From positions 1 through 41,065 of the forward strand of contig JAPYPT010000007.1 of the NCBI GenBank assembly GCA_029937535.1: a stretch of 41,065 bases of DNA, read 5' to 3'. Below are positions 1-41,065 of this stretch, piece after piece. Every line of letters starts with the position of its first letter. Within the stretch, counting starts at the first letter, position 1. Position numbers and translations under genes: made by a program. A model generated the notes under the pieces. It was given only the letters and a program-made list of their open reading frames with translations. It ran no database searches and was not told the origin of the DNA. Origin of the DNA: Alphaproteobacteria bacterium (GTDB taxonomy: Bacteria > Pseudomonadota > Alphaproteobacteria > GCA-2731375).

Positions 1-1
1 G

Positions 2-892
2 TCCCTGACCGTGGTGCTGGCCAACGGCGAGATCATCCGCACGGCGCGGCGGGCACGAAAATCCGCCGCCGGTTACGATCTGACCCGGCTGTTCGTCGGC
101 TCCGAAGGCACCTTGGGCATCGTCACGGAAATCACCTTGCGCCTGTACGGCATCCCCGAAAACATCTCCGCCGCCGTGGTGCCCTTTGACAGTGTCGAGG
201 GCGCGGTGGACACGGTGATTTGCACCATTCAATCGGGCATCCCCATCGCCCGCATCGAATTGCTGGACGATCTGCAGATCGACGCGGTGAACAAATATTC
301 CAATCTGGATTACCCGTTGAAGCCCACCCTGTTCATGGAATTCCACGGTACGGACGCAGGCGTGGCGGAACAGGTCGCCCAGGTGCAGGCCTTTGGCGAG
401 GATTTCGGGGCCGGTAAGTTCGAATGGTCGGCGCAACTGGAGGACCGCAACCGCCTGTGGCAGGCCCGTCACGATGTGGCCTATGCCTGCAAGGCCATGC
501 GGCCGGGCTGCGACATCTGGGCCACGGATGTTTGCGTGCCGATCTCGCGGCTGGCCGAATGCATCGCCGAGACCCGCAAGGATCTGGCGAACGCTTCCGT
601 GCCGGCGCCGATCTCCGGCCATGTGGGTGACGGCAATTTTCATGTCTGTTTCGTGCTCGACCCCAACAATCCAGCCGAATTCAAGGAGGCCGAGGCCATC
701 AATGACCGGCTGATCCACCGTGCCCTGGCGATGGACGGTACCTGCACGGGCGAACATGGCATCGGCCTGGGCAAGCGCAACTATATGCGCGAGGAACATG
801 GCGATGGGGTCGAGGTCATGCGCGCCATCAAGGCCGCCATCGATCCCGATAACATCATGAACCCGGGCAAAATGCTGCCCGACGCGAACTGA
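2..892 (+). CDS. FAD-linked oxidase, GlcD/D-lactate dehydrogenase type (5' truncated)
   Basis: This is the C-terminal part of a flavin-dependent 2-hydroxy-acid oxidase or dehydrogenase of the GlcD / D-lactate dehydrogenase (cytochrome) family. The frame is open to the left window edge, so the start and most of the FAD-binding domain are missing. Visible hallmarks are GSEGTLGIVTEITL from the end of the FAD-binding PCMH domain, then the FAD-oxidase C-terminal domain with GHVGDGNFH, GTCTGEHGIG and the terminal DPDNIMNPGKML. The two His-containing motifs belong to the active site or metal site of this family. It would oxidise a D-2-hydroxy acid such as lactate or glycolate to the 2-oxo acid and pass electrons to the respiratory chain; the exact substrate cannot be read from the sequence. 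The next gene starts 3 bases after its TGA, so the two are probably co-transcribed. Confidence 0.9.
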   Translation, partial: SLTVVLANGEIIRTARRARKSAAGYDLTRLFVGSEGTLGIVTEITLRLYGIPENISAAVVPFDSVEGAVDTVICTIQSGIPIARIELLDDLQIDAVNKYSNLDYPLKPTLFMEFHGTDAGVAEQVAQVQAFGEDFGAGKFEWSAQLEDRNRLWQARHDVAYACKAMRPGCDIWATDVCVPISRLAECIAETRKDLANASVPAPISGHVGDGNFHVCFVLDPNNPAEFKEAEAINDRLIHRALAMDGTCTGEHGIGLGKRNYMREEHGDGVEVMRAIKAAIDPDNIMNPGKMLPDAN

Positions 893-895
893 AGC

Positions 896-1873
896 ATGGA
901 CAGGGGTAATCTGGGGCCCTTGGGCCCGGTCAGCCGCCTGACCCTTGGCGGCGGCGGCCTGGGACAATTATGGGGCGCGACAGACCGGGCGGAATGCGTG
1001 GCGACCCTGCGGGCGGCGGTGGATGCGGGCATTGACCTGATCGACCTGGCCTTTCGATATGGCGAGGGCGAGGCCGAATTGGTGCTGGGCGAAGCGTTCG
1101 AGGGCCGGTTGCCCCATGGCGTCCGCGTGACCTCGAAATGTCTGCTGGGCAATACGCCGGCCGCGGAAATTGAGGACCGCCTGCGGAGCTCGATCCAGGA
1201 CAGCCTGGCCCGGCTACGCCTGGAGCGGCTGGATCTGTTCTTCCTGCATTCCAACGTGGCGCCCGACGGCCACGCAATGCAGCAGCACCCGGACGCGGGC
1301 GCCCGCATGACCGCGCAGAGCGATTTCGTGGACGTGGTGCGGCCCTGCTTCGAACGTTTCGTCGCGGAAGGTTTGATCGGCGCCTGGGGCCTGACCGGTA
1401 TCGGCCATCCCGACGCCATCATCGAACTGCTCAATGACCGGCCCGCGCCGGCGGTGGTGCAGTGCATCGCCAACGTCATGGATTCCCCCGGCGCCCTAAA
1501 ATTCTACGACGAACCCGCCCGGCCCCGCGAGGTGATCCGGGCGGCCCAGGCCAATCACGTCGGCGTCATGGGCATCCGCGCCGTCCAGGCCGGCGCCCTG
1601 ACCGACGCCATCGACCGGGATTTACCCAGTGATCACGCGGAAGTGCGGGATTTCAATGGCGCCGGCGCCTACCGCGAGTTGGCGGCGGAACTGGGAATGT
1701 CAGCCGCCGCTCTCGGCCACCGCTATGCGTTGAGCATGGACGGCGTTGATACGGTGGTGCTGGGCGTGAAGAACCGCGCCGAGCTGGCGGAATGCGTGGC
1801 GGCGGCGGATGCGGGGCCGCTCCCGGCGGAGATCATGGCGCGGGTTGACGGATGTTTCCCGGACGTTGGGTAA
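896..1873 (+). CDS. aldo/keto reductase
   Basis: This is a 325-residue NAD(P)H-dependent aldo/keto reductase with a TIM-barrel fold. The catalytic tetrad is recognisable: Asp50 and Tyr55 in DLIDLAFRYGEGEAE, Lys81 in RVTSKC, and the His in LFFLHSN. The C-terminal part carries the cofactor-binding pattern around VVLGVKNRAELAEC. Length fits the family. The overall pattern resembles the D-threo-aldose 1-dehydrogenase / L-fucose dehydrogenase branch, but the substrate cannot be assigned. The ATG lies 3 bases after the stop of the FAD-linked oxidase, which suggests an operon and a role in sugar or hydroxy-acid oxidation. It is convergent with the acyl-CoA dehydrogenases, with a hairpin repeat between them. 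Confidence 0.88.
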   Translation: MDRGNLGPLGPVSRLTLGGGGLGQLWGATDRAECVATLRAAVDAGIDLIDLAFRYGEGEAELVLGEAFEGRLPHGVRVTSKCLLGNTPAAEIEDRLRSSIQDSLARLRLERLDLFFLHSNVAPDGHAMQQHPDAGARMTAQSDFVDVVRPCFERFVAEGLIGAWGLTGIGHPDAIIELLNDRPAPAVVQCIANVMDSPGALKFYDEPARPREVIRAAQANHVGVMGIRAVQAGALTDAIDRDLPSDHAEVRDFNGAGAYRELAAELGMSAAALGHRYALSMDGVDTVVLGVKNRAELAECVAAADAGPLPAEIMARVDGCFPDVG

Positions 1874-1899
1874 TGGCGGCAACGCGGCTCCATGAATAG

Positions 1900-1990
1900 G
1901 GGTACACGTAACGAGTACATGTCCCCCTATTCACCCCGACCATCCGCTCAGGCGGAGTATTGTGGGGACATGTACTTGTTAGGTGTACCC
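1900..1990. repeat. long imperfect inverted repeat (REP/RAYT-like element)
   Basis: Two 27-base arms, 1900-1926 and 1964-1990, are reverse complements with only two mismatches and are separated by 37 bases. The shared core reads GTACATGTCCCC. The left arm is also nearly self-palindromic, with AATAGGGG at its start and CCCCTATT at its end. A small CCGC-TCAG-GCGG hairpin sits in the loop at 1944-1955. It fills the gap between two convergent genes. The motif resembles the repeat units mobilised by REP-associated tyrosine transposases (RAYT), although no transposase is in the window. It could also act as a bidirectional terminator. Confidence 0.75.
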
Positions 1991-2009
1991 AAAATACGGC
2001 CCCCAGCTC

Positions 2010-3194
2010 CTAAAGCCCCAGCACCCGCTTGGCCACGATATTGCGCTGGATTTCGTTGGAGCCGCTGTAGATCGAGGCGGCGCGCAGGTGGAGGTATTTC
2101 GCCACGGCGGAGACGCCGGTCTCCGGTGCGATCGGTTTTACGTTGCTGCCCGGCTTTCGCGCGTCCGGCTGAAAGGGCGCGGCATAATAGTTCAAGGCCT
2201 CCACCGTCAATTCGGTAATGGCCTGATTGGTTTCCGAACCCATCACCTTCATGATCGACGACGCCGTGCCGGGCCGGCCTTGCCGCACGATATCGGCAAT
2301 AATCCTGTGTTCGGTATATTCGGCCGCCTGCTGCTTGATCGCCACGGCGGCAACCTTGTTGGCGAACAGTGGATCATCCAGGGTTTCCCCGGCCGCAACA
2401 TTGCGCAATTGCGCCAGCGAAGCGGCGACGGCGGCGGCGAAGGCGCTGCCGCCGCGCTCGAACTCCAACAGATATTTGGCCACGGTCCAGCCATCGTTCT
2501 CATCGCCCAGGCGGCATGATTGGGGCACCCGCACGTCATCGAAAAAGACCTGATTGAAGGTATGTTCGCCGCCGATATTAATGATCGGTTTGACGATAAT
2601 GCCCGGCGTATCCATGGGGAACAACAGGAAGCTGATGCCTTCCTGGCGCTTTTCCGTATCCGCCGTGCGCACCAGGCAAAAGATATGGTTGGCGTGATGG
2701 GCCCCGGTGGTCCAGATCTTGGTGCCGTTGATCACATAGTCATCGCCGTCCGCCACGGCCCTGGTCTGCAACGATGCCAGGTCCGAGCCCGAGCCCGGTT
2801 CGGAGTAGCCCTGACACCAGATATCCTCGCCGGCCAAAATGCGCGGCAGATAATGCGCTTTCTGATCATCCGTGCCGAAACGCATGACCACGGGGCCGAC
2901 CATGGAAATGCCCATGGCGAAATAGGCCGGCGTGCCCGCTCTCGCCGCCTCGGTGCTGTAGATGTATTTCTGCATCGGCGTCCAGGCGCAGCCGCCATGC
3001 TCCGCCGGCCAGGACGGCGCAACCCAGCCCTTTTGAGAGACAATCCTGAACCATCGATGGCTGATGGCGAAATCCGCGAAGGCGCCGCCATTCAGGTGGT
3101 TCGCCTCGCGCATTTCGTCCGTCAGGTTTTCCGCCAGAAAGGCCCGAACTTCCTCGCGGAAGGCTATATCTTCGTCGCTCAGGTTCAGGTGCAT
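2010..3194 (-). CDS. acyl-CoA dehydrogenase family protein (paralogue 3 of the tandem)
   Basis: This 394-residue FAD-dependent acyl-CoA dehydrogenase catalyses alpha,beta-desaturation of an acyl-CoA. The three family domains are present. FAD and substrate motifs include WCQGYSEPGSGSDLASLQ (about residues 126-143) and NGTKIWTTGA, and the C-terminus ends in IYSGSNEIQRNIVAKRVLGL. The usual Glu of the C-terminal YEGT motif is Ser here. Instead Glu246 in LLEFERGG occupies the helix-G position used as the base in isovaleryl-CoA and long-chain enzymes, so the protein is probably active. It follows the next paralogue by only 6 bases and is last in a minus-strand run of three similar genes. Substrate is unknown; relatives act on branched, dicarboxylic or steroid-derived acyl-CoAs. 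Confidence 0.92.
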   Translation of the reverse strand: MHLNLSDEDIAFREEVRAFLAENLTDEMREANHLNGGAFADFAISHRWFRIVSQKGWVAPSWPAEHGGCAWTPMQKYIYSTEAARAGTPAYFAMGISMVGPVVMRFGTDDQKAHYLPRILAGEDIWCQGYSEPGSGSDLASLQTRAVADGDDYVINGTKIWTTGAHHANHIFCLVRTADTEKRQEGISFLLFPMDTPGIIVKPIINIGGEHTFNQVFFDDVRVPQSCRLGDENDGWTVAKYLLEFERGGSAFAAAVAASLAQLRNVAAGETLDDPLFANKVAAVAIKQQAAEYTEHRIIADIVRQGRPGTASSIMKVMGSETNQAITELTVEALNYYAAPFQPDARKPGSNVKPIAPETGVSAVAKYLHLRAASIYSGSNEIQRNIVAKRVLGL

Positions 3195-3200
3195 GGCGTT

Positions 3201-4403
3201 CTATAGTCCCAATACCAGTTTGGAGATGATGCCCCGTTGCACCTCGGAAGACCCCGCATAGATCGTCGCGGCGCGAAAGTTGAGATACTTCGGCATGACG
3301 GGAACGGAGGCGGCGGGACCAATGGGTTCCACATTGTTGCCGGGCATGCGGGCTTCGGGCTGAAACGGTGCGGCGTAATATTGCGTCGCCTCGACCGCCA
3401 GTTCGGATATCGCCTGGTTGGTCTCCGAGCCGACCAATTTCATCATCGAGCTGGCCGGACCCGGACGGCCGCGTTGGGCAATGTCCGACATAATACGATG
3501 CTCCGTTGCCTGGGCGGCCATTTGCTTGACTTCCAACGCGGCCAGCTTGGCGGCAAAGCCATCGTCATCAATCAGGCGGCCGCCGTCCTTGCGCTCGGCC
3601 TCGGCGATGGCGCGCAGTTTTTCCAGCGCCGCCGCCAAGGTGGTGGCGTAGGCCGCGCCGCCGCGCTCGAACTCCAGCAGATATTTCGCCACGGTCCAAC
3701 CGTCGTTCTCCTCGCCGACGCGATTCTTGATGGGCACGCGCACGTCATCGAAGAACACCTGGTTGACCTCGTGATCGCCGGCCAGAGTGATGATCGGCTC
3801 GATGGTGATGCCCGGGGTGTCCATGTCGATCAGGATGAAGGTAATGCCCTCCTGTCGCTTGCCTTCCGTGGAGGTGCGGACCAGGCAGAACATGCGGTCG
3901 GCATATTGTGCGCCCGTGGTCCAGATCTTGGAGCCGTTGACCACATAGTTGTCGCCATCGGGTATGGCGCGGGTCTGCAGGGAGGCCAGATCTGAGCCGG
4001 CGCCCGGTTCCGAATAGCCCTGGCACCAGGTATCCTCGCCGGAGCAGATGCGGGGCAGGTAATAGTTTTTCTGGCTGTCCGTGCCGAACTGCATGATCAC
4101 CGGACCGACCATGCGCAGGCCCATGGAGAACAGCCGCGGCACGCCGGCGCTGCCGGCCTCCGAATCGTAGATATAACGCTGCATGGGCGTCCAGGCGGTC
4201 CCGCCGTGCTCCTCTGGCCAGGCCGGCGCGATCCAGCCCCTCTCGTAGAGGGTTTTGTGCCAGCGGCGGCCGATATCCATTTCCGCGAACACGCCGGAGG
4301 TCAGGTTGGAAGCCTCGCGCATGTCCGGCGTCAGCTTGTCGTCGAAAAACGCCCGTACCTCATTCCGGAACGCCGTATCCGCCGCCGTCATATTCACATC
4401 CAT
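3201..4403 (-). CDS. acyl-CoA dehydrogenase family protein (paralogue 2 of the tandem)
   Basis: This is a 400-residue acyl-CoA dehydrogenase, clearly paralogous to both neighbours along its whole length. Shared blocks include WCQGYSEPGAGSDLASLQ, NGSKIWTTGAQYADRMF, FFDDVRVP and YAGSSEVQRGIISKLVLGL. The helix-G Glu in LLEFERGG is kept as likely catalytic base. I chose the ATG at 4401-4403 because GAAGGAG lies just upstream of it; an in-frame start 13 codons earlier would add residues with no homology to the other copies. The gene is followed after 6 bases by paralogue 3 and is separated from paralogue 1 by a gap holding two palindromes. Heteromeric assembly with a neighbouring copy is possible but not shown by sequence. 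Confidence 0.92.
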   Translation of the reverse strand: MDVNMTAADTAFRNEVRAFFDDKLTPDMREASNLTSGVFAEMDIGRRWHKTLYERGWIAPAWPEEHGGTAWTPMQRYIYDSEAGSAGVPRLFSMGLRMVGPVIMQFGTDSQKNYYLPRICSGEDTWCQGYSEPGAGSDLASLQTRAIPDGDNYVVNGSKIWTTGAQYADRMFCLVRTSTEGKRQEGITFILIDMDTPGITIEPIITLAGDHEVNQVFFDDVRVPIKNRVGEENDGWTVAKYLLEFERGGAAYATTLAAALEKLRAIAEAERKDGGRLIDDDGFAAKLAALEVKQMAAQATEHRIMSDIAQRGRPGPASSMMKLVGSETNQAISELAVEATQYYAAPFQPEARMPGNNVEPIGPAASVPVMPKYLNFRAATIYAGSSEVQRGIISKLVLGL

Positions 4404-4461
4404 GGCACAATCTCCTTCATACGCCCACCTTTCACACTGCAAGACACAGGGCCATTAATTG

Positions 4462-4546
4462 GTCATTGCCGGGCTCGACCCGGCAATCCAGGGCAACAAA
4501 CTCATGCGTTTGGGGCTCTGGATCCCCGGGTCGAGCCCGGGGATGA
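4462..4546. repeat. paired palindromes forming a composite inverted repeat
   Basis: There are two hairpins. The first is ATTGCCGGG-CTCGA-CCCGGCAAT at 4465-4487. The second is ATCCCCGGG-TCGAG-CCCGGGGAT at 4522-4544. The wider 30-base blocks 4462-4491 and 4517-4546 are themselves inverted copies with about four mismatches, so the whole can also fold into one long stem. Sequences of this GTCAT...GGATGAC kind are scattered through many alphaproteobacterial genomes. It lies between two co-oriented acyl-CoA dehydrogenase genes and may attenuate or stabilise the transcript. Confidence 0.8.
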
Positions 4547-4578
4547 CGGGGTGGTGTGTAGTATGACCACCTTTGGTA

Positions 4579-5763
4579 TTACATGCCGAGCACCAGTTTT
4601 GCCATGATATTCCGCTGCACTTCGCTGGAGCCGCCGGCGATGGAACGGGCCCGTTGGTCCAGGTACCGGCTCATCACGACCAGTTCGTCCGAGTGGCCGA
4701 TGGGCTCGAGATTACTGCCCCATTGACGGGCCTGGGGCTGATAGGGAACGGCGTAGTACCCAATGGCCTCCACACTGCATTCCGTGACGGACTGGAGGGC
4801 ATTGCCGGCTAGGATCTTGAGCTGGGAGGAGGCCGGACCGATGCGGCCCGTCGCCTCCAGTTCCGCGATGACACGCTGTTCGGTAAACTCCACCGCCTGT
4901 ATTTCGACCGCCAAGGCCGCCAAGCGCTGACCGAATGTTCCATCATTCAGGCCCCGGGCTTCGGCCAGGCGCTGCAAACCGGCAAGAGCGCCGCGCAGGC
5001 GGGCGCCCCAGGCGCGGCCGCCGCGTTCGAATTCCAATAAAAATTTCGCCACCGTCCAGCCATCATTCTCGGCCCCGACCAGATTGTCCCGGCCCACCCT
5101 GACATCGTCGAAGAAGACCTGGTTAACCTCATGATTGCCGGCAAGCGTGATGATCGGTTCCACGGTGATGCCGGGGGTATCCATTTCCAGCAGAATAAAG
5201 GAGATGCCTTCCTGTGGCTTCCCTTCGGAATTGGTGCGGACCAGACAGAACATGCGGTTGGCATACTGGGCGTGGGTGGTCCAAATCTTGGAGCCATTGA
5301 TGATGTAATCTTCACCCTCCCGCTCGGCCCGGCATTGCAGCGAGGCCAGGTCGGAACCCGAACCCGGTTCGGAATAGCCCTGGCACCAGCTATCCTCCGC
5401 CGCCAGGATGCGCGGCAGGAAGAAGGCTTTTTGTCCCTCGCTGCCGTGTCCCATGATGGCGGGGCCGACCATATCCAGACCCATGGGCGCCAACAGGGGG
5501 GCATTGGCCAGATGACATTCCGTGCCGAAAATATGGCGTTGCATGGGGCTCCACCGCGTGCCGCCGTGTTCCACGGGCCAGCTGGGCGCGGCCCAGCCCC
5601 GGCCGTGCAGGATCTTTTGCCAGGCCTGACTGGCCTCGTGGGGGCTGCAAATACCCATGGTGCGCTGGCCCGCCTGGCGCAGCTCGTCCGATAGGTTTTC
5701 GGCCAGAAAATCCTGGACTTCTTCCCGGAACGCCAGATCCGCCGCCGCCGCATCGAGATGCAT
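4579..5763 (-). CDS. acyl-CoA dehydrogenase family protein (paralogue 1 of the tandem)
   Basis: This is a 394-residue flavin-dependent acyl-CoA dehydrogenase and the first gene of the minus-strand tandem. Motifs match the other two copies: WCQGYSEPGSGSDLASLQ, NGSKIWTTHAQYANRMF, FFDDVRVG, LLEFERGG with the helix-G Glu, and IAGGSSEVQRNIMAKLVLGM at the end. The ATG at 5761-5763 has AGGAG 8 bases upstream. It is more diverged from paralogues 2 and 3 than they are from each other by eye, for example NLEPIGHSDELVVMSRYLDQ near the C-terminus. The substrate is not predictable. It is divergent from the aminotransferase gene at 5938. Confidence 0.92.
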   Translation of the reverse strand: MHLDAAAADLAFREEVQDFLAENLSDELRQAGQRTMGICSPHEASQAWQKILHGRGWAAPSWPVEHGGTRWSPMQRHIFGTECHLANAPLLAPMGLDMVGPAIMGHGSEGQKAFFLPRILAAEDSWCQGYSEPGSGSDLASLQCRAEREGEDYIINGSKIWTTHAQYANRMFCLVRTNSEGKPQEGISFILLEMDTPGITVEPIITLAGNHEVNQVFFDDVRVGRDNLVGAENDGWTVAKFLLEFERGGRAWGARLRGALAGLQRLAEARGLNDGTFGQRLAALAVEIQAVEFTEQRVIAELEATGRIGPASSQLKILAGNALQSVTECSVEAIGYYAVPYQPQARQWGSNLEPIGHSDELVVMSRYLDQRARSIAGGSSEVQRNIMAKLVLGM

Positions 5764-5852
5764 GATGATACTCCTGTTGATGACCGCATCAGTTTACCAA
5801 TCTGTTCCGGCCACGGGTAGGATCAAAATTCCGCGAATATGATCGGCAGGCT

Positions 5853-5881
5853 TTGACTCGGAGGGCCAGAAAGCGTGAAAT
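5853..5881 (+). promoter_or_regulatory. sigma-70-like promoter for the aminotransferase gene
   Basis: TTGACT at 5853-5858 and TGAAAT at 5876-5881 are separated by exactly 17 bases. They lie about 57 bases before the ATG of the class III aminotransferase, in the divergent gap. The -35 box matches the consensus at five of six positions and the -10 box at four of six. This is prediction from spacing and consensus only. Confidence 0.4.
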
Positions 5882-5937
5882 AGCGGCAACTCAATTCCAT
5901 ACTCGTTGGCCAGCGCGCCAGGAAAGGAAACCAACAG

Positions 5938-7320
5938 ATGACTGACCGCGGCAACTCACCGGCAAGCCGGGACATCGCTCACGTACTCCACCCCTATACC
6001 AATCTGGCAACCCATGAGGTTACCGGCCCGCACATCGTTACCAAGGGCCGGGGCGTCTATGTCACGGATGAAGCCGGCAAGGAATATATCGAAGGCCTGG
6101 CCGGTCTCTGGTGCACGTCATTTGGCTTCGGGGAAGAAGAACTTGTCAAGGCGGCCACGGAACAATTAAGCACGCTGCCCTATTACCAGAGTTTCGCGGG
6201 CAAGTCGGTACACCCCTCCATCGACCTGGCGGAGCGTCTGAAGGAAATCGCGCCGGTTGAATTCTCCAAGGTATTCTTTGCCAACTCGGGCTCGGAGGCC
6301 AATGATTCCGCCATCAAGATGGTCTGGTACTTCAACAACGCCCGCGGCCGGCCGAAGAAGAAAAAATTTATCTCGCGCCTGCGCGGCTATCATGGCGTGA
6401 CGGTCGCCTCCGGCAGCCTGACCGGATTGCCGTACGCCCAGGCCGATTTTGATCTGCCGTTGGATTTCGTGCGTCACACCATGGCGCCGGATTATTACCG
6501 TGGTGGGGAGGAGGGCGAATCGGAAGAGGATTTCGCCTCCCGCTGCGCCCAGGCCCTGGAAGACATGATCCTCGAAGAGGGCCCGGAGACCGTGGCCGCC
6601 TTCATCGCCGAACCGGTGATGGGCGCCGGCGGCGTGATTATCCCGCCCAAGACCTATTTCGAGAAAATCCAGGCGGTATTGAAAAAATACGAAGTGCTGA
6701 TGATCGCCGACGAGGTGATCTGCGGCTTTGGCCGCACGGGCAACATGTGGGGCAGCCAGACCTATGGCATCAAGCCCGACATCCTGACCTGCGCCAAGGC
6801 GCTGTCATCGGCCTACCTGCCCATTTCGGCCGTGATGATCAGCGAGGAGATTTTCCAGGGCCTGCGCGGCAACTCCGAAAAACTGGGTATTTTCGGCCAT
6901 GGCTATACCTATTCCGCCCATCCCGCCTGCGCCGCCGTGGCCCTGCGGACCCAGGAGTTGATGCAGGAACGGGACATCATCGGCCACGTCAAGGCCGTCG
7001 CCCCGCATTTCCAGAACCGCATCGCCAAATTGGGCGAACATGCCCTGGTCGGGCAGGCCCGCGGCGTCGGGCTGATTGGCGCGGTGGAAATCGTCGCCGA
7101 CAAGCAGACCAAGCGGTCCTATGATCCGGCCGCCAAGGTTGGCGCCCTGATCCAGAACGCCTGTCAGGAACATGGTCTGATCACCCGCGCCATGCCGGGG
7201 GATATCCTTGGTTTCTGCCCGCCGCTGATTATCGCGCCGGACGAGATTGACGAAATGTTCGACCGTTTCACCCGCGCCATCGATGAAACCGAGATGCAGT
7301 TGAAACAGCAAGGCGCCTAG
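5938..7320 (+). CDS. class III (omega) aminotransferase, PLP-dependent
   Basis: This 460-residue fold-type I transaminase belongs to the omega-amino acid/polyamine:pyruvate group. Visible features are GLWCTSFGFG near residue 60, FFANSGSEANDSAIKM (PLP phosphate cup, about 113-128), the GYHG motif at about 150, Asp258 in MIADEVICGFGRTG that contacts the PLP ring nitrogen, and the Schiff-base Lys287 in LTCAKALSSAYLPISAVM. Length and motifs match putrescine-, taurine- or beta-alanine:pyruvate aminotransferases, which move an amino group from a terminal amine to pyruvate; the donor cannot be chosen from the sequence. The ATG has AGGAAA 8 bases upstream. It is a single gene bounded by a predicted promoter and a strong terminator hairpin. 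Confidence 0.93.
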   Translation: MTDRGNSPASRDIAHVLHPYTNLATHEVTGPHIVTKGRGVYVTDEAGKEYIEGLAGLWCTSFGFGEEELVKAATEQLSTLPYYQSFAGKSVHPSIDLAERLKEIAPVEFSKVFFANSGSEANDSAIKMVWYFNNARGRPKKKKFISRLRGYHGVTVASGSLTGLPYAQADFDLPLDFVRHTMAPDYYRGGEEGESEEDFASRCAQALEDMILEEGPETVAAFIAEPVMGAGGVIIPPKTYFEKIQAVLKKYEVLMIADEVICGFGRTGNMWGSQTYGIKPDILTCAKALSSAYLPISAVMISEEIFQGLRGNSEKLGIFGHGYTYSAHPACAAVALRTQELMQERDIIGHVKAVAPHFQNRIAKLGEHALVGQARGVGLIGAVEIVADKQTKRSYDPAAKVGALIQNACQEHGLITRAMPGDILGFCPPLIIAPDEIDEMFDRFTRAIDETEMQLKQQGA

Positions 7321-7359
7321 GCCGCCCAATAGGCTCGAACAGTCCTTTAGGCACTGAAA

Positions 7360-7390
7360 AACCCGCCGCGCGTTGCCTGCGCGGCGGGTT
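7360..7390. terminator. bidirectional terminator hairpin
   Basis: A perfect 12-base-pair GC-rich stem (AACCCGCCGCGC at 7360-7371 with GCGCGGCGGGTT at 7379-7390) has a 7-base loop. It is preceded by A-rich and followed by T-rich sequence, so it can work for both strands. It lies between the aminotransferase and the convergent Cys-rich small gene. Confidence 0.85.
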
Positions 7391-7408
7391 GTTTCGTTTC
7401 GCGGTGTT

Positions 7409-7627
7409 TTAGTTCTTTTTCTTGGCGGCGCAGGGATTGCAGCCACCGCAGCCCTTTTTCGCGGCGCAGGGATTGCAGCCGCCGCAACCTTTTTTCGCGG
7501 CGCAAGGGTTGCAGACTTTCTTCGGCGCGCACGCCGCCAGGGCGCTGGGCAGGGTCGCCGTGGCCGTCATTGCGGCGATGGCGACAGAGCCAAGAATGAT
7601 TTTTATTTTCGCGGTCGGGTTCGACAT
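7409..7627 (-). CDS. small secreted Cys-rich tandem-repeat protein
   Basis: This is a 72-residue protein of unknown function. Residues 1-32 form a signal peptide: a basic start (MSNPTAKIK), a hydrophobic core (IILGSVAIAAM) and an ALAA-type cleavage region. The mature part is about 40 residues and consists of CNPCAAKKGCGG repeated two and a third times, ending CNPCAAKKKN. It therefore has many Cys and Lys residues and little else. The start at 7625-7627 is chosen because GGAGG lies 8 bases upstream and the signal peptide begins there; an upstream in-frame ATG would spoil the signal peptide. Repeated CxxC-like spacing in the periplasm suggests metal binding or a modified peptide, but this is inference. 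The nearly identical repeats are also visible at DNA level around 7425-7510. Confidence 0.75.
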   Translation of the reverse strand: MSNPTAKIKIILGSVAIAAMTATATLPSALAACAPKKVCNPCAAKKGCGGCNPCAAKKGCGGCNPCAAKKKN

Positions 7628-7924
7628 AGGGAAGGCCTCCAAGCCAGATTTCAGGTCGTAGTGTCTAGGAAGTTGAACTTGGCCTTTCCCCAGGCCCAAT
7701 GCCAATCACATGCGTTCACGAGACCTTGAACGTATCGAGGGGACCAAACTTCAACGTATTCGGATCGTCCCTGCCTATCCGGTCAATACAGACACCCACG
7801 GCATGTAGAGCAAACGATCCGCCATGGCTCCACCGCCCAGGCGTCCGGTTATTACCCGAAGCGGTCATGGCCTGCAACATCAACCGAAAGGTCCTCGCCA
7901 ATATCGAACCTGTACGGGGCGGCT

Positions 7925-9706
7925 TCAGTCTTCAGGTCCGGCTTCAAGTCCGGCCAGGCGGAGACCTTCGATCAGTCGGTTTAAATGGGCGGGCTCTCTG
8001 AAAACAAGAACCCGTTTAACGTCGTCGATGCTAAAGTCGGAATTAATGCGGCGTGCGTCCGCCAGCGCGGCCGCGCTCTCCACTTTATTGCCGGCGAGGC
8101 CCGAGGCGGCCGCGTAGACCAGATAGGCGGTCCAGGGCGCCGTGGGCTGGCGAACGGCTTCACGCCCCGCCTCCACGGCCTCCGGGTAGCGCTCCAATAC
8201 GATCAACGCCATGGCCTTCACGGTCAGGATCGTCCACATCAGCGGATCGTGCGGGCTCAACCTGGCAGCCTGGTCGCAGGCCTCGATGCCTTGCTCGCAT
8301 TGACCATCAAAAAGCAGGGCCGAGCCGTAGCCGAGGTGGGCATGGGCGAAGTTCGGGTTCTGGGCGACCGCCGTTTCGAACTCCTTCACCGAGGCGGCGG
8401 TTTCGTGCCGGAGATAGAGAATGCGGCCAAGGGCGAAATGGGTGTCGGCGTCCCGGTCGTCCGCCGCCACCGCCGCGCGGCCCGCGGCGTAGGCTTCGTC
8501 AAGGGTCGCCTGGCGGTCCACGGTGTGTCCGTGCATGAAGGCATAGTAGAGGGCATGGGTCAGCGCCGAACGGGCTGGCGCGAAGGTGCCTGATGCCGCG
8601 ATCGCCCGGCGAAACAGGCGCTGAGCCTCCGCGTTGTCATCGGCGTTGAAGCGGTACAGATGCCAGAGGCCGCGCTGGTAGCTTTCCCAGACGTCGAGAT
8701 TTTCGGGCGGCATCATGCGGGCGCGGTCACGCTCGGCCTGGTCGATCTCCGGCCCGATGCGGGCGGTTACCTCTTGCGTCATCTCGTCCTGGACGGCGAA
8801 GATGTCGTCGAGCGTTCGGTCGTAGCGCTCGGCCCAGATATGGTTTCCCGTCGCCCCATCAATCAACTGTGCGGTGATCCGCACCCTGTTGCCGCCCCTG
8901 CGCACACTCCCCTCCAGCACATACCGCACGCCCAGTTCAGCCGAGACCTTGCGCAGGTCGGGCGACTGCCCCTTGTAGGCGAAGGTCGAGTTGCGGGCGA
9001 TGACGAAGAGCGAGCGGTGGCGCGACAGCGCGGTGATGATGTCTTCCGCCATGCCGTCCGCGAAGAATTCATCCTCCGCTTCTCCCGACATGTTCTGGAA
9101 CGGCAGCACCGCGATGGACGGCTTGTTGGGCAGCGCCAACCCGGTGGCGCCCGCCGCACTGAATGATGGCGCGCTATCGTCAACCTGCCGCCAGCGCCAT
9201 ACCAGGATAGGCCGGGCGATGTTTTTGACCTCGTGCTCGCCGCCGTTCTCCCAATCGATGTCGAGACGGTCACGGACCTGCCTGTAGGCATCGTCGGACA
9301 ACACCATGCCGCCGGGTTCGCATAGATTCTCCAGGCGGGCGGCGATGTTAACGCCATCGCCCAGCAGGTCGTCGCCGTCTACAATAACATCGCCAAGATT
9401 GATGCCAATGCGGTATTCGATGCGTTGATCTGATGCGACATCACAGTTTCTCTCGGTCATGCCATCCTGAACGGCGATGGAACAACGCACGGCTTCGACG
9501 GGACTGGGAAACTCAAGCAAGAAACTATCGCCCGCCGTATTGGCGATCCTGCCATGATGCTTGACAAGCAGCGGTTCAATAAGTTCCGTGCGATGGCTGC
9601 GCTGGGCGGACAGGGTGCCTTCCTCGTCAATGCCGACAAGGCGCGAGAAGCCGGCAATATCCGCGGCAACGATAGTTGTAAGTCTGCGTTGTGTCTCATC
9701 GGTCAT
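7925..9706 (-). CDS. class III adenylate/guanylate cyclase with TolB-like and TPR domains
   Basis: This is a 593-residue signalling protein. Residues 1-175 are a class III nucleotide cyclase domain: metal-binding Asp16 (VAADIAGFSRL) and Asp60 (NTAGDSFLLEF), and the transition-state pair Asn120/Arg124 (GDGVNIAARLE). The Lys that usually selects adenine just before the GD motif is Asn56, so the nucleotide preference is open. Residues about 195-320 are a TolB-N/FlgO-like domain (PSIAVLPFQNMSGEAEDEFF, YVLEGSVRR, IWAERYDR). The rest is TPR-like helical repeats (for example FALGRILYLRH, AHLGYGSALLFDGQ). No transmembrane helix is evident, so it is probably cytosolic. This architecture is common in alphaproteobacteria. 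About 300 bases separate its end from the Cys-rich gene; I see nothing firm there. Confidence 0.9.
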   Translation of the reverse strand: MTDETQRRLTTIVAADIAGFSRLVGIDEEGTLSAQRSHRTELIEPLLVKHHGRIANTAGDSFLLEFPSPVEAVRCSIAVQDGMTERNCDVASDQRIEYRIGINLGDVIVDGDDLLGDGVNIAARLENLCEPGGMVLSDDAYRQVRDRLDIDWENGGEHEVKNIARPILVWRWRQVDDSAPSFSAAGATGLALPNKPSIAVLPFQNMSGEAEDEFFADGMAEDIITALSRHRSLFVIARNSTFAYKGQSPDLRKVSAELGVRYVLEGSVRRGGNRVRITAQLIDGATGNHIWAERYDRTLDDIFAVQDEMTQEVTARIGPEIDQAERDRARMMPPENLDVWESYQRGLWHLYRFNADDNAEAQRLFRRAIAASGTFAPARSALTHALYYAFMHGHTVDRQATLDEAYAAGRAAVAADDRDADTHFALGRILYLRHETAASVKEFETAVAQNPNFAHAHLGYGSALLFDGQCEQGIEACDQAARLSPHDPLMWTILTVKAMALIVLERYPEAVEAGREAVRQPTAPWTAYLVYAAASGLAGNKVESAAALADARRINSDFSIDDVKRVLVFREPAHLNRLIEGLRLAGLEAGPED

Positions 9707-9750
9707 GGGGCGGAGTGTAGCGGCACAACGTCCATGAATCCATATGCGGG

Positions 9751-10521
9751 CTAAAGGCCCAGGCCGCCGTCGGCGTGGATGGTTTGTCCGGTGATATAGG
9801 CCGCCCCTGGGGACAGCAGGAATTCGATCAAGGCGGCGATTTCATCGGGCTGGCCCAGGCGGCCCAGGGGAATGCGCGCTTGCGCCCGGCTTAAATTGCC
9901 CGAACCCAGGGCGGCATGGGCGCCGGGGTCTTTCTGAATATAGCCGGGCGCGACGCAGTTGACGGTGATGCCATGGGGGGCCAGATCAACCGCCAGGGCG
10001 CGGGCCAGGGCCTCCAGCGCGGCCTTGGCCGCGGCACTTGCCGGCATGGCCACGCCGTCCAGTTGAAAACGGTGCGCCACGAAGGAGGAGACGGCGATGA
10101 CCCGGCCCCCCGACGCCGCTTGCAACAACGGCATGGCGGCCCGGGACAGGCGGTGAAAGGCGCCAGGCATGGCGGCGTGGCTGTGGGTCAGGTTGGCATC
10201 GCTCAGCTCGGCCAAGGGGGTCTTGTCGGCGAAACCGGCATTGGCGACCAGGCCATCCAAGTCGCCGCCCGTCTTCGCCACGGCGGCAATCAAATCTTCG
10301 GCCACGCCGTCCTGGGCAAGATCGCCAAACAAGACATGGGCCGCGCCGCCCTGCTTGTCGACCGCCCCGGCAACCGCCTCGATACCCGCTTTGTTGGCGC
10401 GGGTATGGATAAACAGCTCAGTGCCCGGTCCCCCTAGGCGGCGGCACAGGGCGGCGCCGATGCCGCTGGCCGCGCCGGTGACCAGGATACGGCGGGTCCG
10501 TTTTTCAGCAGGTTTGTTCAA
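9751..10521 (-). CDS. short-chain dehydrogenase/reductase with atypical active site
   Basis: This is a 256-residue classical-type SDR with a Rossmann fold. The NAD(P) motif GAASGIG is at residues 16-22, VANAG at about 92-96, and the late motif ITVNCVAPGYI and the C-terminal ITGQTIHADGGLGL are typical of FabG-like enzymes. The active-site YxxxK reads S162-A-A-A-K166: the catalytic Tyr is replaced by Ser and there is no other Tyr nearby. It may therefore be catalytically altered or inactive. The start is TTG at 10519-10521, supported by AAGGGA 7 bases upstream; no ATG fits the N-terminus. It precedes the cyclase gene by 44 bases on the same strand. Confidence 0.85.
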   Translation of the reverse strand: MNKPAEKRTRRILVTGAASGIGAALCRRLGGPGTELFIHTRANKAGIEAVAGAVDKQGGAAHVLFGDLAQDGVAEDLIAAVAKTGGDLDGLVANAGFADKTPLAELSDANLTHSHAAMPGAFHRLSRAAMPLLQAASGGRVIAVSSFVAHRFQLDGVAMPASAAAKAALEALARALAVDLAPHGITVNCVAPGYIQKDPGAHAALGSGNLSRAQARIPLGRLGQPDEIAALIEFLLSPGAAYITGQTIHADGGLGL

Positions 10522-10669
10522 GCCGATATCCCTTAACCAATGTCGTAAAAGAGGCCAGTGATGGCGATCACTCAGTGTTTACCCTGTATAGTGTAGCATT
10601 GCGTCTATACCGATGAAGCGCCATATCTGTGGTCGGTGCGGTAATTGTTTGAGTGGTTGAAGGCATACA

Positions 10670-11143
10670 ATGAACCAGAACGGTAATGTTTCGCCAGCCA
10701 AGCCTTCGGTGATGAACGAGTCTCAAATTTGGGGCCGGCGCGTCATTTTTGCCGTGCTCTCGCTGGTTATCGTCATTCCCCTGGTTAATCTGCGCATTTT
10801 GATGCGGGATGGCGTGCCCATTGGTCTGGAACGGGGCGAGATTAATTTAGCTTATGCCGGCGGCATGTTCTTTTCCGTGCTGCTGATCCTGGTTTGGTAC
10901 TATGCCTATAAGGGGCGGCAAAAGGCCCGCGTCATGCTGGGCCTGGTTTATTTGATTACAACATCAATTACCGTCGTCGTCCCTTTGATGCTGTTGTTCA
11001 TGGGCACGGTTTTGCCGGCTTCCTGGCCCATTTCCATCAGCCTGGCGGCGGTGTACGGATTGGCGGGATGGGTGTTACTGGTTTCGGCCAATATCAAGGC
11101 CTTTCAAAACTACCAGCAGCAATTAGGATCGGTACCGATTTAG
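10670..11143 (+). CDS. four-helix inner-membrane protein of unknown function
   Basis: This is a 157-residue protein that I do not recognise. After a polar N-terminal segment of about 25 residues it has four hydrophobic stretches long enough to span the membrane: around VIFAVLSLVIVIPLV, AGGMFFSVLLILVWYY, MLGLVYLITTSITVVVPLML and SISLAAVYGLAGWVLLVS. The loop after helix 2 is basic (KGRQKAR), which places it in the cytoplasm by the positive-inside rule. No catalytic motif is visible. AAGG sits 6 bases before the ATG. The protease gene begins 7 bases after its stop, so the pair is likely one transcript. Confidence 0.75.
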   Translation: MNQNGNVSPAKPSVMNESQIWGRRVIFAVLSLVIVIPLVNLRILMRDGVPIGLERGEINLAYAGGMFFSVLLILVWYYAYKGRQKARVMLGLVYLITTSITVVVPLMLLFMGTVLPASWPISISLAAVYGLAGWVLLVSANIKAFQNYQQQLGSVPI

Positions 11144-11150
11144 GGGCTGG

Positions 11151-12047
11151 ATGAGCATGGGTCCAAGGACGGCGGCAATAGGATGCGCGGTGCTGGTCTT
11201 TCTGGCCGGGCCGGCGACCCATGCCTTGGCAGCCGGCGATCCCATCATTTATTGCTTCGATCCGGGCCGCGATCAGGTGGCACGGATGCGGGCGGAGACC
11301 TGCAAGGGCGAAATCGTCACGAAAGCGAAGGCGGAGGAAATCCGTGAGCGCCGGCGTCAACGCATCCGGTCCATCATGCAGCGGGGCAAGCGAAAGCCGA
11401 TCGTCAAGGGCACCCGCCTGGCCAGCACGGGCACCGGGTTTTTCGTCGCCAAAAGCGGCCATTTGCTGACCAATAACCATGTCATCGACGGTTGCAAGGC
11501 GGTCTCGGTCGAACTACCCCAGGGCAAACACTTGCGGGGCAAGGTCCTGGACCGCAACGTCCACTTTGACCTGGCCTTGGTCAAGGTCGACTACAAGCCC
11601 GAAAATATTGCCGTTTTCCGCACGCCGTTGAAATTGTCCCAAGGCGAACACGCGGATCTGGTCGGCTACCCGACGCAAGGCATCGCACCTATCCTGCCGG
11701 TCCATACCAGGGCGGATTTGCTGAAAAACCATGGCCGGCCGGGCGATTACAGCCGCTTTCAAATCCGCGGCGATGTGCGCGGCGGCAACAGCGGCGGCCC
11801 GGTATTGGACGGCGCCGGCATGGCCATCGGGGTGATCTTCGCGCAATTGAACTCCGTCGCGATTTTTAAGAAGACCGGCGTGGTGCCCGACGATATCGGC
11901 GTCGCCGTGGCGAACCCGGTCGCCATCGAATTCCTGCGCCGCAATCGCGTGCGGTTCGAACAGTCGGAGCCACAGCCGGCCATGGAGCGGCGGCGGGTCC
12001 TCGATCATGCCCGGCGCTTCATCGCCCGCATGGGATGTTGGAAATAG
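11151..12047 (+). CDS. secreted trypsin-like serine protease (S1C/HtrA-like, no PDZ)
   Basis: This is a 298-residue protein with a signal peptide (MSMGPRTAAIGCAVLVFLAG, then ALAAGD, cleavage near residue 28), so it acts in the periplasm or outside. A chymotrypsin-fold protease domain follows: His110 in LLTNNHVIDG, Asp140 in HFDLALVKVD and Ser214 in RGGNSGGPVLD form the catalytic triad. A basic, Arg-rich linker (about 62-86) lies between the signal and the domain. No PDZ domain is present, unlike DegP, and the tail is short. An alternative ATG two codons downstream is possible. It is 7 bases behind the membrane protein gene; a functional link between the two is only suggested by position. Confidence 0.88.
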   Translation: MSMGPRTAAIGCAVLVFLAGPATHALAAGDPIIYCFDPGRDQVARMRAETCKGEIVTKAKAEEIRERRRQRIRSIMQRGKRKPIVKGTRLASTGTGFFVAKSGHLLTNNHVIDGCKAVSVELPQGKHLRGKVLDRNVHFDLALVKVDYKPENIAVFRTPLKLSQGEHADLVGYPTQGIAPILPVHTRADLLKNHGRPGDYSRFQIRGDVRGGNSGGPVLDGAGMAIGVIFAQLNSVAIFKKTGVVPDDIGVAVANPVAIEFLRRNRVRFEQSEPQPAMERRRVLDHARRFIARMGCWK

Positions 12048-12131
12048 CGGCCAAATCCTCGCTTGTGACCCGGCACCACAGGTAGCACACTTACCTAGGC
12101 GATTCTTTATACACCTGGGTTGATAGGTTCC

Positions 12132-12842
12132 GTGGAGACACCAAATACCGCAATGATCCTGGCCGCCGGTCTGGGCCGGCGCATGGGCGCCTTGACAGTA
12201 TCGCAACCGAAACCATTGTTGCGGGTCGGTGGCCGTCCCATTATCGATTGGGCCCTGGATCGTTTATGCGACGCGGGCGTGCGCCGGGCCGTGATCAATC
12301 TGCATCATGAAGCCGACCTGCTGCAGCGCCATCTGGCCCGGCGCACGGATCCGGCCATGGAATTTTCCGACGAAAGGGACGCTCTGCTGGAAACCGGCGG
12401 CGGCGTTGCCAAGGCCCTGCCGTTGTTGGGAGAGCGGCCGTTTTTTGTGATCAATGGCGATGTGTTGTGGTTCGACGATATTGGCAACTCCCTGCACGGT
12501 CTGGCGGCCCGCTTCCATCCCGGCAGCATGGACGCCTTGTTGTTGATGCAACCCACCGTCCGCGCCATCGGCTATGGCGGTGTCGGTGATTACACCATGT
12601 TGCCGGACGGCCAGTTGTCTCGGCGTTCTGAAATGGAAGTCGTGCCATTTATCCACACAGGCATTCAGATTTTGCAACCGGGGCTGTTCAAGGATTGCCC
12701 CACGGGTCCGTTTTCCCTGAACTATATCTATGACAGGGCGGCGGAGCGGGACCGTCTGTTCGGCATGCGCCACGAGGGCGAATGGATGGAGCTGAACCGC
12801 CCCGAAGGTTTGGCGGCGGCCGAACGCGCATTGCGGGCTTAA
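12132..12842 (+). CDS. murU: sugar-1-phosphate nucleotidyltransferase, MurU-like
   Basis: This is a nucleotidyltransferase with the GT-A-like fold. The N-terminus has the NTP-binding signature AMILAAGLGRRMGALT followed by KPLLRVGGRPII. FFVINGDVLWFDDI carries the metal-binding Asp, and the end has NYIYDRAAERDRLFG and EWMELNRPEGLAAAE. MurU makes UDP-MurNAc from MurNAc-1-phosphate in the cell-wall recycling route that bypasses de novo synthesis. In many alphaproteobacteria murU stands directly before addB-addA-trxA, as here, which supports the name, but the usual amgK kinase partner is not next to it. The start is uncertain: GTG at 12132 is used; TTG at 12120 and ATG at 12153 are in frame. Confidence 0.8.
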   Translation: METPNTAMILAAGLGRRMGALTVSQPKPLLRVGGRPIIDWALDRLCDAGVRRAVINLHHEADLLQRHLARRTDPAMEFSDERDALLETGGGVAKALPLLGERPFFVINGDVLWFDDIGNSLHGLAARFHPGSMDALLLMQPTVRAIGYGGVGDYTMLPDGQLSRRSEMEVVPFIHTGIQILQPGLFKDCPTGPFSLNYIYDRAAERDRLFGMRHEGEWMELNRPEGLAAAERALRA

Positions 12843-12846
12843 TTGC

Positions 12847-15792
12847 ATGGCGCCCGGACCCAACGTCTTCACCATTCCCCCTGGCGAAAGCTTCTCCGAC
12901 AGGCTGGTCGCGGGATTGCTGGACCGCCATGGCGGCGATCCCCTGGGCCTTAGCCGCCTGACCCTGCTATTGCCGACACGGCGGGGGATCAGGGCGGTGC
13001 GGGACGGCTTCCTGCGCCAATCGGGCGGGCGCGCCATGCTGCTGCCCCGCATGCAGGCGATCGGTGATGTGGACGAGGACGAGTTGTTGCTGGATCCTCT
13101 GCATGGTGACGATCTGTCGGCCCTGCCCCCCGCGATCACCACCCTGCGCCGGCAGCTATTGCTGTTGCACTTGATTGCCGTCAATCGCGGCATCGACCCG
13201 GCCCAGGCGGCACCCCTGGCGGCCGAGCTGGCCGCGCTGCTGGACCGGTTGCAGACCGAGGATGTGCCCCTGTCCGCCCTGGAAGGTCTGGTGCCCGACG
13301 ACCTGGCGGCCCATTGGCAGGAAACTTTGGATTTCCTCAATCTGCTGGCCACGCCGTGGCGGGACCTTCTGACGGCGGAGGGATGCATGGACCCCGCCGA
13401 ACGGCGCAATGCCGTGCTGCGGGCCCAGGCGGAGCGCTGGCGTCAATCGCCGCCGCCCGATCCCATCATCATCGCCGGTTCCACCGGCTCCATCCCCGCC
13501 ACGGCCGCCCTGATCGCCGTGGTTGCCGGTCTGGACAACGGCGCCGTGGTCTTGCCCGGTCTGGATCTTTATTCCGACGATAGCGCCTGGGCCGCCGTGG
13601 ATCAGGGCCATGCGCAATTCGGCTTGTCGCAGTTGCTGCAACGGATCGGCGCGGAGCGGACCCAGGTTGGGCTCTGGCATCCGGGCGGTGGAGGTGGTGA
13701 ACGGCCGCGTCAGGTTCTGCTGCGGGAGACCTTGCGGCCCACGGAAACCACCGAGCAATGGCGGCATCTGCCGGCGCTGGCGCCCGAAGCGGCGGCGGGT
13801 CTGATCCGGGTCGATTGCGCCGATACCATAGAAGAGGCGGGCGTTATCGCCTTGTCCATGCGTCAGGCGCTGGAGACGCCGGGCCGCACCGCCGCCCTGA
13901 TCACGCCGGACCGTGGGCTGGCGCGCCGGGTCGGGACGGAGTTGCGGCGCTGGGATATCGTGGTGGACGATTCCGCCGGTCTGCCCTTGGCGGCCACGCC
14001 GCCGGGATCGTTTCTGCGCCTGACGGCGGAGCTGCTGTGCGGCGCCCTGGATCCCGTTGATTTGCTGGCAACCCTGAAACATCCCCTGGCCCTGGGGGGA
14101 CGAGGCCCCGGCGTCTTGCGCGCCGCCGCCCGCGACCTGGATCGCTGGGCCCTGCGCGGCCCGCGCCCGGGCCCGGGTTTCGAAGGCCTTGTCACCGCCC
14201 TGAGCACCTCGCGCGCGGCGCAGGGTCGGGATACCGCCGACGCGCTGGCCTTGCTGGACGACCTTTCGGAACAGGCGGCGGCGGCGCTGGCTTTGTGCCA
14301 GGACGGCAATGTTGCCTTGGCGGATCTATTGGTTGCGCATATTGGCTTTGCCGAATGGCTGGCCACGGACGCCGGCGGCACCTGCCATTTATGGGCCAAC
14401 GAGGCAGGCGAGGCCGCCATGCGTTTTATCGCCGATCTGTTGCGCGCCGCCGTCGCCCTGCCGGCCATGGCGGGCGGGGGTTATGCCAGCTTGTTGAACA
14501 ATCTGATGGTCTGGCAGTCGGTACGGCCGGCCTTTGGCCTGCATCCCCGTTTGCATATCTGGGGGCCGTTGGAGGCGCGCCTGCAACAGGCCGATCTGGT
14601 GCTATTGGGTGGCCTGAACGAAGGGTCCTGGCCGGCCGCCGCGGCGGTCGATGCCTGGCTAAGCCGGCCCATGGCCCATCGCCTGGGCCTACCCGCGCCG
14701 GAACGCCGGATCGGTCTGGCGGCCCATGATTTTGCCCAAGCCGCCTGTTGTGAACAGGTCATCCTGACCCGCGCGGCAAAGATGGAGGGGACACCGACCG
14801 TGCCGTCGCGCTGGCTGCTGCGCCTGGAACAGGTCCTGACCGCCGCCGGCTTGAGCCTGGATACGGCGACGCCTAAAACCTTGCGCGGCTGGCACGGGCA
14901 GTTGGACCAAGGCGGCCCGCCACGGCCCGTACAGGCGCCTCAATGCAAGCCCCCCATCGCGGCCCGGCCCCGGAAATTGCCGGTCACGCAAGTGGAAACC
15001 TGGATCCGCGACCCCTATGCGGTCTATGCCCGCTATATCCTGCAACTGCGGGCGCTGGATCCCATTGCGGCCGATCCGGGCGCCGCCGACTACGGCAATG
15101 TGGTGCATCGGGCGCTGGAGACCTTCGCGGCGACCTATCCCGATGAACTACCCGATGACGGTCTGGCCGAATTATTGGATATGGGCCGGGCGGCGTTTGG
15201 CGGGATCTTGCAACGCCCCGGCGTCCGGGCCTTCTGGTGGCCGCGCTTTCAACGCATCGCTGCATGGTTTCTGCAACAGGAGGTTAGGCGCCGACCGGCG
15301 ATCCTGCCCCTCGTGACCGAGGCCAAGGGCAGCCTGATAATCGATGCCCCCGCCGGCCCCTTTGAATTGACCGCCATCGCCGACCGCATCGACCAACTCG
15401 CCGACGGCAGCCTGTGTATCATCGACTACAAGACCGGCGTGGCCCCCAACGAGGGCGAATTGCTGCGTGGTGAAGCGCCGCAATTACCGCTGGAAGCCGC
15501 CATCGCCATGGCCGGTGGCTTTACGGATGTGCCCCCGCGCAATGTCTCCGTGCTCAGCTATTGGCGGGTCTCGGGCGGGCGGGAGCCGGGCCGGATCAGG
15601 AATATCAAGACCTCCGGCAGCGAATTGGCCAAAGCCGCGCAACAGGGTTTGGCGCAATTGATCGCCACGTTCGACGATCCCGATACCGCTTATCTGGCGC
15701 GGCCCCGGCCGGCCATCGCGCCGCGCTTTTCCAACTACGATCATCTCGCCCGGATCAAGGAATGGTCCGCCGGCGGTCCGGGGGATTTTTAG
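12847..15792 (+). CDS. addB: double-strand break repair protein AddB
   Basis: This 981-residue subunit of the AddAB helicase-nuclease processes double-strand ends for RecA-dependent recombination. The N-terminal region is a degenerate helicase-like domain (LTLLLPTRRGIRAVRDGFL at about 37-55). It has no intact Walker A, as in other alphaproteobacterial AddB proteins. The middle has LVLLGGLNEGSWPAA. The C-terminal RecB-type PD-(D/E)XK nuclease is clear: GNVVHRALE, then LCIIDYKTG and PQLPLEAAIA. The gene follows murU by 4 bases and addA starts 4 bases after its stop, so all three are likely translated from one message. Length fits alphaproteobacterial AddB. Confidence 0.95.
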   Translation: MAPGPNVFTIPPGESFSDRLVAGLLDRHGGDPLGLSRLTLLLPTRRGIRAVRDGFLRQSGGRAMLLPRMQAIGDVDEDELLLDPLHGDDLSALPPAITTLRRQLLLLHLIAVNRGIDPAQAAPLAAELAALLDRLQTEDVPLSALEGLVPDDLAAHWQETLDFLNLLATPWRDLLTAEGCMDPAERRNAVLRAQAERWRQSPPPDPIIIAGSTGSIPATAALIAVVAGLDNGAVVLPGLDLYSDDSAWAAVDQGHAQFGLSQLLQRIGAERTQVGLWHPGGGGGERPRQVLLRETLRPTETTEQWRHLPALAPEAAAGLIRVDCADTIEEAGVIALSMRQALETPGRTAALITPDRGLARRVGTELRRWDIVVDDSAGLPLAATPPGSFLRLTAELLCGALDPVDLLATLKHPLALGGRGPGVLRAAARDLDRWALRGPRPGPGFEGLVTALSTSRAAQGRDTADALALLDDLSEQAAAALALCQDGNVALADLLVAHIGFAEWLATDAGGTCHLWANEAGEAAMRFIADLLRAAVALPAMAGGGYASLLNNLMVWQSVRPAFGLHPRLHIWGPLEARLQQADLVLLGGLNEGSWPAAAAVDAWLSRPMAHRLGLPAPERRIGLAAHDFAQAACCEQVILTRAAKMEGTPTVPSRWLLRLEQVLTAAGLSLDTATPKTLRGWHGQLDQGGPPRPVQAPQCKPPIAARPRKLPVTQVETWIRDPYAVYARYILQLRALDPIAADPGAADYGNVVHRALETFAATYPDELPDDGLAELLDMGRAAFGGILQRPGVRAFWWPRFQRIAAWFLQQEVRRRPAILPLVTEAKGSLIIDAPAGPFELTAIADRIDQLADGSLCIIDYKTGVAPNEGELLRGEAPQLPLEAAIAMAGGFTDVPPRNVSVLSYWRVSGGREPGRIRNIKTSGSELAKAAQQGLAQLIATFDDPDTAYLARPRPAIAPRFSNYDHLARIKEWSAGGPGDF

Positions 15793-15796
15793 CGCC

Positions 15797-18700
15797 ATGC
15801 GCGCCACCGATCATCAACGCCTGGCCGCCGACCCCGGGCTTTCGGCTTGGGTAACGGCCTCCGCCGGGACCGGCAAGACCCACGTCCTGACGGACCGGGT
15901 GTTGCGTTTGTTGCTGATGGACTGCCCGCCGGAACGCATCTTGTGCCTGACATTCACCAAGGCGGCGGCCGCCGAGATGGCCAACCGTCTGCACGGCCGC
16001 CTGGGCAATTGGGCGGTGGCCGGCGACGCCGCGCTCAACCAGGATCTGATGGATCTGACCGGTCTCACGTTCGAGGCCCCGACCCTGAACCTGGCTCGGC
16101 GTCTCTTTGCCCGTGTCCTCGATACCCCCGGCGGCTTGAAGGTGCAGACCATCCATTCCTTCTGCGAGGTTCTGCTGCGGCGCTTTCCCATCGAGGCGCG
16201 GCTGGCGCCTCACTTTCAGGTCATGGACGAACGCCAGGCGGCGGATGTGCTGGATGACGCCCTGCAAGGCGTGCTGGAACAGGACGCCGGGACGCCGGAG
16301 CCCCTGGTGGCGGCCCTCATGGCCCTGGTCGATCAAGAGACGTTCGGAAATCTGATGGCGGGTTTATCGGCCGACCGGGGCCGCCTGCAACGGCTGTTGC
16401 ATGGCCCGGATGGCCTGGATGGCTTACTGCGCGATGTGCGCCAGGTCTTGGGTCTGTCGGCGGGAGACGACGAGGCCGGCATTCTGGAAGCCGCCTGCAC
16501 GGAAGAGAATTTCGACGGCGCGGCGCTGTACGAGGTAGCGGAAGCGATGGCGGAGGGCGGCAAGGTGGAAAGCCGCCATAGCCAAGCCATCACCGCCTGG
16601 CTGGAGGCGCCGGCCCGTAGAGCTGGCCAGCTCGATGCCTATCTCGCGGGCTTTTTCACCAAGGAGGGCCAGGGCACGGCCTACGCCACGCCCCTGACCA
16701 AGGCGACCATGGCGGAGCTGCCCCATGGCCTGGCCGTCATCGAGGCGGAGGTGGTCCGTCTGGAGGCGGTGCGCCGGCGCCGCAATGCCGCCCGTATCGC
16801 GGCGGCGACGGAAATGCTGCTGCGGCTGGGGGCGCGGTTGATCACCGCCTACGAGGTGGAAAAACAGCGTCTGGCGCTGCTGGATTACGATGATCTTGTT
16901 TTGCGGGCGGGCGATTTGTTGTCCGGGGAAGGCAGTACGGACTGGGTGCTGTACAAGCTGGATGGCGGCCTGGAACACATCCTGATCGACGAGGCCCAGG
17001 ACACCAATCCCGAACAATGGCAGGTGGTCCGCACCCTGGCGGATGAATTCTTCACCGGCGAAGGAGCCTTCGAAGACGGCGACGACAGCCTCATGGCCAC
17101 GGGCCGGACCTTGTTCGCGGTGGGCGATGTTAAGCAATCGATCTATAGCTTCCAGCGCGCCGACCCGGCAGCCTTTCAGGCCATGCGGCATCATTTCGCA
17201 GCCCGCGTGGGCGCCGCCAAACGGCGCTGGCAGCCGGTGGAACTGGCCTTGTCCTTTCGCTCCACCCCCGCCGTGCTGCGGGCCGTCGATGCCATATTCG
17301 CCGAGCCGGAGGCCCGCGACGGCCTGAATTTCGACGGTGGCGACGGTGGCGACAATGTACGCCACATCCCCAACCGCGCCACCGATGCCGGCTTGGTGGA
17401 AATCTGGCCGACGGAAACACCCAGCGAGGACGAGGAACATCCCCCCTGGGCCCCGCCTGTCAGGCAGATTTACCGGCAAACCCCGGTCGCCCGCCTGGCC
17501 GGCCGTATTGCCGATCGGATTGAGCGCTGGCTGACCTCGGGAGAGATGCTGGAGGCGCGGGGGCGGCCCATCGGGCCCGGCGATATCCTGATCCTGGTGC
17601 AGCGCCGGGCCAGCTTTGTCGAGGCCATGGTGCGGGCCCTTAAACGCCGGGGCATTGCCGTGGCAGGCGTCGACCGCATGGTCTTGATGGAACAGCTTGC
17701 GGTCATGGATCTGGCCGCCCTTGGCAATTTTCTGCTGCTGCCGGAGGATGACCTGAACCTGGCGACGGTTCTGAAAGGCCCCTTGCTGGGCTGGAATGAC
17801 GATCAGTTGTTCGATCTTGCCCATGGCCGGCGCGGCAGCCTCTGGGCGGCGTTGCGGGCGCGGCCCGCATGCGCGGCCTATAAGACCCTGTCGGGGTTGC
17901 TGGCCAAGGTCGATTTCGCCCCGCCCTTCGAACTTTATGCGGAGCTGCTGGGCGCGGGCGGCGGGCGGCGGAAAATCCTGGCCCGTCTGGGTCCCGACGC
18001 CAACGACCCGATCAACGAATTTCTCGACCTGGCCTTGTCCCATGAACGGGATCATGCGCCCAGTCTGCAAGGCTTTCTGCATTGGCTGGAACGGGGCGAG
18101 ACGGAGGTGAAGCGCGATCTGGATCAGGGCCAGAATGAAGTGCGGGTGATGACGGTGCATGGCGCCAAGGGCCTGGAGGCGCCCATTGTCTTTCTCGCCG
18201 ACACGGTGCGGGTGCCCGAGCGGACACCGCCGTTGTTGTGGCCGGACGTCAGCGAAATCCCGGGCAGCGGCCCGGCGCCCCTATGGGCGCCGATCCGGGC
18301 CATGGAAGACGGGGTCATGGCCCAGGCCCGCGCCAAGGCCGAGCAGGACCGGGACCGGGAATACCGCCGCCTGTTCTATGTCGCCCTGACCCGGGCGGCG
18401 GACCGGTTGTACATCTGCGGCTTCGAGGGCAAGACCGGACGCAAGGAGCATTGCTGGTACGACATGGCCTGGCGGGCCCTGTCGGCGTTGCCGGAAATCG
18501 AAACGCCGGCGGAGTTGACGGGCGGATTGCGTCTGCTGAACAGACAAGGCGCCGCGGCGCCGGATGTCGTGGCCCCCCTGCCCGAGCCGCCGGAAGCATT
18601 GCCCGCCTGGGCCACCCAGGCAGCGCCCGCGGAACCCGTGCCGCCCCGGCCCTTGACGCCGTCGCGGCCCGATCTACCCGAACCCGCCGTCGCCTCTCCC

Positions 18701-19213
18701 CTGGCGGGCGACGGACAGGCCCGCTTCCAGCGCGGCAATCACATCCATCGCCTGTTGCAAACCCTGCCCGATCTGCCCGATGATCAGCGCGCCGCCGCCG
18801 CCGCGCGCTATCTGGCCCAGCCGGCCCATGTCTTGGAGCCGGACCAGCAGGCCGACATTCTGGCTGAAACCTTGGCCGTGCTGAGCCATCCGGAGTTTGC
18901 GCCTATCTTCGGTCCAGGCTCCCAGGCCGAAGTGCCGTTGACGGCGGTATTGTCCGGCCGGGTCGTGAGCGGCCAGGTGGATCGCTTGGCGGTTGCCGAT
19001 TCGGAAATTTTGGTGGTCGATTACAAGACCAACCGCCCACCGCCCCAGCGGGCAGGCGACGTGGATATCCTCTATTTGCGGCAATTGGCCAGCTATCGCG
19101 CCGCATTGATGGAGATTTACCCCGAAAAAACAGTGCGTTGCGCGCTTTTATGGACGGACGGCCCGAATTTGATGACGATCGACGGCGCTCTTTTGGCACC
19201 ACATTCGCCTTGA
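15797..19213 (+). CDS. addA: double-strand break repair helicase-nuclease AddA
   Basis: This is a 1138-residue UvrD/RecB-like superfamily 1 helicase with a C-terminal nuclease. Walker A is ASAGTGKT (residues 21-28), motif Ia is CLTFTKAAAAEM, and Walker B is LIDEAQDTNPEQW. Motif III is FAVGDVKQSIYSFQRADP, motif IV is LALSFRSTPAVL, motif V is VMTVHGAKGLEAPIVF and motif VI is RLFYVALTRAADRLYICG. The nuclease domain has GNHIHRLLQ, VSGQVDRLAV and LVVDYKTNRPPP with the RQLASYRAAL helix. All catalytic residues seem intact. With AddB it unwinds and resects broken DNA ends; recognition of Chi-like sites in this group is not established from sequence. It lies directly after addB and before trxA. Confidence 0.96.
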   Translation: MRATDHQRLAADPGLSAWVTASAGTGKTHVLTDRVLRLLLMDCPPERILCLTFTKAAAAEMANRLHGRLGNWAVAGDAALNQDLMDLTGLTFEAPTLNLARRLFARVLDTPGGLKVQTIHSFCEVLLRRFPIEARLAPHFQVMDERQAADVLDDALQGVLEQDAGTPEPLVAALMALVDQETFGNLMAGLSADRGRLQRLLHGPDGLDGLLRDVRQVLGLSAGDDEAGILEAACTEENFDGAALYEVAEAMAEGGKVESRHSQAITAWLEAPARRAGQLDAYLAGFFTKEGQGTAYATPLTKATMAELPHGLAVIEAEVVRLEAVRRRRNAARIAAATEMLLRLGARLITAYEVEKQRLALLDYDDLVLRAGDLLSGEGSTDWVLYKLDGGLEHILIDEAQDTNPEQWQVVRTLADEFFTGEGAFEDGDDSLMATGRTLFAVGDVKQSIYSFQRADPAAFQAMRHHFAARVGAAKRRWQPVELALSFRSTPAVLRAVDAIFAEPEARDGLNFDGGDGGDNVRHIPNRATDAGLVEIWPTETPSEDEEHPPWAPPVRQIYRQTPVARLAGRIADRIERWLTSGEMLEARGRPIGPGDILILVQRRASFVEAMVRALKRRGIAVAGVDRMVLMEQLAVMDLAALGNFLLLPEDDLNLATVLKGPLLGWNDDQLFDLAHGRRGSLWAALRARPACAAYKTLSGLLAKVDFAPPFELYAELLGAGGGRRKILARLGPDANDPINEFLDLALSHERDHAPSLQGFLHWLERGETEVKRDLDQGQNEVRVMTVHGAKGLEAPIVFLADTVRVPERTPPLLWPDVSEIPGSGPAPLWAPIRAMEDGVMAQARAKAEQDRDREYRRLFYVALTRAADRLYICGFEGKTGRKEHCWYDMAWRALSALPEIETPAELTGGLRLLNRQGAAAPDVVAPLPEPPEALPAWATQAAPAEPVPPRPLTPSRPDLPEPAVASPLAGDGQARFQRGNHIHRLLQTLPDLPDDQRAAAAARYLAQPAHVLEPDQQADILAETLAVLSHPEFAPIFGPGSQAEVPLTAVLSGRVVSGQVDRLAVADSEILVVDYKTNRPPPQRAGDVDILYLRQLASYRAALMEIYPEKTVRCALLWTDGPNLMTIDGALLAPHSP

Positions 19214-19332
19214 CGGACCGGCCTCGGATACCTACCTTTTTAAGCTCAGGTGAATTATTAATGCAGCGCAGGGGCGGTTGCAGGGAAATCGCCATTACCT
19301 AAACGACGCTGATAAGAAGATTGGAAACTGTC

Positions 19333-19653
19333 ATGGCCACTAAACCCGTATCAGACGATACATTCGATAGCGAGGTACTTGGCGCCGAAGGTCCCGTGGT
19401 GGTGGATTTCTGGGCCGAATGGTGCGGCCCCTGCAAACAGATCGCCCCAGCCTTGGAAGACATCGCAGCCGAGATGGGCGATAGGGTGACCATTGCCAAG
19501 GTGAACATCGACGACAATCCCTCCATTCCCGCCAAATACGGCGTACGGGGCATTCCTACCTTGATGCTGTTCAAGGACGGCGAGGTCGCCTCCATGAAAG
19601 TCGGTGCCCTGCCCAAGGGCAAGATCCAGGAATGGATTGAGGAATCGATCTGA
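19333..19653 (+). CDS. trxA: thioredoxin
   Basis: This is a 106-residue cytosolic thioredoxin. The redox motif WCGPC is at residues 30-34 (Cys31, Cys34), with VVVDFWAEW before it and the cis-Pro loop [11 protein letters not shown] after it, ending at EWIEESI. It reduces protein disulfides using thioredoxin reductase. The ATG at 19333 is preferred over the in-frame TTG at 19321 because it gives the normal family length and has GGA about 8 bases upstream. It is about 120 bases after addA, a conserved alphaproteobacterial neighbour; that gap probably gives it its own promoter, though I could not place one firmly. A palindromic repeat element follows the stop. Confidence 0.95.
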
Positions 19654-19678
19654 GGCTATTTTCGGCCGGTTGAATATC

Positions 19679-19794
19679 TAGAGCAACCCGCATTCAATTG
19701 AATGCGGATAAGTTGCTCGATCTTAAAGGTTTTAGCGCATGGCCTCGCGTTCAATTGAACGCGACATGCGCTAACGGCGCCACGACACGCTCTA
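19679..19794. repeat. composite palindromic intergenic element
   Basis: The element is bounded by TAGAGC (19679-19684) and its reverse complement GCTCTA (19789-19794). Inside are two hairpins around a shared core. The first is a perfect 20-base palindrome CCGCATTCAATTGAATGCGG at 19688-19707, flanked by GAGCAAC/GTTGCTC. The second is a perfect 18-base palindrome CGCGTTCAATTGAACGCG at 19746-19763, flanked by TTAGCGCATG/CATGCGCTAA. It fills the space between trxA and the convergent M81 gene. It looks like a small mobile or REP-type repeat and could also terminate both transcripts. Confidence 0.8.
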
Positions 19795-21288
19795 AATTCC
19801 GTGGATTGGGCCCAAGGGGTAATACCGCACGCCGGGGCGTAACCTGGTGTAGGCGCAGTCGGCCGGGCTGGCCAGATAGCCGCCGGGCGCCAGGGCGGCG
19901 AAGGTGGTTTCGGCGATGGGGTCGAAATGGGCCCGGTAGTGGCAGGTGCTTTTCAAAACGATGATGTTCTGCTCCTCGAGCACCACGCCCAGATGTTCAA
20001 ACACCATGCGGTCCAGGGCCTGGACCCGGCGCGAGGAGAGCGCCACCTTGATGCCGCCGATGGACAGCAGCGCCGAAGGGCCCACTTTATAGCCCTTGCC
20101 CTGGGATACCGGACCGGTGGATTGATAGTTGCCGTCGTTGACGACCTCAACCTTGAAGCGGCCCTGAAACGGCGTCACGCCCGGTAAATCCGTGCGCCCG
20201 CCCAGATCAAGCTCCAGCTCGGCGCCGACGCCCGCTGAATGAGCGGCGGCGGCGGCCAAATCGTCGCAGACAACGCCGAACACGGCGCCCTGGGCATCGT
20301 TGGCGACCAGGGCCGCCAGCATGCCAACCGTATCGCCGCTGCCGCCGCAACCGGGGTTGTCCTGGGTATCGGCGATGACGACGGGTTTTCGTGCCGATAG
20401 GGCCAGGCGCATGGCTTCCACCACGGCCTCGTCGGGTGAAAACAGCGGCTCGGCGAATTCAGCTTCCTTCAGGGCGATCATCTGGGTGATGTCGTCCACC
20501 GCCGCATCCGCCGCCGCCTGGCTGTAGGCATGGGCGCTGACCGTGGGGCCGCATTCCGCCAGGTCCGAGGGTGGGAATCTGGCCAGATAGGCCAGCGACA
20601 ACATCTCGTGGGTCTGCCGGGCAATGGCGGCCTCGACAATGCCTTTCGAGGGTTCGACCAAGGTGCATTGATAATTCAGGGGCAGCAGGAACGGCAATTG
20701 GCGCAGCGCCCGGCCCTGGGGTCGGCCCTCGATCAGCAGCCGCTTCATGGCGGCGGAGGCGCGCTGGCCGGTGGCGTGCTGGTCCACATGGGGATAGGTG
20801 TGATAGGGCAGAATGGCGTCGGCCAGGGCGACCATGGCGGGCGTGACATTGGCGTGATAGTCCAGACTGATCACGATGGGGATATCGTCACCCACCACGG
20901 CGCGGACCCGGCGCAGCAACTCACCCTCGCCATCCGCATGCTGGACCGAGACCATGGCGCCGTGGAGGTCTAGGTAAATTCCGTCCACCGGCAGCACCTC
21001 GGACAACCGGGCCAGGATTTCGCTGGAGATGCGTTCGTAGGCATGGGCCGTGACCGCCGCGCCTGGCGTTGTGGAGGTCCACAACAGCGGCGCCAGTTCA
21101 TGATTGCCATCGTTGCCCGCGATGAAGCCGGCGGTGGAGGCGCCGCTTTCCGCGAACTCGGTCATGATTTCCTCGCCACGCAGAATGCCCGGCCGGTCGG
21201 CGGGCCGGGCGAAATGTTCGTAGTCCGTGGCGCCGGGGACGAAACAATTAGTTTCATGCATGAAGCCGGCAAGGGCAATTTTGGCCAT
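19792..21288 (-). CDS. M81 family metallopeptidase (MlrC-like)
   Basis: This is a 498-residue protein of the M81/DUF1485 family, whose best-known member is MlrC, the zinc peptidase that finishes microcystin breakdown. Conserved segments are MAKIALAGFMHETNCF at the N-terminus, DGIYLDLHGAMVS, PIVISLDYHANVTP and YHTYPHVDQ, whose Asp and His residues are the likely metal ligands, then VVIADTQDNPGCGGSGDT in the second domain. Most family members are not microcystin-degrading; they may cleave small peptides or amides, and the substrate here is unknown. The ATG lies 2 bases after the CoA-transferase subunit B stop, so it belongs to the same operon. That pairing suggests a catabolic route in which an amide or peptide is hydrolysed and the acid activated with CoA. 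Confidence 0.88.
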   Translation of the reverse strand: MAKIALAGFMHETNCFVPGATDYEHFARPADRPGILRGEEIMTEFAESGASTAGFIAGNDGNHELAPLLWTSTTPGAAVTAHAYERISSEILARLSEVLPVDGIYLDLHGAMVSVQHADGEGELLRRVRAVVGDDIPIVISLDYHANVTPAMVALADAILPYHTYPHVDQHATGQRASAAMKRLLIEGRPQGRALRQLPFLLPLNYQCTLVEPSKGIVEAAIARQTHEMLSLAYLARFPPSDLAECGPTVSAHAYSQAAADAAVDDITQMIALKEAEFAEPLFSPDEAVVEAMRLALSARKPVVIADTQDNPGCGGSGDTVGMLAALVANDAQGAVFGVVCDDLAAAAAHSAGVGAELELDLGGRTDLPGVTPFQGRFKVEVVNDGNYQSTGPVSQGKGYKVGPSALLSIGGIKVALSSRRVQALDRMVFEHLGVVLEEQNIIVLKSTCHYRAHFDPIAETTFAALAPGGYLASPADCAYTRLRPGVRYYPLGPIHGI

Positions 21289-21290
21289 GA

Positions 21291-21977
21291 TTAGTCCCCG
21301 TCGTCGAATTTAGGTGCGGTCAGGTCGCGGCAATCGGCGGCGAAGGTCAAGGGCGCGCCGGTCGCCGCCGCCAGGTCCGCCCGATCCAGGCCGGGAATGA
21401 TCTCGCGCGCCACGAAGCCGCGCGCGTCAATATCCAGCACCGCCAGATCAGTGTAGATCCGCTTCACGACGCCGACGGCGGTCAGCGGGTAGGTGCAAAC
21501 GTCCACCAAACGCGGGGTGGCGTCCTTGTTTTGATGTCGCATGATGACATACACGGCCCGGGCGCCGACGGCCAGATCCATGGCGCCGCCGATCAGCGGG
21601 CCCTTGTCGGCCATCAGAGCATCCCAATTGGCCAGGTCGCCATTGGCGGCGACCTGAAAGGCGCCCAGGATGGTGATATCCAGATGCCCGCCCCGGATCA
21701 TGGCGAAGGAGGCGGCGGAATCGAAGATTGAGGCGCCGTCCCGCAATGTCACCACCCGGCTGCCCGCGTCCACCAGCTCCCGGTCGCCCTGGCCCGGTTC
21801 CGGCAATGCGCCAACGCCCAGAATGCCGTTTTCGGATTGGAAGAATATATCCCGGTCCACGGGCGCATGGCTGGCCGCCAGTACAGGCATGCCGAGGCCA
21901 AGGTTCACATAAGCCCCATCGGGCAGGTCCTGGGCCGCGCGCCAGGCCATTTGGTCCCGGTTCAAAGGTTTCGCCAT
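21291..21977 (-). CDS. 3-oxoacid CoA-transferase family, subunit B
   Basis: This is a 228-residue beta subunit of a family I CoA-transferase. The N-terminal glycine-rich YVNLGLGMPVLAA and the catalytic motif SENGILGVG are visible. The Glu of that motif forms the gamma-glutamyl-CoA thioester. GGHLDITILGAFQV follows, as in ScoB/PcaJ/AtoA-like subunits. The ATG at 21975-21977 is chosen over a TTG two codons upstream. The partner subunit A ends 12 bases before it. Together they move CoA from a donor such as succinyl-CoA or acetyl-CoA to a carboxylic acid. The acceptor is not predictable; the neighbouring M81 hydrolase may provide it. Confidence 0.9.
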   Translation of the reverse strand: MAKPLNRDQMAWRAAQDLPDGAYVNLGLGMPVLAASHAPVDRDIFFQSENGILGVGALPEPGQGDRELVDAGSRVVTLRDGASIFDSAASFAMIRGGHLDITILGAFQVAANGDLANWDALMADKGPLIGGAMDLAVGARAVYVIMRHQNKDATPRLVDVCTYPLTAVGVVKRIYTDLAVLDIDARGFVAREIIPGLDRADLAAATGAPLTFAADCRDLTAPKFDDGD

Positions 21978-21989
21978 GGTCAACGGGCC

Positions 21990-22664
21990 CTAATCCAGCC
22001 GGGGTGCTTGCAGCACCCGGTCCACGTAGATGCCCGGCAGGTGGATTTGTTCCGGTGGCAGGGGGGTGGCGGAAATCTCATCAACCTCGACCACGGTGAT
22101 CTCGGCGGCGGCGGCCATGGCGGTGCCGAAATTGGCCTGGGTGCCGCGAAAAAACAAATTGCCGAAACGATCCGCTTTCTGGGCCCGCAACAGAGCGAAA
22201 TCGGCCTTCAAGGCCTCTTCCAGCACGCACATGCGGCCCCCGAACAACCGCTGCTCCCGTCCCTCCGCCAGCGTGGTGCCCGCCGCCGTGGGTGTAAAAA
22301 AGGCCGGAATGCCGGCGCCGCCCGCCCGAATTCGTTCGGCGAAGGTGCCCTGGGGCACGATTTCCAAGGTCACGTCGCCGCGCTGCCATTGCGCTTCGAA
22401 ATTGGCCGGCATGGCGCCCGGGCCGCGGAAGGCGGTGGTGATGACATGGCTGATGCGTTGTTCATTAAACAGGGCGGCATCGCAATCATCGAGGCGGCGG
22501 ATGGCGTTGATGATCAAGGTCAACCCGGTCAAATCCATAGGCGCCAGGGCGCGCACCAAGTTGGCCGGAATGCCGGCGTTGCCAAATCCGCTGATCATCA
22601 GCGCGGCACCCGATTGAATTCCCAGCATCGCCGCCGCCAGGTCGCCGACCTGCTTATTGATCAA
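21990..22664 (-). CDS. 3-oxoacid CoA-transferase family, subunit A
   Basis: This is a 224-residue alpha subunit of a family I CoA-transferase. The CoA-binding loop LMISGFGNAGIPANLV is near residues 22-37. The typical DFALLRAQKADRFGN is at about 160-175, where family members have the D-x-A-L-x-x-A-x-x-D-x-x-G pattern. The start appears to be TTG at 22662-22664, with AGGG 8 bases upstream. The ATG at 22678-22680 is out of frame. It directly follows the response regulator by 12 bases and precedes subunit B, giving the order regulator-A-B-M81. The two subunits form the active heteromer. Confidence 0.88.
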   Translation of the reverse strand: MINKQVGDLAAAMLGIQSGAALMISGFGNAGIPANLVRALAPMDLTGLTLIINAIRRLDDCDAALFNEQRISHVITTAFRGPGAMPANFEAQWQRGDVTLEIVPQGTFAERIRAGGAGIPAFFTPTAAGTTLAEGREQRLFGGRMCVLEEALKADFALLRAQKADRFGNLFFRGTQANFGTAMAAAAEITVVEVDEISATPLPPEQIHLPGIYVDRVLQAPRLD

Positions 22665-22676
22665 GATTGCGCCCTG

Positions 22677-23363
22677 TCATGGCACCAGCCGGTAGCCACC
22701 CGGTTCCGTGACCAGTATTTCGGCCGAGGACGGATCACTCTCGATTTTTTGCCGCAGGCGGTAGATATGGGTTTCCAGGGTATGGGTGGTGACGCCCGCG
22801 TTGTAACCCCAAACCTCGTTCAACAAGACATCCCGGCTGACCGCCTTTGCCCCGGCCCGGTACAGATATTTCAGGATCGAGGTTTCCTTCTCCGTCAGGC
22901 GGACTTTCTGGTTGCCCCCGGTTTCCAGCAACAGCTTGGCCGAAGGACGGAAGGTGTAGGGCCCTATGGAGGAAACAGCGTCCTCGGACTGTTCATGCTG
23001 ACGCAGATGTGAACGGATTCGGGCCAGCAGAACGGCGAATTTGAACGGTTTGGCTACATAGTCGTTGGCGCCCGATTCCAGGCCCAGAATGGTGTCGGCA
23101 TCGCTGTCCGCGGCCGTCAACATGATAATCGGGCATTTCACGCCGGCCTTGCGTAGCATCTTGCAAACTTCCCGGCCATCCAGATCGCCCAGGCCCACGT
23201 CCAGCAGAATCAGATCGAAATGGTCCTTTTTGGCAGTTTCCAGCGCTTCCGCGCCGGAACCGGCCTGAAAAGTTGCAAATTCGTCATGCATATCCAATTG
23301 TTCGGCCAAGGCGCCGCGCAAAGGTTCTTCGTCATCCACCAGAAGGATTTTCTTCGCCGTCAT
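22677..23363 (-). CDS. OmpR/PhoB-family response regulator
   Basis: This is a 228-residue two-component regulator. The receiver domain covers residues 4-120: acidic DDEE at 10-13, phospho-acceptor Asp55 in LILLDVGLGD, Thr83 in MLTAADSD and Lys105 in YVAKPFKF. A winged-helix DNA-binding domain follows (RLTEKETSILKYLYRAG, then TTHTLETHIYRLRQKIE and the terminal LVTEPGGYRLVP). I use the ATG at 23361-23363, where the receiver fold starts; an in-frame ATG 8 codons earlier is possible. No histidine kinase lies nearby, so its sensor is elsewhere. It is divergent from ribA and 12 bases ahead of the CoA-transferase genes, which it may control or merely share a transcript with. Confidence 0.92.
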   Translation of the reverse strand: MTAKKILLVDDEEPLRGALAEQLDMHDEFATFQAGSGAEALETAKKDHFDLILLDVGLGDLDGREVCKMLRKAGVKCPIIMLTAADSDADTILGLESGANDYVAKPFKFAVLLARIRSHLRQHEQSEDAVSSIGPYTFRPSAKLLLETGGNQKVRLTEKETSILKYLYRAGAKAVSRDVLLNEVWGYNAGVTTHTLETHIYRLRQKIESDPSSAEILVTEPGGYRLVP

Positions 23364-23533
23364 CGCCCTATCGACCTCCGCCGCCATTCGGTTGTTCTAG
23401 ATATAGGCAGGTCCCGCAATTCCGGCAAGCAAAAGCACGGCGGGCCGCTGGGTGCCATCAGGTGCCGGGGACAACGTATCCGCCAAAAAACTTCGCCAAT
23501 CCGCCCGGCTTCGGTATATGTTCCATCCCGATC

Positions 23534-24673
23534 ATGACCGCCACCGATGCCAATGTAATCGCCGTTGACCGCGCCGTCGCCGAATTCCGGCGCGGACGTC
23601 CGGTATTGCTGGAATCCGCCGATGGCGACTATGCCTTGGCCTTGGCCGCGGAACAGGCCAGCCCCGGCAGCCTGGCGGATCTATGTGCCTGGGGTCCGAG
23701 CAATGGCGGCGGGGGCTCGGACACCTCAGACGTTGGGGGCGCGGTCCTGGTGTTGACGGAAAGCCGGGCCCGGGCCCTGCACATCAAACCAACCGGCACC
23801 GGGGTGGTGTTGTTGGCGGTTGATCGGGGCACGGACGTGGGCCTGGTCCAAACCCTGGCCGATGGCAGCATGGATCTATCGCACCCCCTGCGCGGCCCGT
23901 TCCGCCGCGAGCGCCGGCCGCCGCATGACACGGAGACCGCCGCCGTGCAATTGGCCAAGGCGGCGCGGCTGTTGCCTTCGGCGGTGGTTGTCCAGATATT
24001 CGATGAAACCGATATCTATGCCGCCGAAAGCAAATATCTGAATGTGACCACGGAACAAATCGGCGAATACGAGGCGTCCGCCGCCATGACCCTGCGTCAG
24101 GTAGCCGAGGCCCCGATAGCCCTGACGGACGCTGAAAACTGCCGCATGATTGCCTTCCGTCCGGCCGATGGCGGGGTCGAGCATCTGGCGATTATCGTCG
24201 GCGACCCCGACCGCCATAGCCCGGTGCTGACCCGCCTGCATTCGGAATGTTTCACTGGCGACCTGCTGGCTTCCCTGAAATGCGACTGCGGCGAACAGTT
24301 GCGCGGCGCCATTCAGTTGATGGCCGAACAAGGCGCCGGCGTGCTGCTGTATCTGGCCCAGGAAGGCCGCGGCATCGGCCTGATGAACAAACTGCGCGCC
24401 TACAGTCTGCAGGCGGAGGGCTATGACACCATTGAGGCCAATCTACGACTCGGCTTCGACGCCGACGAACGGGCCTTCCGGCCCGCCGCGCAAATGCTGG
24501 GATTGCTAGGATTTTCCCAGGTCCGTCTGCTCACCAATAATCCCGACAAAGTCTCGGGGCTGGAGGCCTGCGGTGTGCAGGTCACCGAACGGGTGGCTCA
24601 TAGCTTTCCCGCCAACGTGCATAACGAATTTTACTTGCGCACGAAAAAAGACCGCTCCGGGCATCTGTTGTAG
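23534..24673 (+). CDS. ribA: GTP cyclohydrolase II (RibA) with degenerate N-terminal domain
   Basis: This is a 379-residue enzyme for the first step of riboflavin synthesis, opening GTP to a diaminopyrimidine. The C-terminal domain is complete: zinc Cys residues in SECFTGDLLASLKCDCG, then YLAQEGRGIGLMNKLRAYSL and VRLLTNNPDKVSGLEACGV. The N-terminal ~200 residues look like a worn 3,4-dihydroxy-2-butanone-4-phosphate synthase domain (VDRAVAEFRRGRPVLL), but the acidic DREDEGD-type metal loop is absent, so it should not have RibB activity. A long in-frame 5' extension to 23273 exists but crosses the response regulator promoter region and looks non-coding. I start at ATG 23534; no clear ribosome site is visible. 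A hairpin follows the stop. Confidence 0.85.
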   Translation: MTATDANVIAVDRAVAEFRRGRPVLLESADGDYALALAAEQASPGSLADLCAWGPSNGGGGSDTSDVGGAVLVLTESRARALHIKPTGTGVVLLAVDRGTDVGLVQTLADGSMDLSHPLRGPFRRERRPPHDTETAAVQLAKAARLLPSAVVVQIFDETDIYAAESKYLNVTTEQIGEYEASAAMTLRQVAEAPIALTDAENCRMIAFRPADGGVEHLAIIVGDPDRHSPVLTRLHSECFTGDLLASLKCDCGEQLRGAIQLMAEQGAGVLLYLAQEGRGIGLMNKLRAYSLQAEGYDTIEANLRLGFDADERAFRPAAQMLGLLGFSQVRLLTNNPDKVSGLEACGVQVTERVAHSFPANVHNEFYLRTKKDRSGHLL

Positions 24674-24717
24674 CCGTTCCGGCGGGTTGATCAGGCAGAG
24701 CCGTTTGGCGATCGGCA

Positions 24718-24737
24718 GGGATCAAATTTGCGATCCC
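24718..24737. terminator. hairpin between convergent genes
   Basis: GGGATC (24718-24723) and GATCCC (24732-24737) form a 6-base-pair stem with an A/T-rich 8-base loop. It lies between the ends of ribA and the convergent CmcJ-like gene. There is no long T-tract, so it is at best a weak terminator. Confidence 0.35.
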
Positions 24738-24792
24738 CGCTTTCTCGGGAATGACCTTGAGTGGTCTGAGTTAAGGGTTTTTCAGCAGCATG

Positions 24793-26064
24793 CTAGAAAA
24801 ATACATATGACCGGACCACGACGTTCTTGCGGCAGGGCGCGTCTACGGGCGCGGTTGGGTCGACGCAGGCCGTGTGGAAAGACCAACGCGAGACGGAGCC
24901 GTCGGTGACCGAGTCGTAGCACTTCAGCATCGAGACCTCGGTGGAAGTCTGCTGGGGAAACCAGTACCACTCGTGCTCCGCGCGGTGCGTGAAGCGGGTG
25001 GTCTCGCCGACGCGGTCGTCGTAGATGCGGTAATTATTGATGTAGGCCTGGTCGGCGAACGAGGGCCAGGCGCAGAGCACGAAGGGGTACTGGCGCACGG
25101 TCTCCATGGGTTTGGCCAGATTGATCGACATGAAGCGCCGGGACATCTTGGCGTCAGCCTCCGCCTCCGTGTAGTGCTGCTCGCGCCCGAAGTTGCGCAG
25201 GTTGTTCACCAGCAACTCGCGGCAACGCACGCGGCCACTGTTGTCGTTCAGGTCGTTGTGCACAAGGTTGGCGTAGTTGGCGTTCACGCCCGGGTTCTTG
25301 TTGTCCTGGTCCTCCGTGCGGTCGCCTTCGTAGTCCTTGTCAAATACATCGTGGTTGTAGACAAGGGCATCCGTCGCGCCCGGAAAAAACTCCAAGAGCA
25401 GCTTCTCGATCTCCGGGTAGAACACGCGCTCCACCTCCGCCGAGTCGTAGAAATTCTGGCATGCGGACTCGCAATGCGCCAGCGAGACGCCAAGCTTGTC
25501 CATGCACTCCGGGCTTTCGGGCGACAGACCAGGGTGGTATTCCTCCATGCGCCGTGCGTCCCGCATCACGTGCGGGAAATAGAGGTTCCGGCGCCTATTG
25601 TCCTGCTCATTCTTGCGCAAGGCATCAGCCTCCGCCTGGCGCGCCGGATCGTGCCAGATCGCGTTGGAGGGAACGATGGAATAGGACGGTTGCTCGTGGG
25701 CGGTGTAGGGCAGCGGCAGCGCCAGGCCGCCCTCGGGGGCTTCTATATTGTTCGCGCGAATATAGTCCATGCACTCTTCGTAGTGACGAAACCCGATGCC
25801 CCATTTTGTCTCGATGGGGCCGGGGGGCGCGGTATCAAGCTTGTCGATGGCCGCCTCCCCCTCGGCGATTTGGGCGAACGCCGCCTCCGTTGCCGCGGCG
25901 GTTCCGGCATCGCCGTCCCGATCGAACGACAGATAGGATAAACCACCGTTCGCCGCGATGGGCGGGGGCTGCCCTTCCGTGACCTCAAGAGTGGGCACAT
26001 AGAGTTTCGAAACAGTCTCCGCGTCGTCCGCAACGTCGTTCTCGATGACCTTAAGCCGGTCCAT
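24793..26064 (-). CDS. CmcJ/AsaB/GA4-desaturase-like oxidoreductase
   Basis: This is a 423-residue protein of the family that includes cephamycin CmcJ, fungal AsaB and gibberellin GA4 desaturase, which are iron/2-oxoglutarate-like oxidoreductases or their partners. The diagnostic C-terminal pattern is present: EWYWFPQQTSTEVSMLKCYD, then FHTACVDPTAP, APCRKNVVVRSYVFF. A likely metal region is YANLVHNDLND about residue 260. It is longer than typical members because of an acidic N-terminal part. The start at 26062-26064 has GGAGG 7 bases upstream; an ATG-like extension further upstream is not supported. No signal peptide is seen. It follows the phytanoyl-CoA dioxygenase-like gene on the same strand after a 161-base gap. 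The substrate is unknown, possibly a small specialised metabolite. Confidence 0.8.
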   Translation of the reverse strand: MDRLKVIENDVADDAETVSKLYVPTLEVTEGQPPPIAANGGLSYLSFDRDGDAGTAAATEAAFAQIAEGEAAIDKLDTAPPGPIETKWGIGFRHYEECMDYIRANNIEAPEGGLALPLPYTAHEQPSYSIVPSNAIWHDPARQAEADALRKNEQDNRRRNLYFPHVMRDARRMEEYHPGLSPESPECMDKLGVSLAHCESACQNFYDSAEVERVFYPEIEKLLLEFFPGATDALVYNHDVFDKDYEGDRTEDQDNKNPGVNANYANLVHNDLNDNSGRVRCRELLVNNLRNFGREQHYTEAEADAKMSRRFMSINLAKPMETVRQYPFVLCAWPSFADQAYINNYRIYDDRVGETTRFTHRAEHEWYWFPQQTSTEVSMLKCYDSVTDGSVSRWSFHTACVDPTAPVDAPCRKNVVVRSYVFF

Positions 26065-26142
26065 GGTATTCCTCCGATTAAAAGCGCCGCATCGTGGCAC
26101 ACGGGGCGGGTATTTGCCAGATCAATTTTTAGTGTAGCGAGG

Positions 26143-26163
26143 CCGCTTCGGCGACCGAAGTGG
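26143..26163. other. hairpin between the two oxygenase-like genes
   Basis: CCGCTTCGG (26143-26151) pairs with CCGAAGTGG (26155-26163) over 9 positions including one G-T pair, leaving a 3-base loop. It is in the 161-base gap between the PhyH-like gene and the CmcJ-like gene. It could end the first transcript or be part of a leader for the second. No T-tract is present on the minus strand. Confidence 0.4.
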
Positions 26164-26225
26164 TTGATTTAATTGCCCTATTCATATGATTTCACATCCT
26201 TTTCCATCCGCCCCAGAAAATTGCC

Positions 26226-27236
26226 TTAGGCGGATTGCTCCAGGACGGCGAGCATGGCGTTGGCCCGGGCGCGCTTGTCTTCCCTGGGGTCGCGCTGGAC
26301 GATGCGCAGCAGGGCGGCGCGGGCTACCTGCTCACCCCGTTCCGCCATGGCGAACGCCATCTCATCCCGGCGGTCGTAGTATTGATAATCAAACGCCTGG
26401 ACCTCCGGGTTTTGGGCCCGCCAATAATATTTCAACTCGTCGGTCCGCCAATCCGCATAGATCTCCTCCCAACTGCCGCAACCCGCATAGGCGTCCATGG
26501 AGACGGCTGAAATCGGCTCGTCCGCCCGTTGATAGCGGGCATCGAGGGAATGGCGCAGGCGGTCGGTCAGGTTGTCCAGACCCTTGTGCACGGTCATGGA
26601 ATGGAAAATCAAGGCATCGCCCAAGACGAAATCACCGCTCCGCCAGTCGCCGTCGAAGGGCGCGGTAACCGCGACGCCCCCCGCCCCGGAGGAGACCGCG
26701 AAGTCGTGCACGCCTTGGCGGTGGGAGCCCTCGGCCACGGCCAGGCCACCCATTTTCAGCGGGCAATCGTGCAGCGGCAGCCACACCGTGTAGGTCTCGG
26801 GCGTGCCTTGAATATGGATATAGTCTTGATGCGGCCGGGTCGTCAGGGCTTCGCGTTGGGGAAAGATATTGCGGGCCACGAACAGGGGATGCACCAGAAC
26901 CTCCCGTTCGAACATGCGTTCGAACAGGGCAATGATGGCAGGGTGATGCTTCAGGGCGTGGGTGTCTTCCCGGCAATAGAAACGGCGGAATACATCCAGA
27001 AATGCCTTTTCCGGGTCGGCGCAAACGGCGTCCGGATTGGCCACGCGGCCGCCCTTCGGTTGATCTTGATCCAACCAACCGCCGTCCGCCGCAACATCAA
27101 GGAACCGTTGCCCCACCTCGCCCACATCCGCGCTGGGCACCAGGCCCCGGATGAACAGATAGCCGTCCCGTTCCATGCGCTGGGCCAGGGCGGGTCCATC
27201 CATGAGCAGGTCCGTCGAATTCTCGAATTTCCGCAT
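26226..27236 (-). CDS. phytanoyl-CoA dioxygenase (PhyH) family protein
   Basis: This is a 336-residue Fe(II)/2-oxoglutarate-dependent dioxygenase with a double-stranded beta-helix core. The iron triad is visible: His136 and Asp138 in TRPHQDYIHIQG, and His217 in IFHSMTVHKGLDN. The Arg in RLRHSLDARYQ is positioned to hold 2-oxoglutarate. The N-terminus (ALAQRMERDGYLFIRGLVP) is typical of PhyH-family enzymes, which hydroxylate many small molecules and not only phytanoyl-CoA. The substrate is unknown. It is upstream of the CmcJ-like gene on the same strand, so two oxidative enzymes sit together, which hints at a small metabolite pathway. Confidence 0.88.
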   Translation of the reverse strand: MRKFENSTDLLMDGPALAQRMERDGYLFIRGLVPSADVGEVGQRFLDVAADGGWLDQDQPKGGRVANPDAVCADPEKAFLDVFRRFYCREDTHALKHHPAIIALFERMFEREVLVHPLFVARNIFPQREALTTRPHQDYIHIQGTPETYTVWLPLHDCPLKMGGLAVAEGSHRQGVHDFAVSSGAGGVAVTAPFDGDWRSGDFVLGDALIFHSMTVHKGLDNLTDRLRHSLDARYQRADEPISAVSMDAYAGCGSWEEIYADWRTDELKYYWRAQNPEVQAFDYQYYDRRDEMAFAMAERGEQVARAALLRIVQRDPREDKRARANAMLAVLEQSA

Positions 27237-27307
27237 GATCTGATTTTCCCAGACAACCTATGAATTCATGGCCATGCTACTCAACTCCCGCCGCCGGGGG
27301 AAGGTTG

Positions 27308-28498
27308 TTACGTTCCCGCCAGCTTGGAGTAGCCATCCCTGGTCTGTGGCGTTTTCATATCCAGGATGCGGCCGGCGATCAAGGTCCGCAAGACCTGCGC
27401 CGTGCCGCCGCCAATGGTGAACATGCGGGCATCGCGGACCATGCGCTCGAGGGGGTTTTCCCTGGAATAGCCCGCCGCGCCAAAGACCTGCAAGGCGTCG
27501 TTGGTCACCTTGATGGCCATTTCCGAGGTAAAGACCTTGGCCTGGGCCGCCGCCAGAGGCTCGGGGAAACCACCCACCAGGTTCACGGCGGCGCCATGCA
27601 CCAGGGCCCTGGCGGCGCAGAGCTGGATGCTCATGTCCGCCAACATCCATTGCAGGCCCTGGAATTCGGCGATGGGACGGCCAAATTGTTCCCGTACCTT
27701 GGCATATTCCAAGGCCTTTTCGTAAGCCCCCTGGGCCACGCCCAGGGCCACCGTGGCCGCCCCCACGCGTTGCGAATTGTAGGCGTTCATCAAATCGGCG
27801 AAACCCTTGCGCAGGCCGCGCGGTGGCACCAGCAGATTGGCGGGTGGCAGGGCCATGTCCTCGAACATCACCTCGGCCTCGGGGATGCCGCGCAAACCCA
27901 TGGTGGGGGCGCGGCCGCCGATGACCAGGCCCTCGGTCTCGTCGCGGATGGCGATGAAACCGCCGATGCCCTCTTCCTGGCCGTCCTCGTCAAACACCCG
28001 GGCGAAGATCAGATGCAGGCGGGACACGCCACCGCCGGTGATCCAATGTTTCTTGCCGTTCAGGATGTATTGATTGCCGACTTTATCGGCGCGGGTGGTC
28101 ATGTCCGTGGCGGCACTTCCCGCCTCCGGCTCGGTGATGCAGATCGCCGGTTTATCGCCCGATAGCACCAGATCGGCGGCCAGGCGTTTTTGCTCTTCCG
28201 TGCCATAGGACATGATGGCGCCAATGGCGCCCATGTTGGCCTCCACCGCGATGCGGCCCGTGACACCGCAAACCTTGGCCATTTCCTCCACCACCAGGGC
28301 GGCATCCAGATAGTCCAGACCCCGGCCGCCGTATGCAGTGGGGATGGTCATGCCGAAAAAACCGGCGTCCTTTAGGTCCGTGACGTTGTCCCAGGGGTAT
28401 TGCTCCGTGCGGTCCACTTCCGCCGCCCGCCCGGCTATTTGGCCATTCGCCAGCTCCCTCGCACTTTGGCGCAAGGCCTCTTGCTCGCGGTTAAGCAT
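27308..28498 (-). CDS. acyl-CoA dehydrogenase superfamily protein lacking the catalytic Glu (desulfinase-like)
   Basis: This is a 396-residue protein with the full acyl-CoA dehydrogenase fold: [13 protein letters not shown] near 121-133, [11 protein letters not shown], and [20 protein letters not shown] in the C-terminal helical domain. The C-terminal base motif reads [11 protein letters not shown], with Gly in place of Glu. The helix-G alternative reads [11 protein letters not shown], with Gln243 in place of Glu. Arg82 lies in the loop [16 protein letters not shown]. From memory, 3-sulfinopropionyl-CoA desulfinases of the same fold carry Arg84 and Gln246 in the equivalent places and cannot dehydrogenate. 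A desulfinase-like or other non-dehydrogenase role is therefore plausible. Its start overlaps the LLM gene end by 8 bases, so the two are translationally coupled. Confidence 0.88.
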
Positions 28499-29495
28499 CG
28501 CCGCTTCCCTTCAATTGCTGTTGCACCTCCCCAAGCACCTCATAGGAATGCACCCGCGCGCCGTGATCGAAGATCGAGGAGGCCACCATCAACTCGTCCG
28601 CCCCGGTGCGTTCAATGAAGGCTCCCAGTTTGTCCGGTATGCTCGTCTGGGTGCCGACAAAGGCGCAGGACAGCATGGCGGAAACCCGCATCTTCTCGGC
28701 CGGCGACCAGAAGTCCTCGATATCGTCGATGGGTGGACGCATGCGTCCACGGGTGCCCCGGAACATGTTGGTGAACTGCTGTTGCGGCGTTGTAAACAGG
28801 CGCGCGGCCTCGGCGTCCGTATCGGCGGCGACGACGGAGATACCGACCATGGCGTAAGGTTCGGCCAATTGCGCCGAAGGTTTGAAGGTCTCCCGATATA
28901 TATCCAGCGCGGAAAACAGCGCCTCCGGTGCGAAATGGGAGGCGAAGGCATAGGGCAGACCGAGCATGGCCGCCAGTTGCGCGCCGTACAGCGAGGAGCC
29001 GAGAATCCACAGCGGCACGTTGGTATCCGTGCCCGGCACCGCCTGGATAAACTGGCCTTCCTGCAGCGGCCCCAACAGGGCCTGCAGCTCCAGCACGTCC
29101 TGGGGGAAGTTTTCCGCCATTTGCGGATGGCGGCGCAGGGCGCGAAGCGTCTGCTGGTCCGTGCCCGGCGCCCGCCCCAGGCCGAGATCGATGCGGCCGG
29201 GATAAAGCGAGGCCAGGGTGCCGAATTGCTCGGCGATAACCAGGGGCGAATGGTTCGGCAGCATGATACCGCCCGCCCCCACCCGGATCGATTTTGTCCC
29301 CTCGGCCACATAACCGATGGCCACGGACGTCGCGGCGGAGGCGATGCCGACCATATTGTGATGTTCCGCCAGCCAATAGCGGTTATAGCCCAAGGCCTCC
29401 GCATGCTGGGCCAGATCACGGGAATTGCGCAGGGCATCGCCCGGATTGCCCCCTTCACGCACGGGAGCCAGGTCGAGTACTGAAAACTTAGCCAT
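28491..29495 (-). CDS. LLM-class flavin-dependent oxidoreductase (luciferase-like)
   Basis: This is a 334-residue luciferase-like monooxygenase with a TIM-barrel fold that uses reduced FMN. Characteristic segments are [13 protein letters not shown] at the start, [19 protein letters not shown] (the conserved W-AEHH), [16 protein letters not shown] and [19 protein letters not shown]. It looks like the YhbW/MsnO8-like branch annotated only as oxidoreductase; some relatives act in desulfonation or alkane oxidation. The last 8 bases overlap the following acyl-CoA dehydrogenase homologue, a sign of coupled translation and perhaps a shared pathway. A FMN reductase would be needed as partner; a flavin reductase-like gene is at 38871 but is not adjacent. 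Confidence 0.9.
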
Positions 29496-29538
29496 TTATG
29501 CCCTTTATCATCCGCCGCCAATCGCCGTCACGCCTATG

Positions 29539-29567
29539 CTCATAATGCGCGAAAACGCCCTAATCAA
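29539..29567 (-). promoter_or_regulatory. sigma-70-like promoter for the LLM/acyl-CoA dehydrogenase pair
   Basis: On the minus strand TTGATT (29562-29567) and TATGAG (29539-29544) are separated by 17 bases, about 45 bases before the LLM start codon. Consensus matches are four or five of six at -35 and four of six at -10. It is a prediction; read-through from tsaD is the alternative. Confidence 0.35.
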
Positions 29568-29615
29568 GAATAACCGGACTTGGTCTGAATGCGGACCTCG
29601 CCCAGAACGTATAAT

Positions 29616-30659
29616 TTAAGCCTTCCTGCCCGCAAATGGCATGGACTTGGCGTCCGGGTCCAGGGGCCAGCGGGCCCGCGCCGGGGCATCCAGGGGATCG
29701 TGCAGGCCGGCCGCCAGGCGTTCCACGCCGGCCCAGGCGATCATGGCGCCATTGTCGGTGCAAAGTTCGGGCGGCGGGGCCACCAGGTCCAGGCCACGCT
29801 CCCGGCACAAGCCATCCAGGCGCTGGCGCAAATGGCTGTTGGCGGCGACGCCGCCGGCGATGACTAAATGGGCCAGGCCGGGATGGATCCGCCGGGCCAT
29901 TTGAATGGCGTTGGCGGCCCGGTCCACCATGACATCGCCCACCGCCGCCTGAAAGCTGGCGGCGACGTCCGCCGCCGGCAAATCCGGCGCTTTATCCAAC
30001 AAACGCCGCACGGCGGTTTTCAGGCCGGAGAATGAGAAATCGCAGCCCTCCCGCCCCAGCATGGGCCGGGGCAGCTTGATGGCCTTGGCGTTGCCCTGTT
30101 CCGCCGCCCGTTGGATGGCCGGCCCGCCGGGATAGTCCAGGCCCAGCATTTTGCCCACCTTGTCGAAGGCCTCGCCCACGGCATCGTCGACTGTCGTGCC
30201 CAGGCGCCGGTAACGGCCCAGGCCCTCGATCACCAGCAGCTGGCAATGACCGCCCGAAACCAGCAGCAACAGGTAGGGAAAGGCCAGATCGTCCGTCAGC
30301 CGCGCGGTCAGGGCGTGACCTTCCAGGTGATTGACCGCCAACAAGGGTTTTTGAATGGCGGCGGCGATCGCCTTGCCCGTGACCAGACCGACCATGACGC
30401 CGCCGATCAGGCCAGGTCCGGCGGTGGCGGCCACGCCGTCCAGATCGGCAAATCCCAGATCCGCAGCCACCATGGCCTGGCGGATCAGGCCGTCGATCCG
30501 TTCCACATGGGCCCGGGCGGCAATCTCCGGCACCACGCCGCCATAGGGGCGATGTTCCTCCAACTGGCTCAACACAATGTTGGAGCGAATGCACCGTTCG
30601 CTGTCCACGACAGCCGCCGCCGTCTCATCGCATGAGGTTTCAATGCCGAGAACGATCAT
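29616..30659 (-). CDS. tsaD: tRNA N6-adenosine threonylcarbamoyltransferase TsaD
   Basis: This 347-residue enzyme transfers threonylcarbamoyl to A37 of tRNAs that read ANN codons, working with TsaB and TsaE. The N-terminal [19 protein letters not shown] is diagnostic. [12 protein letters not shown], metal-binding His111 and His115 in [23 protein letters not shown], and the late [16 protein letters not shown] and [14 protein letters not shown] complete the ASKHA fold. The start is the ATG at 30657-30659, with GGA 7 bases upstream; longer in-frame extensions run into the divergent hemC region and lack homology. Divergent tsaD/hemC is a common alphaproteobacterial arrangement. Confidence 0.96.
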
Positions 30660-30722
30660 GATTGATCCAATAATGTCACTATGTACTTGCACCGGACACC
30701 CGAAGGCCTTAGCACCGCCTTT

Positions 30723-31655
30723 ATGAACTCGCAAGACACCATCCGTATCGGAACCCGAGGCTCCCCCCTGGCATTGGCCCAGGCGGAGGAAGTCAAATCC
30801 CGCCTGCTGGCGGCCCATCAGGAATTATCCGGCGCGGGGGTGGAGATCGTGGTGATCGCCACCACCGGCGACCGGATCCAGAGCAAGCCGTTGCGGGAAT
30901 TCGGCGGCAAGGGACTGTTCACCAAGGAGATAGAAGAGGCGCTGCTGGCCGGCGACATTCATATGGCGGTGCATTCCATGAAGGATGTGCCCACCGAACT
31001 GCCCCCCGGTCTGAGTATTTCCTGTCTGTTGCCGCGCGAGGACCCACGCGATGGTTTCCTCTCTCCCATCGCCGATAGCTTGGCCGCTCTGCCTCGCGGC
31101 GCGACGATCGGCTCTTCATCCCTGCGCCGGGTGGCCCAGGTGCGTCATGTCCGGCCCGATCTGGTGGTGGTGGATTTTCGCGGCAACGTGAACACCCGCA
31201 TGCGCAAATTGTCCGAGGGCGTGGCCCAGGCGACGTTTCTGGCCTGTGCCGGGTTGAACCGTCTTGGCATGGCGGACCGCATCACCGCGCCGGTGCCCGT
31301 CGATGTGATGCTGCCGGCGGTGGCGCAAGCGGTGATTGGTTGCGAAATCAGACTAGACGATACGGCAACGGCCGACCGTCTCGCGCCCTTGCATCACGCG
31401 GAGACAGCCCACTGCGTGGCGGCGGAACGGGCCTTGCTGGCGGCCTTGGACGGCTCCTGCCGCACGCCCATCGCGGCCCTGGCGGAAATAGACGGCGATC
31501 AATTGCGCTTGCGGGCCCAGATCCTGCGGGAAGACGGCAGCGAATGTCTGGATACCAGCCGCGCCGGCCCGGTGGCGGATGCGGCCCGTTTGGGCCGTGC
31601 AGCGGGGCAAGAGTTGCTGGACCGGGCGGGAGCGGGATTTTTTGCCAGCGAATGA
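30723..31655 (+). CDS. hemC: hydroxymethylbilane synthase (porphobilinogen deaminase)
   Basis: This 310-residue enzyme joins four porphobilinogens into hydroxymethylbilane for heme and related tetrapyrroles. Visible are [14 protein letters not shown] at the N-terminus, the catalytic Asp88 in [36 protein letters not shown], and Cys246 in [11 protein letters not shown], which carries the dipyrromethane cofactor. I start at ATG 30723, matching family length; an in-frame TTG at 30681 would add 14 unmatched residues. hemD begins 4 bases after its stop. It is divergent from tsaD with a 63-base gap that must hold both promoters. Confidence 0.96.
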
Positions 31656-31659
31656 GACC

Positions 31660-32370
31660 ATGCACCTGATTATCACCCGCCCGCGTGCCGATTCGGAGGC
31701 GTTGAGCGCGCGGTTAAAAGACCGGGGCCATGAGGTCTTGATTGAACCCATGCTGACCATTCAGAACCTACCCGCCGCGCCTTTGGATCTGGACGGCGCG
31801 GCGGCACTGCTGCTGACCTCGGCCAATGGAGTACGGGCCTTGACGGAACATACGGAACGCCGGGACCTCCCCGTGCTGGCGGTGGGCGAGGCCACGGCGG
31901 CGGCGGCGCGGGCGGCAGGCTTTGGCGATGTCGCGGCGGCTGGCGGGGATGTTGGTGCCCTTGCCGCCCTTGTCCGGCAAAGCCACAAGCCCGAAGACGG
32001 TGTGTTGGTGCATGTGGCGGGCAGTGCCATGGCCGGCGATCTGGCCGGTGATCTGGGCGCTGACGGTTACCAGCTGCGCCGCGCCGTATTGTACCGGGCG
32101 GAGGCGACCCAGCGTTTCAGCGCACCCTGCCGCGCGGCGCTACGGTCCGGTGAAATCGATGGCGTGTTGTTTTTCTCGCCGCGCAGCGCCGCGACATTTG
32201 TTAAACTGTTGCAGCGAGATGAATTGCGGGATGAATTGATGGATAAAGCCAGAGGTATCGCGCTGTACGGGCTCAGCCCGGCCGTGGTCCAGGCTGGGGC
32301 GGGTGCGCCCTGGAAACGCCACGTCATCGCCCCAAACCCGCGCCAGGATGACCTTCTGGCATTGTTATAA
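31660..32370 (+). CDS. hemD: uroporphyrinogen-III synthase
   Basis: This is a 236-residue HemD protein that closes and inverts ring D of hydroxymethylbilane to give uroporphyrinogen III. HemD proteins vary greatly; the recognisable parts are HLIITRPRADSEALSARL at the start, LLLTSANGVRAL, LAVGEATAAAARAAGF, and VLFFSPRSAATFVKLL in the second domain. Its position directly after hemC is strong support. The ATG at 31660 is chosen because it begins the family N-terminus; an in-frame upstream start inside hemC is an artefact. The Mic60-like gene follows after 15 bases. Confidence 0.93.
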   Translation: MHLIITRPRADSEALSARLKDRGHEVLIEPMLTIQNLPAAPLDLDGAAALLLTSANGVRALTEHTERRDLPVLAVGEATAAAARAAGFGDVAAAGGDVGALAALVRQSHKPEDGVLVHVAGSAMAGDLAGDLGADGYQLRRAVLYRAEATQRFSAPCRAALRSGEIDGVLFFSPRSAATFVKLLQRDELRDELMDKARGIALYGLSPAVVQAGAGAPWKRHVIAPNPRQDDLLALL

Positions 32371-32385
32371 AACGACGAGAACAAC

Positions 32386-33651
32386 ATGGTAGACGAAAAA
32401 AACTCACCCCCCGGACCAAACGACGAAGCGCTTGTGGATGCAGACGCGGCGGCTACACGGGAAATCGCGCCGTCCGACGATGCCCCGGATACACCCATAA
32501 AGGGCCGGGGCGGGCGCGGCCCCATGCTGGCCTTGGCCATTGTTGCCCTGACCGCGCTGGCGATATATCTGAGTTGGCCCACATGGCGGCAATTGCTGCT
32601 GGCGCAACTGCCGCAACCCGCCCCCCAGGCCATGGCGGCCGTGCGTGCCCTGGATCATCGCATGGCGCAATTGGAAACGGCGAATGCCCAATATGACAAT
32701 GCGATCGCCTCCATAAAGGACGCCACGGCGGATGTTTCAAGGCAGCTCGATAGCCTGGCCAAGGCCATGCCCGGCGGCGAGGCCCTAAGCAATCTCAGCC
32801 AAAAACTCTCGGCCTTGGAAGAGAGCTTCGATCAACTATGGCAAAAAGTGAAAGCCGATGGCGCGGCGGCACTGGAAAGTGGCGCGAAGAGTGTGGACGA
32901 CACCGGCGCGCTGAAGATCTTCAATAGCCAGTTGGAGGCGGTGAAAACCCGCTTGGCCGAACTGGCGGGCAACATGCCGGGTTCCGGTGACAATTCGGGC
33001 GATGTCGCGGCCCTGACGGCGGAGAATGCGCAATTGCGCCAGACCGTTTCCGCCCTGCAGGACCGCTTGACCCAGTTGGAGACATCGGTGCGGCAGTCCC
33101 AGAAAACCCAACAAGCCGCTAAAGGCGGCGGGGCGGGCGATGGTCTGATCCTGGCTGTCGGCCAACTGCGGCAGGTCGTGCTGGCGGGCCAGCCGTATGC
33201 GGCTTCGCTGGCCGCCGTGACCGCCCTGGCGGGTGAGGATGCGGCCCTTTCGCCGGCAATTGGAACTCTGACTCCCTTCGCCAAGCATGGCGTTGCCACC
33301 CCGCGGGCGCTTAGCGACCAGTTTTCCGCCCTGACCCGTGCGGTGTTGCAGGCGGACCAAAAGGATGGCGGTGGTTTCCTGCAACGTACCTGGCAACGGG
33401 TCAGCTCCCTTGTCACCGTGCGCCGGGTCGGTGAGGTCGAAGGCGGGGAGACGGATGCTGTTCTGGCCCGGACGGAGCGGCGTTTGGCGGCGGGCGAATT
33501 GGCCGCGGCCGTTGCGCTGATGAATGGTTTGGATGGACCGGCGGCGGCGGCGGCCGGGACCTGGCTGGACCGGGCCCAAGCTCGCCTGGCGGCCGAGGCC
33601 GCCCTGGCCGCAATGCAGGCCCGGATCATCGCCAGGCTGGCGGACGGCTGA
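32386..33651 (+). CDS. alphaproteobacterial Mic60/mitofilin-like inner-membrane protein
   Basis: This is a 421-residue protein. A polar, acidic N-terminus of about 45 residues precedes one transmembrane helix (MLALAIVALTALAIYLSW, about 46-63). A long coiled-coil follows (AVRALDHRMAQLETANAQ, VSALQDRLTQLETSV), then the mitofilin domain near the C-terminus (LPQP linker aside, RRVGEVEGGETDAVLART and LAAGELAAAVALMNGLDGPA). In alphaproteobacteria Mic60 homologues sit between hemD and hemY, as here, and in photosynthetic species they shape intracytoplasmic membranes. The protein should be anchored in the inner membrane with the bulk in the periplasm. Its stop overlaps the hemY start by one base (TGATG). 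Confidence 0.88.
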   Translation: MVDEKNSPPGPNDEALVDADAAATREIAPSDDAPDTPIKGRGGRGPMLALAIVALTALAIYLSWPTWRQLLLAQLPQPAPQAMAAVRALDHRMAQLETANAQYDNAIASIKDATADVSRQLDSLAKAMPGGEALSNLSQKLSALEESFDQLWQKVKADGAAALESGAKSVDDTGALKIFNSQLEAVKTRLAELAGNMPGSGDNSGDVAALTAENAQLRQTVSALQDRLTQLETSVRQSQKTQQAAKGGGAGDGLILAVGQLRQVVLAGQPYAASLAAVTALAGEDAALSPAIGTLTPFAKHGVATPRALSDQFSALTRAVLQADQKDGGGFLQRTWQRVSSLVTVRRVGEVEGGETDAVLARTERRLAAGELAAAVALMNGLDGPAAAAAGTWLDRAQARLAAEAALAAMQARIIARLADG

Positions 33652-35069
33652 TGTTGAGGGCCTTATTGATATTCTTCGGCCTGGCCGCCGTTGCCATGAC
33701 GGGCGCCTGGCTGGCTGATCATCCGGGTCTGATCTCCATGCAGTGGGGGGATCGGCGGATTGAAACCTCGACCGCCGTGGCCGCGACCGTGCTGTTGGTG
33801 CTGTTATTCGCGGTGGCCGGGTTGTACCGATTTTGGCGCTGGCTGGTAACCTCGCCCATGGTGTTGAACAATCTGCGCGCCGAGGGACGGCGGCGGCGCG
33901 GCTATCGAAGTCTTTCGTCCGGCCTTGTCGCCGTGGCGGCCGGCGATGCGGGAGAGGCCAAGAAACTGGCCCGGCGCACCGCGCAACTGCTTGATGAGCC
34001 GGCCCTGACATTGTTGCTGTCGGCCCAGGCGGCGCAGTTGGAGGGTGATACGGCGGCGGCCAAGGAACATTTTCAAGCCATGGCCGAACAGCCCGAGACG
34101 GAATTCCTCGGCCTGCGCGGCCTGCTGGTCCAGGCCCGCCGCGATGGTGACCGGCCAGGCGCCCTGGCCCTGGCGCGCCGCGCCTTTGCCCTGCGTCCCG
34201 ACACACCCTGGGTGGGTCAGGAGCTGTTTGCCCTGGAGGCCGCCGCCGGTGACTGGCAGGCGGCGGAAAAGACCCTGGCCCATACGGTGAAGCGGAAGCT
34301 GCTGGGGGCGGATGCGGCGGGACGGCGTCAGGCCATTGTGTTGTTTTCCCAAGCCCTGGGGGCCGCCGATATTGGCGAGAGCAAACGGGCCCTTGAATTG
34401 GCCAGCAAGGCCCATGCCCAGTTACCCGATTTCAGTCCGGCCACGGCCCTGGCCGGGCGCCTGCATGGCGCCGCCGGCGATGGGCGCAAGGGGCGGCGTG
34501 TGTTGCAGGCCGGATGGCGCACATCGCCGCACCCCGATCTGCTTTCCGCCTGGCTGGATATTCATCCCACCGACATGCCGGAAGAACGCCTGGACGCGGT
34601 GCAAAAATTGATCGTGGAGATGGCAGACAATCCGGAAAGCCGCATGGCCCTGGCTAGGGCGGCACTGGAGGCGAGGGAATACGACCAGGCGCGGACGCAG
34701 CTAAAAAGCTTGCTGGAACAGGCGCCGTCCGCCCGCGTCGCCCGTCTTGCCGCCGACCTGGCGGAGGCTGAGCGCGGCGATGGCGCGGCGGCCCGGCAAT
34801 GGCTGCGCCAGGCGGCCAGCCTGCCGGCGGACGCCACGTGGGTTTGCAAGGATTGCGGCCGGCAGAACAATGACTGGGCGGCCCATTGCCCCGATTGCGG
34901 CAGCTTTGACGCCTTCGTCTGGCGCGCGCCATCGGGCGCCGGCGCGGTTCTGCCCTATGCCGCCGGCTCGTTTGAAGAGGCCGTGGAGCCAGATACCGCG
35001 GACACCAGAGCCCATGTGGAAATTCTGCCCCCCGACGTGGAACCGGCCCCCGTCCCGGCCCGGGATTAG
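33651..35069 (+). CDS. hemY: HemY-like heme-locus membrane protein with TPRs and zinc ribbon
   Basis: This is a 472-residue protein of the HemY N-terminal-domain family (the proteobacterial hem-locus HemY, not protoporphyrinogen oxidase). Two N-terminal transmembrane helices are visible (LRALLIFFGLAAVAMTGAWL and VAATVLLVLLFAVAGLYRF) with a cytoplasmic TPR-rich region after them. Near residues 398-420 is a zinc ribbon: CKDCGRQNNDW then CPDCGSFD, usual in alphaproteobacterial HemY. The tail is acidic and Pro-rich. The function in heme synthesis is poorly defined. It overlaps the Mic60-like gene by one base and closes the cluster hemC-hemD-mic60-hemY. A long hairpin follows. Confidence 0.92.
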   Translation: MLRALLIFFGLAAVAMTGAWLADHPGLISMQWGDRRIETSTAVAATVLLVLLFAVAGLYRFWRWLVTSPMVLNNLRAEGRRRRGYRSLSSGLVAVAAGDAGEAKKLARRTAQLLDEPALTLLLSAQAAQLEGDTAAAKEHFQAMAEQPETEFLGLRGLLVQARRDGDRPGALALARRAFALRPDTPWVGQELFALEAAAGDWQAAEKTLAHTVKRKLLGADAAGRRQAIVLFSQALGAADIGESKRALELASKAHAQLPDFSPATALAGRLHGAAGDGRKGRRVLQAGWRTSPHPDLLSAWLDIHPTDMPEERLDAVQKLIVEMADNPESRMALARAALEAREYDQARTQLKSLLEQAPSARVARLAADLAEAERGDGAAARQWLRQAASLPADATWVCKDCGRQNNDWAAHCPDCGSFDAFVWRAPSGAGAVLPYAAGSFEEAVEPDTADTRAHVEILPPDVEPAPVPARD

Positions 35070-35110
35070 CCGCGGCGCGAGAGGCGTTTTGACGACGGGG
35101 TGGAACGCAG

Positions 35111-35141
35111 CGGCCCGCCGGCAGGGTTTGCCGACGGGCCG
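35111..35141. terminator. hairpin between hemY and the convergent methyltransferase gene
   Basis: CGGCCCG (35111-35117) pairs with CGGGCCG (35135-35141). After one mismatch, CGGCA (35119-35123) pairs with TGCCG (35129-35133), with a 5-base loop. It lies 41 bases after the hemY stop and 17 bases beyond the TAG of the selenoprotein-like gene, so it may terminate both. Confidence 0.7.
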
Positions 35142-35158
35142 GTCTAAATAACCAGATG

Positions 35159-35932
35159 CTACGGTTTGTGCCCGATAAAGGCGTATCCGAAAACCTCGAA
35201 CTTGCGGGCGTTGGGTTCACCGCCCGCGCCGCCGAAGGTATCGACCGCCGGGCCAATACGGATATCTTCAAAACCACTGTCCTGCATCATCTTCCGCCAG
35301 CCTGCACACGGCATGCCACCGGCAATTCAAGCGGTCCAAAGATCGATGTTGCTGATAGCTTCCTCCGGCACCGGCTGGCCATTGGCGATGTCGGCGAATT
35401 GCAGCACGCCGCCAGGGCGCAGGATACGCCAGATTTCACCAAAGACGTGTTTCTTGTCGGCGCATAGATTGATCACGCCGTTGGAGATCACCACATCCGC
35501 CTGACCGTCGCCGACGGGTATCTCTTCCAACAGCCCTTCGCGGAATTCAACGTGATCCAGATCCATTGCCCTGGCCGTGGCGCGGGATTTGGCCAGCATC
35601 TCCTGCGTCATGTCGATGCCGATGACCTGTCCCGACGGGCCTACCTGCTGGGCCGCGATAAAACAGTCAAAACCGCCGCCCGAGCCGATGTCGACCACCC
35701 GTTCCCCCGCTTCGAGGGGACGCAAGGAAAATGGATTACCCACCCCGGCGAATGATTCCACGGCGGCATCGGGCATGGCGCCCACCACCGTTTCGTCATA
35801 GCCCAGGCGTTTGGCAAGCGGCCGGCCGGTATGGAAATGAAACTTTCCATGCGGGTCCAGGGCCACATCCCGGTACTTTTCCTTTACATCCTCTCTCAGG
35901 GCGACGGCATCGACAAGTGTGTCAGTGCTCAT
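35159..35932 (-). CDS. candidate selenoprotein: ArsM-like SAM methyltransferase with in-frame TGA (Sec202)
   Basis: This is a 257-residue methyltransferase if the TGA at 35327-35329 is read as selenocysteine. Residues 1-201 hold a class I SAM domain: FHFHTGRPLAKRLGY, VVDIGSGGGFDCF, GIDMTQEMLAKS, VVISNGVINLCADK and LQFADIANGQPVPEEAI. The frame then reads DLWTA-U-IAGGMPCAGW and continues with MMQDSGFEDIRIGP, VDTFGGAGG, ARKFEVFGYAFIGHKP to TAG. Arsenite methyltransferases and relatives have a catalytic Cys at this LW-x-x-C-I-x-G site, so Sec replaces it. The downstream part keeps family-like sequence and shows no second disruption, arguing against a pseudogene. AGGAAGGG precedes the ATG. The substrate (arsenite or another soft nucleophile) is unproven. 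It diverges from the DmdA-like gene. No selABCD gene is in the window. Confidence 0.8.
35293..35326 (-). promoter_or_regulatory. candidate bacterial SECIS element
   Basis: Immediately after the in-frame TGA the message can fold into a hairpin. The upper stem is GCC (bases +15 to +17) with GGC (+25 to +27). The 7-base apical loop GUGUGCA starts at +18 with G-U, the bases SelB prefers. The lower part can pair CCG (+5 to +7) with CGG (+31 to +33) around a bulge. The loop distance falls in the range known for bacterial SECIS elements. The stem is short and was folded by eye. Confidence 0.5.
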
Positions 35933-36028
35933 TTGTCTTCCCTTCCTCTAATTAGCCACCTACAGGGCCGCATATATCGTACTCTGGCGCGCCGCCAATC
36001 CAAAACGAAAACAGGATGTCCGCCCGCC

Positions 36029-37162
36029 ATGACAACGGATATGGTTACGACCCCGCGAATTCGCAAATCGCCCTACTTCGAGGCGACGGTGCGCGCGGGC
36101 GCTAGTCAGTTCACGGTCTATAACAAGGTCTACCTGCCGTTCGGTTACGACACCCCGGAAGCGGAATATCAGGCCATTACCGAGGCCGTGACGATCTGGG
36201 ACGTGGCCTGCCAGCGCATTGTCGAGATCAGCGGCCCGGATGCCCATGCCTTTACCTCCCTGCTTACGCCGCGGGATCTCGCCACCTGTGCGCCGGGCCG
36301 CTGCCGTTATGTCTTCATCACCGACCCCCGGGGGGGCATCCTGAACGACCCGGTGCTGCTGCGTTTGGCGGAAGACCGCTTCTGGCTGTCCTGCGCGGAC
36401 AGTGACATGGCCATGTGGGCCCGCGGCATCGCCGTGCACAGCGGCATGGACGTGGCCATCGACACGCCCGATGTCTCGCCCCTGCAAATTCAGGGCCCCC
36501 GGGCGCGGGAGGTGATCGTGGCGCTGTTTGGCCAGGCCATGGGCGAATTGGGCTACTACCATTGCCGGGAAACCGCACTGGACGGTATCCCGCTGGTCAT
36601 CTCCCGCACCGGGTATTCGGCTGAACTGGGCTTCGAATTGTATCTGATGGACGGCGCCCGGGGTGTCGAGCTGTGGGACAAGGTGATGGCGGCCGGCGCT
36701 CCCCTTGGCATGAAACCGGCGGCGCCCTCGCGCATTCGCCGCATCGAGGCGGGAATCTTGGACTACGGCGTGGATATGGATGAAACCGTCAATCCGTTTG
36801 AGTTGGGTTTCGAGAGGCTGGTGGCCCTGGACAAGGACATGGATTTTATCGGCCGGGCGGCTCTGCAAGGGATCAAGGCGACGGGTATCCGCCGCCGGGC
36901 GGTCGGGTTGGAAATCGACGGCGCGCCCATTTCCTACAATGAACGTCCCTGGCCGCTGTATCGGGACGGCGACATGATTGGGCATGCCACCTCGGTCATC
37001 CATTCGCCACGCCTGGAGAAGAACATCGCGTTGGCCATGGTCTCGGTTGGTTCCGCGCAACCCGGCACCGCTGTTTGTCTCGCCACGCCCGATGGTGAAC
37101 GCAATGCCGTTATCCGTGAGTTACCGTTCATCGATCCGAACAGGCGGAAATCAAGGGCTTAA
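36029..37162 (+). CDS. DmdA-like aminomethyltransferase (GcvT family)
   Basis: This is a 377-residue folate-dependent methyltransferase of the GcvT/DmdA fold. It resembles dimethylsulfoniopropionate demethylase DmdA more than glycine-cleavage T protein. The pattern is RIRKSPYFEATVRAGA, TVYNKVYLPFGYD, WDVACQRIVEISG, SLLTPRDL, LNDPVLLRLAEDRFWLSCAD and VSPLQIQGPRAREV, then RRIEAGILDYGVDMDE. DmdA takes a methyl group from DMSP to tetrahydrofolate, leaving methylmercaptopropionate. Whether this copy uses DMSP or another N- or S-methyl donor needs a phylogeny; dmdB, dmdC and dmdD are not adjacent. The ATG at 36029 fits family length; the in-frame extension upstream is not conserved. It ends 2 bases from the convergent GNAT gene. 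Confidence 0.82.
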   Translation: MTTDMVTTPRIRKSPYFEATVRAGASQFTVYNKVYLPFGYDTPEAEYQAITEAVTIWDVACQRIVEISGPDAHAFTSLLTPRDLATCAPGRCRYVFITDPRGGILNDPVLLRLAEDRFWLSCADSDMAMWARGIAVHSGMDVAIDTPDVSPLQIQGPRAREVIVALFGQAMGELGYYHCRETALDGIPLVISRTGYSAELGFELYLMDGARGVELWDKVMAAGAPLGMKPAAPSRIRRIEAGILDYGVDMDETVNPFELGFERLVALDKDMDFIGRAALQGIKATGIRRRAVGLEIDGAPISYNERPWPLYRDGDMIGHATSVIHSPRLEKNIALAMVSVGSAQPGTAVCLATPDGERNAVIRELPFIDPNRRKSRA

Positions 37163-37164
37163 TC

Positions 37165-37653
37165 CTATGTCGCGCTGACTGCGCCCAACCTGCCCGACAA
37201 TCCACCCGCGACCAATTCGCAGGCCAGGAAAGCACCCGATGTCGCTGGCTTCGGCAGGGTTAGTTCGACGGCAAGGCTGCGGGAAAATCCAAACTGTTGG
37301 TAGTAGTCGGCATCGCCGATGACCAGGACGGCTTCATGGCCAAGGTCCGTGGCGCACGCCAGACTATGCGAAACCAAAGTCTTTCCGAAACCATGGCCGC
37401 GGCAGATTTTTCTCACGGCAAGGGGGCCTAGCAAAAGCGCCGGGGGGCGGCCGTCTATCATGACCCGCCAATAGCGGATCGAGGCGCAAAGCAAGCCCCG
37501 TTGCCGGATGATGAAACACAGCTCGGCCAGGGGCGGGTTATCGGCGCGCAGGCAATAGGCGGTACGTTGCCGCCGCGCGGGCTCGAATGATTGATCCAGC
37601 AGTTTTTCGATATTTGGCCCGTCACCGGGCTGTTCGAGGGTAACTTGAAACAT
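37165..37653 (-). CDS. GNAT family N-acetyltransferase
   Basis: This is a 162-residue acetyltransferase of the YhbS-like branch. The acetyl-CoA pyrophosphate loop RGHGFGKTLV is at about residues 84-93, preceded by the beta-strand LLLGPLAVRK and followed by HEAVLVIGDADYYQQFGFSR, a frequent GNAT ending. It transfers an acetyl group from acetyl-CoA to an amine; the substrate is unknown. It converges with the DmdA-like gene with 2 bases between the stops. The 278 bases upstream are shared with the divergent SDR gene. Confidence 0.88.
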   Translation of the reverse strand: MFQVTLEQPGDGPNIEKLLDQSFEPARRQRTAYCLRADNPPLAELCFIIRQRGLLCASIRYWRVMIDGRPPALLLGPLAVRKICRGHGFGKTLVSHSLACATDLGHEAVLVIGDADYYQQFGFSRSLAVELTLPKPATSGAFLACELVAGGLSGRLGAVSAT

Positions 37654-37844
37654 GATGTGCTTCCGGTTTGGCGTTTATTGAGGCGCCGGGTCCGGATTGC
37701 CGCGAATGACCCCTAGCTGGGCCGATACAACGCGCGGACGATCCCCACGGCGCCCGCTATTTTGTAGGGGCGTCGGATGGGACGTCGTCGTCGTCGCTGC
37801 ATGAAGTCTGACATTTTATTGCCAATTCCGCTTGCTGAGGCGGC

Positions 37845-37856
37845 CTGCTATAGCAG
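37845..37856. promoter_or_regulatory. perfect palindrome upstream of the SDR gene (possible operator)
   Basis: CTGCTATAGCAG is a perfect 12-base palindrome about 75 bases before the SDR start and in the divergent gap with the GNAT gene. It could bind a dimeric repressor, but no regulator gene is nearby and no promoter boxes were firmly placed. Confidence 0.3.
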
Positions 37857-37931
37857 CAGCGGGCAGACAATGCTAGCGTCGCCCGCAAACTGGATAGCAG
37901 TAATGTTTCAATAAACGGTGGAGGATGCGAC

Positions 37932-38846
37932 ATGGGTTTGATGGATGGCAAGGTGGCCCTGGTCACGGGCGCCGGGCGCGGTATTGGCCGGGCCGTGGCG
38001 ATGAGCCTGGCCCAGGCGGGCGCCCAGGTGGTGGTCAACGACTTCGGCGGCGATTTGCATGGCGAGGCGACGGAACAGACGCCGGCGCAAGAGGTCGTGG
38101 CCGAGATTGAAGGCTTGGGCGGTCAGGCAGTCGCCAACGGCGGCAATGTTGCCAGCGCCGAAGATGCGGCGGGAATGGTGCAAACGGCCATCGACAGCTT
38201 CGGCAAGATTGATGCCGTGGTCAACGTGGCCGGCATTCTGCGGGATGCCTACTTTCACAAGATGGCGCCCGAGCAGTGGAAGGCCGTCATCGATGTGCAT
38301 TTGAACGGCACCTACAACGTGGCCCGCGCCGCAATGGAGCATTTCCGGGCCCAGGAATCGGGATCGTTCGTGCATTTCACCTCAACCTCCGGCCTGGTGG
38401 GCAATACCGGCCAGGCCAACTATGCCGCCGCCAAGATGGGCATCGTCGGGTTGAGCCGGGTTATCGCCATGGAGGGCGCCCGCTTCAACGTGCGCTCCAA
38501 CTGCATCTCGCCCTTTGCCTGGACCCGGATGATCGAGGCCATTCCCGTCACCTCCGACGACATGGCGGAAGCTTTCGACAAATTCCGCCGCAACGCCTCC
38601 GCCGAACAGATCGCCCCTGTGGCCACCTATCTGGTCAGCGCGGCGGCCAAGGACGTCACCGGCAATATTTTCGGTGTGCGCGGCAACGAAATCTATCTCA
38701 TGAGCCAGCCCCGGCCCATCCGCACCCTGCACAAGGGCGACGGCTGGACACCGGAGGATCTGGCGCAAACCCTGGAACCGGCCCTGCGCCACGATCTATA
38801 CGGTCTGGAAAGCAGCGACGGCTATTACGCCTGGGACCCAATTTGA
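37932..38846 (+). CDS. short-chain dehydrogenase, 3-hydroxyacyl-CoA dehydrogenase type
   Basis: This is a 304-residue SDR similar to the dehydrogenase part of peroxisomal multifunctional enzyme type 2. The cofactor motif is GAGRGIG (13-19), with Asp37 in VVVNDFGGD pointing to NAD. NVAGILRD follows, then the catalytic triad Ser151, Tyr164 and Lys168 (TGQANYAAAKMG). The C-terminal extension after residue 250 (RTLHKGDGWTPEDLAQTLEP) is found in the hydroxyacyl-CoA dehydrogenase branch. It probably oxidises a 3-hydroxyacyl-CoA in beta-oxidation. GGAGG lies 7 bases before the ATG. It heads a co-directional set with the flavin reductase and aminotransferase. Confidence 0.9.
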   Translation: MGLMDGKVALVTGAGRGIGRAVAMSLAQAGAQVVVNDFGGDLHGEATEQTPAQEVVAEIEGLGGQAVANGGNVASAEDAAGMVQTAIDSFGKIDAVVNVAGILRDAYFHKMAPEQWKAVIDVHLNGTYNVARAAMEHFRAQESGSFVHFTSTSGLVGNTGQANYAAAKMGIVGLSRVIAMEGARFNVRSNCISPFAWTRMIEAIPVTSDDMAEAFDKFRRNASAEQIAPVATYLVSAAAKDVTGNIFGVRGNEIYLMSQPRPIRTLHKGDGWTPEDLAQTLEPALRHDLYGLESSDGYYAWDPI

Positions 38847-38870
38847 ACCCAACAGAGGGAAATCACAGTT

Positions 38871-39500
38871 ATGTATTTCGACCCCAAGGACGGCATGCGG
38901 CCGCCACCCTTCAAACACTCGGTTTATAATGCCCTGGTTGTGCCCCGGCCCATTGGCTGGATTTCCTCGATCAGCAGGGATGGCGCAATCAATCTGGCGC
39001 CCTTCAGTTTCTTCAACGCCCTGGCGGGGGCGCCGCCTTGCGTGATGTATTGCCCCAACGGATACAAGACCGGCACCAAGGAGGACAAGGACAGTCTGAT
39101 CAACGTGCGCGAGACCGGCGAATTCGTTTACAACATGTGCACCATTGACCTCCTCGACGCCATGAACGCCACGTCGGCCCATGTGCCGTCGTCCGTGGAT
39201 GAAATGAAAGCCGCCGGGTTGGAAGCCGTGCCCTGCGAGCAAGTCAAGCCTCCGCGGGTAAAAAACACGCCCATCGCCATGGAGTGCAAGGTGCTGCAAA
39301 TCATCGATCTGCCCGCCAACGAAGGCACCCCGCCAAACCATATGGTGATCGGCCAGGTGGTGGGCATTCACGTGGACGATGATGTGATCGTTGACGGCAT
39401 GATCGATGCGCGCAAGGTCAAACCCCTGGCGCGCCTTGGTTACCTCGACTACGCCGCGATCATGCCCGAGAATGTATTCTCCGTGCCGCGCCCCGACTAG
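38871..39500 (+). CDS. flavin reductase-like domain protein
   Basis: This is a 209-residue FMN-binding split-barrel protein of the flavin reductase (DIM6/NTAB) family. Diagnostic segments are ALVVPRPIGWISSISRDG, INLAPFSFFNALAGAPP, KDSLINVRETGEFVYNMC and VIGQVVGIHVDDDVI. It may reduce FMN for a partner monooxygenase or act directly on a substrate. A luciferase-like monooxygenase is at 28491 but too far for a clear pairing. It starts 24 bases after the SDR stop and ends 17 bases before the class IV aminotransferase, so the three are likely one operon. Confidence 0.9.
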   Translation: MYFDPKDGMRPPPFKHSVYNALVVPRPIGWISSISRDGAINLAPFSFFNALAGAPPCVMYCPNGYKTGTKEDKDSLINVRETGEFVYNMCTIDLLDAMNATSAHVPSSVDEMKAAGLEAVPCEQVKPPRVKNTPIAMECKVLQIIDLPANEGTPPNHMVIGQVVGIHVDDDVIVDGMIDARKVKPLARLGYLDYAAIMPENVFSVPRPD

Positions 39501-39517
39501 CCTGGAAGCGCCCAAAC

Positions 39518-40420
39518 ATGACCTCCGGCACCCACGATTATCTGGACGACCCCCGCAACGGGGATATTTTGATCTCCATCAATGGCGAGATGTATCCCCG
39601 CGACGACGCCAAGGTCTCGGTCTTTGACAGTGGCTTCATGCTGGGCGACGGGGTGTGGGAAGGCATCCGCTTTCATCGCGGCGCCCTGCTGTTCCTGAAT
39701 GCGCATATTGACCGCTTGTACGAGGGCGCCAAGGCCATTGACATGGATATTGGCCTGACCAGGGAGGAAATGGTCCATCGGCTGGGGGCGGTGTTGGATG
39801 CTAACGGCATGACGTCGGATGTGCATATCCGCCTGATGGTCACGCGGGGGGTCAAATCCACGCCCTATCAGCACCCCAAGGTGACCATCACCCCGCCCAC
39901 GGTGGTGATCATTCCGGAATACAAGGTCGCGGTGGAGAGCGCCGGCATCCGCCTGGCCACGGTGCATGTGCGCCGGGGCGCCCCGGACGTCCAAGATCCC
40001 CGCTTGAACAGCCACAGCAAGCTGAACTGTATCCTGGCCTGCATTCAGGCCGACAAGGCGGGCGCGGACGAGGCCTTGATGCTGGACCCCCAGGGCTTTG
40101 TCGCCACGTGCAATTCGACGCATTTTTTCATTGTCCGCAAGGGTCAGGTCTGGACCTCGTCCGGGCGGTATTGCCTGGCCGGCATCACCCGGGCCAATGT
40201 GCTGGATCTGTGCCGCGCCAATGGCATTGAAGCCTTCGAAAAAGACTTCAGCCTGATCGATGTTTATGGCGCCGACGAGGCCTTTGTGACCGGGACGTTC
40301 GCCGGTCTGATCCCGGTCAGCGAAATCGATGGCCGCGCCATCAGCGCAGAAAAAGGACCACTGACCGCCAGACTGCAAAACCTGTACAAGGCCCTGTGCG
40401 AGCGGGAAGCCGGGGCATGA
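39518..40420 (+). CDS. class IV aminotransferase (BCAT/D-amino acid type)
   Basis: This is a 300-residue fold-type IV PLP enzyme. The N-terminal VSVFDSGFMLGDGVWEGIRF is characteristic of the branched-chain/D-amino acid aminotransferase and aminodeoxychorismate lyase group. The PLP Lys lies in LNSHSKLNCILA at about residue 168. EALMLDPQGFVATCNSTHFF and GAFVTGTFAG-like DEAFVTGTFAGLIPV follow, where the phosphate-binding Thr residues sit. It would transaminate a branched-chain or D-amino acid. Its stop overlaps the next gene's start by 4 bases (ATGA), which points to translational coupling. Confidence 0.92.
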   Translation: MTSGTHDYLDDPRNGDILISINGEMYPRDDAKVSVFDSGFMLGDGVWEGIRFHRGALLFLNAHIDRLYEGAKAIDMDIGLTREEMVHRLGAVLDANGMTSDVHIRLMVTRGVKSTPYQHPKVTITPPTVVIIPEYKVAVESAGIRLATVHVRRGAPDVQDPRLNSHSKLNCILACIQADKAGADEALMLDPQGFVATCNSTHFFIVRKGQVWTSSGRYCLAGITRANVLDLCRANGIEAFEKDFSLIDVYGADEAFVTGTFAGLIPVSEIDGRAISAEKGPLTARLQNLYKALCEREAGA

Positions 40421-41065
40421 GCCAAAACGGCCCGGTGCACGACGCCGTGCGCATCGCCATGTGGTCCGGGCCGCGCAATATATCCACCGCCATGATGCGG
40501 TCATTCGAAAACCGTGCCGATTGCACTGTTTGGGATGAGCCGTTCTACGCCCATTACCTGGCCGAAACCGGGCTGCGGCATCCGTTGGCCAGCGACATCA
40601 TCGCCGCCTACGAAACCGACTGGCGGGCCGTGGCGGCACGGGCAACCGGGCCGGTGCCGGACGGCAGAGCATTATTTTATCAAAAACACATGACCCATCA
40701 CATCCTGCCCCACATGGAGCTGGACTGTCTAGCCGGTCTGCGCCACGCCTTTCTGATCCGCGACCCGGCCAAGGTTCTGCCGTCCTATGTGGACAAGCGG
40801 GCCGAAGTGACCTTGGCGGACTTGGGTTTTTCCCAACAACGGCGGCTGTTCGATCTGTTGCGCGCCAGTGGCGCACAAGAGCCGCCGGTGCTGGACGCCG
40901 ACGACGTACTGGCCAACCCCGAGGGTATGTTACGGGCCCTTTGCGGCGCCTTGGGAATTTCGTACGCGCCCGCCATGTTGTCCTGGCCGGCCGGTCGGCG
41001 GGACAGCGACGGCCTGTGGGCGGCTCATTGGTATGGCGCCGTTGAACAGTCCATGGGATTTGCCG
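40417..41065 (+). CDS. sulfotransferase-like P-loop protein (3' truncated by window)
   Basis: The reading frame from the ATG at 40417 runs open to the window edge, giving at least 216 residues. The N-terminus RIAMWSGPRNISTAMMRSFE resembles the phosphate-binding loop of sulfotransferases, and VWDEPFYAHYLAE and RHAFLIRDPAKVLPSYV (the R-D-P with downstream Ser/Tyr of the PAPS 3'-phosphate site) agree. Such proteins are often encoded just behind class IV aminotransferases, as here with a 4-base overlap. A true sulfotransferase would move sulfate from PAPS; some of this branch may act differently. The C-terminus is not in the window. Confidence 0.78.
   Translation, partial: MSQNGPVHDAVRIAMWSGPRNISTAMMRSFENRADCTVWDEPFYAHYLAETGLRHPLASDIIAAYETDWRAVAARATGPVPDGRALFYQKHMTHHILPHMELDCLAGLRHAFLIRDPAKVLPSYVDKRAEVTLADLGFSQQRRLFDLLRASGAQEPPVLDADDVLANPEGMLRALCGALGISYAPAMLSWPAGRRDSDGLWAAHWYGAVEQSMGFA

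Follow-up and report, generated by a model that had tools for sequence, protein, structure and literature searches.

A gene on the minus strand of the DNA analysed here, a stretch of 41,065 nucleotides from an alphaproteobacterial genome (contig JAPYPT010000007.1; hereafter the window), is interrupted by an in-frame TGA. This raises the question of whether the codon ends a protein of 201 residues or is read as selenocysteine (Sec) within a longer relative of the arsenite methyltransferases (ArsM) and, in the latter case, what such an enzyme would methylate.

The interrupted gene and its homologues

The gene holds a single in-frame TGA, codon 202, beyond which 55 sense codons lead to a TAG, giving a whole product of 257 residues (Table 1). 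A sequence-only reading of the locus had described this reopened frame, and its coordinates proved exact; its expectation that standard gene callers would truncate the protein is borne out as well, given that table-11 gene calling yields 201 residues. The open stretch alone is weak evidence, as 13% of shuffled versions of the downstream 165 nt stay open. The neighbouring HemY-like and DmdA/GcvT-like genes are unrelated to the gene, and the arrangement is not conserved and offers no clue to function. The DmdA/GcvT-like gene (36029-37162, plus strand) is divergent from it and scores 368 bits against a DMSP demethylase cut-off of 410.

Table 1. Coordinates of the gene, of its predicted features and of the regulator-like genes beside Chloroflexota copies
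Feature	Position	Strand	Basis or detail
Predicted selenoprotein gene, SAM-dependent ArsM-related methyltransferase, 257 aa, Sec at residue 202	35159..35932	-	Sequence, profiles, predicted fold; ATG 35932-35930, stop TAG 35161-35159
Shine-Dalgarno-like GAGGAAGGG, 5' of ATG	35940..35948	-	Sequence
UGA codon 202, predicted Sec, column of CmArsM Cys224	35327..35329	-	Alignment, orthologues
Predicted bSECIS hairpin	35294..35322	-	Core stem 35317-35299; apical loop CGUGU 35310-35306; loop start 16 nt after UGA
Val64 codon, replaces arsenic ligand CmArsM Cys72	35741..35743	-	Alignment
Gly152 codon, replaces arsenic ligand CmArsM Cys174	35477..35479	-	Alignment
Cys157 codon, candidate partner of Sec202	35462..35464	-	Alignment; in 35/37 Sec forms, 1/8 Cys forms
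Cys209 codon (UIAGGxPC)	35306..35308	-	Alignment; kept in Alphaproteobacteria and one Chloroflexota branch
Post-UGA segment, residues 203-257	35162..35326	-	Predicted structure; strands 222-226 and 248-255 of the methyltransferase fold
ArsR-HTH/rhodanese fusion proteins beside Chloroflexota copies	L098:85-1185, L110:789-1559, L118:2391-3062, L107:813-1487

Evidence beyond chance for the post-TGA frame comes from the conservation of the TGA, from pN/pS and from the replacement of the codon by Cys. All 16 alphaproteobacterial orthologues carry TGA at codon 202 (the window gene is counted; the others, from several families, are 66-93% identical to it), and among 25 full-length homologues with 47-56% identity, drawn from 400 Chloroflexota genomes, there are 21 with TGA, two with TGT and two with TGC. 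One Chloroflexota sequence (L047), which contains additional stops and a break in the frame, was left out of the Sec members. Across 68 aligned sequences the column is Sec or Cys only, and the tree of homologues requires at least three Sec/Cys changes. Cys stands in this column in arsenite methyltransferases (CmArsM Cys224), as the sequence-only reading had anticipated. Mean pN/pS among the alphaproteobacterial orthologues is 0.26 before the TGA and 0.31 after it, values that indicate purifying selection on the part beyond the TGA as well. In one genome (G012) the Sec-methyltransferase gene is split near codon 191 by an insertion with a transposase-like ORF (L027:2058-3266 and L086), the LWTA-TGA-IAGG part lying beyond the insertion.

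The predicted recoding signal and the selenium machinery

Synonymous conservation of the gene peaks at codons 205-215, just 3' of the UGA. A stem (13-19 with 25-31) with a 5-nt loop starting 16 nt after the UGA is readable in 37/37 sequences; the second loop position is G in 36 of these, and the folding energy is -7.5 kcal/mol or lower in 34. Covariation is seen at columns 14-30 (CG/GC/GU), 15-29 (CG/UA/GC/UG) and 18-26 (GC/UA/CG), and 94.4% of the hairpin's cells are paired, with 22 double-change cells; none of 500 shuffles was as high, and slid controls reached at most 52%. The covariation is strong only once the Chloroflexota sequences are joined to the alphaproteobacterial set: for 13 alphaproteobacterial sequences alone RNAalifold favours another structure and the covariation of the named hairpin is modest. 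Single-sequence MFE z-scores were not significant. For one sequence (G812) a GUU triloop placed two pairs higher gives a better fit than the shared register, and the Cys forms have a weaker hairpin in which 3-5 of 7 pairs are kept. The hairpin conforms to the published bSECIS model (PMC13188914); a scan of the window at Rfam gathering thresholds gave no match, so that the SECIS call rests on comparison and not on a library model.

The genes selA, selB, selC and selD, which the sequence-only reading had named as the ones to look for, are all present in the window's genome. There, selA and selB are adjacent (C314), a tRNA-Sec with anticodon UCA lies on C220, and selD on C274 carries TGA at HGGGUGTK, which shows UGA serving at an established Sec position elsewhere in this genome. 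Two selD-type genes occur in it (L057:1501-2427 and L058), one with an active-site Sec and one in a larger open frame of 787 aa. Among the alphaproteobacterial genomes tested, selB was found in each of the 15 whose TGA gene is uninterrupted and was not found in G029, a genome with the Cys form. For the Chloroflexota, SelB is present in 20/21 TGA genomes and 2/4 Cys genomes against a high phylum background (62/76), and it was not found in G1085, a possibly incomplete assembly with the TGA gene.

Taken together, these comparisons make it almost certain that UGA codon 202 inserts Sec, as the sequence-only reading had argued, and the decoding would proceed by SelB and tRNA-Sec(UCA) via the bSECIS hairpin just 3' of the codon. 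A genuine stop, with a functional 201-residue product and a downstream frame that is vestigial or forms a small ORF of its own, would agree with the output of table-11 gene callers and with the ATG at codon 207 of the window gene, which could reinitiate translation; that codon, however, is CTG, CTT or GTT in the 10 orthologues outside the window's genus, pN/pS downstream resembles that upstream, the post-TGA segment is predicted to form strands of the fold and Cys stands for the TGA in homologues, all of which makes termination very improbable. Misreading of TGC or TGT as TGA might be suspected in a draft genome of 534 contigs, but the identical TGA stands at 16 alphaproteobacterial and 21 Chloroflexota loci in separate assemblies with the hairpin conserved, and a sequencing or assembly error, which had been named as an alternative at the outset, is contradicted to the point of being negligible. 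We give just as little weight to a change of the genetic code with UGA read as Trp or another residue, for which there is no specific indication, given that TGA terminates 9/32 window genes and, in several orthologues, this very gene, that homologues have Cys and not Trp at codon 202, and that tRNA-Sec is present.

Active site and candidate substrates

The protein matches Pfam Methyltransf_31 (1.7e-29), a class I SAM-dependent methyltransferase family, and CmArsM can be superposed on its predicted structure (pLDDT 89) across residues 43-257 at Z 25.7. Since residues 203-257 contribute two strands to the methyltransferase fold in this model, a protein ending at residue 201 would lack part of that fold. 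Sec202 is aligned to Cys224 of CmArsM, an enzyme in which Cys174 and Cys224 are both required for methylation of As(III) and MMA(III), and Cys72 for As(III) (PMC3877260). In all 45 members of the subfamily (37 Sec and 8 Cys forms) position 64, equivalent to Cys72, is V, I, M or T and position 152, equivalent to Cys174, is Gly, whereas the ArsM comparison set has Cys at these columns in 22/23 (one gap) and 23/23 sequences, respectively. The subfamily thus lacks the full set of three Cys that defines the arsenic site (CmArsM 72, 174 and 224): positions 64 and 152 are without the Cys needed in CmArsM, and position 202 alone is kept, as Sec. This result gives no support to the earlier proposal, made from the sequence, of an arsenite methyltransferase in which Cys has simply been exchanged for Sec, and the active site is very probably non-canonical. 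Cys157 is found in 35/37 Sec forms, 1/8 Cys forms and 1/23 ArsM (Fisher p 6e-6 for Sec versus Cys forms, a statistic that ignores relatedness), and this residue may pair with Sec202.

Linkage of the gene to a sel locus is seen in two to three lineages and is absent from the window's own genome. G208 has the arrangement selA-selB-(one unrelated gene, opposite strand)-tRNASec-gene-selD-PrdB-like selenoprotein and L035 the arrangement selA-gene-selD(with TGA)-...-selU/mnmH, and in G001 about 1 kb separates the gene from a tRNA-Sec that neighbours a tyrosine recombinase (L083:8114-9648). Such linkage may reflect a function in selenium metabolism, or no more than a selenoprotein travelling with its machinery. 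The tRNA-Sec and recombinase of G001 possibly mark an island at tRNA-Sec. A PrdB/GrdB-like protein with an in-frame TGA in a UPFC motif lies directly 3' of selD (L073:10472-11698, plus strand) and adds another selenoprotein to the sel locus; a related ORF is located near selD in L035. In Chloroflexota, genes for ArsR-HTH/rhodanese fusions adjoin both Sec and Cys forms; four are confirmed by Pfam (G1052, G941, G1047 and G783) and the others cluster with those. Haloarchaeal Cys relatives that lack both arsenic cysteines are found on plasmids, where an OsmC-family gene precedes them and a second methyltransferase gene follows (L069:3426-5621, L071:2955-5622).

Codon conservation, the covarying hairpin, the sel machinery, the residue pattern and the predicted fold are computed results; the chemistry and the substrate we infer. 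The Sec202 selenolate, standing at the position of ArsM Cys224, would bind or activate a soft substrate to which a methyl group would be transferred from SAM, with Cys157 probably acting as second ligand or redox partner. Plain arsenite is unlikely as the substrate, because the other two arsenic ligands are missing, and the retention of one arsenic-binding position out of three points to another function, perhaps in the chemistry of selenium or sulfur. Our confidence is high in one 257-residue selenoprotein with a non-canonical site, and it extends to no particular substrate. A selenium or sulfur species appears plausible at somewhat less than even chances and is slightly favoured over a metalloid that binds to a rebuilt site, which is itself quite possible; some other substrate is the least likely.

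The enzyme could be a metalloid methyltransferase after all, its arsenic site rebuilt from Sec202 and Cys157 (and Cys209) so as to methylate species of Sb or Te, or MMA(III). Such a reading is compatible with Sec and concerns the substrate only. The nearest folds are CmArsM and CrArsM, Cys157 goes with Sec, and ArsR-family regulators adjoin several Chloroflexota copies. Against these stand the loss of both partner cysteines in all 45 members, the inactivity of CmArsM C174 mutants on iAs and MMA (PMC3877260) and the fact that Cys157 does not occupy the Cys174 position. Furthermore, no ars genes were recognised beside the alphaproteobacterial copies, where ORFs were inspected by eye, and G007, G011 and G208 also possess a distinct ArsM-like gene in which the usual cysteines are present wherever the positions can be read. 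We regard the rebuilt metalloid site as a real but minority possibility. More specific than the general preference for selenium or sulfur, and doubtful in this full form, is the proposal that the two-phylum subfamily, locally within a selenium operon, methylates selenium (or persulfide-type) species, and that a Sec-Cys pair replaces the three-thiol arsenic site on the ArsM architecture.

Comparison with known systems

Because table-11 annotation drops the end of the enzyme, a selenoprotein conserved in two phyla can readily escape notice. The subfamily offers natural Sec/Cys pairs with SECIS gain and loss, and a test case for an ArsM fold working after the loss of two arsenic ligands. If the substrate were indeed a selenium species, Sec synthesis and selenium methylation would be joined in one operon.

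Sec at an ArsM-like UxxG site, including fused multi-Sec forms, is already catalogued and is not new, so the suggestion that the protein was undescribed falls in this respect; that it was under-annotated stands, no NCBIfam model having reached its cut-off among the 25 matches listed for it. For the two-phylum single-Sec branch without the other two arsenic cysteines, no description was found in the literature and libraries searched, which did not cover Haft and Tolstoy 2025. Both PMC2398784 and PMC13188914 list a Sec-containing ArsM (PRK11873/NF008823, UxxG), the second with reference to Fomenko et al. 2007. The window protein has the fold family and the UxxG motif (as UIAG) in common with it, but scores 222.4 bits against NF008823, below the curated cut-off of 263, and, as a possible further difference from the catalogued Sec-ArsM, is without the Cys72 and Cys174 equivalents. 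The GOS survey placed eight Sec sequences under PRK11873, and some of these could belong to the branch of the window protein.

NF041537, NF041536 and NF047649 represent the ArsM-AhpD, ArsM-DUF2284 and methyltransferase/UXPK-star multi-Sec selenoproteins, which PMC13188914 credits to Haft and Tolstoy 2025. Residues 7-226 match their N-terminal methyltransferase part (226, 205 and 200 bits) and UxxG is common to all, whereas the window protein has one Sec and no fused domain and stays below the cut-offs of 510, 575 and 460, a separation based on score, Sec count and domain content. With the NF041537 profile, no member over cut-off was found in 398 Pseudomonadota genomes. The bacterial selenium and tellurium methyltransferases bTPMT, MmtA and TehB (PMC11422209) resemble the window protein in proposed activity only, and homology is not claimed. 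CmArsM (PDB 4fr0, 6cx6) and CrArsM (5evj) are similar in structure (Z 24.6-25.7, 28-30% identity), with Sec202 at the position of Cys224, and the window protein differs from them in that two of the three arsenic ligands are replaced.
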